Notes under the pieces: model-generated | What the model was told of the DNA's origin: nothing | Database searches by the model: none | Seen by the model: only the letters and a program-made list of their open reading frames with translations | Source: an uncultured Verrucomicrobiota bacterium | GTDB lineage: Bacteria > Verrucomicrobiota > Verrucomicrobiia > Limisphaerales > UBA9464 | Assembly: GCA_903907925.1 (NCBI GenBank) | Contig: CAIVQB010000085.1 | Location: 1 to 64,000 of the forward strand | Length of the DNA: 64,000 nucleotides | Reading direction: 5' to 3' | Translations under genes and position numbers: made by a program | Part shown: piece by piece, positions 1 through 64,000 of the stretch | How the letters are laid out: each line of letters begins with the position of its first letter | Numbering within the stretch: position 1 is the first letter of the stretch

Positions 1-103
1 ACCGGCGAGGATGGAAAGGGACTTCAAGAGACGCATATGGAGTAAGTGGTGGTGAAAAGCTAGTGATGCCCGGCGGTCAGGCAAGCACGGAGTTTACCGT
101 TGT

Positions 104-1273
104 TCACGATGCGGCACGTTTCTCGGCGAGCCGTTCCTGGCGTTCCCACCACCAGGCGATGATGACGCTGATTTCGTAAAGCAGGTGCAGCGGCAGGAAC
201 ATCAGCACCATGGTCAGGGGGTTTCCGTCGGGCGTGATGAACCCGGCCAGGGTCAATCCGGCGACCACCCAGTACATGCGGAACTTGGACAGTTTGGCGG
301 CGTCCAGGATGCCGATCTTGACCAACGTCAACAGCACCAGCGGGAGTTCGAAGCTGATCCCCATGCCCAGCAGGAACCAGCACATGAAGCTGATGTACTC
401 GGACGCCCGCCAGGTGTCGGACCGGAACCCCAGCCAGTTGGCGAAGCCCACCGTGGTGCTGAGGGTGATGATCATCATCACGAAATAGCAGAAGGCGACG
501 CCAGCCAGGAACAGGCCCGAGGCGAATCCCGACACCTTGTAGAGAAACCGCTTTTCGTGGATGTGCAGGGCCGGAAGGATGAACTGGCCCAGAAAGAGAA
601 TGACGAACGGCGCGCTCAGCGTGAATCCCCCGTAAATCGCGATCTGGATCGCCACGGTGAAGGCCTCACCCGGGCTGAGCACCGCCAGTGAGGTTTGCAT
701 CCCGTCGGTCGCCGCTTTGGGGGGAGTGAGATCCGGCACCACCGCCAAAACGGTGTTGGTTCCAATGGTGACCGGCGCCAACCGCAGGAAAACATCGCGG
801 TTGTCCTTGTTGGTGGCCGATCCCTCGACCCGAAAAATGTTGAGAAACCGGTCGGTGATCGATTTGGGGCCGTGATCGTTGCCCACGGCGGATTCGTCGG
901 GATGGAAGAGCTCCCGGACCCGATCCATGATGGGTTTCGGAGGCGTCAATCCGTTGGTCCCGGATCCGGCCGGACGAAAAATGGGGAAGTCCTTCGCGTC
1001 GAACTTCGCAAGAACATTGGTTCCCAGCGTCAGCACGATCTGGGACTCATCCGATGTCCGCATCGAGTTGGCCTTGTCCAGCGGCCACTTCAGGAGGCCG
1101 ATGATGAAGTCACTGGCGCTGAGACAGACGATGATGCCGATCAGAATGGCGGCAGCGCATTTGATCAGCGTCCAGCGAAGATCTTCCAGGTGTTCCAGGA
1201 AGCTCTTAACCGGGCCGCCCCCCTCCTCTTCCGAGGCCGGTTCGGGCGGCAGGACCTCCAACTCATCGGACAT
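104..1273 (-). CDS. tatC: Sec-independent protein translocase TatC with an enlarged loop after TM1
   Basis: FLEHLEDLRWTLIK N-terminus, multiple TM segments, follows two TatA/B genes. Confidence 0.93.
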   Translation of the reverse strand: MSDELEVLPPEPASEEEGGGPVKSFLEHLEDLRWTLIKCAAAILIGIIVCLSASDFIIGLLKWPLDKANSMRTSDESQIVLTLGTNVLAKFDAKDFPIFRPAGSGTNGLTPPKPIMDRVRELFHPDESAVGNDHGPKSITDRFLNIFRVEGSATNKDNRDVFLRLAPVTIGTNTVLAVVPDLTPPKAATDGMQTSLAVLSPGEAFTVAIQIAIYGGFTLSAPFVILFLGQFILPALHIHEKRFLYKVSGFASGLFLAGVAFCYFVMMIITLSTTVGFANWLGFRSDTWRASEYISFMCWFLLGMGISFELPLVLLTLVKIGILDAAKLSKFRMYWVVAGLTLAGFITPDGNPLTMVLMFLPLHLLYEISVIIAWWWERQERLAEKRAAS

Positions 1274-1291
1274 GCCAGGGTGAGACCGGGA

Positions 1292-1567
1292 TCAAGCCGG
1301 TGGCGTGCCCGACGGCGTGGAAGCAGAATGGGAAACGGTGTCGGTCGCCGGCTTCGGGCTCGGCGGCGGATTGGTGACCGGCGGCTCATGGACCGCGCGT
1401 TCCAACTCGTCCTGTACATCGCGGGACGCCTTCTTGAATTCCTTAATGCCGGTGCCGACGCCCTTCATCAGTTCGGGAACCTTCTTGGCTCCGAACAGGA
1501 TCAGAACCACAACGGCGATAACAAGAATCTCGGTCGAACCGAGCATCGAGAAAAGTAGAGTGTTCAT
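1292..1567 (-). CDS. TatA/TatB family twin-arginine translocase subunit
   Basis: [46 protein letters not shown]; start trimmed from track ORF to ATG at 1567. Confidence 0.9.
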
Positions 1568-1654
1568 CAGAAATGCCCCTGCGGGCGGTAAAACAGGATG
1601 GAGGAGTTGGCAAACGACGGGCCCCAACCCGTCACAGCGACATCGGCGAAAACT

Positions 1655-1840
1655 TTATTTGGGTTCGGGATCGTGATCGTCTTTGGCGGCCTTTTTGAAC
1701 TCACGAACGCCCTGGCCAACCCCCTTCATCAGCTCGGGAATCTTCCGCGCCCCAAACAGGACCACCACCACCACGGCAATGACGATCATCTCGGACGTGC
1801 CGAGCAGGGCGAGAATCGGAATGTTCATGTCGAAGTTCAA
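1655..1840 (-). CDS. tatA: TatA family translocase subunit
   Basis: [40 protein letters not shown]. Confidence 0.9.
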   Translation of the reverse strand: MNFDMNIPILALLGTSEMIVIAVVVVVLFGARKIPELMKGVGQGVREFKKAAKDDHDPEPK

Positions 1841-1931
1841 CGAGGGGGCAACTTACGTCGTCGGAATCGACCGGTAAAGGGGCAAAACCATTCAACCGAA
1901 GCCGGGAGGGATTCCCAAAAAGCCGGGGATA

Positions 1932-1966
1932 GACACGGATTGCACTGATTATCACGGATTCTGGGA
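1932..1966. repeat. Dispersed intergenic repeat (GACACGGATT...CACGGATTC family), copy 1
   Basis: gacacggattgcactgattatcacggattctggga; related sequences at 11829-11872 (inverted) and 14342-14390. Confidence 0.6.
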
Positions 1967-2023
1967 GGTCCGACTCCATCTTCTGTTCATTCGATCCATC
2001 CTGTCAGAATCCGGTCGGGACGC

Positions 2024-2051
2024 AAAAAGCCCCGCCGATCGGGCGGGGCTT
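2024..2051 (-). terminator. Intrinsic terminator downstream of pal
   Basis: Minus strand AGCCCCGCC-CGATC-GGCGGGGCT followed by TTTT. Confidence 0.8.
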
Positions 2052-2083
2052 GAAGAAGGACTACTAAAAATCCGCCAGGCGCC

Positions 2084-2752
2084 TTATTTCAGGCTGCCAC
2101 CCTTGGAGGGCGTCAGCAGGATGAATTCGCCGCGGCGATTCTTCGACCAGGCGGCTTCGTCATGGCCCGGATCAGCGGGGCGATCCTCGCCGTAGCTGAT
2201 GGTGGTGACGCGCTCGCCGGAGATGCCGGCACCGACCACCAGCTCGCGAAGAGCCAGCGCCCGACGCTCGCCGAGCGCCCGGTTGTACTCCTCGGTTCCG
2301 CGCTCATCGCAATGGCCTTCGATCAGCAGGTTATTGTCCGGATGAGATTTAAGGAACTCGATCACGGCGGGAATCTTGGACGATTCCGAGGAATTAAACG
2401 TGGCCTTGTCGAAATAGAAATAGACGGTGTTGGACTTGAAGGTCTCGCGATCCTCGTCCTTTCCGGCACGCGGATCACCGGTCGGCAGCGCGGACGGATC
2501 ACCAGTGCCCAACCCTTTTCCGTTGGTGAGATCGATCGGAGCCGGATTGGTCGCGCCGCCGAACTTGGCACCATTCGGGCCACCGTTGCGAATCGGGCCG
2601 CCGTTGCCCAAATCGCCACCCCCTGGAGCGCCGCTATTGCTCAAGCCTCCCGCTGGAATGGGTGTGATGTGTCCGGGCTTTTTGGTGCAACCAGTAACAA
2701 CCGCGGTGGCGGCAATCAATGCAATGAGACCAAGCTTGGTCAGACGATTCAT
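2084..2752 (-). CDS. pal: Peptidoglycan-associated lipoprotein Pal (OmpA C-terminal domain)
   Basis: Lipobox VTGC; IEGHCDERGTEEYNRALGERRA; downstream of tolB. Confidence 0.92.
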   Translation of the reverse strand: MNRLTKLGLIALIAATAVVTGCTKKPGHITPIPAGGLSNSGAPGGGDLGNGGPIRNGGPNGAKFGGATNPAPIDLTNGKGLGTGDPSALPTGDPRAGKDEDRETFKSNTVYFYFDKATFNSSESSKIPAVIEFLKSHPDNNLLIEGHCDERGTEEYNRALGERRALALRELVVGAGISGERVTTISYGEDRPADPGHDEAAWSKNRRGEFILLTPSKGGSLK

Positions 2753-2779
2753 AAGGGATCCTGAGCGTTCGGGGGGGCG

Positions 2780-3943
2780 CTACCTGGCCCAGCTCGGCTG
2801 GGAGGAACTCCCCGAAATTCGGTTGACATCCTTGACGCGGCGCGTGGGCACGTCAAGCAGCGACAGTCGCCGTGCACCATCTCGTCCGCGCGTAAACACA
2901 ATCGTCCGCGAATTCGGTGCCCACGAGGGATCCTCACCCGCCGTCAACGGCTCGGCCTGTCCTCCCGCCGCCGGCACCACGTAAATCGTGAATTCGCCCA
3001 CCGCGCGGGAGAAGGCGATCCATTTCCCGTCCGGCGACCAGTCGGGTTCGGTGGCCGGAAGGATGCCGCCGGTGGGCAGCTTCCGCATTTCACCGCCGGC
3101 CGCGGGAATCGTGAACAACGCCGCCCGCCCGTCGCGGGTCGACGCAAAACACAGCGTCCGGCTGTCCGGCGACCAACACGGGGACGACTCGGGTTCGAGC
3201 GTGTGGGTCAACTGGCGCAAACCGGACCCATCGACATTGGCCACCCAGAGATCGGGACTGCCCGATTTGCTGAGGATCACGGCTACATGGGTTCCATCCG
3301 GCGAAACGACCGCTCCACTGTTGAGCCCGTTGAATCCAAACACCCGGGTGCGAGTGCCGGTCTGAAGATCGTGGCTGTACACGTCCGGATTTCCCGAGCG
3401 ATAGCTGGTGTAGAACAGCTTCAACTTTCCCGGAACCCAGGCCGGCGACGCGGCAATCGAATGATCTTCAGTGGCCCGGAACGGATTACCGCCGTCGTAG
3501 TCGCTCACGTAGATCTCCTTGGTTCGGCCCTGATCGATCTTGTAGGCGATGCGAGTGCGGGCGATCCCCGGCTGACCAGTCACCGCCTTCACCACGTCAT
3601 CCGCCAGCATGTGGGCTTGAGCACGCGGTGTTCCGCCGGGATAGGCCCGCGCAAACAGGGGATGATGGTTGCCGGTGTCGGTCAGAGTTCCCTGAAGATT
3701 CCCATTGTTGGCACCAGCGACTTCGTATTGCGCGGAGGCTACCGGAACGACGTCGAAGCCGGCCACTTCGAGGTCGAAACGCAGCACCTGACCGGACTCC
3801 CCGGAGAATCCCGTGAGGGCGATGGGAATGGTTTTTTGCGCTCGCTCGCTGATCCGGATCACCCCGGAATCATCGGCCGCATGGATCAGGCTGACCGTGG
3901 TGGCGAGCACCAGGGCCAACCGCGTTGGCAGGGAGAGGTTCAT
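2780..3943 (-). CDS. tolB: Tol-Pal system beta-propeller protein TolB
   Basis: Signal peptide, WD40-like PD40 repeats (PDWSPDGKWIAFS), operon position. Confidence 0.92.
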   Translation of the reverse strand: MNLSLPTRLALVLATTVSLIHAADDSGVIRISERAQKTIPIALTGFSGESGQVLRFDLEVAGFDVVPVASAQYEVAGANNGNLQGTLTDTGNHHPLFARAYPGGTPRAQAHMLADDVVKAVTGQPGIARTRIAYKIDQGRTKEIYVSDYDGGNPFRATEDHSIAASPAWVPGKLKLFYTSYRSGNPDVYSHDLQTGTRTRVFGFNGLNSGAVVSPDGTHVAVILSKSGSPDLWVANVDGSGLRQLTHTLEPESSPCWSPDSRTLCFASTRDGRAALFTIPAAGGEMRKLPTGGILPATEPDWSPDGKWIAFSRAVGEFTIYVVPAAGGQAEPLTAGEDPSWAPNSRTIVFTRGRDGARRLSLLDVPTRRVKDVNRISGSSSQPSWAR

Positions 3944-4923
3944 GTCGAAGAGTCGGCTTCCAGTGTAAATACGATTTTGAAAGTACGTTGGGGATCGGTC
4001 GAGCCCTCGGGCAGCGGGAGCAGTTTGGGATACCGCTGAATGAGGTCCTTGATGGATTGATCCAGATCACGGAACCCGGAGCCTTGGACCACCCGCCAGT
4101 CCGCCAGCCGTCCGTCGCGCGCGATGACGATCTCCACGGTGACCCCGGCCGAGGCCGCGGCAATGGACGTCGGCTTGCGCCAGCGTTCCTTGTAGAAGGC
4201 CGCCAGATACGAGCGGTAGGGAGCATAGGCCTGCCCACCGGGGCCGGGCATTTCGATCTGGGTGGAACCGGAAACGGATTTCCCGACGGCCTCGGCCGCT
4301 CCACCAATCTGGCTGGCCATCTTCTGGCGGTCGGCATTGAGCCGCGCAATCTGGGCGGACCGCGCTTTTCGCCGATTCTCCGCCTCCACCTCGGCCGCGG
4401 CTTCGTCGGCTTCACGTTGCTGGGCGGCCAATTCCGCGCGGTTCAACTTCTTCGGCGCCTCGGTGGTATGAATCGTGTCCGCGGTTTGAATCGGTTTCTT
4501 CGGCTTCTTCTTGATCGCTGGATCGGTGTCCTGCGAATGCAACTCGGGGTTCAACTTGACCTGCGGATCCGCCGGGACCGGTCGGACTTTCAGCGGGGTC
4601 TCCACCTTCTTTTCCACCTTATCGGACTTGTCGGGTTCGGGGTCGGGTTTCTTCGGCTCGGGCTTCGGCTGGGGCTTTGTCTCCGGGATCGGTGCCGGAG
4701 GCTGCGTCGTCTTGGGAAGCGGTGATCGCACCGGAGGTTTGGCGTCAGGATTTCCACCCCCCACCTTGTCGCCGTCGGTCACCTTCAGATCGGTGGGGAT
4801 CATGGTGAGGACCTGCACCGTCGGCGGCGTGGAGGTCCCCTTCGGTGCCAGGAGAAACAGCATCAGGAGCGCGGCGTGGAAGCCGAACGACCCAAACAGA
4901 CACTGTTGTTCGACACGAACCAT
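3940..4923 (-). CDS. TolA/TonB-like energy transducer
   Basis: N-terminal TM, Lys/Pro-rich linker, TonB-like C-terminal domain; 4-nt ATGA overlap with tolB. Confidence 0.8.
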   Translation of the reverse strand: MVRVEQQCLFGSFGFHAALLMLFLLAPKGTSTPPTVQVLTMIPTDLKVTDGDKVGGGNPDAKPPVRSPLPKTTQPPAPIPETKPQPKPEPKKPDPEPDKSDKVEKKVETPLKVRPVPADPQVKLNPELHSQDTDPAIKKKPKKPIQTADTIHTTEAPKKLNRAELAAQQREADEAAAEVEAENRRKARSAQIARLNADRQKMASQIGGAAEAVGKSVSGSTQIEMPGPGGQAYAPYRSYLAAFYKERWRKPTSIAAASAGVTVEIVIARDGRLADWRVVQGSGFRDLDQSIKDLIQRYPKLLPLPEGSTDPQRTFKIVFTLEADSST

Positions 4924-4927
4924 GGGG

Positions 4928-5350
4928 TCACCGGTGCGGTTCCGGTTCGGTGGCGATGTCGAACCGGGTGATACCGTTGCGCTTGCAGATGTCGAGAATG
5001 GTGATCGGCAGCCGGTAGGCCCCGCTGGCGTCGGCCCGAATCCGAACGATCATCTTGGGATTCTTCCGGTATTCAGCGACGAGCAACCGTTCCATTTCGG
5101 CCACCGACTGGAGGCGATGGCCCTTAAAATAGTAGACGCCGGCGGGACTGACCTCGGCCGTCACCCGGTCGGAAAGGTTTCCGGCCTCCTTGGAATCACC
5201 GCCGTTGGGCAGGCGGACACTGATGCTTTGTTCGAGCAGCGGCGTGGTGATGATGAAGATGATCAACAGCACGAACGCCAGATCGAGCAGCGGCGTGATG
5301 TTGATGTCGTTCAACGTCACCAGTTGGTTGCGGGAGGAGAAGCGGCGCAT
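4928..5350 (-). CDS. tolR: ExbD/TolR biopolymer transport protein
   Basis: INITPLLDLAFVLLIIFIITTPLLEQSI. Confidence 0.92.
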   Translation of the reverse strand: MRRFSSRNQLVTLNDINITPLLDLAFVLLIIFIITTPLLEQSISVRLPNGGDSKEAGNLSDRVTAEVSPAGVYYFKGHRLQSVAEMERLLVAEYRKNPKMIVRIRADASGAYRLPITILDICKRNGITRFDIATEPEPHR

Positions 5351-5368
5351 GGGAGTCCTTGGCTCTGT

Positions 5369-7156
5369 TCACCACAAACGCGGCAGGCGGAATCCGGCCC
5401 ACCATAGGGCCCCGCCCGCCACCAGCAACACCACCACCGCGCCCACGATGATGGCCACTACATTGGCCGGGGCGCGATCGGGTCCGGACTTCAGCCGCTC
5501 ACCCACCGACCGCTGGAGCCGGCGACGGCACCGCTCGCAGCGGGCCAGGACCCGGAGATTCCGATGATGGCACCGGCGGCATTCGACGTAGAGATCGGCG
5601 TCACAGGTCTCGCAGAATTCCAGATCCGCCGGGTTTAAGTGTTCGCACTTCTGGCACAAGACTCCCCGGCCCTTTTCGCGGGAATTGTCAAGAAGATCGC
5701 GGTGTTCCGGGGCGGTTCCCCGGCAGCCGGCGCATTCCGTGACCACCGCGGGACGGGTGGTGTGGCATTCGGGACATTCGACGAACAGGGCCCGGCCACA
5801 GGTCTCACAGGCGTCGAGCCCAGTCGGGTTCAGATGATCGCAGCCGGCACACAAAACGGCCCGTCCCTTCGGTCCCGATTCCAATTGAGCGAGCGCCCGG
5901 GCCCGCTCCTTCGCTTCACAGGCGGTACATTCCACCCGCACGGCCGGTTTCTCCCGGTCGCAATTCGGGCAGATGTCGAACAGGGCCTCCTGACAGGTTT
6001 CGCATTCCCGCAAGCCAAGCGGATTCAGGTGCTCGCAGTGGGCGCAGAGGATTCCGCGGCCCGCCGGACGCAATTCCTCCGCGGTCAGGGGCTGGGGTTT
6101 CGATTGCGGTTGCGGATCAGGCGGCCTGAGGGCGGCCAGCGAGGCGCAGGACAAACATCGGCTGGAATTGCGCGCCTTGGATTTTCCACACCGTTTGCAG
6201 GTCTCGAACAGTGCGGAATTGCAGGTTTCACAGACCTCGAGACCTCGAGGATTCAAATGATCGCATTTGGCGCACAAGACGCCACGACCCGACGGACGGG
6301 CTTCGATCAACACCGGTACCGGGGGTGCCGCCAGCGGATGGCAGACCGGGCATTGCTCCAGCACCTGCGGCCGGGGAGTACTGCACTTTTTGCACACCAC
6401 AAACAGCGGTGAATTGCAGGTCTCACACTTCTCCAAACCCTGGGGATTCAAGTGTTCGCATTGGGCGCAAAGGACGCCACGGCCGGCCTTCCCGACCGGG
6501 GCCAGATCGACGATCCGGGGAAGTTCCGGCGGTTGGCAGGACGGGCAGTTCCGCTGATTTCGCGGACGGGATTTGCCACAATTGCGGCACACGGAAAACA
6601 GCGCGCGGTGACACACCTCGCATTCCGCGATTCCGGATGGATTCAGGTGATCACATTCGGAACACAGGACCCCGCGGCCCGCAGGCAGGGCCATGGCCGG
6701 TGCCGGGGTCAGATTTCGACGACGACGGGCCGTTTCGCAGTTCGGACAGGTCTTGATGACCTTGGGGCGGCGTTCACCACAATCAGCGCATTCCACGTAC
6801 AACGCATCACCGCAGCGTTCACACGTCTCCGACCCGGCCGGACTGAGCCGGTCGCAACGCTGACACAGCACCGCCTTTCCCCGCGGGGCATCGGTGGGGG
6901 CCGGCAGTTCCGGAACCACCACCGGCGGCTCGCAAACCACACAACGCCGGGTGACCCGGGCCTTGGGGGTGCCGCATTCGGGGCAGTCCTCGTACAACTC
7001 GGTGCCACAATTCAGGCAACGCTCGGTCCCCACCGGGCTGAGGGTCTCGCACTTGCCACAAAGCACGGCCGGACCGGCCGGACCAGTGATCGGTTCGAAT
7101 CCCTCCCGGTGCCTCCGACGGCGCGAGGATTTCCGACTTGTCTGCGGATCACTCAT
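5369..7156 (-). CDS. Octa-repeat double zinc-ribbon protein with C-terminal TM anchor
   Basis: Eight ~50-60 aa repeats GRGVLCxxCxHLNPxGLxxCETCxxxLFxxCxxCxxxxxxxxxxCxxC, then VVAIIVGAVVVLLVAGGALWWAGF; ATGAGTGA overlap with tolQ. Confidence 0.9.
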   Translation of the reverse strand: MSDPQTSRKSSRRRRHREGFEPITGPAGPAVLCGKCETLSPVGTERCLNCGTELYEDCPECGTPKARVTRRCVVCEPPVVVPELPAPTDAPRGKAVLCQRCDRLSPAGSETCERCGDALYVECADCGERRPKVIKTCPNCETARRRRNLTPAPAMALPAGRGVLCSECDHLNPSGIAECEVCHRALFSVCRNCGKSRPRNQRNCPSCQPPELPRIVDLAPVGKAGRGVLCAQCEHLNPQGLEKCETCNSPLFVVCKKCSTPRPQVLEQCPVCHPLAAPPVPVLIEARPSGRGVLCAKCDHLNPRGLEVCETCNSALFETCKRCGKSKARNSSRCLSCASLAALRPPDPQPQSKPQPLTAEELRPAGRGILCAHCEHLNPLGLRECETCQEALFDICPNCDREKPAVRVECTACEAKERARALAQLESGPKGRAVLCAGCDHLNPTGLDACETCGRALFVECPECHTTRPAVVTECAGCRGTAPEHRDLLDNSREKGRGVLCQKCEHLNPADLEFCETCDADLYVECRRCHHRNLRVLARCERCRRRLQRSVGERLKSGPDRAPANVVAIIVGAVVVLLVAGGALWWAGFRLPRLW

Positions 7157-7883
7157 CGTCCTTGAGGAATTCCGTCTCCATGCGCGAGGCCAGGCTCTGG
7201 GCGAAATTGTCCAGTTCCACGGTCAGCACGCGCAGATTATGCACCAGCCAGTTATAACCGAACATCGACGGGATCGCCACCAGCAGACCGGCGACCGTGG
7301 TGATCAACGCCGCGGAAACGCCGGGTGCCATGGCGGCGAGATCAGCCCGGTTTCCGTTGCTGGCCGCCATCGCGACACTCCCGAAGGCGTCCATCACGCC
7401 CCAGACCGTCCCGAGCAGGCCGAGGAAGGGGGATCCGCTGACGGCCACGGCAAGCAGGACCAGGCCGGATTCCAGTTTCAACGCCTCGCGGGAAACGGCG
7501 CCTTCGAGGGCCCGTTTGACGTGCTCCATCATCTTGAGCGAGGCGTGGCGGCGGCGGGTGCCGTCGGCGGTTTGCAGGCTGCCTTGAAGGTCGGTGCACC
7601 CCTCCTGATACACGACAAACAAGGGGCAGCCGTCCACCGGAAGGTGACGGTCGAAGATTCCGAACACCGACTTCTGGGCGCGGAATTCAGCGTCGAAATA
7701 ATGATTGAGCCGGCGGGCCCTCCTCATTTGCAGGGCTTTGGAGGCCATCACCGACCAGGCGAACACCGAAAAAATCATCAGGACCACGATGATGACTTTT
7801 GCCTCCGGGGTGGCCTTCCCCCAGATGTAAGTGAGCCTCATGCCGCTTTCGGCGGCCATCAGAGGCCCGGTAGGCAGGTTCAT
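7149..7883 (-). CDS. tolQ: MotA/TolQ/ExbB proton channel family protein
   Basis: LLGTVWGVMDAFGSVAM...ISAALITTVAGLLVAIPSMFGYNWL type signature; start trimmed to ATG at 7883. Confidence 0.9.
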   Translation of the reverse strand: MNLPTGPLMAAESGMRLTYIWGKATPEAKVIIVVLMIFSVFAWSVMASKALQMRRARRLNHYFDAEFRAQKSVFGIFDRHLPVDGCPLFVVYQEGCTDLQGSLQTADGTRRRHASLKMMEHVKRALEGAVSREALKLESGLVLLAVAVSGSPFLGLLGTVWGVMDAFGSVAMAASNGNRADLAAMAPGVSAALITTVAGLLVAIPSMFGYNWLVHNLRVLTVELDNFAQSLASRMETEFLKDDE

Positions 7884-8012
7884 TTGTATCGTTCGACTCT
7901 TCTCATTGTTTCCAACGCGCACGCCCCGTTTAATGCCCGCCCCCAAGCGGGTCAAAGCTTTTGCAGCACGAACGAAGCGACCTGGAACCGACGCAGGCCG
8001 GCGGACCGGTGT

Positions 8013-8471
8013 TCAACCGGCCTGATTCCGGCGATGAAATCGGAGAAAATCCTTCAACTGATCAGGACGCGAACGCCAGAACTCCACCAGGGATGTGAAG
8101 GCCGCCAGCGTCGCCGGCTTGAGATGATGCTCAATGTCCTCAACCTCCGCGGCGATGGTGTCCGACTCGAGACCGAGTTGCTCGAGCAGGGCCGACAGCG
8201 TCCGGTGACGTTTCTTGATGTGACGCGCCACCGCGCGGCCCTCCGCGGTCAGCGTCAATCCGCGGTACCGTTCGTAGTTTACGAAGCCCCGCGCCGCGAG
8301 CCGGCGGACCATGTTGGAGACTGTCGAACGCCGGAGCCCGAGCGATTCGGCGATGTCGGTGACGCGCGCGTAGCCCTTCGATTCCACAAGCTCGTCAATG
8401 CGCTCCAGGTGGTCCTCGGTGGACTCGGAACGCCGCGCCGCGGCGCGGCGGGAGTTGGAGGCGGATGGCAC
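8013..8471 (-). CDS. mntR: DtxR/MntR family metal-dependent transcriptional regulator
   Basis: EDHLERIDELVESKGYARVTDIAESLGLRRSTVSNMVRRLAARGFVNYERYRGLTLTAEG; GTG start; divergent from porin-mntH. Confidence 0.88.
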   Translation of the reverse strand: MPSASNSRRAAARRSESTEDHLERIDELVESKGYARVTDIAESLGLRRSTVSNMVRRLAARGFVNYERYRGLTLTAEGRAVARHIKKRHRTLSALLEQLGLESDTIAAEVEDIEHHLKPATLAAFTSLVEFWRSRPDQLKDFLRFHRRNQAG

Positions 8472-8545
8472 GTCGCCACAGTAGCGAGCCGGGGGCCCGC
8501 AGGTAAAGCGGCATCCGCCGGGAATGTGCTTGACCCTATCTAATA

Positions 8546-8561
8546 GTTTTACCTATAAAAC
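8546..8561. promoter_or_regulatory. Candidate MntR operator, 16-bp palindrome GTTTTA-CCTA-TAAAAC
   Basis: Perfect 6-bp inverted arms in the mntR/porin divergent intergenic region. Confidence 0.6.
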
Positions 8562-8565
8562 AAAT

Positions 8566-9900
8566 GTGCGGCCCTACAATATTCAGGCGTTGTTGTTTCC
8601 CGGCTTGCTGATCGGAACCGTGGCGGTGGCGGCCGGGGCACCCTCCACGGACGCCGCCGGAGACGAGACCCCGGCACCGTGGAACTGGCATGCCCAGTCC
8701 ACCACCGTCCTCGAGGGGCATTCCCGCTTCACCGCGCCCTACGAAGGCATCCGCAGCCTGCCGGACATCAACGAGGCGCGGGAGACGGTGTCCTTCGATC
8801 TCACCGGCGGGGTGCATCTCTGGGACGGCGCGGCGGCCTTCGCCGATGCCCTGGTCTGGCAGGGATACGGCCTCGGCAACGCGGTCGGGATCGAGGCGTT
8901 TCCCAACGGCGAAGCCTTCCGACTCGGAACCCGACTGCCCAACATCACGATGTCCCGGCTCTTCGTCCGGCAGACGTTCGGTTTCGGCGGCCCGCAGGAA
9001 GCCGTGGAAGATGGACCGCTCCAATTGTCGGGAAAACGCGACGTGTCGCGGCTGACCTTCACCGCCGGCAAAATGAGCGCGAAGGATGTCTTCGACAACA
9101 ACGCCTATGCCAATGATCCCCGCTCGCAGTTCCTCGACTGGTCGCTGATGGCGAACAACGCCTGGGATTTTCCCGCTGACGCCCTGGGCTACATCACCGG
9201 TGCGGTCGCTGAACTCAACCAGCAACGGTGGGCGCTGCGGTACGGCTTCTTCCAAACCCCGCGCCGTTCCAATGGCATGGCGCTCGACCTTTCGGTGCTG
9301 AAAGCCTGGGCGATGGTGACGGAATTCGAATGGCGCTACGCCCTGGGTGAACGTCCGGGAACGCTTCGATTCCTCGGATCGCTGAACCGGGCGGATATGG
9401 GAAGTTACGGAGACGCCGTGGCCGCCGGGACGGTTCCCGCCGATATCACCCTAAGTCGCAGCTACCGGACTCATTTGGGGTTCGGACTCAACTGGGAGCA
9501 GGCGGTCACCCGCGACCTGGGCCTGTTCTCGCGCCTGGGTTGGAGTGACGGCAAGACGGAGGCCTGGCATTTCAACGACGTGGACCGCACGGCCACCGCC
9601 GGCCTCTCCATTCAGGGCACCGGCTGGGGCCGGCCGACCGACACCTTCGGCCTGGGCGGCGGATTCAACGGGATTTCCAGGGTCCACCAGCAATTCCTCG
9701 CCGCCGGTGGCTACGGCATCCTGGCGGGCGATGGAGCGTTGTCCTACGGCTGGGAACAATTCCTCGAAACCTACTACAGCCTCGGCCTCACCCGCTGGCT
9801 GCACGCGAGTGTTCACTACGAGTTCGTCGCCAACCCGGCCTTCAACCGCGATCGCGGTCCGGTGCATGTGTTCGGCGCCCGTGTCCACTTCGAATTCTAG
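8566..9900 (+). CDS. OprB-like carbohydrate-selective porin family outer membrane protein
   Basis: Secreted beta-barrel protein with OprB-like features ending ...[11 protein letters not shown]. Track start 8524 would put the operator inside the ORF, so GTG at 8566 is preferred. Confidence 0.75.
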
Positions 9901-9911
9901 AGCCGCGCCGC

Positions 9912-11273
9912 GTGAATCCCCCCCCGATTTCCCCGCATCCCGACGCCGATTCCCGGCCCGCGTGGAACCGCGAATCCTCGGGGAAAAGTCTGCCCGAATC
10001 CCACGGCACCATTCCCGTGCCGGTGCACGACGGTTTCTGGCGGAAGCTCCTCGCGTTTTCCGGACCAGGCTATCTCGTGGCGGTGGGCTACATGGATCCG
10101 GGCAATTGGGCCACCGATCTCGCCGGCGGATCGCGGTTCGGCTACTCGCTGTTGTCGGTGGTCCTGATCTCCAACCTGATGGCGATCCTGCTCCAGACCT
10201 TGTGCGCACGGCTGGGCATCGCCACCGGACGGGACCTGGCGCAGGCCTGTCGGGACCACTATTCACGCCCCTTTTCCGTCTTCCTCTGGATCGCATGCGA
10301 AATCGCCATCACTGCCTGCGATCTCGCGGAAGTGATTGGTTCGGCGATCGCGCTCAATCTGCTGTTCCACATTCCCCTCGTCTACGGCGTCGTCCTGACC
10401 GGCCTGGACGTGCTGCTGGTGATGTATCTCACCCATCGCAGCTTCCGGCATGTGGAGGCGGTGGTGGTGTCGTTGATCCTGTTGATCGGCGGCTGCTTTC
10501 TGGTGCAGATGATTCTGGCGCATCCGGCGATCCGCCCGCTGTTGATCGGATTCATTCCGACCGCCGAAATCGTGCGCAACCCCGAGATGCTCTACATCGC
10601 CATCGGAATCCTCGGCGCCACCGTCATGCCCCATAATCTCTACCTGCATTCCAGCGTGGTGCAGACGCGCAAGTACGAGCACACACCCGCGGGCCGGCGC
10701 GAAGCGATCTGGTTCGCAACGATCGATTCCACGGTGGCCCTGATGAGCGCGTTGTTCATCAATGCCGCCATCCTCATCGTCGCCGCCGCCGCCTTTCATT
10801 CCAACGGCCGGGTGGTGGACGAAATCGGAAAGGCGCACGAACTCCTCGCCCCGCTGCTCGGCACCACCATGGCCGGGGTCCTGTTCGCGGTCGCGCTGCT
10901 GGCGAGCGGACAGAACTCCACCCTCACTGGAACGCTCGCCGGTCAGATCGTCATGGAGGGATTCCTTGACCTCCGGCTCCGTCCCTGGCTGCGCCGCCTG
11001 ATCACGCGCGCCGTCGCCATCGTTCCGGCGGTCTTCGTCGCCGCGCTCCAGGGCGAGAGCGGCACGGCCCGCCTGCTGGTGTTGAGCCAGGTCGTCCTCA
11101 GTCTTCAACTGCCGTTTGCCGTCATTCCCCTGATCGTCTTCACCAGCGACCGCCGCAAGATGGGGGAATTCGCCAGTCCCGGCTGGATGAAAGTGCTCGC
11201 GTGGCTCTGCGCCGCCCTCATCGTCGTCCTGAACGCCAAACTGCTGTACGACGTCTTCGTGCCCGCCGCCTGA
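9912..11273 (+). CDS. mntH: Nramp family Mn2+/divalent metal transporter MntH
   Basis: [60 protein letters not shown]. Confidence 0.95.
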
Positions 11274-11307
11274 CCCGCAAACGCAGCCGCAGTCCATCCA
11301 TGACCCC

Positions 11308-11733
11308 ATGTACCGCCGGATTCTTGTCGCGCTCGAAAACGGTCCCGCCGACCGGGCTCTGCTGCCCCACGTCGCCCGGCTCGCCGGCCGGCTCGGATCC
11401 GAACTGCTCCTGCTCCACGTCGCCGACGGCTGGGCGGCCCGGAATTTTCAGGCGCTGAAGCTGGCTGAATCGGAGGAGATTCTGGCTGACCGGCGTTATC
11501 TGGAAACGGAATCGGCGCGGCTGATCGCGGAAGGACTCACCGTCCGGCACCAACTCGCGATGGGCGATCCCGCCACGGAAATCCTGAAGACCGCCGCCAG
11601 CGAGGCCTGCGACCTGATCGCCATGACCACCCACGGCCACCGATTCCTCGGCGACCTCATGCACGGCAGCACCATCTCCGAAGTCCGCCATCGCGCCACC
11701 ATTCCTCTATTGCTGGTGCGGGCTGGAACCTGA
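11308..11733 (+). CDS. Universal stress protein (UspA family)
   Basis: MYRRILVALENGPADRALLPHVARLA; LIAMTTHGHRFLGDLMHGSTISEVRH. Confidence 0.9.
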   Translation: MYRRILVALENGPADRALLPHVARLAGRLGSELLLLHVADGWAARNFQALKLAESEEILADRRYLETESARLIAEGLTVRHQLAMGDPATEILKTAASEACDLIAMTTHGHRFLGDLMHGSTISEVRHRATIPLLLVRAGT

Positions 11734-11828
11734 CCGTTCACCGAAGCGCGAATTCCATTTCGCTACGGCAGGGATCCCGAAGACGGGACACGGATTGAGG
11801 CCCGATGAATCGAAATAAACCGGAACCG

Positions 11829-11872
11829 ATCCGCTCTTCAGGAATCCGTGTTAATCGGTGAAATCCGTGTCC
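11829..11872. repeat. Dispersed intergenic repeat (GACACGGATT family), copy 2, inverted
   Basis: Reverse complement reads ggacacggatttcaccgattaacacggattcctgaa, matching 14342-14390. Confidence 0.65.
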
Positions 11873-11897
11873 TCCTGCTTCTTCGGAATCGTTCCAA

Positions 11898-13235
11898 CTA
11901 CGGGTTGATCACCTTCGGTTGAGCCGCCTGCCATTCGGCGTCGTCCACGGTCTTGATCCGATGGGTGAACACGTATACGCCGTGCTTGTTGCCCACCACG
12001 ATGTCGGGTCGTCCGTCGCCGTTGATGTCGCGCGCCACCACCTGCGTACCCACACCGCTGTTGTCATCGATCAGGTGCGGAATCCAATCCACGGTCTTGT
12101 CGGCATTCCGCTTCAACTGGAACCAGTACAAAACCGGCGCGGAATTGGGCTCGGGATCGCCCGCCGGGCCATGGGCCCAGAATCGCTTGCCGGTCACCAG
12201 ATCCTTCACTCCATCCCCGTCGACATCCACCAGGTCCATCGCGTGAGGCTGGCTGAAGTGAACCCCGTAACGATTTTCGCGGGCTTCCTTGTTCACGAAC
12301 ACATGCTCGCGGAATTTGATTTCACCGCCTTCGCGATATTGCTCGTACCAGGCCAGTCCGTAGCCGTGCGCGGCGATTGCCGTGATCACATCCGGCAACC
12401 CGTCGCCGTTAACGTCATAGGCGTACATCTGCGATCCGCCGGTCCCGAACGGCCACTTGTGGAACAACCACAGGGGATCGCCCGCGAGCGAGGCGGGCTG
12501 TTCCCACCAGCCGTCCTTTTCCATCAGATCCAGGCGGCCATCGCCGTTCACGTCGCCGACTCCCATTCCGTGGGTGAACTTGTGGTAGTGGTTGTCGGGC
12601 GAGATGGAATGCCAGACGAAGGGCTTGGTCGGATCCGTACGGTCCGGTGAGGCATACCCGTAATGTCCCTTTGACGAACAGACGATCTCCGGCCGGCCGT
12701 CGCCGGTGAGATCGAGAAAGGTCGGGGATTCGTTGTCGGTCACATCGAGGGCGACGTGGCGTTTCCAATGTCCGCCTTTGGACAGGTCTTTTCCCGGGTT
12801 CTCAAACCACCAGGAATTCTCACCCGGAAATCCGAGAATGATGATGTCGGTCCAACCGTCTCCGTTGATGTCGCCGGTGAAGGCGAAGAAATTGGCGGAG
12901 TACTCGTTCTCGTTGCCCAGGCGGCCTTTGAACCCAGGGAAAGTGACCTTCTGTCCGTCCCTGGTGCTGGTCGACGTTTTGTCGGCCGGCATGAATTCGT
13001 GACGCACCTTGTAGTCCGGTCCCTCGTACCAGAACGGACCGGCCACCACGTCCATGATACCATCGCGGTTGAAATCCCCGAAATTCGCGCCCTCGCTCCA
13101 GAATTGATCGGTCAGCTCTTGTTTCGAGAACACGTGCAGCGTGTGTTTGGGGGCGGCGCTGGCCACAAAACCGGAAACGGCAGCCGCAAGACCCATGGTC
13201 GCGACAAGGGTCCGAAGCGGACGGGGAGAATGCAT
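11898..13235 (-). CDS. FG-GAP/VCBS-repeat secreted beta-propeller protein
   Basis: Repeated GDINGDGWTD / DVNGDGLPDV motifs; signal peptide after ATG at 13235. Confidence 0.85.
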   Translation of the reverse strand: MHSPRPLRTLVATMGLAAAVSGFVASAAPKHTLHVFSKQELTDQFWSEGANFGDFNRDGIMDVVAGPFWYEGPDYKVRHEFMPADKTSTSTRDGQKVTFPGFKGRLGNENEYSANFFAFTGDINGDGWTDIIILGFPGENSWWFENPGKDLSKGGHWKRHVALDVTDNESPTFLDLTGDGRPEIVCSSKGHYGYASPDRTDPTKPFVWHSISPDNHYHKFTHGMGVGDVNGDGRLDLMEKDGWWEQPASLAGDPLWLFHKWPFGTGGSQMYAYDVNGDGLPDVITAIAAHGYGLAWYEQYREGGEIKFREHVFVNKEARENRYGVHFSQPHAMDLVDVDGDGVKDLVTGKRFWAHGPAGDPEPNSAPVLYWFQLKRNADKTVDWIPHLIDDNSGVGTQVVARDINGDGRPDIVVGNKHGVYVFTHRIKTVDDAEWQAAQPKVINP

Positions 13236-13310
13236 GGACTGTTTGTCGAGGCACGCCCCTGCCCCGGTCAAGACGGGAATGCTTTCAAACCCACGCCCGA
13301 CCTCCAAAAA

Positions 13311-13352
13311 CGAAAACGGAGGAACCGGCGAGGCTCCTCCGTTTTCAAAACC
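13311..13352 (-). terminator. Intrinsic terminator downstream of prepilin-like gene
   Basis: Inverted repeat aaaacggaggaacc...ggctcctccgtttt with flanking T/A tracts. Confidence 0.65.
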
Positions 13353-13377
13353 GATTGCGGCAGTGCGCCGCCGCGGT

Positions 13378-14208
13378 TCAAGGATACGGCTTCCAACCGT
13401 TGTATTGGTAATGATTCGCCACCCAGACGAAATCGGGATTCTTCGACGTACCGCCCGACCAATAAAAACTGGAGATGCCGTTGGCGGAATCCTTGGCGGC
13501 CTTGATGGTTTGGGGATCGACCCATTTGTGACCCTCGGCATGGCCATCGGTCATGGCGAAGGTGCTCCAATTGCCGTGGAAGACGGCGAATGTGTCGACC
13601 CAGCCGGGTGGAACGTTGAAAGCCCAGGTTCCGTTCTCATAGCTCCGCGGATCCGATTCCTCGACGAAAACAAACGTGTCGGACGGATTGGCAACGTCGC
13701 TGATCCGGCGGTAATCCTGATTCGCGGCGAGCCAGCCACCATTCGGACCCATCGGATCCGACTTGGAATAACTGTCGTAGGCCCAGCCCTGGCCCGGTTT
13801 GCGCTTGGACCGGAGATCGCCCGGGCAGTGGTAGGCTCCAAACGCGGAGCAATACTTCCAGAGCGGTCCGTTGGTCAGCCCCTTCTCCACCCGCTTGAGC
13901 GCCTCGTCGAGGGTGATGCCCGCGGCAATCGCCGGTGTCGGTCCGACCCAGTAGCCGCCCCCGCTCATCCCAGACGCATCTAGGAGTGAGTCGTTGAAAT
14001 CACCGGCGTACAAATGCACCCCGAGGATCAACTGCTTCATATTGCTGGTGCACGCGGCACCGGTGGCTTTGAGCTTCGCCTTGGCCAGTGCGGGCAGCAG
14101 CATGCCGGCGAGAATGGCGATGATCGCGATCACGACCAGCAGCTCGATCAGGGTGAAGGCGCGCCGAACGCGGGAGGCAGCATCTCTTGTGGAAGGATTC
14201 GGATTCAT
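13378..14208 (-). CDS. Prepilin-type N-terminal cleavage/methylation domain protein
   Basis: [31 protein letters not shown]. Confidence 0.9.
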
Positions 14209-14341
14209 GAGATTCGGGAAGGCTATGTGGGCCTGTTCCGTTCATACCGAACACGCCCGGGAAGGAAAGCCCGATTTGAGCAAACGGCCCTGTTTCCGGA
14301 AAAACCGGCCCTGAACCGGACAAATGCCAGGGGCATCGAGC

Positions 14342-14390
14342 GGACACTGATTTCACGAATTCACACGGATTCCCGAAGAAGGAATCGGAT
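14342..14390. repeat. Dispersed intergenic repeat (GACACGGATT family), copy 3
   Basis: ggacactgatttcacgaattcacacggattcccgaagaaggaatcggat. Confidence 0.65.
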
Positions 14391-14476
14391 TCAGTTTGTA
14401 CCGTCGAATCCAGTCTCCATCCGCGCAATCAGGGTCCTCTCTGCCGCTTTTGCATCGATCCGGCTGGTGCCGGGAA

Positions 14477-15250
14477 TCAAGCCGGCCGGGTTCCAGCCGG
14501 CAACGTCTTCGCGGCGTTGCGACGACGGGCGGCACGCCATTGCCATGCCACGCACGCGATCACCGCCAACCCGGCCGCGTAGGTCGAGGGCTCTGGGGCG
14601 GTCAACGTGAAATCGTCCCAGGAAATGGTGTTGTCTCCGGAGGTGTTGGACGATCCGGTGATCAGCGAGAGGGCGTAAGTAATGGTCGAGCCGGTTCCGT
14701 TGTAGTTGAACCCGTACTGAAAGACGGTCCAGGAAGCGACCGACGGTGTTGCAAAGGTGAACGTTTGGGTGGTGAAACCCGTGGCGCTCACCGTCAGCTT
14801 GAACGTCGGACTCTGATTCGATCCGGGAGTCTTGGGAATCGAGGCATAGCCGGTAAACGTGTACCGATGGCCACTCGAAGCACCACCAACCGCCTCCTGC
14901 CAAACGATGGTGGTCGTATTCTTCACGCTCGAACCGCGGGTAATGTACTGGTACTGGCCCGTACCCGGTGTGTGATCCGACGTGGGACCCGTCCAGCCCG
15001 TTCCGGCGGTCGAGGCATCGGCACGTACGTCCCACGCCAAATAGCTGCCGATAACCCCGCTGTTGTCGCGGCCGTTGGTCAGGGCGGAGTTGGTGACTCC
15101 CGTCCCATCGCCGGTCTCGAAATTACCGTTGGTCAAAAGGTTCTGCGCCGCCGCCGGGAGACACACTCCCAACGGCAGAAAAGCCCAACACCAACTGTTT
15201 TTCGTCAATCCCAACACCAACCGGTAGAGTCGTGGCCCACACCCCACCAA
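14477..15250 (-). CDS. PEP-CTERM sorting domain-containing secreted protein
   Basis: C-terminal PEPSTYAAGLAVIACVAWQWRAARRR; signal-like N-terminus. Confidence 0.85.
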   Translation of the reverse strand: MVGCGPRLYRLVLGLTKNSWCWAFLPLGVCLPAAAQNLLTNGNFETGDGTGVTNSALTNGRDNSGVIGSYLAWDVRADASTAGTGWTGPTSDHTPGTGQYQYITRGSSVKNTTTIVWQEAVGGASSGHRYTFTGYASIPKTPGSNQSPTFKLTVSATGFTTQTFTFATPSVASWTVFQYGFNYNGTGSTITYALSLITGSSNTSGDNTISWDDFTLTAPEPSTYAAGLAVIACVAWQWRAARRRNAAKTLPAGTRPA

Positions 15251-15473
15251 GCCATCCTACGACGACTAGGCATTCGGCTTATTTTGGGGTAGGGAAAGTC
15301 CCCATCAAACCCGTGATGGACTGAGGGTTCCGTCGAAATCCAGCGGAGGTAAAAAGGCTCAAACACGTCGCGGTAAATGGAGTGTTCGCCCCTCGCCAGA
15401 CGGCGAAATCCGAACTCAGCCGGGACGGGAATCCGCCCACGGAGACCGATGGCACTGATTCCCGCCTTCAGGA

Positions 15474-17081
15474 TTACCGGACGATTCCGGCCGCAGGCAG
15501 TTCGAGGAGATACCGTTCTTCGTCGAAACACTGGTCGAGATCGAGTTTTCGAATCAGCTCCGTGGACCGGGCCCGTTGATTGGCGACGCGATACACGTAG
15601 GCGGCGGTGACCTGCCAGTGGACATTTCGATAGGCCACCGGAATCGCTTCGACCGCATCGACGGCACGATCCGGCTGGCCCTGGCGGGCAAACAACAGCG
15701 CCCGGGCCAACAGAATGTCCGGAGCATCGCCTTCCGGTGGTGCCAGGCCTCCCACCCCCTGCAACAGGAGACATTTGCCGTAGATCCATGTCCCGTACCA
15801 CGGCGACTGCGGATTGTCTTTCGCCAGATATTCCGAGCCCTCGACCATCCACGGGAGATGGCGTCGGGCCACTCCGAGTTCAAACAACAGCCGCGACGCC
15901 TTTTCCCGCCAACCGGGCAATTGGCACAGCTCGCGCAGCGCCGCCGCCGACAGGTCCGGCAGTGAATTCTCCATCGCAAACCCCAGCAGATTCAGCAGCC
16001 GCGCAGGCCGGCCTCGCGACACCACCAGAGCCGCCGTCCGGAATTGAAACGCCTGGTCCGGCCGACCCAGCCGATCCTGCGCCAGCATGGAAAGGGCATT
16101 CCGCACCTCCTGCAGCATCCAGCGATTGGTCTGCGCGCATTGATCAAAGAGATCCTTCCACTGTCCGCTGTCGGCCATCTGCTCCGCCTGCAGCAGGAAC
16201 AACGGATAATTGGTCCGGCTCGCCTTCAGCCAGTCGGGACGCAGCAGGGACATGTTGTGGCGCCTCAGGAAAGTCGCGATGCCCAGATCCGAAACCGCCT
16301 GATCCCGGACGGCCTCCGCCAGCGGCATTCCCCGAACCACATGATCGGCAACCGGCTTCCATTTCGGCAGCCAGGGCGCGGGCGCGAGCCGCTCCAGCGC
16401 GGTCGCCGCCAACCGGCTCTCGTCGGCCTTCTGGGTCAGCAAAAACATCTGCGCCGGTTCAAATCCACTTCGCGCCAGACCCAGCATGCGACCGCGCCCG
16501 ATCCGGACCCAGTCGAGGTTGGTGCTGATGCAGCCCTGGAGCGCGACCTCGAACCGAATCGTGTCCGAAGGTCCCTGAGCCAGCTTGTCCAACACCGTCA
16601 CGCGCTCGAAGACGTTGGTCGTGGTCAGTGCACGGGCGAGTTGAATCTCGGGATCATCCCGGTCGGGCAGCAACACCGTCACCAACTCCTGACGTCCCAC
16701 GCGACGGCACCAATCGACAAACGCCATCACGTCCTCGGATTTCGGATCCTCCAGCAGAAACAGGTTGTGCCAGAAGATGAACGCATTCGCGTCTCCGATC
16801 GCACCGAAGAGATGAGCGGCCCGCCGCTGGACATCCACCTGGATCGGAGCCAGCCGGAGTGCGGTGCGAATGCAGGCCTTCGCACGATCCAGGTCGCCGG
16901 ACTCCAGCGCGGCCGTGGCTTGTTCGGCAAACCGGATCCCCGACTGCAGCCGGTATTCCAGGAAGCCACGGTGGGCGACGAAACCGATCACCACGATCAA
17001 CAGCACCGCCGCAACGCCACCGAACACCATGCCCGAGGCGTTCGGACTGTCCCCGATCTCCTGTTCGTCAAAGGGCTCCAC
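15474..17081 (-). CDS. Membrane-anchored tetratricopeptide-like hypothetical protein
   Basis: Single N-terminal TM then helical-repeat-like sequence; start placed at GTG 17081 to avoid overlap with the ABC permease. Confidence 0.6.
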   Translation of the reverse strand: MEPFDEQEIGDSPNASGMVFGGVAAVLLIVVIGFVAHRGFLEYRLQSGIRFAEQATAALESGDLDRAKACIRTALRLAPIQVDVQRRAAHLFGAIGDANAFIFWHNLFLLEDPKSEDVMAFVDWCRRVGRQELVTVLLPDRDDPEIQLARALTTTNVFERVTVLDKLAQGPSDTIRFEVALQGCISTNLDWVRIGRGRMLGLARSGFEPAQMFLLTQKADESRLAATALERLAPAPWLPKWKPVADHVVRGMPLAEAVRDQAVSDLGIATFLRRHNMSLLRPDWLKASRTNYPLFLLQAEQMADSGQWKDLFDQCAQTNRWMLQEVRNALSMLAQDRLGRPDQAFQFRTAALVVSRGRPARLLNLLGFAMENSLPDLSAAALRELCQLPGWREKASRLLFELGVARRHLPWMVEGSEYLAKDNPQSPWYGTWIYGKCLLLQGVGGLAPPEGDAPDILLARALLFARQGQPDRAVDAVEAIPVAYRNVHWQVTAAYVYRVANQRARSTELIRKLDLDQCFDEERYLLELPAAGIVR

Positions 17082-17088
17082 GTCGTGT

Positions 17089-18846
17089 TTAGCCTTCTGC
17101 GGAAAGGTCGAACCGCGCGAAGGCAAATCCCAATCCCCGGATCGCCATTGCACCTTCGCCCGCGAGAATCCCAAACACCGCCACCGCGGCGACCGGGACG
17201 GCCCACACCGGCCCCAGCAATCCGCTCGCCAGCCACCAGGTCAGCCAACCCACACCCGCCGCGGGCAGGAGGGCCAGGGCCAGCACCAGCATCTGGCCCA
17301 GCACAAAGATCAGCCGCTGCCCGATGACCTCAATTCCGCCATGACGTCCACCCGCGGGTTGGATCCACGCTGGAAACACCAACGCCGCCGCATTGGGAAG
17401 CGCGAGCAACAGGAGATTCATCGGAGGCAGCAGCAGCGCCACCGACACGATCACCGGCCCGCGCCACGTCGACAACGGAGGATCCCAGCCCGGTTCCAGT
17501 CCCGCACTCAGCGCGGTCAGCAACACGAGAAGGAGCCATTGAAAACCCACCATGAGACACACCGGCGCCAGCAATTGGCCGAGGGCGATCTGCCACGGCG
17601 GCAGGGGAAGCGACTTCATCCAATCCATTTGGGTCAGATCCGATCGGAAATCATTCCGCAACAATTGGGGACCCAGCAGGAACGTCAGCACCAACATCAC
17701 GCCCACAAATCCAGCCGCGGCCATCTGGATCGGCCGACCGTTCCCCGAGCCCTGAAGCAATCCATTCCCAACCATCCCGCCGACGACGGTCATCCACAGC
17801 ATCAGGAACCAGAAACGGACGGTGAACAACTGCCCGGCGGAAATGAGATTCTTCCACAACAACGCCATGGGCGGAAATCCAACCGGCGCGAGCCGAAACG
17901 GATCACGACGTGACCGCGATGGCGGAGTCAACGTCAAGCCACGTCCGCTTCGGACGGCGGCGATGCGTTCGGCCAGGCGGCGAGACGCATCAATGGACGC
18001 CTCCTCGAACGAAACATCCGCGCGAACCACCCAGATGTAGTGCGCGATCAAGACCGCCAGCGCGGGAAGTGCGAATCGGAGAAACTCGGGAAGATCGGCG
18101 GCAAACCACGGCCGGACCAGGCATCGGAACGGCGCCAGCAACCAGGGAGCCGGTCCCGCCGAAAGGATTCCGCGCAACCACGCACCCCACTCCTGCGGAT
18201 CCGACGGTGGACCGCCACTCAACGCCGTGCGAGCCCACCAGAATGCCAGACCACACACCGCGGTGAATCCCGCAAGAACACAAAGCCGGCGTCGCCAGCC
18301 CGACAGGCCTCGCTCGGTCAAACGTTGGATCGCAAACGATGCCGCCAACCCATGAAGCCCCATCGTGGCAAGCACCAGCCACCACCCGGCGATGTGGAAC
18401 AACGCATGCCCGTCGCGCAACGCCCGTCCGGTGATCACGCTGAAGAAAACCGCTGAAAACAGGGTTCCCGCCTGCAACCGCAGCAGCCGGAAATGGATCA
18501 ACGTCTTGCGACTCATCGGCGCCGGAAACAGGAAGGCCACCTCGGCCTCGGTAAACCGGAGACTCGCCCGGTCCCCCGTAAACACCCAGACCAACACCAC
18601 CCACACCACGAGCAACAACGTGATGCCGGCTTCCAGCGATTGGCGAAAATCCTCCGGAAAATGGGTCAGCACCGCGCCTGGATGCGTTCCGAATCCCAGC
18701 AACTGCCGGAAGCCGACCATCCACAGGTAACCCGCACCCACCACCGCACCGACTAAATACTTGGGTTGGCGCAATCGCAGGATGCGCGCCCGCAGAGCGT
18801 TGACCACCGAGCGTGATTGCAGAAACCACAGCGCGGAAAGAATCAC
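17089..18846 (-). CDS. ABC exporter permease
   Basis: Multi-TM protein overlapping ATPase gene 18843-19616. Confidence 0.75.
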   Translation of the reverse strand: MILSALWFLQSRSVVNALRARILRLRQPKYLVGAVVGAGYLWMVGFRQLLGFGTHPGAVLTHFPEDFRQSLEAGITLLLVVWVVLVWVFTGDRASLRFTEAEVAFLFPAPMSRKTLIHFRLLRLQAGTLFSAVFFSVITGRALRDGHALFHIAGWWLVLATMGLHGLAASFAIQRLTERGLSGWRRRLCVLAGFTAVCGLAFWWARTALSGGPPSDPQEWGAWLRGILSAGPAPWLLAPFRCLVRPWFAADLPEFLRFALPALAVLIAHYIWVVRADVSFEEASIDASRRLAERIAAVRSGRGLTLTPPSRSRRDPFRLAPVGFPPMALLWKNLISAGQLFTVRFWFLMLWMTVVGGMVGNGLLQGSGNGRPIQMAAAGFVGVMLVLTFLLGPQLLRNDFRSDLTQMDWMKSLPLPPWQIALGQLLAPVCLMVGFQWLLLVLLTALSAGLEPGWDPPLSTWRGPVIVSVALLLPPMNLLLLALPNAAALVFPAWIQPAGGRHGGIEVIGQRLIFVLGQMLVLALALLPAAGVGWLTWWLASGLLGPVWAVPVAAVAVFGILAGEGAMAIRGLGFAFARFDLSAEG

Positions 18847-19616
18847 GCCGGACCTCCGCCCGTTTCCGCCGGTCCTGGATTCGCCGGAGGCTCGGCCTGG
18901 TTGGCAATCCGGATGAACAATTCCTCAAGATCCACACTCGCGTCGCCGCCGCCGAATTGCTGCCGGATCTCCTCCACCGTTCCATGAACCACCTTCACCC
19001 CGCGTTTCAGAACGAGGATGTGACTGCAGATCTCCTCCAGCAAATGCATCAGGTGCGAACTGATGACGATCGCCGCGCCGCCGGCTGCCAAGCGCCGGAT
19101 GGTGTCCTTCATCCGCCGGATGGCGAGCGGGTCGAGTCCGGTCAACGGTTCATCAAAAAACACCACTCGCGGTTCGTGCAGCAGTCCGCAGGCAATCGCC
19201 ACCTTTTGCTTCATGCCGCGGGACAGCGCACCCGGCAGTTCGTTCGCCTTCGCCGTCAACTCAAGTTCTTCCAGCAGTGAATCCATCCGCGGACCGATCT
19301 CCTTCACGCCATAGAGCCGTCCAATGAACTGCAAATGCTGACGCACGGTGAGATAGTCGAACAATCTCGGTTCATCGGAGAAGAAGGCGAGCTGCGCCTT
19401 GGCTCCCACCGGATCCGCGGCGAGATCCCGGCTGGCAATCCGGATCGATCCGCGGGTGGCCGGAATGATCCCGGCCAGACACCGCAGCGTGGACGTCTTT
19501 CCGGCACCGTTCGGTCCGACCAATCCCAACAACTGGCCCGGCTGGACGACGAACGATAGATTCTGCACCGCGGCAAAATCCCCGTACAGTTTGGTCAATC
19601 CCTCGACTTCGATCAT
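18843..19616 (-). CDS. ABC transporter ATP-binding protein
   Basis: Walker A GPNGAGKTSTLR, Walker B VVFFDEP; start trimmed to MIEVEGLTKLYG. Confidence 0.93.
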   Translation of the reverse strand: MIEVEGLTKLYGDFAAVQNLSFVVQPGQLLGLVGPNGAGKTSTLRCLAGIIPATRGSIRIASRDLAADPVGAKAQLAFFSDEPRLFDYLTVRQHLQFIGRLYGVKEIGPRMDSLLEELELTAKANELPGALSRGMKQKVAIACGLLHEPRVVFFDEPLTGLDPLAIRRMKDTIRRLAAGGAAIVISSHLMHLLEEICSHILVLKRGVKVVHGTVEEIRQQFGGGDASVDLEELFIRIANQAEPPANPGPAETGGGPA

Positions 19617-19689
19617 AGATGCGTCGCCGACGCTCCCCCGCCCGGGATCCACGGCCAAGGATCAAATCGGGCGGGGAAATGTGGACGGG

Positions 19690-19921
19690 TTGAAGAGTGA
19701 AGAGTTGAAGGGGCCAGCGCCAACGGCGCGTTCCATACCAGCCTTGGGCATCGCCCAAGGAAACGGCACCCGGAAACCCACAGAGGGCTGAAGGCCCGCT
19801 CCAAGGATTCCCGACAATGAACGAATGCTGGTGCGGGTCCGAACGGGGCGATGCCCCGGCCTGGTATGGAGCGCGCCGTTGGCGCTGAACTCTTCACCCT
19901 TCAACTCTTCATCACTTCAAC
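19690..19921. repeat. Palindromic hairpin-rich intergenic element, complete-looking copy
   Basis: Left CAGCGCCAACGGCGCGTTCCATACCAG (19715-19741) and right arm 19861-19887 are inverted with 26/27 identity; gaagagttgaag-type outer arms; internal CCTTGGGC-ATC-GCCCAAGG. Confidence 0.85.
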
Positions 19922-19946
19922 TTTTCCACCCTTCATCCGCTTCCAC

Positions 19947-20573
19947 TCACACCCTCTTCAACGGATTCAACGCCGTCCGTCCCCCGCCCTGCAAATAGAC
20001 CAGCGCGAGGGCCAGTGCATCGGCCGCGTCCGGTTCGGGCAATTCCGGCAGCTTCAACATCCGCTGGACCATCCGGGCGACCGCCAGTTTTTGCGCGGCA
20101 CCATGACCCACGATGGCCTGTTTCACCCGACGTGGCGCGATTTCGAAGATGGGAATTCCGGCCGCCGCCACCATCGCCAACGCCGCTCCACGGGCTTCCC
20201 CCATGATCAACGCGGTCTGGAGATTCTGCGCAAAAAACAATCCCTCCACCGCGCAGACATCGGGTCGATGGGTCTCCACCATCTCGCGCAGGACGGTCGC
20301 AATCCGGGCCAGACACCGCGATCGTTCCCAGGTCGCCGGACACCGAATCGTCCCCTGGGTCACCGCGTGTGGATCGGGCTTGCCCGGCTCCACCAGACCG
20401 AAGCCGGTGCCGCGCAGCGAGGGATCAATACCCAACACCAAGCGGGCAGCGGGAATCGCCTCCTGCCCGGGCTTCACCAGTGCTTCCATCCCCGACGACG
20501 GACGAGCCCGTTTGGGTGCCTTGCCCGACACCCGGCGCTGGAGGTCAGCGAATTGTTGGGGTGTGATGGGCAT
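19947..20573 (-). CDS. ruvC: Crossover junction endodeoxyribonuclease RuvC
   Basis: LVLGIDPSLRGTGFGLVE; VCAVEGLFFAQNLQTALIMGEARGAAL; DAADALALAL. Confidence 0.92.
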   Translation of the reverse strand: MPITPQQFADLQRRVSGKAPKRARPSSGMEALVKPGQEAIPAARLVLGIDPSLRGTGFGLVEPGKPDPHAVTQGTIRCPATWERSRCLARIATVLREMVETHRPDVCAVEGLFFAQNLQTALIMGEARGAALAMVAAAGIPIFEIAPRRVKQAIVGHGAAQKLAVARMVQRMLKLPELPEPDAADALALALVYLQGGGRTALNPLKRV

Positions 20574-20590
20574 GCGTTCGAAGCGGGGTC

Positions 20591-21037
20591 CTACCGCTTT
20601 TGCGGGAAGATCTGGTACAGCAGGAGATAAATCACCACACCAGTCACCGAGACATAGAACCAAATCGGCAGGGTCCAGCGGGCGATCCGGCGATGCGCAT
20701 CAAACCGCTCGCGGAACGCCCGCAGGAAGGTGATGAGAATCAGCGGCAACATGCCCACGGCACCCAGCAGGTGAGTCGTGAGCAAGGTCAGATAGATCGG
20801 CCGAAACCAGGCTGGATCAACGAATGAGGTGTGGGCTCGACCGTACAACCGTTGCATTTGGAAGTGATAGGTCAGGTAGCAGCCGAGGAAGATCGTCGAC
20901 GTGATCAGCGCCGCGATCATGCAGTTCCGATGAGCGATGCGGCGACCGGTCCGGATAAAACGCCAGCCGGCCACCAACAACAGGGCGCTGATGCCGTTGA
21001 GCGTGGCGTTGAGGGGTGGAAGATCCGAAAGAGTCAT
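20591..21037 (-). CDS. DUF420 family membrane protein
   Basis: TM protein with LNGISALLLVAGWRFIRTGRRIAHRNCMIAAL; adjacent to SCO and cox genes. Confidence 0.85.
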   Translation of the reverse strand: MTLSDLPPLNATLNGISALLLVAGWRFIRTGRRIAHRNCMIAALITSTIFLGCYLTYHFQMQRLYGRAHTSFVDPAWFRPIYLTLLTTHLLGAVGMLPLILITFLRAFRERFDAHRRIARWTLPIWFYVSVTGVVIYLLLYQIFPQKR

Positions 21038-21651
21038 GGTAGGGATTCGCGCTGGAGTTGGCGCAGCAGGGTGACGATGCGGGTGACGGCATCGGGTTCT
21101 TCGCCATGCACCACCGCGCGAAGCTGTCCGACCCGGTCAAACACCGCGAAGTCCGTCGAATGGATGAACAAGTCCTCGAGGCGGGCCTTCGCCGGTTCGG
21201 CATTTTCCAGCAGGTTGAATTTGAAATCGTCGATGGCCAGTCGGTAGATCTCGGCCTTGGCGCCGGTGAGGAACCACCAGCGGGCCGGGTCCGCATGATA
21301 GGTCTGACCGTAGCGCGTCAGGACCTCCGGCGTGTCATGACCCGGATCGGCAGTCAGGGTCAGCAGCCGCGCGCCCGCCGGCATGGATTCCTGCACCCGC
21401 GCCATCTGGGCGGTCAGCTTGGGACACTGGGTCGGGCATTGGGAGAAGATGATATTCACCACCCCGGCGGACCCGCGGAGTGAGGCCAGGTCGACAGCCG
21501 CCCCCAATTGATTGGTCAGAGTGAAGGAGCGGATGGGGCCAATGACCGGCAGCGGCGAGCGACGGAATTCGGTGAGGAACGCCACCGTCGTGATCGCGAC
21601 CAGCGCGGCCCCAAAAACGGCCCACACACATTTTTGAAAACGATCGGTCAC
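21034..21651 (-). CDS. SCO1/SenC family copper/cytochrome oxidase assembly protein
   Basis: VVNIIFSQCPTQCPKLTAQM; LTLTADPGHDTPEVL. Confidence 0.9.
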   Translation of the reverse strand: MTDRFQKCVWAVFGAALVAITTVAFLTEFRRSPLPVIGPIRSFTLTNQLGAAVDLASLRGSAGVVNIIFSQCPTQCPKLTAQMARVQESMPAGARLLTLTADPGHDTPEVLTRYGQTYHADPARWWFLTGAKAEIYRLAIDDFKFNLLENAEPAKARLEDLFIHSTDFAVFDRVGQLRAVVHGEEPDAVTRIVTLLRQLQRESLP

Positions 21652-21661
21652 AAAGGATCAG

Positions 21662-21696
21662 AAAATAAAAAGCCGCCGGAACCCATCCGGCGGCTG
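21662..21696 (-). terminator. Intrinsic terminator downstream of coxB
   Basis: Minus strand AGCCGCCGGA-TGGGT-TCCGGCGGCT followed by TTTTATTTTC. Confidence 0.85.
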
Positions 21697-21718
21697 CGAA
21701 AAGGAAGGTCGCCGCGGT

Positions 21719-22492
21719 TCACTCGAGAACAGCTCCCGCTCCACCCGCCTTCGACCGGGCGATGAACCATTTGTCGTACTCGGCCTGATCAACAACCTTG
21801 AAGAATCCGCGCATCTTGGAGTGACCGTTGCCGCAAAGCTGGGCACAGGTGATTGAAAAATCACCCACCCGGGTCGCCTTGAAATGCACCGGGATGCTCA
21901 TGCCCGGGACAGCGTCCTGGGTCACCCGCATCAAGGGAATCTTGAAACAGTGAATGACATCCATGCTCGAAATTTTGCAGATCACTTCCTTCCCGACCGG
22001 CACAAAAAACGGCTCGTTCGAAAGTGTGGTCAGATCGTCTTTGGCGTCAGCGTCATTCGCATCAATTCCAAACGGATTGGTGGAACTGGCGAACTGAATG
22101 TCCTGCTTGCCCCACTTGCCATCGGGACCGGCATAGTGGGCGTTCCAGGCAAATTGCTGACCGATGACCTGGATGACCACCGCGTCCTTTTCCTCCGGGA
22201 ATTTGTCGACCGCCTTGGCCCACAGCGGCACGGCGAATCCGAGGAGCAGCAGTCCTTCGATGGCCGCAACGCCGATCTCCGCGTAGGTGGAGAAGTGGGA
22301 TCGGGTACCGTGGTAATCGGCCTTGGGATTGTTCGAGCGGGCGTGTTTGTACACCGCAATGACGAAGAAGGCGAACCATCCGATGAACAGCACCAGCATC
22401 AGCAGGTGAACATAGACCAGCAGGTCATCGAGCCCGGCACCGTGGGCGGACGCGGATTCGGGGAGAAACAACAGGCGTTTGAAGAATTCCAT
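21719..22492 (-). CDS. coxB: Cytochrome c oxidase subunit II
   Basis: VIQVIGQQFAWNAHYAG; CAQLCGNGHSKMRG CuA motif; start trimmed to ATG at 22492. Confidence 0.93.
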   Translation of the reverse strand: MEFFKRLLFLPESASAHGAGLDDLLVYVHLLMLVLFIGWFAFFVIAVYKHARSNNPKADYHGTRSHFSTYAEIGVAAIEGLLLLGFAVPLWAKAVDKFPEEKDAVVIQVIGQQFAWNAHYAGPDGKWGKQDIQFASSTNPFGIDANDADAKDDLTTLSNEPFFVPVGKEVICKISSMDVIHCFKIPLMRVTQDAVPGMSIPVHFKATRVGDFSITCAQLCGNGHSKMRGFFKVVDQAEYDKWFIARSKAGGAGAVLE

Positions 22493-22521
22493 AGGGCGGG
22501 CGGTGAAAGGATCAGGTGGGA

Positions 22522-22785
22522 TCAGGTTTCGGTGCGGTCGGACGGTGCCGCATCCACGGACGCCCCCTCGACGGGGGACGTGGCGGCGCGGCGGGCGATG
22601 AAGACGAAGAAGGACGCGATGAGGCCAAGCATCGTGGCGATGACCACGAGCAGGGAGAAGATGCCCCAGTTCATGCCGACGGCCATGCGCGAATCCGAGC
22701 GGCCGAAGCAGGCGGCGCAGGCGAGCGGCCGCAGCGGCGCAGCGGCCAAGAGTCCGATGGCGATGGCGGTGAGGCGGCGTTTCAC
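22522..22785 (-). CDS. Small membrane protein of cox operon with CAAC motif
   Basis: GTG start overlapping preceding stop; VKRRLTAIAIGLLAAAPLRPLACAACFGRSDSRMAVGMNWGIFSLLVVIATMLGLIASFFVF. Confidence 0.65.
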   Translation of the reverse strand: MKRRLTAIAIGLLAAAPLRPLACAACFGRSDSRMAVGMNWGIFSLLVVIATMLGLIASFFVFIARRAATSPVEGASVDAAPSDRTET

Positions 22786-22988
22786 AGGAAGCTGATGTGT
22801 TTGAGTTTCTTGAGGAAAATGCGGCCGTAGACCACCAGACCACCGGCGCACAACAGGCAGAGCCCGCAATAGGCCAACTGGCTCGACTCGCCGCCCTCGC
22901 GATATTGAGCGAAACACCAAGCCCCCACGCCCAGCATCAGCAGCACCGAGGCGGTGACGAACACCAGATGGAATGCCTTAAGGGACAT
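22782..22988 (-). CDS. Small two-TM protein of cox operon
   Basis: 68 aa, two hydrophobic segments, overlaps neighbours on both sides. Confidence 0.6.
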   Translation of the reverse strand: MSLKAFHLVFVTASVLLMLGVGAWCFAQYREGGESSQLAYCGLCLLCAGGLVVYGRIFLKKLKHISFL

Positions 22989-23349
22989 AGTGGGTCTTGG
23001 GTTGGGACCCCCGGGGAAGGTCCATGTCGCTCCAGAGGATCAGTCCAACCATGCCGACCAGGAAGGCGGCCGTGGTTCCCAAGGTCAGATAAATCGCCTT
23101 CTTCTCGGAGATCAAATGCATGAAATAGCCGGCCACCAGAAAGGCCTTCACGGTGGCGATGAACATGGCCACAGCGATGGTGAAGGAGACACTGTTGAAC
23201 TCCATATACCGGGCCAGCACGGTCACCACGGTGCCCACCAGCAGTGCGGCACCGACGGCCCAATAGAGCTTCTTGTGACTCTCGAGGTCGTGCCCGTGGT
23301 CGTGATCCGCAGCGGGGTCCGCGGCGTGGGAATGGGAGGATTCACTCAT
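22978..23349 (-). CDS. Cytochrome c oxidase subunit IV-like protein
   Basis: His-rich N-terminus, three TM, AVAMFIATVKAFLVAGYFMHL. Confidence 0.88.
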   Translation of the reverse strand: MSESSHSHAADPAADHDHGHDLESHKKLYWAVGAALLVGTVVTVLARYMEFNSVSFTIAVAMFIATVKAFLVAGYFMHLISEKKAIYLTLGTTAAFLVGMVGLILWSDMDLPRGSQPKTHYVP

Positions 23350-23371
23350 GGAAATCGGGTTGAACGTTCGT

Positions 23372-24238
23372 TTAGAGGAGGTACATCACCGGGAACAGGA
23401 AGATCCAGACCAGGTCGACGAAGTGCCAGAAGAGGCCGCCGACTTCGATGCGGTTGGTCATCCGCTCGGGATCCGATTCATACATCTTACGGCCGAAGAA
23501 GGTGAAATAACCGAGCACCATCGCCCCGCCGAACACGTGCAGTCCGTGCAGGAAGGTCATGGTAAAATAGATGGCGAAGAAGGTTCCGGTGGCCGGAACA
23601 AACGCCTGCAGGAAGGTGATGTCGGCGGTCTTGATCTCGCGGGCCGCATGTTCGCCGCCCCCGTGCTCCCCGGCTTCGTGCGACACCTCGGGACGCTTCA
23701 TTCCGACTGGATAACGGAACTGGTTCGGCACATCGACGTGCACCTTGACCGAGGTCATCTTCTTGTCCGTGATCGTGGCCAGCGTCCAGAACCGCGGGCT
23801 GTGACCATTGATGTCCAGGTGCCCGGTGACCGCCGTGCCATCCTTCATCCGGATGACGTAGTGGGTGAACTTCTCGTTGTATTCGTAGGTCTTGATGCAG
23901 AGGAAGCCGAGCGCGCAGCCCAGCGTCACCAGCATGAACCGGCGGAACTTGGAGAAATCACCCTGCTTCAACGCAGCCCAGGCCATCACCACGGTGACGG
24001 ATGAGATGATCAGCACGGCGGTGTTGAAGGTGCCGATGGGGATGTTCAACAACCCGTGCGGCCAACCGGTCGCGACGTCCGGCCAGAAGCCGTCCGGCGC
24101 GCCGACGCGCAGAAGGATGTAGGACGAGAACAGGGCACCGAAGAGCATCACCTCGGAGGCGAGGAAGAGCCAGATGCCCACCTTGGCGTTGTAAAGGCCC
24201 GTGTCTGGCCGGGGTTTGACCGTGTAGGGGATTTCCAT
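23372..24238 (-). CDS. coxC: Cytochrome c oxidase subunit III
   Basis: LFLASEVMLFGALFSSYILLR; TMTFLHGLHVFGG; FWHFVDLVWIFLFPVMYLL. Confidence 0.95.
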   Translation of the reverse strand: MEIPYTVKPRPDTGLYNAKVGIWLFLASEVMLFGALFSSYILLRVGAPDGFWPDVATGWPHGLLNIPIGTFNTAVLIISSVTVVMAWAALKQGDFSKFRRFMLVTLGCALGFLCIKTYEYNEKFTHYVIRMKDGTAVTGHLDINGHSPRFWTLATITDKKMTSVKVHVDVPNQFRYPVGMKRPEVSHEAGEHGGGEHAAREIKTADITFLQAFVPATGTFFAIYFTMTFLHGLHVFGGAMVLGYFTFFGRKMYESDPERMTNRIEVGGLFWHFVDLVWIFLFPVMYLL

Positions 24239-24276
24239 GAAGTCGTGCGTTAGAGATCAGTTGGGGATGGGACCGG

Positions 24277-26091
24277 TCAGCCGGGCTGGCTCTGCGGGGT
24301 GAAGTCCTTGGCGGCACCCGGGACGCTGTATTCGTACGGTCCGCGGTAGACCACCGGTTCGACGGCGAAATTCCCGTGCGGCGGCGGTGTCGGCGTCTGC
24401 CAGTCGAGGGTGGTCGCGCTCCAGGGATTGTCCGATTCCACCTTCTTGCCGGCGTACAAGCTCCAGAAGAAGTTGAAGATGAACGGAAGCTGGAAGAATC
24501 CGAGCAGAACGGCCGAGTGTGTAATGACTTTGTTCAGTTCCAGGATTCCCGGATCCGCGCCCAGACCGCCGCCGAAGTAGGTCGCCCCACCGTCGTACAT
24601 GCGGCGGCTCATGCCGCGCAGGCCTTGGACGAACATCGGCGCGAAGATCAGGTTCATGCAGAGGAAGGAACCGGCGAAGTGGATCTTGCCGAGCAACTCG
24701 CTCATGTAACGGCCGGTCGCCTTCGGGTACCAGAAGTACACACCGGCGAAGAGACCGAAGATCGTTCCCGGAGCCACGACATAGTGGAAGTGCCCGATCA
24801 CGTAGTAAGAATCGTGCAGGTAGATGTCGGAGGCGTTGAATCCGAGCGGCAGCCCGGTCAGACCACCGATGCCGAACATCGGCAGGAAGGCCAGCGCGAA
24901 GAGCATCGGGGTGTTGAACCGGATCGATCCGCCCCAGAGCGAGATGAACAGCGCGGTCAGAATGATCACCGACGGAATCGAGATCATCATCGTGGTCGTC
25001 TGGAAGAAGGTCGAAATCTTGGTGCCCATGCCGGTGAGGTACATGTGATGCGCCCACACGATGAAGGCGAGGAACCCGATGCCGAGCACCGCATAGACCA
25101 TCGACTTGTAACCCCACAACGGCTTGCGGGTGTTGTTGGCGATGATTTCAGAGACCACGCCCATCGCCGGAAGGATGAGGACGTATACCTCGGGATGCGC
25201 GAGGAACCAGAACAAGTGCTGCCACAACAACGGGCTGCCACCACCGGAAATCGGCACCGGACCACCGCTGGTCACCAGGCCGGACGGCAGGAAGAACGAT
25301 GTCTTCAGAACGTTGTCCACCAACTGCATGATGCCGGCCGCTTCGAGCGGCGGGAACGCGAGCAGCAGCAGGAAGCCGGTGACGAACTGCGCCCAGACGA
25401 AGAACGGCAGGCGCATCCACGTCATGCCCTTGGCCCGGAGCTGGATGATGGTGGTGATGAAATTGACCGCGCCGAGCAGCGAGGAGGTGATGAGCAGCAC
25501 CATGCCGATCAGCCACATCGTCTGGCCGTTCACGAGGTGATCGCGATCCGCCAGCGTGGCCAGCGGAGAATAGCTGGTCCAACCGGACTTCGCCGCGCCA
25601 CCGGGAACAAAGAAACTCGCGAGCATGACCACGCCGCCCCAGAAGTAGAGGTGGTAGCTGGCCATGTTGAGCCGCGGAAACGCCATGTCCGGCGCACCGA
25701 TTTGGAGCGGAGTGACATAGTTTCCGAAAGCACCGAAGGCGAGCGGCACGATGGCGAGGAAGACCATGATCGTGCCGTGCATCGCGCCGAAGGCATTGTA
25801 GAGGTCGGCCTGCATCACGCCGCCCTTGGCCATGTCGTCGCCCAGCGCCTTGGCCAGGAAATTGCCGACGATCGGGATCGGCTTTAGCGGGTAGGCCAAT
25901 TGCTGGCGCATCGCCAGCATCAGCAGGAATCCGAAGAAGAGGAAGATCAACGCGGTCATCCCATACTGGATGCCGATCATCTTGTGGTCGGTGGAGAAGA
26001 CGTACTTGCTCCAGAAGCCCGGCTCGTGGTGTTCGTGCGCGTCCGCATGGCCGTGACCATGGGACGGGGCGTGAGTCGTCGCGGTATGCAT
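24277..26091 (-). CDS. coxA: Cytochrome c oxidase subunit I
   Basis: LFWFLAHPEVYVLILPAMGVVSEII; FIVWAHHMYLTGM; HDSYYVIGHFHYVV. Confidence 0.97.
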   Translation of the reverse strand: MHTATTHAPSHGHGHADAHEHHEPGFWSKYVFSTDHKMIGIQYGMTALIFLFFGFLLMLAMRQQLAYPLKPIPIVGNFLAKALGDDMAKGGVMQADLYNAFGAMHGTIMVFLAIVPLAFGAFGNYVTPLQIGAPDMAFPRLNMASYHLYFWGGVVMLASFFVPGGAAKSGWTSYSPLATLADRDHLVNGQTMWLIGMVLLITSSLLGAVNFITTIIQLRAKGMTWMRLPFFVWAQFVTGFLLLLAFPPLEAAGIMQLVDNVLKTSFFLPSGLVTSGGPVPISGGGSPLLWQHLFWFLAHPEVYVLILPAMGVVSEIIANNTRKPLWGYKSMVYAVLGIGFLAFIVWAHHMYLTGMGTKISTFFQTTTMMISIPSVIILTALFISLWGGSIRFNTPMLFALAFLPMFGIGGLTGLPLGFNASDIYLHDSYYVIGHFHYVVAPGTIFGLFAGVYFWYPKATGRYMSELLGKIHFAGSFLCMNLIFAPMFVQGLRGMSRRMYDGGATYFGGGLGADPGILELNKVITHSAVLLGFFQLPFIFNFFWSLYAGKKVESDNPWSATTLDWQTPTPPPHGNFAVEPVVYRGPYEYSVPGAAKDFTPQSQPG

Positions 26092-26109
26092 AATATTCTC
26101 TACGTCAGT

Positions 26110-27105
26110 TCAAAGCGAGGCCTGCGGAGTCCCGGGCGGTTCAGCCGACGGGGCCTGCAGGGGTGATTGTTGGGAAATCCCTCTCACCGCTGTCAATTTT
26201 TTGCTGCTCTTGTCCGCCACCAATAAGCCCAGCAACAGTGGAAGATAAAGAATGCTGGCGAGGAACAACCGACGCGCAGAGCGTTCGGTAAGCGACCGGG
26301 CAAAGACAATCGCAAAGCCCAAAAAAAGAAGCCCCAGCACCACCGCACCGCCCAAATACGCGGCTCCGGAGATGTGCAATAGGTAGGGAAAAAGGCTGAT
26401 GACCAGCAGCGCCAGCGTGTTTCGAACCGCCGAGGCCGCCGTCCGACGCCCCTCAGGGTCTACGCCCGACAGCATGCGGAATCCCGCCCGAGAATAATCC
26501 TCGCGATACAACCAGGCGATGGCCATGAAGTGCGGCATCTGCCAGAAGAACAGGATGGCGAACAAGGCCCAGCCTTCCGCAGAGACTCCGCCAGTGGCGG
26601 CGGTCCACCCCATCAAGGGCGGCAGTGCACCCGGAATGGCCCCCACCGCGGTATTCAGGACCGTCACCCGTTTGAGCGGCGTGTAAAGGAACAGGTAACT
26701 CGCGAGCGTGATCACCCCCAACAGGGCGGTGATGGCATTGACCGCGAGCAGCAACCAGGTCAGGCCCACCAAACTGAGCGTGGCACCCAGCAGCAATACA
26801 GCGTTGGGAGAAATCCGGCCTGAAGGCAGCGGACGATCCTCGGTTCGGCGCATCCGGGCGTCGTGTTCCCGTTCCAGCAATTGGTTCAACGCCGCCGCGC
26901 CTGCCGCGACGAGAGCCGTTCCCCACAGCGTGTTCAGCATGCGTCCATAGTCCACCGGCGACGAAGCCCCGAGGTAGAATCCCACCAGGGTCGTCAGCAA
27001 AACGAGGAGCGTCAGACGCGCCTTCACCAGCTCGGTGAACACGGACATCCGGCCCTTGTCGACGAGATCGACATCGGCCGTCAAGGCTGGTGAAGAAGCT
27101 TTCAA
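26110..27105 (-). CDS. ctaB: Protoheme IX farnesyltransferase
   Basis: AALNQLLEREHDARMRRTEDRPLPSGRI; YTPLKRVTVLNTAVGAIPGALPPLMGW. Confidence 0.94.
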   Translation of the reverse strand: MKASSPALTADVDLVDKGRMSVFTELVKARLTLLVLLTTLVGFYLGASSPVDYGRMLNTLWGTALVAAGAAALNQLLEREHDARMRRTEDRPLPSGRISPNAVLLLGATLSLVGLTWLLLAVNAITALLGVITLASYLFLYTPLKRVTVLNTAVGAIPGALPPLMGWTAATGGVSAEGWALFAILFFWQMPHFMAIAWLYREDYSRAGFRMLSGVDPEGRRTAASAVRNTLALLVISLFPYLLHISGAAYLGGAVVLGLLFLGFAIVFARSLTERSARRLFLASILYLPLLLGLLVADKSSKKLTAVRGISQQSPLQAPSAEPPGTPQASL

Positions 27106-27150
27106 GACGTTCAGGGCAGCGAAGAAAGGGATTCGGGACGGTTCATCGGC

Positions 27151-28383
27151 TCAGGAGGGAACCGATCCCGCCCAAAGTCGGGCGGAGGTTGGAGCGGCGG
27201 AAAGGTTGCCGGTGAACGGAACCGCCTGACGCCGGCTGATCATCGTGATCAGCGTGCCGGTGGCCAGCAGCAGAGCTCCGATCGCCACATGGGCGGTGGC
27301 CACATCGGCCGCCTTGCCGGTCCAGATCGTCGCGCTGCCCAGACCGATTTGGAGTAACAGCAGGACGGCCCACAGCGAAACGCCCCGACGAATCATCGGA
27401 TCGGTCGCGGACGATCGCGTCGCCCAAAAACAGGCACCGACCAACGCCGTTACAACGACGGCACCCAGCCGATGGAACATCTGGAGCTGGATTTGGAATG
27501 CGGTGACCGTCACTTCGTCGGTTCGCAGTTGGTTGTAACGCTCCAAGGCCGCCGGATCGGTTGCCGGCCAGAGCCCGCCATACGCCGTCGGAAAATCTTG
27601 AATGGCCAGTCCGGCGTGCTGATGCCGCATCAACGCGCCCAACAGGAGTTGCCCGAACACCGCAACCGTCGCCAACGGCAACAGCCAACGGAGGGAACCG
27701 AGAGTGGGTCGTCGCCCGGTGTCCTCGTTCCAAAGGCGGCTCAAACACAGTGCGATGCCGCACAGAAGCACAAAGAACGACTGCCCCAGGCATCCGTGGA
27801 TCAATCCGAATACCGTTCCCAAAGTCGTGTCGGCCACCACTTGCTTGTCGAGCACCACGCGGAGTCCGCCGAGAAGCCCCTGAAGTTGAACCAACCCGAA
27901 CGCCAACCAACCCAGACCGGGAAGTCCGCCACGTGCCGCCGGATTCTTGAACCAAACCAGGGCTGCCAGCGCCACCACGCCACCGATTCCCGCGAGGAAA
28001 TGCCCGGCACCTTTCCAATCCGGACCGAGACCCAACAACAACCGGCCTCCCACGATTTCCACGCCGGCAATCCACGCCAACCAGCGACGGGACGAAACGC
28101 CGCCGAGCCAGCGGGTTTGCGCGACCACCAGTGTACCCACCACCGTGGCCCAGAGCCGGTGGGTGTGTTCGTCGAAAACGCCGCCGGTGAGCCAGGTGGA
28201 AACCGGCAGGGCGAACATGTTGTACCCATAGCTGGTCGGCCAGTCGGGCACCGCCATTCCAACGCCCTTGCTGGTGACGAGGCCGCCGATGCAGATCAGC
28301 ATCAGCGTACACGCCGCGGTAATCGCAGAAAACCGGAACAACCAGCGTTGGGAGGGCTCGGAAGTGACCACAATCCAGTGCAA
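27151..28383 (-). CDS. ctaA: Heme A synthase (COX15/CtaA); exact start uncertain
   Basis: MLICIGGLVTSKGVGMAVPDWPTSYGYNMF; track start is TTG at 28383, GTG near 28371 also possible. Confidence 0.9.
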   Translation of the reverse strand: MHWIVVTSEPSQRWLFRFSAITAACTLMLICIGGLVTSKGVGMAVPDWPTSYGYNMFALPVSTWLTGGVFDEHTHRLWATVVGTLVVAQTRWLGGVSSRRWLAWIAGVEIVGGRLLLGLGPDWKGAGHFLAGIGGVVALAALVWFKNPAARGGLPGLGWLAFGLVQLQGLLGGLRVVLDKQVVADTTLGTVFGLIHGCLGQSFFVLLCGIALCLSRLWNEDTGRRPTLGSLRWLLPLATVAVFGQLLLGALMRHQHAGLAIQDFPTAYGGLWPATDPAALERYNQLRTDEVTVTAFQIQLQMFHRLGAVVVTALVGACFWATRSSATDPMIRRGVSLWAVLLLLQIGLGSATIWTGKAADVATAHVAIGALLLATGTLITMISRRQAVPFTGNLSAAPTSARLWAGSVPS

Positions 28384-28421
28384 AAAGGAGGCCGGACCGG
28401 AGCCATCGCTCCGACCCGGCC
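28382..28421 (-). terminator. Intrinsic terminator downstream of cupredoxin-like gene
   Basis: Minus strand GGCCGGGTCGGAGC-GATG-GCTCCGGTCCGGCC-TCCTTTTT. Confidence 0.8.
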
Positions 28422-28440
28422 CCAGATTCAGGCCGTCAGG

Positions 28441-29142
28441 CTATTGCTTGACCTCGATGGCGAGGCTCGCGGTCGCCTTGCCACCCTTGACCTCGATGTC
28501 CTGGGTGACTTCGCCACCCTTTTGGTGAAACGCAGCCAGCGTGTACTTGCCATCGGGCAGCTCGCCCTTGATGACGAACTTGCCGTCCTTGTCGGAAACG
28601 GCGAAGAACGGATTCTCCAGCACACTGACGTAGGCGATCATCCACGGATGGACGTTGCAGACGAACTTGGCCCCCATCTCGGGCTTATCGAAGGTCTTCT
28701 TATTCACCTGTCCGGCGGTGGCCTGGGCGAAGTTGAACCCCTTGTTGATCTTGGGGGTGGCGTTCACGTTGTGCATGAGCGCATCCGAATTCCGGATTTG
28801 GAAGGTCTGGCCCACCATCACCGCGGAGACGTACGGCTCATACATACAGCCGGTCTGGTCGATCAGCGGCTCTTCGGCGGGCGGGGTGAATGTCTTCCCT
28901 TCGAGTCCGGTCTTGATGTAGACGACGACGTTGGCCAAGCCGTTGTCAGCGCCCACCACCCACGTGCGGGTCATGGCATCTTCGGTGCGGTTTTTGCCGC
29001 AGTTCTGGTCGGCCTTGACCTGCGGAATGGGTTTGGCGGGAGGAGGCGTTCCCTTGACGGTGATTTTGCCGCTCAATTCGGCGGCGTTGAGGGCGGAAGC
29101 CGTTGCAGCCAGCGCAACGACGGTTTTTAGCGTGGTGTTCAT
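28441..29142 (-). CDS. Secreted cupredoxin-like / carboxypeptidase regulatory-like domain protein
   Basis: Signal peptide; ...ALMHNVNATP...FVCNVHPWMIAYV resembles a type-1 Cu site; C-terminal GKFVIKGELPDGKYTLAAFH. Confidence 0.75.
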   Translation of the reverse strand: MNTTLKTVVALAATASALNAAELSGKITVKGTPPPAKPIPQVKADQNCGKNRTEDAMTRTWVVGADNGLANVVVYIKTGLEGKTFTPPAEEPLIDQTGCMYEPYVSAVMVGQTFQIRNSDALMHNVNATPKINKGFNFAQATAGQVNKKTFDKPEMGAKFVCNVHPWMIAYVSVLENPFFAVSDKDGKFVIKGELPDGKYTLAAFHQKGGEVTQDIEVKGGKATASLAIEVKQ

Positions 29143-29347
29143 GGAAATACGGGGGTGTGACCCGGCAAACTTTCAGTCGAATTTCTCGCCTGCGAAAACA
29201 ACGCGACGCTAACACCCGACCTCATTGGGTCAAGTGCGTTCGTGAAATTTTTCACAAGCTCGGATTGGACGGTCTGTTTGCCGATTAAATTCGCTGATTC
29301 CGCCCATTAAGCGGTGATTCTGAAGCATCGGTGCTTTGGACCGAACG

Positions 29348-30139
29348 TCACGGATGGACGGGGGATGGAGCGGTCTCTTTCGGCTCGGATTCCGGCGCTT
29401 CGTCGGTGGTTTTTTGGGGGCTGGATTTCGCCTTGGGAACATCGGCGGATCCGAGCTCCTCGGGGAGGACGACAATGGCGATCCGCCGGTTGCGGGCGCG
29501 GCCCTCGGGCGTCGCGTTTTCGGCGATCGGTTTGAACTCGCCACTCCCGACCGCGCTCAGGCGCCGCGGATCGACCCCGGCCTGCTCGACCAGGAACCGC
29601 ACCGCCGCCACCGCACGGCCGGCCGACAGATCCCAGTTATCGACAAAGCCATCCGGGGTGCGACCCCGAATGGGCACATTGTCGGTATGCCCGATCACCT
29701 GAACAGGGCGGTTGGGGAATTTGCCCAGAACCCCGGCCACCTTTTTTAACACCGCCCGGCCTTCGGGCTTCACCTCAGTTCGGCCGGAATCAAACAGGAT
29801 CCGGTCCAAAATGGTGAGCGTCAGCTTTCCCTGGAGCTCGGAAATGGCGACTTCCTTGGAATCGAGTTCGGCCTGCATTTGCTGTCGTAACGTGTCTTTG
29901 GCCGCCGCCGCCGCCTGAATCTGCTGCTGCAATTCGACGGTCTGGGTCCGGAGCGCCTCCAACTCGGAGGCAAATGCCGCATTCGTCTGGGCGGCCAGTT
30001 CTACCGCTTTCCGGGCCTCCGCCGCCGCCTGCTCGGCCTCCGCCCGCGCACGACCATTCTCCCGGACCTGCAATCCACCCAGGACCATCAACAGAATGGC
30101 GGACAAAATCCCCGCAAAAACCCAAGTGCTCTTCGGCAT
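29348..30139 (-). CDS. OmpA family protein with N-terminal TM and coiled coil
   Basis: ILFDSGRTEVKPEGRAVLKKVAGVLGKFPNRPVQVIGHTDNVPI. Confidence 0.88.
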   Translation of the reverse strand: MPKSTWVFAGILSAILLMVLGGLQVRENGRARAEAEQAAAEARKAVELAAQTNAAFASELEALRTQTVELQQQIQAAAAAKDTLRQQMQAELDSKEVAISELQGKLTLTILDRILFDSGRTEVKPEGRAVLKKVAGVLGKFPNRPVQVIGHTDNVPIRGRTPDGFVDNWDLSAGRAVAAVRFLVEQAGVDPRRLSAVGSGEFKPIAENATPEGRARNRRIAIVVLPEELGSADVPKAKSSPQKTTDEAPESEPKETAPSPVHP

Positions 30140-30375
30140 GCACCCATCGAACCGCACCCGCGCGCGGGGACAAAGGCGAAAGTCGGGGGGAAAGGCGGAA
30201 AGAGCGGGGAGATCATGATGAAGATTACGATTAGGATCAAAGAAGACGCGGTAATCTCCCCCGAACCGCGCCCTCTACTCCCCATTCTTCATCTTACTCT
30301 TAATCCTAATCTCAATCCCAATTCCCCCTCTCCCCATTTGACTCCCAACCCCACCGTCGCCATGTTCCGGGCGCA

Positions 30376-30459
30376 GTGAGTACCATCGCATTCGCGTACC
30401 GATTTGGTTTCTGGTCGGGCTATTATTTTAGCCAGACCGGTCGGTGCGTGGGTGCGTGA
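30376..30459 (+). CDS. Candidate aromatic-amino-acid leader peptide upstream of aroF
   Basis: GTG start, 27 codons + TGA: MSTIAFAYRFGFWSGYYFSQTGRCVGA, 8 aromatics in 13 residues; intrinsic terminator follows. Confidence 0.5.
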   Translation: MSTIAFAYRFGFWSGYYFSQTGRCVGA

Positions 30460-30477
30460 ATTGAAGTTGTGCCCCAC

Positions 30478-30504
30478 CGCCGCCGGCCCCGCCGGCGGCG
30501 TTTT
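30478..30504 (+). terminator. Intrinsic terminator/attenuator in aroF leader
   Basis: CGCCGCCGGC-CCC-GCCGGCGGCG-TTTT, 10-bp perfect stem, 67 nt upstream of aroF ATG. Confidence 0.75.
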
Positions 30505-30571
30505 CGTTTCGCCGGCAGCCGCGTCGTCCACCCGCCCCCACAAAAACGCACGTCGAACGGAATCCCATCCC

Positions 30572-31585
30572 ATGATCATCGTCCTCAAACCCAACTCCTC
30601 ACGCCGCGACATCGCCGCCGTCAGCGCCGAAATCAAACGTCTTGGCTATTCCCCACACATCATGCGCGGGGTCGCGCGCACGGTGTTCGGCGCGGTCGGT
30701 GACGAACGCCAGCACGCCTCGCTCGAATCCCTGTCCGCCTGGCCCCAGGTGGAAAGCGTCACCCGCATTCAAAAGCGCTACAAACTGGTCAGCCGCGAAG
30801 CGCATCCGCAGAATTCCACCGTTACCACCCGCGGTGTGGTCATCGGCGGACCGAAATGCGTCATCATGGCCGGCCCCTGCTCGGTCGAGAGTGAACGCCA
30901 GTTGATGATCACCGCCGAAGCCGTCGCCAGGGCCGGCGCCACGGTCCTTCGCGGAGGTGCCTACAAGCCCCGCACATCGCCCTACGAATTCCAGGGTCTC
31001 GGGCTCAAGGGTCTCAAACTCCTCGCCAAAGCCCGCAAGGCCACCGGTCTCGCCGTCATCACCGAACTGCTCTCCGAAGACCACGTGGAACAGGTCGCCG
31101 AATACGCCGACATCCTTCAAATCGGAGCCCGCAACGCTCAGAATTTCCAATTGCTCATCGCCGCCGCCAAAACGGGCCTGCCCGTTCTCCTGAAGCGCGG
31201 TCTCTCCATGAAGATCGAGGAATGGTTGCTGGCCGGGGAATACGTCCTCGCGAACGACAACCCGAATCTGATGTTCTGCGAGCGCGGTATCCGGACCTTC
31301 GAGACCTACACCCGCAACACGCTCGATCTCTCCACCATCCCCATCATCAAGCGCGAATCGCATTGTCCAGTGGTGATCGATCCCAGCCAGGGCGGCGGTC
31401 GCGCCGATCTGGTCGCCGCCTTCTGCAAGGGTTCGGTGGCCATGGGTGCCGACGCCCTGCTGATCGAGGTCCATCCCAATCCCGCCGAAGCCTGGAGCGA
31501 CGGTGCCCAGCAATTGTCGCTCGAAGGATTCGCCGCGCTGATGAAGGACTTGAAGCCGTTCCTCGCCGCGGCGGGGCGCGAGTGA
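30572..31585 (+). CDS. aroF: 3-deoxy-7-phosphoheptulonate synthase (DAHP synthase, AroF/KDPG-type)
   Basis: MAGPCSVESERQLM; RGGAYKPRTSPYEFQGLG; VIDPSQGGGRADLV; N-terminal ferredoxin-like ACT-type domain. Confidence 0.95.
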   Translation: MIIVLKPNSSRRDIAAVSAEIKRLGYSPHIMRGVARTVFGAVGDERQHASLESLSAWPQVESVTRIQKRYKLVSREAHPQNSTVTTRGVVIGGPKCVIMAGPCSVESERQLMITAEAVARAGATVLRGGAYKPRTSPYEFQGLGLKGLKLLAKARKATGLAVITELLSEDHVEQVAEYADILQIGARNAQNFQLLIAAAKTGLPVLLKRGLSMKIEEWLLAGEYVLANDNPNLMFCERGIRTFETYTRNTLDLSTIPIIKRESHCPVVIDPSQGGGRADLVAAFCKGSVAMGADALLIEVHPNPAEAWSDGAQQLSLEGFAALMKDLKPFLAAAGRE

Positions 31586-31591
31586 CGGGAA

Positions 31592-31679
31592 GGCAAGAGC
31601 TAAAAGGAAAATGGAAAAAGTGAAGAGGCGGTGGCACGTGCCTCGGCTCCTTTTGCCTTTTTCCTTTTCCCCTTTGCCT
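31592..31679. repeat. Long imperfect purine/pyrimidine hairpin between aroF and the PQQ gene
   Basis: ggcaagagctaaaaggaaaatggaaaaag ... ctttttccttttcccctttgcc inverted arms, with ggcacgtgcc palindrome at the apex. Confidence 0.7.
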
Positions 31680-31726
31680 TGCTCCCCGGTGTTGTCGTCA
31701 CCGCACCAATTAACATACACTCCGCC

Positions 31727-33064
31727 ATGAATTCCCGTGGATGCGCCTTGTCCCCTGTGCTCGCCGCGCTGGTCGGCGCTGCCTTCCTGGTAGCCGCCCG
31801 CGGTTTGGGCGCGTCGGGCTCCACCGACACCCAATGGCCGGAATTCCGCGGCCCGCGTGGCGACGGCACGTCCACCGCGACCGGTCTGCCACTGGAATGG
31901 AGCGAAGACAGTCATGTCACTTGGAAGACACCGATCCACGGAAAGGCCTGGTCGTCGCCGGTGATCTGGGATCATCAGATCTGGCTGACCACTGCGACCG
32001 AGGACGGACGCACCTTGTCGGCAATTTGTGTGGATCGGGATTCCGGAAAAATCCTGCGCGACCTGCCGCTGTTCGACGTCGAGCGACCGCAGTTCGCCCA
32101 CAAGTTCAACAGCTACGGCTCCCCCACTCCGGCCATTGAGAAGGGCCGGATTTATATCACCTTTGGCTCGCCCGGAACGGCCTGTCTCGACACCGAAACC
32201 GGCCGCGTCCTGTGGGAACGACGCGATTTCATCTGCAACCATTTTCGCGGCGCCGGATCCTCGCCGATCCTCTACGGCAACCTTCTGTTCCTGAACTTCG
32301 ACGGCAGCGATCATCAGTTCCTCGTCGCCCTCGACAAGCGCACCGGGAAAACCGTCTGGCAGAAGGATCGCTCGGTGGATTATCAGGACCTGGGTCCCGA
32401 CGGAAAACCGACCGCCGACGGTGACTGGCGCAAGGCGTTCGCCACCTGCCAGGTCGCCTCGCTGGACGGACACCCCACCCTGCTCAGCCAGGGTGCGAAG
32501 GCGTTTTATGCGTTCGAGCCGGAGACCGGTGTCGAACTCTGGCGCGTCGAGGAAAAGACCAGTCATTCGGCCGGAACCCGTCCGGTGGCGGGATTGGGCC
32601 TGGTCTTCTTTCCCAGCGGTTGGTCGCAGGGACAATTGCTCGCGGTCCATCCCGGAAAGAAAGGCGAAGTCCTGGACGTGAACGCCACCACCGCGCCCGA
32701 CACCGATCTCAAACTAGCCTGGCGTTCCAAACGCGGCACACCGAAGAAACCGGCACTGACGCTGGTCGGCGATCTGTTGTTCGGCATCGAAGACGGCGGC
32801 CTCGCGACCTGTTGGGAAGCCAAGACCGGCACAGTGGTCTGGAACGAACGGTTGGGCGGGAATTATTCAGCCTCACCGTTGTTCGCCGAGGGACACCTGT
32901 ACTGCTTCAGTGAAGAAGGAAAGACTGTAGTGATCGCCGCATCGCGCGAGTTCAAAAAGCTCGCCGAAAGCACCCTGCCCGACGGCTTCATGGCCTCACC
33001 CGCCGTCTCCGGAAACGCACTCTACCTGCGCAGCAGAACCCATCTGTATCGCATCGCGAATTAA
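31727..33064 (+). CDS. Secreted PQQ-like beta-propeller repeat protein
   Basis: WPEFRGPRGDGTS; repeated propeller blades with ALDKRTGKTVWQ. Confidence 0.88.
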   Translation: MNSRGCALSPVLAALVGAAFLVAARGLGASGSTDTQWPEFRGPRGDGTSTATGLPLEWSEDSHVTWKTPIHGKAWSSPVIWDHQIWLTTATEDGRTLSAICVDRDSGKILRDLPLFDVERPQFAHKFNSYGSPTPAIEKGRIYITFGSPGTACLDTETGRVLWERRDFICNHFRGAGSSPILYGNLLFLNFDGSDHQFLVALDKRTGKTVWQKDRSVDYQDLGPDGKPTADGDWRKAFATCQVASLDGHPTLLSQGAKAFYAFEPETGVELWRVEEKTSHSAGTRPVAGLGLVFFPSGWSQGQLLAVHPGKKGEVLDVNATTAPDTDLKLAWRSKRGTPKKPALTLVGDLLFGIEDGGLATCWEAKTGTVVWNERLGGNYSASPLFAEGHLYCFSEEGKTVVIAASREFKKLAESTLPDGFMASPAVSGNALYLRSRTHLYRIAN

Positions 33065-33101
33065 CATTTCGTGATGAAAAGTGTGTAGTTCTGAATCTGC
33101 G

Positions 33102-34330
33102 CTAAGCGAAATCCGAAGTAAGCCCCAGAGCTCGTAGCGCTGGAACCAAGAAATTCGGAACGGACTTTCCTCCGGCCTCACCGGGATTCAATACGAGGAT
33201 CGGTGGTTTCGCGTGCGGTCGCTCAATCCGCCAAGACCTGCGTAGCTTCTCTCCAGAGCGATTAATCCCGATCAAATCCAGCTCCTCACCAACAATTGGG
33301 ATTTCCCGGATCGGAAGCATACCATTGCACAAATCTAGTGGCGCCTCACGTATCCAAGCCTCGGCAACCCATATCAACCCCGCTGCTGCACTGCTTTTCA
33401 CAAGGTCTCCAACATAACGCCAGAACAGATACTTATCGGCTTGGTCGGAGAATTCCGTCCCGACCAACTCGATTAGGCTGTTGTCTGCGCCAACTATGAA
33501 TAGAAACGATTTATGATCACCAAAACGTTCAAAGATGTTCTGCGCCATGGCCGCAATGTCTTCAAACAGGTTAGAAAACGGTGTGCCTTCGAGCCCTCGA
33601 ACTCTTTCACCAAACTCCTTCGCAAATGCCGAAGGAATCTCAGTTTTTGTTTCAGTTTGAATATTGTAGAAGCCTAATTTATGTGCGCGGCGGTCGTTAA
33701 ACTTAAAATACCGGACGACCCTCGCTTCATGCCGCCGGCTTTCGAATCGGGCTGGAGTTGGAACACCTGCAGGAAACGGATCTCCAAGTAACATTGATAG
33801 GCTTTTGCACAACTCGAACAGTCTCGAATAGATTAAACAAAACGCCTGCAATAATTCCCAGTTCGGAAGGGTGTCCGCTATCCACCGCCGCTCAATCCGA
33901 ACAACCGCCGCGTCCGCAATCCCTCGAGGAAGGCTTTTTTCTGCAATATTCAGCAACGATTTAATCCCAAAAGCGACCAGTTCCTCCTTACCAAGATTGA
34001 GTTTAATATCCTGCTCTTCAAGGTAGGAAAAACCAATGAGACTTGAAGGGAACTATGAAACTCCAGGTCTCCTTCTTTTTCGATCGTATTGCGCGAATCC
34101 TTCGCCCAAACCATCAGTTCATCGCCGGCCCATTTCGCTAACGCATTCTGATACCACTCCTCGAAATTCGGGACTAACCCTTTGTGTTTTTGAATAATGA
34201 ACGTAACCGTTCTCGCAGTCTGAAGGAACGCATTTGCACTTCGTCGAAACCGATTCGGTTCAAGGTATTTTAAGCCACATTCCTCGAGGCAATCCGCCAA
34301 ATCATTCAAACGTATTTGCCAAGGCTTCAC
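33102..34330 (-). pseudogene. Hypothetical gene split by a single-nucleotide frameshift
   Basis: ORFs 33950-34330 and 33102-33956 join across an A5/T5 run at 34028-34032; span is 1229 nt, 1 short of a multiple of 3. Confidence 0.75.
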
Positions 34331-34410
34331 ACGGAGCAGCGGGATAATTCGGGCCTAAACTAACCGCATATTGCCGTCAAAACCGCCCGGATTGCCCGTC
34401 CGGACTACCC

Positions 34411-35103
34411 TCACGGCCGGATGGCTTGATACACCGTCTTCGCCATCAGGGTTGCGCCGGCGGCGTTGGGGTGGATTTTGTCGGGGAACAATTCGGGATG
34501 AGCGGACAACGCGTCGTTTAGGTCAATGACCGGCACCTTCCGCTTGTCACACACTTCCTGGGTCGCTTCGAGGACGAGGTCCAGCGTCGCCGCGTTGATG
34601 CCCCATTGATCGCCATACACCGGCACCGGCAGGCAGGTCCAAACCTTGGGCTTCGATTTCAGACCGCGGAAATGTTCGATGAGCGCGGTGTAGTCGGCAA
34701 TGAACGGCGCGCGGCCCTTCCAGTTCTGCGGCTTGGTGTCGTTGGTCCCGAGCTTGATGATGACCACGTCGGGCTGGAATTCGTCGGCATCTGTCATCTC
34801 CGGCGTGGTCCAATAGGGCAGATCTCCATTGCGCATCAGCGTGGCTCCGGACCGGCCGAAATTGCGCACCTGGAATCCGCTGCCGAGATACTCACCCAAC
34901 TGCGCGGGATAGCTGTTGGTCTCGCGTCCGTCGATACCGGCGCCGTAGGTGATGCTGTCACCGACGCAGGCGATCTTGATCACCGGATTGCCGCTGTGAT
35001 GGCGGTCCTGAAAATCCGACACCCGGATATGCGGCAGCTCCCGGGTGCGGCAACCGGCGGCGAAGGCGACTAGCGAGAGGAGGACAAACAGGCGGCGTTT
35101 CAT
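34411..35103 (-). CDS. SGNH/GDSL hydrolase lipoprotein-like
   Basis: IACVGDSITYGAG; VVIIKLGTNDTKP; DKIHPNAAG. Confidence 0.92.
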   Translation of the reverse strand: MKRRLFVLLSLVAFAAGCRTRELPHIRVSDFQDRHHSGNPVIKIACVGDSITYGAGIDGRETNSYPAQLGEYLGSGFQVRNFGRSGATLMRNGDLPYWTTPEMTDADEFQPDVVIIKLGTNDTKPQNWKGRAPFIADYTALIEHFRGLKSKPKVWTCLPVPVYGDQWGINAATLDLVLEATQEVCDKRKVPVIDLNDALSAHPELFPDKIHPNAAGATLMAKTVYQAIRP

Positions 35104-35173
35104 GTCAGCGTCGGGAGGGAGTGTGGCGGAGGAACGGCCGGGAACGAAGTGCGAAGTGGCGAAGGATAGGCAG

Positions 35174-36202
35174 TCAGCAACCGGGCACGATCAGCGTTTT
35201 GACGGCCCGATTCCCGGCGGCCATCGATCGGAACAACTCCGGCACCTGATCCAGCGTCGCCGTCCCATCCACAAAATCGGCGGCCCGAATCACGCCCGAT
35301 TCGATCCAGGCCAGGGCCTTGCGGATGGTCCGCGGCGTGTGATGGAAGCTCGCGAGAAGGGTGAGACTGGAATAATGGATCCGGGTGGTATCCAACTGAA
35401 CCGAAGTGCCACCCGGGCAACCACCAAAGAAATTCACCCGCCCGCCTTTACCCACCAGTTGAACCGCGGCTTCCCAAGCGGACGGTTTTCCAACCGCCTC
35501 GAACACCGCATCAAACCGCCGGCCCTGGCACGCGGCAGAAACTCCGGCGACCAAATCCTCCGCGCCGGCCATGTCAACGCCCCCCGTCGCCCCCAGCTTT
35601 CTCGCCAGTGCGAGGCGTGCCTCACCGCGTCCTGCCACCGTCACCCGGCATCCGGCGTTCCGCGCCAACGCCACGGCGAACAGCCCGATCGGTCCCGCGC
35701 CCAGAACCAGCACCGATTCACCGGGAACCAGTTTCAAATCCTCGATCCCCTGCACCACGCAGGCCAGCGGTTCGGTGAGCGCAGCATCCCGATAATCCGT
35801 TTTCGCCTGAAGCTCGATCAGGTTCCGGGTGGCGATGCGTTCGGGAATGACAATGGATTCGGCATAGGCCCCGTTCAAAAAGAGCAGGTCGTCGCAGAGA
35901 TTCTGCTGTTGGTGCTGGCAGAAGAAACAGGTCTCGCAGGGCGCCGAATTGGCCGCCACCACCCGCGCTCCGGAATGCCAGGACGGGTGCCGCGACTCCG
36001 TGATCCGGCCCGCCAGTTCGTGTCCGAACACGCAGGGCGGCGTCAGCATCCGGGCGTGGTAGCCGCGGCGATAAACCTTGAGATCGGTGCCGCAGGTCAA
36101 CGCGGCCTCAATGCCGATCCGCACCTCGCCCTCCGCCAATGGAACCTCGGGGAGATCCTCGATGCGGATGTCTTCACGACCCTGCAGGACGGCGGCTTTC
36201 AC
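35174..36202 (-). CDS. Zinc-dependent alcohol dehydrogenase family protein
   Basis: TCGTDLKVYRRG; FGHELAGRI; VLVLGAGPIGLFAVALAR; GTG start VKAAVLQGRED. Confidence 0.9.
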   Translation of the reverse strand: MKAAVLQGREDIRIEDLPEVPLAEGEVRIGIEAALTCGTDLKVYRRGYHARMLTPPCVFGHELAGRITESRHPSWHSGARVVAANSAPCETCFFCQHQQQNLCDDLLFLNGAYAESIVIPERIATRNLIELQAKTDYRDAALTEPLACVVQGIEDLKLVPGESVLVLGAGPIGLFAVALARNAGCRVTVAGRGEARLALARKLGATGGVDMAGAEDLVAGVSAACQGRRFDAVFEAVGKPSAWEAAVQLVGKGGRVNFFGGCPGGTSVQLDTTRIHYSSLTLLASFHHTPRTIRKALAWIESGVIRAADFVDGTATLDQVPELFRSMAAGNRAVKTLIVPGC

Positions 36203-36325
36203 GGGGCGAACGTTCCCGGACAAGCGGCTTGCACCGCAAGGCGAACTTCCCGCAGCGTCCGCCGGTGCCGGTCCAAACCACCGGCCCGAATCGCCGGCGG
36301 TTGGCGTCGAATACCCTGTCACAAA

Positions 36326-36985
36326 ATGGATCTCCTGAAGCAAGTGCTCGAGTTTGTCCTGCATCTCCAGGATCACCTGAATCAACTGCTGCACGACTAC
36401 GGTCCCTGGTTCCACGGGCTGCTGTTCGCGGTGATTTTCTGCGAGACCGGACTGGTGGTCACCCCGTTCCTGCCCGGGGATTCGCTGCTGTTCGCGATTG
36501 GCGCGCTCGCTGCCGATCCGGCCAGTGGACTCGGCCTGGCGACCTGCGCGGTCACCATCGCCGGCGCGGCGTTCCTCGGGGACAACGTCAACTATTGGGT
36601 GGGCAAACAGGTCGGAACCCAGTTGGTGAAACGGTTTCCGCGATTGATCCAGCAGAAGCATCTCGACCGAACCCATGCCTTCTTCGAACGGTACGGCGGG
36701 AAGACCATCGTCATGGCGCGCTTCGTTCCCATCGTCCGGACCTTCACGCCGTTCGTGGCCGGGATGGGTGCCATGCCGTACTCGCGTTTCCTCGGATTCA
36801 GCGTGGTGGCAACGGCCCTGTGGGTCAGCCTGATTCTGCCGGCGGGCTATTTCTTCGGAAACATCCCGGCGGTGAAACGGCATTTTGAACTGGTGGTGAT
36901 CGGCATCATCGTCGTCTCCTGCCTGCCGATGGTTGTCGAGTACCTCCGGGCACGGCGGAGCGCCAGGGCCAACCCCGGGAAGTGA
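36326..36985 (+). CDS. DedA family membrane protein
   Basis: FCETGLVVTPFLPGDSLLFAIGALA; FFERYGGKTIVMARFVPIVRTFTPFVAGMG. Confidence 0.94.
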   Translation: MDLLKQVLEFVLHLQDHLNQLLHDYGPWFHGLLFAVIFCETGLVVTPFLPGDSLLFAIGALAADPASGLGLATCAVTIAGAAFLGDNVNYWVGKQVGTQLVKRFPRLIQQKHLDRTHAFFERYGGKTIVMARFVPIVRTFTPFVAGMGAMPYSRFLGFSVVATALWVSLILPAGYFFGNIPAVKRHFELVVIGIIVVSCLPMVVEYLRARRSARANPGK

Positions 36986-37028
36986 AGCGCGCTTGCGACA
37001 CCGCGAAGGTGGGTTAGCGTCCCGCACC

Positions 37029-37502
37029 ATGGCAACCGAACCTCCGATTTCATTGAAGCCCGGCGATCCCGCACCGGATTTTTCGGCGACCGCCACCGAC
37101 GGTTCGACCATCCGCCTGGCGGATCTATTGGGAACCCCGGTGGTTCTCTACTTCTATCCGCGCGACGACACTCCGGGTTGCACCAAGGAAGCCTGCGCTT
37201 TCCGGGACAGCTACGCGGCCTTCAAGAAAAAGGGCGCGATCGTCCTGGGCGTCAGCCTCGACACGGTGAAATCGCATGTGAAATTCACCGAGAAGTTCAA
37301 ACTCCCCTTCCCGCTGTTGGCCGACGAAAACAAGGCGATCGTCACGGCCTACGGGGTCTGGGGCATGAAAAGCTTCATGGGCCGGAAGTACGAGGGCATC
37401 CACCGGGTCACCTTTCTGATCGGTGCCGACGGCCGGATCCGCAACATCTGGCCCAAGGTGAAGCCAGAGGAACACGCAGCGGAAGTCCTGGCGGCGTTGT
37501 AA
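37029..37502 (+). CDS. bcp: Thioredoxin-dependent thiol peroxidase (Bcp-type peroxiredoxin)
   Basis: YFYPRDDTPGCTKEACAFRD. Confidence 0.93.
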   Translation: MATEPPISLKPGDPAPDFSATATDGSTIRLADLLGTPVVLYFYPRDDTPGCTKEACAFRDSYAAFKKKGAIVLGVSLDTVKSHVKFTEKFKLPFPLLADENKAIVTAYGVWGMKSFMGRKYEGIHRVTFLIGADGRIRNIWPKVKPEEHAAEVLAAL

Positions 37503-37644
37503 TTCCACGGCAAGCAGCCGGGTCAGTGTCTGGGACCACAGCGAGAAACCACACACTTCCACCGTTTGACACCCCGGCGGGGCCGTACTATTTGTCGCGG
37601 GCTGCACGTCAACGATTCCGCGACACCGTCAACTTTTTCATACC

Positions 37645-38124
37645 ATGCCCATTGCTGTCGGCTCCAAAGCCCCTGATTTCACCCTCAAGTCCAAGTCGTC
37701 CACGGGTCTTTCCGATCTGAAGCTGTCGGCCAACTTCGGCAGCAAGAACACGGTGATCCTGTTCTTCCCGCTCGCCTTCACCGGCGTCTGCACCCAGGAA
37801 ATGTGCGACATCACCTCCGGTCTCGGAGCCTACGGCGCCCTGAATGCCGACGTGATCGCCATCAGCGTGGACAGCCCGTTCGCGCAGGAAGCCTGGGCCA
37901 CGGCCAACAAGATCACCGTCAAGATCGGCAGCGACCTCAACAAGACCGTGACCGACGCCTATCAGGTGCGGTTCCCGATGCTGGCCGGTGTGGGTGACAC
38001 GTCCGCCCGGGCCGCCTTCGTCATCGATAAGACGGGCGTAGTACGTTACGCCGAGCAGACGCCGACGCCCAAGGACCTGCCGAATTTCGAAGCCATCAAA
38101 GCCACCCTGGCCACGCTTCAATAA
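37645..38124 (+). CDS. Peroxiredoxin (AhpE-like)
   Basis: LFFPLAFTGVCTQEMCDI. Confidence 0.9.
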   Translation: MPIAVGSKAPDFTLKSKSSTGLSDLKLSANFGSKNTVILFFPLAFTGVCTQEMCDITSGLGAYGALNADVIAISVDSPFAQEAWATANKITVKIGSDLNKTVTDAYQVRFPMLAGVGDTSARAAFVIDKTGVVRYAEQTPTPKDLPNFEAIKATLATLQ

Positions 38125-38142
38125 CGACAGGAACCCCTCTCC

Positions 38143-38177
38143 AAAGGGCGCGGCTTTCCCAGCCGCGCCCTTTTTGT
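38143..38177 (+). terminator. Intrinsic terminator downstream of peroxiredoxin
   Basis: AAAGGGCGCGGCT-TTCCC-AGCCGCGCCCTTT then TTGTTTG. Confidence 0.88.
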
Positions 38178-38280
38178 TTGTCGAAATCCAAATGCAGTCA
38201 GCGAACCAGCCAATTCAACAGTCTGTCTAAAACCGTTGCCGCCCGGCCGGCGGCTTTCTAGCCTCAACCGAATATCTTCG

Positions 38281-39153
38281 ATGAAAATCTACCTTGATGG
38301 TCAGTTCTGCAGTGAAGCGGACGCCAAAATCTCCGTGTTCGATCACGGTCTGCTGTATGGCGACGGCGTGTTCGAAGGCATCCGGATGTATCACAACCGG
38401 GTCTTCAAACTCCGCGAACACATCGAACGCCTCTATTGGTCCGCGAAGGCCATCCTGCTGGACATCCCGATGACACAGGAGGAGATGATCGCCGCCACCG
38501 TCGAAACCTGCCGCCAGAACAATCTCCGCGACGGCTATATCCGGCTCGTCGTGACGCGCGGCAAGGGCACGCTCGGCCTTGATCCGCGCAAATGCCCGAA
38601 GGCGTCGATCATCATCATCGCAACGACGATCCAACTCTACCCCGAGAAGACTTACGCCGAGGGGCTGACGATCGTCACCGTGCCGACGACCCGCAACATC
38701 GTGAACGCCGTGAACCCGGCGATCAAATCGTTGAACTACCTCAACAACGTGCTGGCCCGCATCGAGGCCAACAACGCCGGCGTCGAGGAGGCCATCCTGC
38801 TGAACAGCGATGGGTTCGTGGCCGAATGCACCGCGGACAACGTGTTCATCGTGCAGAAGGGAAAACTCTACACGCCGCCGCTGAGCTCCGGCGCGTTGTA
38901 CGGCATCACCCGGAACACGGTCCTCGACGTCGCGCGCGAGCTCGGCATTCCGTCCGGCGAACCCAGCCTCTCGCGCTACGATCTCTACATCGCCGACGAA
39001 ATGTTCCTCACCGGCACCGCCGCCGAAATGATCCCGGTGGTGAAGGTCGATGGCCGGGTGATTGGCACGGGAAAACCGGGACCGATCACTGCGAAACTGC
39101 TGGCCGGCTTCCAGGCTCGGACCCGGACGGACGGCGAGATCATCTTTGCCTGA
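38281..39153 (+). CDS. ilvE: Branched-chain-amino-acid transaminase (class IV aminotransferase)
   Basis: FDHGLLYGDGVFEGIR; NPAIKSLNYLNNVLARIEA; DEMFLTGTAAEMIPV. Confidence 0.93.
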   Translation: MKIYLDGQFCSEADAKISVFDHGLLYGDGVFEGIRMYHNRVFKLREHIERLYWSAKAILLDIPMTQEEMIAATVETCRQNNLRDGYIRLVVTRGKGTLGLDPRKCPKASIIIIATTIQLYPEKTYAEGLTIVTVPTTRNIVNAVNPAIKSLNYLNNVLARIEANNAGVEEAILLNSDGFVAECTADNVFIVQKGKLYTPPLSSGALYGITRNTVLDVARELGIPSGEPSLSRYDLYIADEMFLTGTAAEMIPVVKVDGRVIGTGKPGPITAKLLAGFQARTRTDGEIIFA

Positions 39154-39199
39154 ACGGCGGGAACATCGAAGCAACGACCCGTCTCCATCGGGCGACGCC

Positions 39200-39541
39200 A
39201 TGATCTATCGACTTGCGGAGCTCCACGATTGGTCGGCCGCTCAACGGCAGGGATTCTTCGCCAGCCCCGATCTGGCCGCGGAGGGGTTCATCCACTTCTC
39301 CGAACGCCACCAGGTGGAAGGCGTCGCCCGGCGGTATTATTCCGGGCGCGCCAACCTGATCCTACTCGTGGTGGACGAAACCCGACTGGGACCTGCCGCT
39401 CCGTTGAAGCGAGAGAACACGACCGGCGGAACGGAATTATTTCCCCACGTCTACGGCGCGGTGTCCTTGGACGCGGTGGTTCAGTCGGCTCCGTTTCTAC
39501 AGAACGCGGACGGCACGATCCATTGGGCAGAGGGAGTCTGA
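39200..39541 (+). CDS. DUF952 domain-containing protein
   Basis: IYRLAELHDWSAAQRQGFFASPDLAAEGFIHFSERHQVEGVARRYY. Confidence 0.88.
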   Translation: MIYRLAELHDWSAAQRQGFFASPDLAAEGFIHFSERHQVEGVARRYYSGRANLILLVVDETRLGPAAPLKRENTTGGTELFPHVYGAVSLDAVVQSAPFLQNADGTIHWAEGV

Positions 39542-39744
39542 GGTTCCCCTTCGGACACCCTCCCCACCGTTCGGAACGGAGGGGAGGGCCGGGGAGAAGC
39601 GGCGTCCACGAGCACGAGTGGTTGCCTTCGGTTCAACAAGGAATTCCCCACAACATCGCAATCATCAGCGCCCATTCTCATCCAGGAAACCGTGCACGCT
39701 TGGACCGGACTTGCCCCCGGCGTCGGGAACCATAGGGTACGGGC

Positions 39745-40251
39745 ATGGACCCGCTGTCTGCGTCGGACCTGCATCGCATCAACGCCGCCCAAGGCTGGCT
39801 GATGCTCGGCGCACCCGGCGAGGCGCACTTGGAATTGCGAGAAATCACCGCCGGCTCGGAAACCCGGCCGGAAGTGCTGGATTTGCAATGGCAGGCCTTC
39901 GCGGCGCAGACCAACTGGACCGCCGCATTCGCCATCGCCGAAGTGTTGATCCGGCAACATCCCGGGGCACCCGGCGGATGGATCAATCGTTCCTACGCGG
40001 CCCGACGTATGCCCGGCGGAGGATTGGCGCGCGCCTTCGAACTTCTGCGGCCGGCAGCCGATTGTTTTCCCGACGAACCGGCGATCCCGTTCAACCTCGC
40101 CTGTTATTGCGCCCAGGAAAACCGGCTCGACGACGCCTGGACCTGGTATCGCGCCGCCCGAAAGGTCGGCAATCCAGCAGCCCTTCGATCGCAGGCATTG
40201 GCCGACGACGATCTTCGTCCGCTGTGGCCGATGATCAGCCAATTGCAGTAA
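39745..40251 (+). CDS. Tetratricopeptide repeat-like protein
   Basis: ALA-rich helical repeats, RINAAQGWLMLGAPGEAHLELREI. Confidence 0.7.
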   Translation: MDPLSASDLHRINAAQGWLMLGAPGEAHLELREITAGSETRPEVLDLQWQAFAAQTNWTAAFAIAEVLIRQHPGAPGGWINRSYAARRMPGGGLARAFELLRPAADCFPDEPAIPFNLACYCAQENRLDDAWTWYRAARKVGNPAALRSQALADDDLRPLWPMISQLQ

Positions 40252-40351
40252 GAGCCCGTCCGAACAGCGCACCGCCGACGGAGGAAAACCGTGCCGTTGG
40301 CGCTGCAACACAGGCTTCCCCTGCCCCCGCACGAAACGCTAGATTCCCCGG

Positions 40352-41032
40352 GTGAAGCACAAAGGGAAGGCGCTCAACGCCGCAGCCGTCATTCTCGGCA
40401 AAGGACTCATGGCCGTCGTCCTCCTGGCCGGCGTTTCGGCGTTCCTATGGCCGAAGTCGCTGATCCTGGCCGCCGCCATTTGCGCGCTGGGCCTCGTCTT
40501 CTTCGCTTTCGTCCTCTGGTTCTTCCGTGACCCGGATCCCGTCGTTCCGCCCGATCCGAACCTCGTGGTCTCGCCGGCGCACGGCACGGTGGACGTGATC
40601 GATGAAACGACGGAACTGCACGTGATGGGCGGGCCTTGCCGGCGGGTTTCGGTCTTTCTTTCGGTGTTCAACGTCCACGTCCAGCAGGCACCGGTTTCCG
40701 GCCGGATCACCTACCTGAAACACACGCCCGGTCTTTTTCTCAACGCGCTGAAAACCGAATCGGCGGCGCACAACGAGAACGTGCTGATCGGGTTCGAAGT
40801 GACCGGGCGGACCGGGGTCCGGATCGGAGTCCGCCTGATCACCGGCCTGATTGCCCGCCGCATCATTCCCTGGGTCCGGATCGGTGAGACGCCGGCCATG
40901 GGCGAACGAATCTCCATGATCCAGTTCGGTTCCCGGGTGAACATTTACCTCCCCATCGGGTCTGAACTGAACGTGAAACTCGGTGATCGCGTGGTGGGTG
41001 GACAAACGGTGATCGGCCGGTTGACGTCATGA
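40352..41032 (+). CDS. psd: Phosphatidylserine decarboxylase
   Basis: FFRDPDPVVPPDPNLVVSPAHGTVDVI; IQFGSRVNIYLP; GTG start; next to pssA. Confidence 0.92.
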   Translation: MKHKGKALNAAAVILGKGLMAVVLLAGVSAFLWPKSLILAAAICALGLVFFAFVLWFFRDPDPVVPPDPNLVVSPAHGTVDVIDETTELHVMGGPCRRVSVFLSVFNVHVQQAPVSGRITYLKHTPGLFLNALKTESAAHNENVLIGFEVTGRTGVRIGVRLITGLIARRIIPWVRIGETPAMGERISMIQFGSRVNIYLPIGSELNVKLGDRVVGGQTVIGRLTS

Positions 41033-41946
41033 ATACTTCGACCCCGAACGATCCGCTGCCCGTCGCCAGACCGCCCGCTGAAGACACGGACGCACGGCTC
41101 AAGATCTACCTGCTCCCGAATCTGTTCACGGCGGGCAATCTGTTCTGCGGATTCCTCGCCCTGACCCGGATTGTCGAAGCCGTCCCGGAATCGCCCAACT
41201 TCAACGCGGTCATCCGCAACGCGCTGGCCTACATCCTCCTCGCCTGCATCCTCGATTTGCTCGACGGCCGGGTCGCGCGCATGGGCGGGTTCGAGTCACC
41301 GTTCGGCCGCGAGTTCGATTCGCTGGCGGACATCGTCAGTTTCGGCGTGGCACCGGCGTTTCTGGTACATCGGATCGTGCTGAAACCGGTGTTCATCAAC
41401 CACCCGGAGATCGGTTGGTTCATCGCCTCGCTGTACGTGATCTGCGGCGCGTTCCGACTGGCCCGCTTCAACTGCCTCGCCGCCCAGGCGGGAACCGGTG
41501 GCGGGAAATACTTCCTCGGATTTCCCATCCCCGCCGCCGCCGGAATGGTGGCGTCGCTGACCCTCTTCCTGCTCTGGTGGGACGAGAAACCGTTTCAAGA
41601 CGTCGAAGGCAGCCGGTGGCGATTCATCCTGCCGGTCATCTTGGTGTTCCTGTCGGCGATGATGGTCAGCGAAGTGAAGTATCCGACCTTCAAACGACTC
41701 GACTGGCGGACCCAGCGGCCGTTTGTGAAGACGCTCATCATCGTGCTGATCGTCGGCTTCCTGCTGTTGTTGTGGCAGAAGGTCCTGCCCGTCGCCGCGC
41801 CGCTCGGGTTCACCGCCTATCTGGTGTACGGATTCATCCGGCCCAGCATCTCGCGCCAGATGCAGCGGGAGATCGAGGTCGACGATGAACCGGACGACGA
41901 ACCCGAGCCGGGCACAACCACGCCCTCGGGTTCGCGGAATCTGTAG
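41029..41946 (+). CDS. pssA: CDP-diacylglycerol-serine O-phosphatidyltransferase
   Basis: LLPNLFTAGNLFCGF; DLLDGRVARMGGFESPFGREFDSLADIVSFGVAPAFL. Confidence 0.95.
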   Translation: MNTSTPNDPLPVARPPAEDTDARLKIYLLPNLFTAGNLFCGFLALTRIVEAVPESPNFNAVIRNALAYILLACILDLLDGRVARMGGFESPFGREFDSLADIVSFGVAPAFLVHRIVLKPVFINHPEIGWFIASLYVICGAFRLARFNCLAAQAGTGGGKYFLGFPIPAAAGMVASLTLFLLWWDEKPFQDVEGSRWRFILPVILVFLSAMMVSEVKYPTFKRLDWRTQRPFVKTLIIVLIVGFLLLLWQKVLPVAAPLGFTAYLVYGFIRPSISRQMQREIEVDDEPDDEPEPGTTTPSGSRNL

Positions 41947-41961
41947 CCCACAACGAGCCGG

Positions 41962-42624
41962 ATGATTGACTGGGGGGAAATCGCTCTCGCCGGAGGGCTG
42001 GGAATGCTGGCCGGGTTCATCACCTCGGCGCTGGGCGGTCCCATCAACGTCACCATCGTCAACGAAAGCGCACACAGCGGATTCATCCGCGCCTTCCTCA
42101 TCGCCGTCGGCGCCGTGGTGATGGAGACCATCTACTGCGGCATGGCGTTCGCCGGGTTCGCGTCTTTTTTTCAATCCCACACCGTTCAAGCGGCGATGCA
42201 GCTCGCCAGCTTCATCCTCGTGCTGTGGCTCGGCATCAAATACCTGCTGGCTGGCCACGTGCCCGGTGAGGAACGCGGACTCCAAATGGCCGAACGCCGG
42301 CTGCATCCCCATACCGCATTCTGGATCGGCTTCGTCCGGGTGCTGGCAAATCCGGGCGTGCTCCTACTGTGGCTGGGCATCACGGCAACGCTGCTCTCCC
42401 ACGGCGTCCTCGATCCTCACTGGCATTCCAAGGTCCCGTTTTGCGGCGGAGTCGCAGCCAGTGGGTTCATCTGGTTCGCCGGGGTCAGTTGGGGTGTTTC
42501 GCGCGGACACGGACGGTTCCCCGTGATCGTGCTGAAACGGATCTCCCAGTTCAGTGGAATCCTGCTGATCGTCACCGCAGTTATCCTCGGTGTTCGCCTG
42601 ATTCACCTTCTGGCCCGGCATTGA
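41962..42624 (+). CDS. LysE-type translocator family membrane protein
   Basis: GPINVTIVNESAHSGFIRAFLIAVGAVVMETIYCGMAF. Confidence 0.8.
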   Translation: MIDWGEIALAGGLGMLAGFITSALGGPINVTIVNESAHSGFIRAFLIAVGAVVMETIYCGMAFAGFASFFQSHTVQAAMQLASFILVLWLGIKYLLAGHVPGEERGLQMAERRLHPHTAFWIGFVRVLANPGVLLLWLGITATLLSHGVLDPHWHSKVPFCGGVAASGFIWFAGVSWGVSRGHGRFPVIVLKRISQFSGILLIVTAVILGVRLIHLLARH

Positions 42625-42841
42625 CCGGGCATCATTCCCGGCCGTCTCGGGTCCGCTCGCAGATTCTTTTGCACCGCAACCCACTGCGCTGCATGCGCTG
42701 ATCGACGACACCCTCCCCGCCCCAACGGCACATCGGTAACCGGATTGGGGTCGCGACCGTCATTACCGGTATCCTGGGTTCGACCGGATCGATCCGATCG
42801 GGACCGGACCACACGTACTCCAACACCTCACACTCGTGATC

Positions 42842-43357
42842 ATGAAGAACAACACTCTGTTGCGCGGAACGCTTGCCTTGCTAGCGGCAACCGCGCTGTA
42901 CCAAACCACCCCCGCCTTCGCCCAAGCTCCGGCCGGCGGCGGCGCTCCCGCTGCCGGCGGTCAGGGCGGCGGCCGACGCGGCGGTGGCGGTCCGATGGCC
43001 AACATGTCGGACGAACAACGGGAAGCCCTCCGCCAGATCGCCACCGACAACCGCGAACTCACCACCAAGCTGACCGAAGCCCGCAAGGAACTCGGCGGCG
43101 CCATTTACGCCGAGACGGTCAATGAAGGAACCATCCGCGAGAAGTCCGCAGCCGTCGCCAAGATCGAGGCCGATCTCGCGGTGGCCCGCGCCAAGGGATT
43201 CGCCAAGGTCCGCGACAAGTTCACTGCCGAGCAGATTGACGCCATGAAGAACATGCCCGGCGGCTTCGGCGGCCGTGGCGGTGGCGGCGGTGGAGCCGGC
43301 GGCGCGGGTGGCGGCGGAGCCAACCGTCGTCCTCCGGGCGGAGCGGCAGCGCAGTAA
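42842..43357 (+). CDS. Periplasmic Spy/CnrX-like helical protein with Gly-rich tail
   Basis: Signal peptide ending AFAQA; SDEQREALRQIATDNRELTTKLTEARKEL...; immediately upstream of an ECF sigma gene. Confidence 0.7.
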   Translation: MKNNTLLRGTLALLAATALYQTTPAFAQAPAGGGAPAAGGQGGGRRGGGGPMANMSDEQREALRQIATDNRELTTKLTEARKELGGAIYAETVNEGTIREKSAAVAKIEADLAVARAKGFAKVRDKFTAEQIDAMKNMPGGFGGRGGGGGGAGGAGGGGANRRPPGGAAAQ

Positions 43358-43407
43358 TCGCTGGTTTATCGTCCGGTCAATCCGACCGGATTCAGGTCAC
43401 CGGGCCA

Positions 43408-43440
43408 TCACGCATTGTCGTGGTGGCCCGTTGCCTTTGT
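43408..43440 (+). terminator. Terminator-like hairpin after the Spy-like gene
   Basis: CGGGCCATCACG-cattgt-CGTGGTGGCCCG-TTGCCTTTG. Confidence 0.6.
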
Positions 43441-43558
43441 TCAACCCCGTCCCCCCCATGCGGGCTGGTCCTGGGTTCCGATCCACCCGGCCTTTCCAAA
43501 TTCTCCGACAGCCGCGTAGACAAATTTCCCGGCAGGGTGCGTCCTCCAGACAACCTCC

Positions 43559-44068
43559 ATGCCATCCCGGGATCTCGAACAACTCTACGACCGCCACGCG
43601 GCAGCGTTGTTCGCCTTTCTGCTCAATCTGACTCGGGACGAGTCGGACACCCGGGACGCGCTCCAGGAATTATTCATCAAGATCGCCCGCCGGCCTGAAT
43701 TGATGGCCGACGTCCGCAGTGAGCGCGAATTCCTCCTGCGGCTGGCCCACAATCTGGCCATCGATCTCATCCGGCGTCGCGCCTCGCGCTCGCGTGCCCA
43801 GGAGGCGTTCGGTGAAGAACCGATGGCGGTGTTCGCGCCGGCGGCCGATCCCGACGAAGCCGCGTATCGAAAGGAACTCGCCGCGGCATTGGGCGAACTT
43901 CCACCCGACCAGCGGGCGGTGATCCATCTCAAGCTCTGGGAAGGACTCACGTTCGAAGCCATCGCCACCGCCCTGGAAATTCCGCTCAACACCGCGGCGA
44001 GCCGGTATCGCTACGGCCTAGACAAACTGCGCGGCCGGTTGCGTCCCCTTTACGACGATCTCCGCTGA
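43559..44068 (+). CDS. ECF RNA polymerase sigma factor
   Basis: LYDRHAAALFAFLLNLTRDESDTRDALQELFIKIAR; LPPDQRAVIHLKLWEGLTFEAIATALEIPLNTAASRYRYGLDKLR. Confidence 0.93.
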   Translation: MPSRDLEQLYDRHAAALFAFLLNLTRDESDTRDALQELFIKIARRPELMADVRSEREFLLRLAHNLAIDLIRRRASRSRAQEAFGEEPMAVFAPAADPDEAAYRKELAAALGELPPDQRAVIHLKLWEGLTFEAIATALEIPLNTAASRYRYGLDKLRGRLRPLYDDLR

Positions 44069-44112
44069 CCGGATATGAAATCTCGAATCTCCCCAATCCA
44101 CGCGCCGCACGA

Positions 44113-44280
44113 CCTTTGGAGTGCGGCGGGAAGCGCAGCGCCACGCCGCTTTGTAACCGCTGGCACGTTCGCTATGCCCCGGAGCCTCGCTGACGCGACG
44201 GTCGAGCGGTGCACCGGCGATTTTCCGCAACACCCGGACTCGATAGCGGTGTCGACGCTTCGCTCTGCCACCGCACTCCA
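44113..44280. repeat. Dispersed palindromic element family 1 (ECGG-type), copy 1
   Basis: cctttggagtgcggcgggaagcg...gcggtgtcgacgcttcgctctgccaccgcactcca; ends match 49909-50099. Confidence 0.85.
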
Positions 44281-44292
44281 TAAACAGACGCC

Positions 44293-44787
44293 ATGAATGA
44301 TGACTTCGAACAGCATCTGACCCGCACGCCTCTCCGGAGCCTGCCGCCGAAATGGCGTCAGGACATTCTCCACGCCGCCACCCAGGCCGCCGCGATTCCG
44401 ACATCCGAGATGCGTCGTCGACCCGCCGCGGCAAAACCGGCGGGATGGTGGAACACACTCTGGCTGCGGTTCCCGCTTCCCACAATGGGACTCGCCGCCG
44501 CCTGGGCAGTGGTCTTTCTCTCCGGAACACTGGACAGCGCGCTCAACGGCCGGTCGAAGAATTCAGGCGGCGGTGTTTCCCAGGAACAAATGGCCTGGGC
44601 GCGAGCCCAACGTTCCGAACTTTGGCTCCTCGCGGGATTCTCCGATACGACCGCCGTCCACTCCGAACCCAGTCCGGCAACACAACCGCCCCGTGCAGTC
44701 CAACGGCCTCGAAGCGACCGGAAACGTGACGACGACGATCGCTTTGGATTCCTACACGGGAACCAGTCGGAACTTGAGTCGGTTTGA
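44293..44787 (+). CDS. Single-TM protein, putative anti-sigma factor
   Basis: Downstream of ECF sigma gene; soluble N-terminus then LPTMGLAAAWAVVFLSGTL. Confidence 0.55.
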   Translation: MNDDFEQHLTRTPLRSLPPKWRQDILHAATQAAAIPTSEMRRRPAAAKPAGWWNTLWLRFPLPTMGLAAAWAVVFLSGTLDSALNGRSKNSGGGVSQEQMAWARAQRSELWLLAGFSDTTAVHSEPSPATQPPRAVQRPRSDRKRDDDDRFGFLHGNQSELESV

Positions 44788-44834
44788 TCGATCGCACCCT
44801 CTCACCCCTTTTTCAATTCCGCCCCATTCCCGCC

Positions 44835-46799
44835 ATGTCTCCCTCCGCCTACTACTGCTGGCTCTATGAGCGCCGCTTCACCTGGCTTGGCCTGCGACGC
44901 ATCCAACCGCGGCCCGACCAAAACTTTCCCGCAGTCATCGCGTTAGTCACTCCGCTGATCATTACCGGATTGGTCCTGCTCCCGGCAGCAGTGCTGTCCC
45001 TGTTTATGCGATCGACAACGGGACCGCTGCCGGACGTGTACTACAACATCCTCGGTGCCATCGGATTCACCTGCGGGGTGATTCACACTGGATTCGCCTG
45101 GCTGGTCTGGAACCAGCGCGCCGCAGGTCGACGAGCTTCCGGCACCACCACTCCCTCCGTTCGACCCGGAGGATTTGTCTGCTGGCTGGTAGGCCCGTTC
45201 TATCTGTTGGTGGTCAGTTTCATCACGCCGATCGCCCTGCTGATCGCAATCGAGAACGTTCGCGGGGCGCTGATGTGGAAACGCGTCCGAACGGAATTTC
45301 AGGCGAAGGGGGAACATCTCTTTCTGAGCGAGATCGTCCCGCCGCCGGTGCCCGACGCGCAGAATTTCGCCAGCATCCCGCTGTTCACCGACCTGTTCGC
45401 CTACGGACACCAGACCAACTGGGTCAGCGGCAAACCTGTCCTCACCCAGACTCAATGGGACAACACCAACGCGATGGCCCGGTTCACAGTGTTTGCACTG
45501 CCGGATAAGTATTTGCCCGAGCGCGAACGCGAACGCGGGAAGAATTCACAAGGCCCTCGCACCATCCCACTCTCCGAATGGGCGATCGCGTTCCGTACCG
45601 CCATTTCAAACCAGACCGCGAGACCATCCTCACTCAAAAAGAATTCCAACACAGTTCAACTTCCCACCTATCCTGCCGCGGCATCGGATGCGAGCGATGC
45701 GCAGGTGGTATTGACCGCGCTGTCGGTGGGCGACATGGAAATGACCTCCATTTGCGAGGCGAGTCACCGACCTTATACCCGGTTTCCGATCCATTGGGAG
45801 GACGGCTTTGCCACACTCCTGCCGCACTTGGCCAAGATGAAGGGATTGAGCCGATTTCTGGACATGCGCGTGGAAGCCAAGGTGGCCGCCGGGGATGTTT
45901 CAGGAGCGTTCGAGGATGCTCAGTGCGGCTTCCGAATCGTCAACGCGCTTCACTCGGAACCGTATCTCATTTCCCAACTGGTCCGGTTCGCCCAAGCCGC
46001 CATTGCTGGCCAGTCGGTTTGGCATGGAATTGCGCTCCATCGCTGGACCGATGCCCAACTTCAGGAATTCCAGCAGAACCTGATGCAAACGCACTATGTC
46101 GCGGACACCGGACACGCAATCGAGGGTGAACGCGCTGGATCCATGACCGTCATGGAACAATGGGCTGGAAATTCACGCCGGTTTCGTGAAGAGATGCGGA
46201 CTGTGGGCAGCCAGTCTGATACCGAGATTCCCCAGGGAATCGTGGCCAACTCCGCAGGTGGATCCATGATTCCCAGCGGATGGATTCGGCAGAACCAGGC
46301 GTCGATCGCCACCTACATGCAGTATCGAATCGACCAAGCCCGGACTTTGGTAGTCACCCCTCCGGCGTCGGGACTCGCCGCCGTTCTCAACCAGCCCAAT
46401 TCCGGCGTCGCAGGTGAATCGGCCTTAATCGCGTCTCCAACGACGCCCTACAACATTTTTGTGAAAATGCTGCTCCCGGCCTTCGACAAGGCAATCCTCA
46501 AGGGCATTCGCAGCGACGTCACCGCCCGGATGGCCGGCACCGGATGCGCGCTGGAACGCTATCGGATCCGGCACGGCGACTATCCGGCCACCCTCGCCGC
46601 GCTCGCCCCGGAATTTCTTCCTGATGCCCCGCGTGATCCGATGGACAATCAACCGTTGCGCTACGCCCGAACGTCCGACGGCCTCTTCCGTCTCTGGTCC
46701 ACCGGATCGGACGGAGTGGACGACGGTGGCAAGGCACGTCACTCCCAACCCAATCCCGAAGCCGGTGAAAAAGGCCTCGACTGGGTCTGGCCCTATTGA
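44835..46799 (+). CDS. Large membrane-associated hypothetical protein
   Basis: Multiple N-terminal TM helices; C-terminal RYRIRHGDYPATLAALAPEFLPDAPRDPMDNQPLRY; start trimmed to ATG at 44835. Confidence 0.7.
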   Translation: MSPSAYYCWLYERRFTWLGLRRIQPRPDQNFPAVIALVTPLIITGLVLLPAAVLSLFMRSTTGPLPDVYYNILGAIGFTCGVIHTGFAWLVWNQRAAGRRASGTTTPSVRPGGFVCWLVGPFYLLVVSFITPIALLIAIENVRGALMWKRVRTEFQAKGEHLFLSEIVPPPVPDAQNFASIPLFTDLFAYGHQTNWVSGKPVLTQTQWDNTNAMARFTVFALPDKYLPERERERGKNSQGPRTIPLSEWAIAFRTAISNQTARPSSLKKNSNTVQLPTYPAAASDASDAQVVLTALSVGDMEMTSICEASHRPYTRFPIHWEDGFATLLPHLAKMKGLSRFLDMRVEAKVAAGDVSGAFEDAQCGFRIVNALHSEPYLISQLVRFAQAAIAGQSVWHGIALHRWTDAQLQEFQQNLMQTHYVADTGHAIEGERAGSMTVMEQWAGNSRRFREEMRTVGSQSDTEIPQGIVANSAGGSMIPSGWIRQNQASIATYMQYRIDQARTLVVTPPASGLAAVLNQPNSGVAGESALIASPTTPYNIFVKMLLPAFDKAILKGIRSDVTARMAGTGCALERYRIRHGDYPATLAALAPEFLPDAPRDPMDNQPLRYARTSDGLFRLWSTGSDGVDDGGKARHSQPNPEAGEKGLDWVWPY

Positions 46800-47584
46800 C
46801 GACTCGACGAACCGTTGACGAAGCTTCCTCCGTGACAACTCTCGAATCCGTATTCCTGGGTGCTACCGAAACCCATTCGCCCGCCGAAATCCGCAAGGCG
46901 CTCGCCGCGGGGCTCGATCCACGAAAGCCCATCGGCGGACGAACGCCCGTGCAATGGATGCTGGAAATGTATTATCGGTCCGATCTGTTCCCGGAGTGCC
47001 TTCGGATCCTGCTGGATGCCGGCGGAACCCTTGAGGATCCGGTTCTCGCACCGGTGTTGTTGAACGATGTGGAGGGCCTGCGTCGCGCATTGGCGGCGGA
47101 CGCGGCGCTGATCCTTCACCGCACGAACCTCGTTTCGACGTTCACTCCACTGATCGGTGCCACCCTGCTTCACGTGGCGGCGGAGTATGGAAATCTGGCC
47201 GTCGCGCGGGAACTCATCACCGCGGGTGCCGATGTCAACGCCCGCGCCGACGTGGACGCCTTCGGATTGAACGGCCACACCCCGCTGTTTCACACTGTCA
47301 ATTCCAACGCCAACCGCTCGGAGCCGTTGATGCGCCTGCTCCTGGAATCCGGCGCGCGGGCCGACATCGCGCTTCAGGGAATCACCTGGGGCCAGGGTTT
47401 CGAATGGGAAACCACGGTGTTCGACGTGACGCCGATTTCCTACGCCCAACTTGGATTGCTGCCCCAATTCCAGCGAACCGAAAAAGACATCGACCACAAC
47501 ATCCGCCTGTTACTGAAGGCCGGCGTGCGTCCCGTGCCTCCGCTGCCCAACATTCCAAATCGGTATCTTCATCCGAGGAAGTAG
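46796..47584 (+). CDS. Ankyrin repeat-containing protein
   Basis: ATLLHVAAEYGNLAVARELITAGADVNARADVDAFGLNGHTPLFH; TTG (46796) or GTG (46832) start. Confidence 0.8.
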   Translation: MTTRRTVDEASSVTTLESVFLGATETHSPAEIRKALAAGLDPRKPIGGRTPVQWMLEMYYRSDLFPECLRILLDAGGTLEDPVLAPVLLNDVEGLRRALAADAALILHRTNLVSTFTPLIGATLLHVAAEYGNLAVARELITAGADVNARADVDAFGLNGHTPLFHTVNSNANRSEPLMRLLLESGARADIALQGITWGQGFEWETTVFDVTPISYAQLGLLPQFQRTEKDIDHNIRLLLKAGVRPVPPLPNIPNRYLHPRK

Positions 47585-47668
47585 ACGACAGCCGGCACCA
47601 CACATTCCGCAGGACGAAATAACAACAAAGGCGCGAAGGCTGGGAGAATTCCGAATCCGACTTGAAAC

Positions 47669-47845
47669 GCGGCGGAATACGAAGCGCCACGTCGCTTCCG
47701 GCTCGGAGGGCGTGGTTCCACCCGCGCCCCAATTCGTCGCGAAACCCGCGTCAGGATACCCGCATCTCACCGTCCACGAACAGCGGCCGACTTTCCCGCA
47801 ACAAAAACGCAGATGGGGCTCGGGTGGAACCGAGCCCTCAAAGGT
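47669..47845. repeat. Degenerate intergenic repeat composite
   Basis: cgcggcggaatacgaagcgccacgtcgctt resembles family 1; gagggcgtggttccacccgcgcccc and inverted ggggctcgggtggaaccgagccctc match the 55667 module. Confidence 0.65.
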
Positions 47846-47878
47846 TGGCGGTGTTCCTGCGGCGGCTCGATGTCTTGC

Positions 47879-49042
47879 TCAGCGCGTTCCTTCGAGGGTT
47901 TCCAGGACGCGATGCAGTTCGGCATCCGTATTGTAGTAGTGGGGACTCAACCGGATCCATTGGCGTCCATCGCGGGTGGTTCGCAATGAGGTGACAATGC
48001 CGGCTTCGCTCAGCGTCCGGTGCAGGGCGGCCATGTCACTTCCGGGCACGGCAAAGGTGGTGATGCCACCGGTGTTGTCGGGCGGCATTTCCGGTTGGAG
48101 CACTTCGCATCCCTTTTCCTGCAACGCGGCCACCAGCCAGGCCCGCTTGCGGCTCAGCTCCGCTGCGATGGATTCGATCCCCACTTCCTCCAACAGCGCG
48201 AACGCAGCCCGCAGTCCGGCAATCCCGAGCAGATTCTGAGTCCCGGCCTCGTACTTCCGGGCATCACCGCGGAACTGAAGATCGTCCTGAGTAAGAAACC
48301 CAGGAGAACGGACGTTGTGCCAGCCGTGGACGATCGGCTGCAGGCGGGCCTGCACTTCCTTTCGCACGTACAACACCCCGGCAGCGCAGGGTCCGAGCAG
48401 CCATTTGTGGGCATCCGCCGCGAGAAAATCGACGTGATCCACATAGGTCGGGAACGCGCCCAAGGTCTGGATCCCATCGATGCTGAGCAGGATCCCCCGC
48501 GAATGAAGCCATTTACCAAGGGCATCCACATTCACCCGCCATCCGGTGACAAAGTGGCAACTGGCCAGGGCGACCAGGCGGGTGTTCTCGTCCACCTGCC
48601 CCTGGACATCGATCAACCGGATCTTGCCGAGTTCGCGAACATTCAGCAGGCGCACTTCGACTCCCCGATCTGCCAGCGCCATCCACGGATACACGTTCGA
48701 GGGATAGTCATCGTGATAGACGAGGATGTTGTGCCCCTTCTTCCACGGCATTCCGCCCGCGATGTAGCTCAGGGCCACCGACGTCGGGCCGACAAACGCG
48801 ATCTCGTCCGACTGCGCATGAAGGGCCTCGGCGACAATCCGGCGGGTGTCGGAAAGGTACTGGGGCGGCAGCGACGCCTCCTGATCATCAACCATCGCTA
48901 CGAGCGCCCGGGCCTGCACCGCCTCGGCCACCCGACGCGGGAGTGGACACACCGAGGCATGGCCCAGATGGATCTTCGCAGCGGTCACCGGGAACTCGTG
49001 CCGGCGGAGTTCCTCGTTGGAGTGCAGTTCAGCAATCGTCAT
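47879..49042 (-). CDS. Class V aminotransferase (SufS/IscS/CsdA-like fold)
   Basis: LSIDGIQTLGAFPTYVDHVDFLAADAHKWLLGPCAAGVLYVRKE. Confidence 0.9.
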   Translation of the reverse strand: MTIAELHSNEELRRHEFPVTAAKIHLGHASVCPLPRRVAEAVQARALVAMVDDQEASLPPQYLSDTRRIVAEALHAQSDEIAFVGPTSVALSYIAGGMPWKKGHNILVYHDDYPSNVYPWMALADRGVEVRLLNVRELGKIRLIDVQGQVDENTRLVALASCHFVTGWRVNVDALGKWLHSRGILLSIDGIQTLGAFPTYVDHVDFLAADAHKWLLGPCAAGVLYVRKEVQARLQPIVHGWHNVRSPGFLTQDDLQFRGDARKYEAGTQNLLGIAGLRAAFALLEEVGIESIAAELSRKRAWLVAALQEKGCEVLQPEMPPDNTGGITTFAVPGSDMAALHRTLSEAGIVTSLRTTRDGRQWIRLSPHYYNTDAELHRVLETLEGTR

Positions 49043-49090
49043 TCCGGCCCACGCTAACCGAAAACCATCGGGGGTTCGAATGTCTTCTGC

Positions 49091-49816
49091 TCAGGAAACG
49101 GACGGCTTCGCCCGCTGACGGATGTTGAGCAACTCCACCCCGGCGGAGAACGCCATCGCGAAGTAGATGTAGCCCTTCGGCACGTGTTGATGCAGGCCTT
49201 CCGCGATCAGCATGGTCCCGATCAGGATCAGGAAGGCCAGGGCCAGCATCTTGATGGTGGGATGTCGCTCCACAAATCCGGCGATGGCATTCACGAACAC
49301 CAGCATGACGATCATGGCCATCACCACCGCGGCGATCATCACGCCGATCCGGTTCGACATGCCAACCGCGGTGATCACCGAGTCGAGCGAGAACACAATA
49401 TCGAGCAGGAGGATCTGGACCACCGCCGCCTGAAACGACGGAACCCGCGCGGGTCCGTCGGCGGAATGGCCGCCCTCGATTTTTTCATGGATCTCGCGGG
49501 TGCTCTTAAACACCAGAAACAGGCCGCCCGCCAGAAGGATCACGTCCTTGCCCGAGACCGACCAGGTGCGTCCGGCGAAATCGGCCGACCAAAAGGGGTG
49601 GTCCAGTCGCATCACCCACGCCAGCGAACACAGCAGCAGGATCCGGGTGACCAACGCCAGTGCCAGTCCGGTGCGCCGTGCCCGGTCCCGCTGGTCCGAC
49701 GGGAGCGTGTTGCTGAGAATCGAGATGAAGATCAGGTTGTCGATGCCGAGGACGATCTCCAGAAACGTCAGGGTCAGGAAACCGATCCACACATCCGGGT
49801 CCGTCAGCCAGTCCAT
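49091..49816 (-). CDS. TerC family integral membrane protein
   Basis: FLEIVLGIDNLIFISILSNTLP; ILLLDIVFSLDSVITAVGM. Confidence 0.94.
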   Translation of the reverse strand: MDWLTDPDVWIGFLTLTFLEIVLGIDNLIFISILSNTLPSDQRDRARRTGLALALVTRILLLCSLAWVMRLDHPFWSADFAGRTWSVSGKDVILLAGGLFLVFKSTREIHEKIEGGHSADGPARVPSFQAAVVQILLLDIVFSLDSVITAVGMSNRIGVMIAAVVMAMIVMLVFVNAIAGFVERHPTIKMLALAFLILIGTMLIAEGLHQHVPKGYIYFAMAFSAGVELLNIRQRAKPSVS

Positions 49817-49908
49817 AGTCCGCGGACGCTACACCGGAACCGCATTGTGGCCAATGGAAGCGGGATCGGGGATTTCCACGGAGGCCACACTCCGGACAAC
49901 GCCGCCCA

Positions 49909-50099
49909 ACCTTTGGAGTGCGGCGGGAAGCGGAGCGCCACGCCGCTTTGGAACCGGTGGCGCGAACACCGAGCGCCGGAGCCGCCGCCTGGCCGGACGG
50001 GTGGGAACTTGAACCAGGCGTGGTGAATGAATCCGCGGCTTGCGAATCGGAATCCCGCGGCACAGCGGTGTCGACGCTTCGCTTTGCCACCGCACTCCA
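49909..50099. repeat. Dispersed palindromic element family 1 (ECGG-type), copy 2
   Basis: Left ~52 bp and right 37 bp nearly identical to 44113-44280, middle unrelated. Confidence 0.85.
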
Positions 50100-50140
50100 C
50101 AAAAAAACGCCGCGCGAACAGGGTCGCGCGGCGTTTGAAA
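50100..50140 (-). terminator. Intrinsic terminator downstream of pfk
   Basis: Minus strand AAACGCCGCGCGA-CCCTG-TTCGCGCGGCGTTT followed by TTTT. Confidence 0.85.
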
Positions 50141-50161
50141 GGAAGACGTTGGGCGTGCCGT

Positions 50162-51436
50162 TCAGGCACGCGGCGCTAGCAGCTTGTCGACCCGGCTCTT
50201 TTCCAGGTGAACGTAGCTGGGAAGGCCGTTGACGGTCGGCACCTTGACCTCGCCCACGATCAACGGGGCGGCGTACTCGACGAACTTCTCGGTCGGCATC
50301 ATGCCGTCCTCGCTGATCCAGTCGCGCGGGATGAAATGTTCGACGTTGGCCACTTCGGACAACGGCTGGAGTTCGACGGTCCACTTGTAGGGACTGGAGG
50401 AGAGACGGACGATCTTGGACATGAAGCCCGACTTGCCATCGACCGCAGCGCGGACGGCGGCGGCACCGCAGGCGAACGCTTCATCGACGTCGGTCTGGCT
50501 GGCGAAATGAGCGGCAGCGCGCTGGGCGTAGCCGAGCTTCACCGTGCGGGTCTTCAGGTTCAACTTGCCCTGAACGATGACCGCGAGCGCATCGGCGGCA
50601 CCGGAAAGCACCGGATGACCAAAGGCGTCGAGGCGGGATTTGTCAGCGCCGATTTCTTCGCCGGCGGCGTTCTTGAGACCTTCGCCGACCACCACGATGC
50701 AGTATTTCTCGGCAGCGACGGTGGCCTTGACCTTGTTGAGGAAGGCTTCCTCGTCGAGGGCGATTTCGGGCAACAGGATGATGTGCGGCGGATGGGAGGG
50801 ATTGCCCTGCTTGGCCAGCACAGTGCCGGCGGCGATCCAACCCGCGGCGCGGCCCATCACTTCAACGATGCAGCACGAACCGTCATCGGTGGCCATCGCG
50901 CCCACGTCGAGACCGATCTCCATCACCGTCGCGCAATTGTACTTCACCACAGAGCCGTAGCCCGGGCAGTGATCCGTGTGCGGCAAATCGTTGTCGATCG
51001 TCTTGGGCACACCGTTCACGCGCATCTCGTAGCCGCGCTTGACGGCTTCCTCATGGATTTTGTGGGCGGTGTCCTGGGAATCGTTGCCACCGGCGTAGAA
51101 GAAGTAGCGGATGTTGTGGGCTTTGAAGACCTCGAACAGCCGGTCCATGTCCTGGGCGGCCTTTTCCGGCTTCTTCTTGAAATCGATCTTGTAACGGCAG
51201 GTACCGAGAGCGGCCGCCGGGGTGTGCTTGAGGCCGTCGATGGCCTTGGCCTTTTCGTCGTTCAGGTCGATGAGGTCCTCGTTGAGGATGCCCAGGATAC
51301 CGTTGAGGCCGCCGTAAATGTTCTCGATGTAGTCGTGCCGACCCGCCTCGGTGATCACGCCGGCCACCGACGCATTGATGACCGCGGTGGGGCCGCCCGA
51401 CTGGGCGACCAAAAGGTTTCCGATAAGTTCAGCCAT
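50162..51436 (-). CDS. 6-phosphofructokinase, probably PPi-dependent
   Basis: AQSGGPTAVINAS; FFYAGGNDSQDTA; GVPKTIDNDLPHTDHCPGYGS (Lys in PKTIDND). Confidence 0.92.
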   Translation of the reverse strand: MAELIGNLLVAQSGGPTAVINASVAGVITEAGRHDYIENIYGGLNGILGILNEDLIDLNDEKAKAIDGLKHTPAAALGTCRYKIDFKKKPEKAAQDMDRLFEVFKAHNIRYFFYAGGNDSQDTAHKIHEEAVKRGYEMRVNGVPKTIDNDLPHTDHCPGYGSVVKYNCATVMEIGLDVGAMATDDGSCCIVEVMGRAAGWIAAGTVLAKQGNPSHPPHIILLPEIALDEEAFLNKVKATVAAEKYCIVVVGEGLKNAAGEEIGADKSRLDAFGHPVLSGAADALAVIVQGKLNLKTRTVKLGYAQRAAAHFASQTDVDEAFACGAAAVRAAVDGKSGFMSKIVRLSSSPYKWTVELQPLSEVANVEHFIPRDWISEDGMMPTEKFVEYAAPLIVGEVKVPTVNGLPSYVHLEKSRVDKLLAPRA

Positions 51437-51581
51437 AGGATGTCTTCCGTTGAAAAGCGGCGCTCACCTTGCCCGTCTGCGGGAAGCCGAAGCAAGGCGG
51501 GAATGCAACGGCGATAGGGACGCTCGGATTAGGGAACCCTGTGCCGCGCCGAGCCGGAAACACCACCAAACAGCCGGGCTA

Positions 51582-53723
51582 TCAGGGAGTTGGGGGTGGC
51601 GAATTGGTCGACGCAGCGGGGCGGACCACTAATCCGTAGCGTTTGGCCATGACTGGATCGCCGACGCGTATCCCACCGGTCCTGCCGGATTTCTCGGCGG
51701 CCGATCCCATCTGCGCAGCCGGATTCGTGCTGGGAACCAGCCCATAGCGCTTGGCCATAGCGGGATCCATTCGAACTGGTGCTGAAATCCTGGCAGCCGT
51801 CCGGGGCGGTATTAGGAGGACAGATTTATCGAAACCACCGGGAGGCGATGAATTGCTGGCAGCCGGCCGGGGCAGTTTTTGGGGAGGCTTGCGCGACTCG
51901 ATGTAAGGGTTACGCACCCAATTGTTGATGGCCTTGGTTTCAAATAGAAAGCCCAGGGCAAACAGGAAAGCCACGGTGATCGCGGCCAGGCCAAGGCTCA
52001 TTTTGACCAACTGCCACAGCAAAGGGTATCCGATGGGGATTCCTCGACGGAAGTTTCCTGCGGCAAACCAAAGGAACAGCGCCAAGACCGCTACGGGAGC
52101 CAAAAAAGAACCCGCCTCAATCAACGTTTGGAACGTCGAATCATCCAACTGAAGCAACGACGGCCGAAGTTGGTTGGCCCGCCACGCTTCCGAGAGCTCA
52201 GTGCCGCGCTCATCCATCCAGACCGCCCCCACCCGCCCGAGTCCGCCTATAATCAAGGCTCCACCCCACTGAATCACCATGGCATTGCACGCCGCCTTGA
52301 TGGTGCTGCGACTGATCGACGACCCATAGACGGCCACCCCGGCAAGGCAGAGCCCCCCCAGGGCCTGCACCGTCACCAGCCAATGTTCGCCCGGAAGGAT
52401 GTCGGTCCAGCGCGACTCGCCGTACAGCGTACCAATCATCAGAAACGGCAGCGCAAGTCCGAGCAGGACCGAAAGAAACAACGTCACGCCCACCTTCACC
52501 CACCACTGCCGGCGGACGGTTGCGGGACAGGTGAGCTGCCAATCCAGGGTTCCCAATTGTCGTTCCTCGGCGATACAAGCGGCACCGATGAACTGCAGAT
52601 TCATGCCGCCAAAAATGACCGCGAGAAAGAGCGTCAGGTCCTTGAGGGCGACGAATGAGGTGCTGGGTACCGGTTCTGCGTCGGGACCGGGCTTCGCCAA
52701 CCAGATCAGGAATCCCGATCCCACCATCAACGTCGTCACCAACCACGGCACCACGTGCAGCCGGAGTTCCTTGCGCACCAGCATCGCCGTTCCACTGCCA
52801 CCGCGATGCGGCCAGACCGCGCGCATGATGCGATCCAGGATTCCCGCCAGCGGATGCGAACCACTTCCCGATTGCCGCTCACTTCGAACTTCGAGGCTCT
52901 GAAACGTCTTCCAACCGAGCCAGGCGGACACAACGAGATAGATCGGCATGACGATCCAGCACCAGGCCACCAGGTGCGGTGCGAAATCATTCAAAGCCTC
53001 GCCCGGATGCCGCCACCGCCAGATTTGACCCAACAGAACCTGTCCCACCAGCACCAGAACCATCGGCACCGCCGCGATGAAGACGGTTCCCGCGAGCGTT
53101 CCCCGGGTCCGAAGGCTGAGGAGTGGACCGGTGCAGAATGCGAAAATCGGCGGCCCGATCAACGGGAGGAGAAACGCGGACATTGCATCCCAACCTTCCG
53201 CATCGGTCCGGGGTATGAACTCTCCAGAGATCCACACTCCAAGCCCCAACTGCCACAGTGCCAGACCGAGCAGAACGCCCAGCACCAGGAGCTTGTCCCG
53301 GTAGAGTGTCCATCGACTGAACGGCTGGGTCAGCAGGCTGCCCATCGTTCGCTGTTCAAATTCCATCCCAAAGGCCGTCGCCCCCATCAACGCGCAGCCG
53401 CTGAAGAAAGGGATCGGCACAAACCCCTTCCAATCAGCGCTGGGCCCCAGCATCAACAAACCCGGTCCCGCGATGGCCAGCAACGCCCCCGGAAGTTGTG
53501 CACGAAACTCCTTCTGCAATCGCAGTGCACACGAGCTGTTCTGTCGCCGGGCAATTCCACTGAGCGGCACCAGCAACGCAATCAACGGAACGACACCGAA
53601 GAACAGCAGGGCCAGGCTGAATTGATTCGAGTCGATCTGGAACGACCAGGTCAGCGGCGGCACCAGCAACAGCAGCCACGCCGCATGAAAACTGTTCCTA
53701 CCGAGGCGAAGATTGAGGGTCAT
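51582..53723 (-). CDS. ABC transporter permease with repetitive C-terminal tail
   Basis: Multi-TM, overlaps no gene but 20 bp from ABC ATPase; start trimmed to ATG at 53723. Confidence 0.75.
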   Translation of the reverse strand: MTLNLRLGRNSFHAAWLLLLVPPLTWSFQIDSNQFSLALLFFGVVPLIALLVPLSGIARRQNSSCALRLQKEFRAQLPGALLAIAGPGLLMLGPSADWKGFVPIPFFSGCALMGATAFGMEFEQRTMGSLLTQPFSRWTLYRDKLLVLGVLLGLALWQLGLGVWISGEFIPRTDAEGWDAMSAFLLPLIGPPIFAFCTGPLLSLRTRGTLAGTVFIAAVPMVLVLVGQVLLGQIWRWRHPGEALNDFAPHLVAWCWIVMPIYLVVSAWLGWKTFQSLEVRSERQSGSGSHPLAGILDRIMRAVWPHRGGSGTAMLVRKELRLHVVPWLVTTLMVGSGFLIWLAKPGPDAEPVPSTSFVALKDLTLFLAVIFGGMNLQFIGAACIAEERQLGTLDWQLTCPATVRRQWWVKVGVTLFLSVLLGLALPFLMIGTLYGESRWTDILPGEHWLVTVQALGGLCLAGVAVYGSSISRSTIKAACNAMVIQWGGALIIGGLGRVGAVWMDERGTELSEAWRANQLRPSLLQLDDSTFQTLIEAGSFLAPVAVLALFLWFAAGNFRRGIPIGYPLLWQLVKMSLGLAAITVAFLFALGFLFETKAINNWVRNPYIESRKPPQKLPRPAASNSSPPGGFDKSVLLIPPRTAARISAPVRMDPAMAKRYGLVPSTNPAAQMGSAAEKSGRTGGIRVGDPVMAKRYGLVVRPAASTNSPPPTP

Positions 53724-53743
53724 AGGTGGCCTTTCCCTTCCAT

Positions 53744-54637
53744 TCATCGCACCGAAACCATGAAAATCTCCTCCAGTGTCAACGCCTCGGCGGTGACCTC
53801 GGTGGGATGCATCGCACGCAGCTTCGCCAGCATTTCGTCGCCGTTGCCATTGACGATCAATTCCAGCGAACGGCCGTCGCGTTTGGCGGATTTGGCGGCG
53901 GAAAACTCGGCAGGCGCCGGCGCATCGCCCTCGAACCGCGCGCGCAACCGCCGGAACTTCGAGCGCGCCTCATCGGCATCCAGGGTCACCATTCCCCTGC
54001 CCTTTTCCAGGATGGTGAACCGGTCGATCAACCCCTCGAACTCAGTGATGAGGTGGGTCGATACAAAGACGGTGCGCCTGCCAGGCACCGCCTCTTGAAA
54101 GGCGCCGATGATAGTCTGGATGAATTCGCGCCGAACCAGCGGATCGAGTCCGGAGGTCGGCTCGTCGAGCACCAGCAGTTCCGGCTCGGCGCAGATCGCG
54201 CCGATCAACGCGAGCTGGGTGCGTTGCCCTTTGCTGAGCCCGGGGGTGGGCTGGTCGGGCTCCAGTTGGAGACGTTCCAGCAGCGCCTTCTCGGTGTCGC
54301 GATTCCAGCGCGAACGGAAACTGGCCTGATAATCCAGCGCATCGCGGACCGTCATCCACGGATAAAACGCGACGAAATCCGGAACATACGCCAAGCGGTC
54401 CTTCACTTCCGCCTCAGAGCGCGCCGGATCGAGCCCGAACACCCGGACAGTTCCCGACGCCGGACGCAGCAGGTTCAGCAGACACTTGATGGTGGTGGTC
54501 TTCCCGGCGCCATTTCGGCCAAAGAAGCCGTAACACCGGCCCGGCTCAACGCTGAGGGACAATCCGTTGACCGCGTCCATGCGGCCGTAGCGGTGAACCA
54601 GGTCCCGGATTTCGATGACAGGAGTGTCGGAGTTCAT
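53744..54637 (-). CDS. ABC transporter ATP-binding protein
   Basis: Walker A GRNGAGKTTTIKC; LSKGQRTQLALIGAICAEPELLVLDEPTSGLDP. Confidence 0.94.
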   Translation of the reverse strand: MNSDTPVIEIRDLVHRYGRMDAVNGLSLSVEPGRCYGFFGRNGAGKTTTIKCLLNLLRPASGTVRVFGLDPARSEAEVKDRLAYVPDFVAFYPWMTVRDALDYQASFRSRWNRDTEKALLERLQLEPDQPTPGLSKGQRTQLALIGAICAEPELLVLDEPTSGLDPLVRREFIQTIIGAFQEAVPGRRTVFVSTHLITEFEGLIDRFTILEKGRGMVTLDADEARSKFRRLRARFEGDAPAPAEFSAAKSAKRDGRSLELIVNGNGDEMLAKLRAMHPTEVTAEALTLEEIFMVSVR

Positions 54638-54675
54638 GGCGAGGGGAGAGGTGGAAGGTCGACGAAATTGAAGGA

Positions 54676-54873
54676 TCAGGAACGGCCCTGAGCGATCCCG
54701 CGCAGCGCCGCACCAACGCCGGTCATCGACAGGCCGATTCCGAGTGCGAGCAGTGCGACGCTGGAGCCGGGCATGGAACCCTCATGTCGCCACAAGGCGA
54801 CCGCGGGCATGATGAAGCCAAGGCCGATGAGCAAACCGGCAACGCCGGCAACGAGGAGCAGGATGCGTTTCAT
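54676..54873 (-). CDS. Small two-TM hypothetical protein
   Basis: 65 aa, ILLLVAGVAGLLIGLGFIMP; between gntR-type regulator and ABC genes. Confidence 0.55.
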   Translation of the reverse strand: MKRILLLVAGVAGLLIGLGFIMPAVALWRHEGSMPGSSVALLALGIGLSMTGVGAALRGIAQGRS

Positions 54874-54904
54874 GGGAGGGTGGGGTCTGGGGGACTAGGA
54901 GCTT

Positions 54905-55037
54905 GGGTCTGGCGTCTGGGATCTGGGGTCTGGCGTCTGGGATCTGGGATCTGGGATCTGGGGTCTGGCGTCTGGGATCTGGGATCTGGGATCTGGGATC
55001 TGGGATCTGGGGCCTTGGAACTTGGAACCTGGAACTT
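54905..55037. repeat. Heptanucleotide tandem array (GGRTCTG)15 plus four degenerate units
   Basis: Direct count: 15 contiguous 7-mers gggtctg/gcgtctg/ggatctg then gggcctt ggaactt ggaacct ggaactt. Confidence 0.95.
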
Positions 55038-55039
55038 CG

Positions 55040-55447
55040 CTAGTTCGGCTCGCGTTGACGTTGGCGGTCGTGAAAGGCGGTGAGGCGTTCCTTGAGGAGG
55101 GCCTGCAGGGCGTCGTCGCCGATCTGGAGGTGATGGGCCTGCACAATGACAGCGTCCAACTCGGCACCGAGCCGTTCCGATCGAACCGAGCGCTTGAGCG
55201 GCGAGGCTCCGTTGGCCTTGAGGTAGCAGCCACTGCCCTGGCGCAATTCCAGTACCCCTTCCGTCTCCAGCGCCGCATAGGCCCGGGCCACGGTGTTGCG
55301 GTTGATCCGTAGATCCTCGGCGAGCGCGCGGACCGAGGGCAGCGGATCCCCGGGGCGAAGCGCACCGGACGCGGCGGCGGACTGCACCTGCTGAACAATC
55401 TGCAGGTAGACCGGCACGCCGGATTTGAAATTAAGTTGAACAACCAT
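55040..55447 (-). CDS. GntR (YtrA-type) transcriptional regulator
   Basis: VPVYLQIVQQVQSAAASGALRPGDPLPSVRALAEDLRINRNTVARAYAALETEGVLELRQGSGCYL; start trimmed to MVVQLN. Confidence 0.92.
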   Translation of the reverse strand: MVVQLNFKSGVPVYLQIVQQVQSAAASGALRPGDPLPSVRALAEDLRINRNTVARAYAALETEGVLELRQGSGCYLKANGASPLKRSVRSERLGAELDAVIVQAHHLQIGDDALQALLKERLTAFHDRQRQREPN

Positions 55448-55609
55448 GGGAGCGACGCGAAGACAGTGACCTAGTACACTATGACAGTCAACCGGAAAGT
55501 TCGCGATTGTGAATGTGCGGGCGTATTTTGACACTGTCCCCGAACGCAGCGGTCCGAAGGGAGTCCCGCGTTTAGGCGGTTAGCGTGGGCCCAAGCCCGG
55601 AGCGCAGTT

Positions 55610-55695
55610 CTCAGGGCCAACGGCCCACCCCATACCAGCCTTGGGCACCGCCCAAGGTGGAGGGCCCGGTTCCACCCGAGCCCCCTATTCGTTTG
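55610..55695. repeat. Hairpin-rich intergenic element, copy related to 19690-19921 and 47669-47845
   Basis: gggccaacggcccaccccataccagccttgggcaccgcccaaggtggagggcccggttccacccgagcccc. Confidence 0.8.
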
Positions 55696-55932
55696 GGTAC
55701 GCGGTGGATCGGCCGCCGTGGGTCGGATGCATGCCCAACGTTGTTCCAAGGAGCTTCCATAGGGGCAGTGTCGAGATGCGCCCTGAATGTGATGACAAAC
55801 ACGGGCCATCGCGGCGGGCAAAACCTCCGACCTGACGAAACGGATCCGCGAAAAACGCGAAACGCGTGTCGGGCGTTATCTTCCAAAAAGCCTCATTTTC
55901 AGGCCGACGCTGTTCACACCAATCACCGCAGT

Positions 55933-57504
55933 TTAACGCACGGTTGCAGCGATGAAGTCGGCGACCCACCGGGGATCCTGGGGAGCGAGCGGGTAGTGAC
56001 CGCCATCTTCCCGGACGACCACGGTCATCGCTCCTCCGAGCGCCTTGTAACGTTGCTCCACCACGCCCGTTTGGCTCTTGAAGGCCGGGTCGAGCCCACC
56101 ACAGACGTGCAGCAACGGAACGGCCGCTTTGGCCAAAGGCTCGAGGGATTCCAGCAGGGGTGCCTTCGACATGGAGCTGATGAGAACGGGGTTCTCGCCG
56201 TAGATGCAGGACACCTTGTCGGGATTCTGGATCGCCCACGCGTAGGCATCGCCGGCCGATCGACCGGCACCTTCCATCACCGGCTTCTTTGAAAAACCGT
56301 GCCCGGTCAGATGTTGATAGACAGCGTTCCAGTGAGCCAACACCGGGCCATCCGTGTTGTAGGAGACCGGACCGGTGACGATATGAAAGCCCTTGGCCAA
56401 CAGTGCCAGATCCACTGCCGCGTCGCGGCGAACGAATTCCGCGCGAAACACCCAGGGTTTTCCGGGAGCGGCGGTCTTCGGAATGATGACCGTCGTCGCA
56501 CCTTCGACACCGTTCAACTCGAAGGAATAGCGCTCATAGCACTCGGCGAACCAGGCTCCACGCGTGGTGATGTAGGTCCCTTCCTTCGGGAACTCGCGGT
56601 AGGAGTTCTCGACCGAATAGAAGGACGACCGGGTAATCCTACCGCTCAAGTAATCCGGAGGCGTGGAGGTGGCCGGTTGAACGCTTTGCACGATGAAATC
56701 GGCGATCGGCGTGGGATCGCGCAGGCTGTGGGGATGATGGGCGGCACCGTCCTTGATCATCACCGAGATGCGTCCACCGAGTTGCTGATAGAGATCTTCG
56801 ATGACGTTCGAATACCTGCCCAACAAGGGATCGATGCTGCCGCAGACGTGGAGCAACGGGATGTCATTGGTGGCCAGAACACCGATCCTCAGCAGAAGCC
56901 CAGGGTTACCGCCCGGATTGTCGGCGTAGATGCAGGAAACTTTGCCCGGATTGGCGGTGGCCCAGGTGTAGGCATACTCTCCTCCGCGGCTCATGCCGAT
57001 GAAGGCGGGTTTGGGAGACAACCCGTGCTTTGCGGTCAGGAACTCATACCACGCATCCCACTCCCGGCCTGGCTTCAAGGTGGCGTTGGCCGAAATGTAT
57101 GCGACGTGGAATCCGCGGCGCAGGAGCTCAATCTCCGTTTGCGGCTGATGATCCCAGTAACAACCCCGCCACGACCAGGGCTTGCCCGGTGCAGGCACCT
57201 TCGGAACGACGACCACACACCGGCGTTGACCCTGGACTGGATCCCGGACACCAAACCGTTCGCCTTCCGGTGCCTGGAACGGGGTGATGACCAGAGTGGC
57301 CTCGTCCATCACGTAGTCGAACCGCTCGAACCCGTCGTGCCAGGCGCTCTTCCCACCGTCAAAGTCGACGGCCGAATCCGCCGCCAATCCCATCGTCAAA
57401 TTCCAAGCCAAGGCGGCGGCGAAAACGGCCAGAGTGACCCATCGCGACCAGCGAGTTTGATTTGAACCGGTTTCGGCTGAATCCGGCAGGCTCTGTGGGT
57501 TCAT
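55933..57504 (-). CDS. Tandem-duplicated alpha/beta hydrolase
   Basis: Two homologous halves: GMSRGGEYAYTWATANPGKVSCIYADNP and GAGRSAGDAYAWAIQNPDKVSCIYGENP; LLHVCGSIDP / LLHVCGGLDP. Confidence 0.85.
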   Translation of the reverse strand: MNPQSLPDSAETGSNQTRWSRWVTLAVFAAALAWNLTMGLAADSAVDFDGGKSAWHDGFERFDYVMDEATLVITPFQAPEGERFGVRDPVQGQRRCVVVVPKVPAPGKPWSWRGCYWDHQPQTEIELLRRGFHVAYISANATLKPGREWDAWYEFLTAKHGLSPKPAFIGMSRGGEYAYTWATANPGKVSCIYADNPGGNPGLLLRIGVLATNDIPLLHVCGSIDPLLGRYSNVIEDLYQQLGGRISVMIKDGAAHHPHSLRDPTPIADFIVQSVQPATSTPPDYLSGRITRSSFYSVENSYREFPKEGTYITTRGAWFAECYERYSFELNGVEGATTVIIPKTAAPGKPWVFRAEFVRRDAAVDLALLAKGFHIVTGPVSYNTDGPVLAHWNAVYQHLTGHGFSKKPVMEGAGRSAGDAYAWAIQNPDKVSCIYGENPVLISSMSKAPLLESLEPLAKAAVPLLHVCGGLDPAFKSQTGVVEQRYKALGGAMTVVVREDGGHYPLAPQDPRWVADFIAATVR

Positions 57505-57688
57505 GAAGGAAGGAATTCGGGGAACTCGGCGACGCTATCCACGTCGTGAGCGGGCGTCGAGCGTCACGGGGCGGGACTTCCTTTGGGGAATCTCGACCTC
57601 ACCCCGCGCGCGATGCGCCAGCCCGACCCGCACCCATCCCCGCGGGACAAGCGTTTTCAAAAGCGGCGTTCCCCCCTAGCCTGCCGAC

Positions 57689-59068
57689 GTGCTCGACGGC
57701 CTGCCACCGCAGTTGCTCCGGATGCTTCGTGAAACTCCGGCGCTCGCCCACGCCTACCTGGTCGGCGGATGCGTGCGCGATGCCCTGATCGGGACGGAGG
57801 GAAAGGACTTCGATCTCGAAGTGTTCGGCATCGATTCCGGAACTCTGATTCGAGCGCTGTCACCGTGGGGACGCACCGATACCGTTGGCCGTTCCTTCGG
57901 CGTGGTGAAACTCAGCATCCCCGGGCATACCTTCGATTTTTCACTGCCACGCCGGGACTCAAAGACCGGCCCCGGCCATCGCGGATTCGAGGTGGATGTG
58001 GATCCCGGATTGTCGCCGCGCGAGGCGGCGGCGCGGCGCGATTTTACGGTGAACGCGATGATGTACGATCCGCGTCGCGGCGAACTGTTGGATTTTTTTG
58101 GCGGCGAGTCGGATCTGCAGAATCGGATTCTCCGGCACACCAGCCCGGCTTTTTCCGAGGATCCGCTCCGCGTGCTCCGTGGAATGCAGTTTGCCTCCCG
58201 ATTCGAACTGACGGCCGCGCCGGAAACTTTGGAGTTGTGCCGGAGCATCAGCGGCACCTACGGCGAACTGGCGATCGAACGGGTCCGCGAGGAATGGATG
58301 AAGTGGGCGACCAAGTCGGTCCTACCCTCGGCCGGTCTCCGGTTTCTGCGCGACGCCGGTTGGTTGGAACACTTTCCGGAAGTGGCGGCGCTGGCCGGTG
58401 TGAAGCAGGACCCTGAATGGCATCCTGAAGGCGATGTCTGGACCCATACACTGGAGTGCCTGGATGCCCTGATGACACTGCCGGAGTGGCAGGCGGCCGA
58501 TGCGGCCGGGCGCGCGATCCTCGCCCTCGCCGTTCTCGCCCATGATTTCGGTAAACCCGCCTGCACGCAAATCGTCGAGCGGGACGGCCGGATGCGAATC
58601 GTTTCGCCGGGGCATGAGCCAGCGGGAGGACCGATCGCCGTCAGCTTCCTCGAACGCCTCGCGATTCCGGCATCGCTGGCGGATTCCGTCGTGCCCTTGG
58701 TGTTGAATCACCTCGCGCATCTCACCGATCCCACGCCACGTGCGATCCGACGTCTCGCCCGGCGGCTGGCCCCGGCCACCATTCGTCAACTGGCGGTGGT
58801 GATGACTGCAGATGCGTTCGGGCGGCCGCCGAGGCCGCGGGAAATCCCGGCCGGCGTGAGTGGCCTCCTCGCCGCCGCCGGGACGATGAAACTGGCATCC
58901 TCAGCGCCCCGTCCGATCCTGCTGGGCCGGCATTTGACCAGCGAAGGATGGGTTCCGGGTCCCGAATTCAAACCGGTGCTCGACGCCGCGTTTGAGGCCC
59001 AATTGGACGGCGTCTTCGCTGATCTGGAGGGCGCCCTGAATTGGCTGCGCACCCGAAGCCGGGGTTGA
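57689..59068 (+). CDS. tRNA nucleotidyltransferase/poly(A) polymerase family protein with HD domain
   Basis: YLVGGCVRDALIGTEGKDFDLEVFG; RRDFTVNAMMYDP; ILALAVLAHDFGKP. Confidence 0.93.
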   Translation: MLDGLPPQLLRMLRETPALAHAYLVGGCVRDALIGTEGKDFDLEVFGIDSGTLIRALSPWGRTDTVGRSFGVVKLSIPGHTFDFSLPRRDSKTGPGHRGFEVDVDPGLSPREAAARRDFTVNAMMYDPRRGELLDFFGGESDLQNRILRHTSPAFSEDPLRVLRGMQFASRFELTAAPETLELCRSISGTYGELAIERVREEWMKWATKSVLPSAGLRFLRDAGWLEHFPEVAALAGVKQDPEWHPEGDVWTHTLECLDALMTLPEWQAADAAGRAILALAVLAHDFGKPACTQIVERDGRMRIVSPGHEPAGGPIAVSFLERLAIPASLADSVVPLVLNHLAHLTDPTPRAIRRLARRLAPATIRQLAVVMTADAFGRPPRPREIPAGVSGLLAAAGTMKLASSAPRPILLGRHLTSEGWVPGPEFKPVLDAAFEAQLDGVFADLEGALNWLRTRSRG

Positions 59069-59101
59069 AACCCAACCCGCTGTCGTGACGAGCCCCGCCG
59101 C

Positions 59102-61681
59102 TCAGCGCCGGTTTTCGAGGAACACCAGCAGATCCCGAAAATCTCCGATCGTCATGCCGTCGACGAGACCGTCGGGCATCATGGAGAGGGTGAGAATCCG
59201 GTCACTGGCGATCTGGTTCTTCGGGAAAAACACCGCCTGACCTTCGCCGGTGACCAGTGTTATCGAGCCGTCCGCACCTTCGCTCAAAACCCTGCCGGCA
59301 TAGGTCTCTCCGCCGCGGGTTTCAATCTGATGCTGGGCGAATTGAGGGGCGATGTCGCGGCTCGGATGGAGCATGGATAGCAGCAATTTTTCCCGGTTGG
59401 CCGCACGGGCGATGGTCGACAGGTCGGGTCCAACGGTCCCGCCCTGCCCTTCAATCCGGTGACACTTGGAACAGGCCGCCCACGCCGAATAAAAGACGCG
59501 CCGCCCGGAATCAGGATCACCGGTCCCGGCGTCCAAACGCTGCCGCCATTCGGCATCGGTCACCGGCCGGCCGGCCCGACGGCCCAACGCAAACGCGGCG
59601 GATTCCAGCACTGCGGGTGGACCCTTCACCGCTTCGAACGCCGCCTTGACCGCCGGCTTCGACACCCAGGGACGCAGCGCCCGGGCGGTCTCCAGCGCCA
59701 CCTCCGCCGCCGAATCGTTCAGCAGTCCGGCAAGATCACTCACCTGGTCCTCGTGTCCCCCGGTCAGGCCGAGAATCGCATCCGCCCGGAGGCTGGATGC
59801 CTGGGTCGTGTCGACGGCGATCCGGTGCAACACCTCGGCGAGGCTGGACGAATGCTGACCCGACAAGAGCCGAAGAGCGGCCAGGCGTTGATGCACCGGT
59901 TGTGCCGGATCCGCCAGGCGGCCGAGCGCCTGAGTCGCCTGCACCGCATCCGGAACGGCCAACGGAAGCACGGTTACCGCCTCGGGAACCCGCAGGGTGG
60001 TGAAGATGCTGGGATCGTTGGTGCCCCGAAGTTGCTTCAACGCCTCCGCGTGGGCCGCAAGCAGCAGCGGGGTCACCGGACCCGCATGCAGCGACGCCTC
60101 GACGTCGTGAACGAGGGATACAATGCGATCCTCCACGACCCAGGTGATCGCGGTGATCCGCACTCCGGGATCCGGACTTCGGAGCGCGTAACGGAGGGCG
60201 TCCTCCGCCAATCCCGGCGGCGCGTTGGTGCCGGTGGGTGTTTTGATCAGAGATTGTCGCAGCGCCAGTAGGCAATGGGCGGCCGGGATCGGTTCCTTGA
60301 ACCATCTAAAGGCGCGATTCACCTGGACCGGCGACATGTCCGCGATGGCTGCCGTGGCGATGGAGCGGATGAACGGGTCCGGTTCCCGGAGCATGTAGCG
60401 CAGTTTCGAGAAATCGCGACTGGGGTCTGCGCTATGAAACTGCATCGCGGCGCGTTCGGCCTGGGAAACGACCACCGCCCCGCGACGATTCACATTCGCC
60501 AGGGCGGGATCCTTGATGGAAAGTCGCCACAAACGTCCGTGGGAATGGACGTTGTAATCCTGCTTCACCCAATCGGTGAACACCACCGATCCATCCGGGG
60601 CAATCGCCAGCGCCACCGGCCGGAAATCTTCGCCACCCTCGACCAGAATTTCACGCGAGGCCTTGAACGAAATCCCAACCGGTGTCCGGCGATACACCTC
60701 GAGCGTGTGATCCCAGGAAGCCGCCACCAGCAGAGAGCCGAGGTAGTTGGTGGGCAGCGACGTCCGTCCCAAGTCAATCAAACTGGTGGGCCCTTCACCG
60801 GTTCCGGCCGCCATCGGCAGGCTCCCCACCAGTTCCCCATCCCAGGCAATGAACGGACTCAATCCGTCACGACCATGGCGGAACTGGAATCCATAAAAGC
60901 CGCCGGGAATGACGTGCAACAGCCGGCAGGGCGGCCGCGAATCCGGGTCGTTATCCACCGCCAGCAGGCGCGCGGAACGGTCCAGGGTCAATCCGAACGG
61001 GTTCCAGAATCCGGAGGCCATCTGTTCCAATCCGGAACCGTCCGGTCGACACCGGAAGATCCGTCCACCGGCACCGGCCGGGACAGAAATCCTGGATCCA
61101 TTGGTACCGACCAGTGTGTAGGGCAGGCCGAGATTCTCGCCGACGCCGACATACAGGGTTCCATCGTTGGCCACCGCCAATCCGCCGATACCGTTGTGCG
61201 GATACGTACCGGCGGTTTCCAAACGCAGGATGGATGCCCGGCTTTCCGACACCCCGTCGCCATCGGCGTCGTCCAATCGCAGAACGCCATTGCGATGACT
61301 GACGTACAACCGGCCGTTCGGGCCGAAAACCAGATTCATCGCCCAGCGAAGATCCCCGGCGAAGACCGTCGGCTTCTCGCCCGCCACTCCGGAGAAGATC
61401 AGGATCCGGTCGGACTTCGGTCCCGCGTAATCCGGCTTCGGAAAATGAGTGTGGGATTCGACGACGAAAATCCGGCCCTTCCGGTCCACAGCGCATCCGA
61501 TCGGCGTCACGAGGTCGGGTTCGGCCGAGAGCAACTCGATTTGAAGCAACGGATCCTTGACCACCGGACGGGGAAACGCCGCCAAATCCGGAGAAGCGGC
61601 GCGGCCGGCGAACCATGGGACGGCGAACAAGGCCAGTATGAGGCACCAACGATGGGAAATCACGGGGCACGGTGTACCCAA
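59102..61681 (-). CDS. PVC-type membrane-bound dehydrogenase / heme-binding CxxCH protein
   Basis: Beta-propeller N-terminus (CAVDRKGRIFVVESHTHF), HEAT-like middle, C-terminal CSKCHRIEGQGGTVGPDLS. Confidence 0.9.
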   Translation of the reverse strand: MGTPCPVISHRWCLILALFAVPWFAGRAASPDLAAFPRPVVKDPLLQIELLSAEPDLVTPIGCAVDRKGRIFVVESHTHFPKPDYAGPKSDRILIFSGVAGEKPTVFAGDLRWAMNLVFGPNGRLYVSHRNGVLRLDDADGDGVSESRASILRLETAGTYPHNGIGGLAVANDGTLYVGVGENLGLPYTLVGTNGSRISVPAGAGGRIFRCRPDGSGLEQMASGFWNPFGLTLDRSARLLAVDNDPDSRPPCRLLHVIPGGFYGFQFRHGRDGLSPFIAWDGELVGSLPMAAGTGEGPTSLIDLGRTSLPTNYLGSLLVAASWDHTLEVYRRTPVGISFKASREILVEGGEDFRPVALAIAPDGSVVFTDWVKQDYNVHSHGRLWRLSIKDPALANVNRRGAVVVSQAERAAMQFHSADPSRDFSKLRYMLREPDPFIRSIATAAIADMSPVQVNRAFRWFKEPIPAAHCLLALRQSLIKTPTGTNAPPGLAEDALRYALRSPDPGVRITAITWVVEDRIVSLVHDVEASLHAGPVTPLLLAAHAEALKQLRGTNDPSIFTTLRVPEAVTVLPLAVPDAVQATQALGRLADPAQPVHQRLAALRLLSGQHSSSLAEVLHRIAVDTTQASSLRADAILGLTGGHEDQVSDLAGLLNDSAAEVALETARALRPWVSKPAVKAAFEAVKGPPAVLESAAFALGRRAGRPVTDAEWRQRLDAGTGDPDSGRRVFYSAWAACSKCHRIEGQGGTVGPDLSTIARAANREKLLLSMLHPSRDIAPQFAQHQIETRGGETYAGRVLSEGADGSITLVTGEGQAVFFPKNQIASDRILTLSMMPDGLVDGMTIGDFRDLLVFLENRR

Positions 61682-61778
61682 AGGAAGCCTCGGCGGGCAA
61701 GAGCGAGATGAGGGCGCGGACGCCGGATGTTGTTCCCGCCCCCGATGGATCCGTCACCGCGGCGCACCCCTCGCCAGA

Positions 61779-62600
61779 CTACACGTACAACGCCTGCTTC
61801 AGGTCGTGAACGAGAAAACTGGTCAGCGAATACCGCCGGCCCATGTCGCGTTCGAGGCACCGCAGGACAATTTTTTCGAGGGCGACCGGAATTTCGGGAT
61901 TCAGGTCCCGCGGCTTGATGAACTCCGTCCGATCGAGCTGCCGCCGCAACACTTCATCGGCCGTGTCCCCGGGAAAGGGCTTCTTGAAGGTGAGCAATTC
62001 ATAGGCGCTCACGCCCCAGGCCCAGATGTCCGCCCGATGATCCACCGGTTCGCGCAGCAATTGTTCTGGAGCCATGTAGGCCGGCGTCCCGGGATTCCGG
62101 TCGAGCTTCCGGGGCGGATCAGGAATCGGCTGGGCGAGGTCGAAATCAATCAGGCGAAGGCTGCCATTCCGGCTGAGCAACACGTTCTCCGGCTTGATGT
62201 CCAGGTGCATGAATCCGCGGTCGTGGACCACGCCCATCGCGCTGGCGAAGTCGATCAACACCTCGGCAATGTTGCTGGTCAGCACCGGATCGCCGGCCGC
62301 CATCAGCAGCTTCAGATTCTCTCCCTCCACATATTCCATCACCTGGACCAGCTCTCCGCCGATTTTGCCATGATCCACGTAGCCGATTATCAATTTGCCG
62401 TCCTGACAGGCCTTGAGGGTCTCGGCTCCGGTGTTGAATCGCTTCCGTTCGGTGAAGGCGAACGTCGAATTGTTGAGCATTCGGCGCACGGCAAAGGCGC
62501 GACTGTTTTCATCAGTCGCTAGCCAGATCTCGGACATGCCTCCCGAGTTGATTTGCTCATGGAGGGTGTACGGACCCAATCGGGTACCGGGCAGGGGCAT
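61779..62600 (-). CDS. Atypical Ser/Thr protein kinase-like protein
   Basis: GFMHLDIKPENVLLSRNGSLRLIDFDLAQ; APEQLLREPVDHRADIWAWGVSAYELLTFKKPF; AVRR in place of the VAIK Lys. Confidence 0.88.
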   Translation of the reverse strand: MPLPGTRLGPYTLHEQINSGGMSEIWLATDENSRAFAVRRMLNNSTFAFTERKRFNTGAETLKACQDGKLIIGYVDHGKIGGELVQVMEYVEGENLKLLMAAGDPVLTSNIAEVLIDFASAMGVVHDRGFMHLDIKPENVLLSRNGSLRLIDFDLAQPIPDPPRKLDRNPGTPAYMAPEQLLREPVDHRADIWAWGVSAYELLTFKKPFPGDTADEVLRRQLDRTEFIKPRDLNPEIPVALEKIVLRCLERDMGRRYSLTSFLVHDLKQALYV

Positions 62601-62699
62601 GGGGCCAGAAAGCGGGCGCTAGCTAGCAGATGCGGTTCCAAGCCGAAAGAGAAATGCGTTTTCTCGCGCCGGAACCCGCCACCCCGTAAACTGCCGCCC

Positions 62700-63584
62700 G
62701 TGAAACCCATCCGGGCGTTGTTGGTCTACCTGACGGTCGTCTTTTCAGGCGCCGCACTGGCCGCTCCCTGGGTGTATCGGCTCGTTCAAAACCTCGCTCC
62801 TGGCTCGGGAATCGCCCTTCAGCCCTTCCACCGCTACGTCAATCGCTGCCTCCTGGTCCTCGCCCTCGCCGGACTCTGGCCGCTCCTTCGATTCCTGAAC
62901 ATCCGCTCCCGCACAACCGTGGGCTGGGTCCCCATTTCCGGCCAGGGACGCAACATCCGTCTCGGATTCGCCCTCGGGTTCGCCTCACTCGCCCTGGCGG
63001 CCTGCCTTCCGATGATCGCTGGCGCCCGAATCTGGCAAACCGGCGATGGCGCAGGCCAGTGGCTGCAACACATCACCAACGCGGCCCTTTCCGCCATCGT
63101 GGTGTCGTTTCTCGAGGAACTCCTGTTCCGCGGCGCGGTCTTCGGTACCCTGCGCCGGGTCCACTCGTTTCCCAGCGCGGCACTGATTTCGGCCTCCATC
63201 TATTCGCTGGTCCATTTCTTCGACCGCCCCGCCCCACCGGCATCGGTCGATGCCTGGACCGGTTGGGCCACCCTCGGTCAGATGCTGCACGGATTCACGA
63301 CCCTCCATCAGCTTGTGCCAGGTTTCTTCACACTGGCTCTGGCCGGCGGCCTGCTGGCCTGGGCTCGCGAACGAACCGGCTCGCTGTGGTTCGGAATCGG
63401 CCTGCACGCCGGTTGGATTTTCTGGCTGAAGGCGTTCGGCTTCCTCACCCGGGAAGCCTCTCCAGCGGCGACGACAGCCTTCTGGGGCAGCAGCCGGCTC
63501 TACGATGGCTGGCCGGCCTTCGGTGTCCTGGCCGTCATCGCCCTCTTCCTCGCGCCGCGGTGGCGGAACGCCCGCAGTCCATGA
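62700..63584 (+). CDS. CPBP family intramembrane glutamic endopeptidase
   Basis: SFLEELLFRGAVFGTLRR; ASIYSLVHFFD; GLHAGWIFWLK; GTG start. Confidence 0.9.
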   Translation: MKPIRALLVYLTVVFSGAALAAPWVYRLVQNLAPGSGIALQPFHRYVNRCLLVLALAGLWPLLRFLNIRSRTTVGWVPISGQGRNIRLGFALGFASLALAACLPMIAGARIWQTGDGAGQWLQHITNAALSAIVVSFLEELLFRGAVFGTLRRVHSFPSAALISASIYSLVHFFDRPAPPASVDAWTGWATLGQMLHGFTTLHQLVPGFFTLALAGGLLAWARERTGSLWFGIGLHAGWIFWLKAFGFLTREASPAATTAFWGSSRLYDGWPAFGVLAVIALFLAPRWRNARSP

Positions 63585-63588
63585 CCGC

Positions 63589-64000
63589 ATGACCGGAGTG
63601 GTTTCCAACTTCAACGGGACGATCCGCCGGCTTCGCTGGGAAGCGGCGCTAGGATTGATCTTTCCCGAGTCCTGCCAGCTCTGCCGCGAGGAACGGGCAC
63701 GCGCTGCGGATGGCTATGTCGGGATGAACTGCAGGAAAGCCGTTCAACCGCTGGAGTCCCCGTTCTGCCGGCGTTGTGGGCTGCCCTTTCCCGGTGCCAT
63801 CACCGACACCTTCGACTGCGCCAATTGCGCCGATCGCGACCTGGCCTTCGAATCGGCCAGGGCGGCCGTCATCGCCAAGGGGCCGGTCCTCGACGCCATC
63901 CATCGCTTCAAATACTCCGAGGCGCGGTGGTTCGAAGCCTTCCTCAGCCGACTCCTGATCGAAGCCGCCCTTCCCCAACTCGCCGGTGCCGGCTGGACCC
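63589..64000 (+). CDS. ComF family protein, truncated by window end
   Basis: IFPESCQLCREE; ESPFCRRCGLPFPG; CANCADRDLAFESARAAVIAKGPVLDAIHRFKYSEARWF. Confidence 0.88.
   Translation, partial: MTGVVSNFNGTIRRLRWEAALGLIFPESCQLCREERARAADGYVGMNCRKAVQPLESPFCRRCGLPFPGAITDTFDCANCADRDLAFESARAAVIAKGPVLDAIHRFKYSEARWFEAFLSRLLIEAALPQLAGAGWT

Follow-up and report, generated by a model that had tools for sequence, protein, structure and literature searches.

A recurrent membrane-anchored zinc-knuckle protein encoded between tolQ and tolR in Limisphaerales, a probable undescribed component or helper of the Tol motor

Introduction

The tol operon of an uncultured Verrucomicrobiota bacterium contains, between tolQ and tolR, a gene for a membrane-anchored protein with an array of predicted zinc knuckles, and homologues occupy the same place in other members of the order Limisphaerales (also named Verrucomicrobia subdivision 3 or Pedosphaerales). 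It is probable that the encoded protein serves the Tol motor on its cytoplasmic side, as an undescribed component or helper. The Tol machine holds the outer membrane attached during division, and Tol-Pal has been described as an inner-membrane motor that acts outward on the envelope; to our knowledge, its steering from the cytoplasm is poorly understood. The knuckle protein represents a concrete candidate for such cytoplasmic control and, since close relatives lack the gene, a natural comparison is available. It also illustrates, in a simple form, how a binding array has grown by the addition of units onto an anchored ancestor. The present analysis followed up a first-pass annotation of the window, i.e. 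the whole stretch of 64,000 nucleotides that was analysed.

The knuckle gene and its operon

The open reading frame with the ATG start was confirmed as a real gene (Table 1). All 64 cysteines of its 595-residue product lie within 32 CxxC motifs and none outside them. The motifs are grouped into eight units that are spaced 65 to 76 residues apart, with four CxxC motifs, and hence eight cysteines, in each unit. The Pfam family PF12773 ('Double zinc ribbon') matched eight stretches of the protein with an E-value of 1.2e-36 and 125.1 bits, which exceeds the gathering score of 27.3 bits. The units are followed by a single hydrophobic helix and a tail of nine residues. The coordinates and counts of the first-pass annotation (eight repeats, the CxxC pattern, the helix and the overlap with tolQ) were all correct on re-examination.

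Table 1. Features of the knuckle gene and of the surrounding tol genes in the window.
Feature	Position	Strand	Remarks
Gene for zinc-knuckle array / single-helix membrane protein	5369..7156	-	595 aa, 64 Cys
Unit 1, aa 29-75	6932..7072	-	two CxxC-x10-CxxC knuckles
Unit 2, aa 94-140	6737..6877	-	
Unit 3, aa 161-207	6536..6676	-	
Unit 4, aa 226-272	6341..6481	-	
Unit 5, aa 291-337	6146..6286	-	
Unit 6, aa 367-413	5918..6058	-	
Unit 7, aa 432-478	5723..5863	-	
Unit 8, aa 497-543, membrane-proximal	5528..5668	-	counterpart of the lone unit in most homologues
Predicted transmembrane helix, aa 564-586	5399..5467	-	AlphaFold helix and hydropathy
C-terminal tail, predicted periplasmic	5372..5398	-	ends LPRLW
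Overlap of tolQ stop and knuckle-gene start	7149..7156	-	ATGAGTGA, 8 nt
tolQ, MotA/TolQ/ExbB family	7149..7883	-	Pfam/NCBIfam
tolR, ExbD/TolR family	4928..5350	-	Pfam/NCBIfam
tolA, TonB_2 / TonB_C C-terminal domain	3940..4923	-	Pfam/NCBIfam
tolB	2780..3943	-	Pfam/NCBIfam
pal	2084..2752	-	Pfam/NCBIfam

On one strand, the operon reads tolQ, the knuckle gene, tolR, tolA, tolB and pal, followed by tatA and tatC. By inspection, TolR of the window has an aspartate (in DLAFVLLIIF), TolQ has threonines (in GLLGTVWG and ITTVAGLL) and the helix of TolA contains a histidine, all of which we take to be the residues needed by the motor. A gene for an MntR/DtxR-type metalloregulator (8013-8471, minus strand) is located directly upstream of tolQ.

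The start of the knuckle gene shares eight nucleotides with the end of tolQ, which reads GAC GAT GAG TGA. Across 28 loci, the start of the gene was always located at most 15 nucleotides from the tolQ stop (28/28) and overlapped it in 18, where it should be noted that the choice of starts in this comparison was biased toward the one nearest the tolQ stop. This is in keeping with the earlier proposal of translational coupling to tolQ, which is probable.

All 64 cysteines are kept in a second species (G007; 63% identity), and the omega values of 0.12-0.22 in seven species pairs reflect purifying selection on the knuckle gene. The gene is therefore not a product of chance. In the same pairs, tolQ had an omega lower by a factor of about 1.5 to 5, but the values of the knuckle gene were still well under 1. 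Together with the synteny described below, the cysteine conservation and omega rule out a chance or shadow open reading frame. The long open reading frames that overlie the gene on the plus strand were instead read as shadow frames of G+C-rich coding DNA. Likewise, an insertion unique to one genome was ruled out by the presence of homologues in relatives.

Distribution and synteny

A search with the whole protein in 58 relatives yielded matches in 32 genomes. In all 29 fetched loci with readable flanks (L001-L029), the knuckle gene lay at the tolQ-tolR junction and shared the strand of the tol genes; in one of them the contig starts within the knuckle gene, before tolQ is reached, and the gene directly precedes tolR. 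For wider searches, a profile was built from the last unit and the helix (alignment A1). This profile matched 40 of the 50 genomes of the family, a few of them through a small soluble relative, and 102 of the 293 genomes of the order. Furthermore, 23 of the 79 readable loci found through a named tolQ gene hold the knuckle gene at the tolQ-tolR junction, and 34 of the 38 further profile matches that were fetched adjoin tolQ and/or tolR. Altogether, the gene was found in the tol operons of 93 sampled whole genomes from 15 families of the Limisphaerales. No match to it was detected at the R-A, A-B and B-pal junctions of the tol loci examined.

Membership of the tol operon, as suggested by the first-pass annotation, is thus genuine and recurrent, and the homologues at the junction contradict the notion that all relatives might lack the gene in their tol operons. 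The suggested co-occurrence across the Verrucomicrobiota held within the Limisphaerales but not elsewhere, since the 288 sampled genomes from other parts of the phylum gave only four weak matches, none of them at a tol locus. A phylum-wide distribution is therefore ruled out.

Many intact tol operons of the same order and family lack the knuckle gene and have tolQ adjoining an ordinary tolR. This indicates that the gene is accessory rather than a core Tol component, and that Tol as such can do without it. On a tree of TolQ and TolR, presence and absence of the gene require 13 changes, compared to 43 on average when the labels are shuffled, although this tree cannot separate gain from loss. The presence pattern is clustered and rarely switching, in keeping with an old gene that has been lost repeatedly; horizontal transfer may be an alternative.

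In three loci, namely L043 (G043), L155 and L157, a gene of the 23S rRNA IVP family (PF05635) occupies the tolQ-tolR junction and the zinc-knuckle gene is absent. The assignment rests on a Pfam match in L043 and on sequence likeness in the other two.

Paralogues with the same knuckle-helix architecture were encountered away from tol in G371, G373, G388, G416, G467 and G484, and the design is therefore not specific to Tol. A comparison of their neighbours revealed no shared partner, and prepilin-like N_methyl proteins that recurred nearby were dismissed as merely common genes. Two of the non-tol paralogues (L196, 2479-3687; L202, 105-1676) carry a long domain behind the helix, which is predicted to lie outside the cytoplasm and had no Pfam match. 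The small soluble relative, of 80-105 residues with one knuckle pair and no membrane helix, is encoded elsewhere in the genome of the window and in its family (L056, at G000:C60:25805-25975, L054, L057 and L060-L062). Its neighbour in G000 is a DUF3892 gene, which is conserved in G007 as well.

Topology and fold

A clear membrane helix was present in 68 of 69 homologues, the exception being L216 (G459), which may have suffered a frameshift or be genuinely soluble. On average, the region before the helix contains 7.1 K/R and 1.4 D/E, and the tail behind it 1.6 K/R and 0.8 D/E. The net positive charge was higher before the helix in 63 of the 68 homologues, and the knuckles should therefore face the cytoplasm. 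This agrees with the tail-anchored, cytoplasm-facing arrangement put forward earlier, and a single-pass, C-terminally anchored topology is predicted.

AlphaFold modelled the last unit and the helix with a mean pLDDT of 83 and the knuckle pair at above 90, the helix spanning residues 70-92 of this module. The full-length model (pTM 0.18) resembles beads on a string, of which only the local folds are usable, and the linkers between the knuckle pairs are flexible and proline-rich. In a Foldseek search against the PDB, single knuckles superposed on zinc fingers of the NZF/RanBP2 type, at best with 0.3-0.6 Å rmsd. The best matches included NZF1 of Trabid (4s1z; 24 residues, 0.3 Å, target TM 0.89) and Nup153 (3gj4), and TAB3 (3a9k) and ZRANB2 (3g9y) matched as well. 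Target TM values were 0.8-0.9 over 24-29 residues, with E-values above 0.5 that are non-significant because the knuckle element is tiny. Sequence searches pointed to the NZF/RanBP2 class plus eL40 and DZANK1 (E 0.005-0.1). Judged from these models, each unit is composed of two NZF/RanBP2-like zinc knuckles.

The spacing CxxC-x3-N-x6-CxxC was observed in 97 of the 123 knuckles of that length. Its asparagine occurs in 57 of the 62 first knuckles and in 40 of the 62 second ones. Apart from the cysteines, the conserved positions of the unit are H6, L7, N8, P9 and L22, and H-L-N-P directly follows the second cysteine in the first knuckle of most units. In NZF fingers, ligand-binding residues sit just after the second cysteine. 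Since the position of HLNP matches this site, we infer a repeated binding face along the array. The knuckles presumably hold zinc in a structural rather than a sensing role. The 16 four-cysteine sites of the window protein would accommodate up to 16 Zn per chain if all were filled, which is the number given in the first-pass annotation.

Unit number and evolution

The typical homologue is only 106-144 residues long and consists of one two-knuckle unit, a basic stretch, one helix and a short tail. Genus g3 and G003/G005 have three units, the window and G007 have eight, and the truncated G001 locus retains at least six complete ones. Both the three-unit and the eight-unit forms occur in the genus of the window. 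In family f87 (L129, L225, L226), two tandem one-unit knuckle-helix genes lie at the tolQ-tolR junction. The eight repeats are thus a lineage-specific expansion of a normally one-unit protein, in which the membrane-proximal unit is the counterpart of the single-unit homologues and the extra units were added N-terminally. Multivalency arose by several routes, either by unit addition or, in f87, by a second gene copy.

When the window was compared with G007, 7 of 8 units had their nearest counterpart at the corresponding position of the other protein, the mean identity being 0.68 in register and 0.48 out of register. In a tree of the units, most of them clustered by position. The in-register similarity implies that the eight-unit form predates the split of the two species without ongoing homogenisation, and homogenisation of the repeats is also ruled out by the unit tree. 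Among the genera of the family, that of the window and several others, though not all, share the tail ending in LPRLW.

Proposed role and alternative explanations

We favour the reading that the knuckle protein is specific to the Limisphaerales and accessory to the TolQR motor, as a subunit or an adaptor that would display its knuckle array to a cytoplasmic partner, and assign this reading a probability of about 0.5. Contact with TolQR, bound zinc and the cytoplasmic partner are all three inferred. The helix would lie beside the helices of TolQ and TolR, and perhaps that of TolA, in the inner membrane, with the knuckles hanging in the cytoplasm and carrying structural zinc. Through its conserved HLNP face, the knuckle protein would bind RNA or another protein in the cytoplasm and could thereby regulate the TolQR motor or serve it as an adaptor for docking. 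Candidates for the docked partner would be the division machinery, a protease or RNA, and extra units or a second gene copy would provide more docking sites. More tentatively, the protein may be an extra Tol subunit through which a cytoplasmic partner is coupled to the TolQR proton motor or to the positioning of this motor at the division site, the repeat number tuning the valence. The main cautions against the subunit reading are the many absences, the IVP-family gene at the junction, the non-tol paralogues and a null result on co-variation: no TolQ or TolR residues co-varied with the presence of the gene beyond ancestry (median sign-test p of 0.25-1 for the best columns).

The same paralogues would be accommodated if the gene were a passenger of the operon, encoding a membrane-anchored knuckle protein with its own job near the membrane, such as binding RNA or ribosomes or helping to assemble membrane proteins. 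The coupling to tolQ would then only set its expression. The NZF/RanBP2 knuckles include RNA binders, such as the ZRANB2 structure among our matches, and eL40 ribosomal proteins matched weakly by sequence. However, a passenger would be expected equally often at other junctions or in other operons, whereas, throughout the 15 families, the Q-R junction is the sole place of the tol-linked copy. In addition, the RNA-binding RanBP2 class carries a characteristic tryptophan that the knuckles lack. On balance, we regard a passenger as rather unlikely.

We give still less credence to the view that the protein is a zinc- or redox-responsive regulator, or a zinc buffer, in which loading or oxidation of the cysteines alters the activity of the Tol motor. 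The 64 cysteines per chain and the metalloregulator gene upstream of tolQ would suit such a function, but the common form, with one unit and eight cysteines, makes no buffer, and both the spacing and the residues that are conserved agree with structural knuckles that present a conserved face for binding. The zinc-responsive partner that had been suggested before is accordingly a weak proposal, as nothing favours zinc sensing over structural zinc. Lastly, a translational spacer or neutral insertion retained by chance, for which the direct adjoining of tolQ and tolR in many relatives and the three loci with an IVP-family gene might speak, is highly improbable, because it is already contradicted by the selection analysis (omega 0.12-0.22, full cysteine conservation) and by the helix in 68/69 homologues and the units that stay in register between species.

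Comparison with known systems

The window contains all five core genes of the Tol-Pal operon in the usual order and on one strand. In Escherichia coli, this operon comprises tolQ-tolR-tolA-tolB-pal with ybgC and cpoB; the window adds a gene between tolQ and tolR. The order of the tol genes is highly conserved except for ybgC and cpoB according to a 2020 review, the main text of which mentions neither zinc nor Verrucomicrobia (PMC7391070). Zinc is also unmentioned in the main text of a 2025 survey of force-transducer operons (PMC12204202), and the terms 'accessory' and 'additional subunit' are absent from the main text of a 2026 motor review (PMC12905483). A zinc protein of the motor is named in none of the three. 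In the main texts of the open-access papers searched, no description of a zinc-knuckle Tol component was found. The same literature yielded no paper that combines zinc ribbon, tolQ and Verrucomicrobia, or Verrucomicrobiota, Tol-Pal and TolQ, and the matches for zinc ribbon with ExbB/ExbD were unrelated as judged by their titles and abstracts.

With respect to spacing and local fold, the knuckles are like the eukaryotic NZF/RanBP2 fingers, which bind ubiquitin, Ran or RNA. They differ from these in being bacterial, in being paired in each unit and in having no tryptophan before the first cysteine. As this tryptophan was not found in any sequence of the homologue alignment, the knuckles were not assigned to the RanBP2 class. 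The modelled likeness is one of fold only and does not imply common ancestry. Similarly, the N-terminal zinc ribbon of the serine/threonine phosphatase PRK14559 (NCBIfam NF011149) resembles one unit of the window protein, but membership of NF011149 was rejected on the basis of 53.4 bits against a cut-off of 374 and the lack of a phosphatase domain. PF12773 (DZR) gave eight significant matches in the window protein, one per unit, and a tail-anchored array of one to eight units in a tol operon is outside the definition of this family. The domain itself is known; its combination and its conserved place in the tol operon are new.
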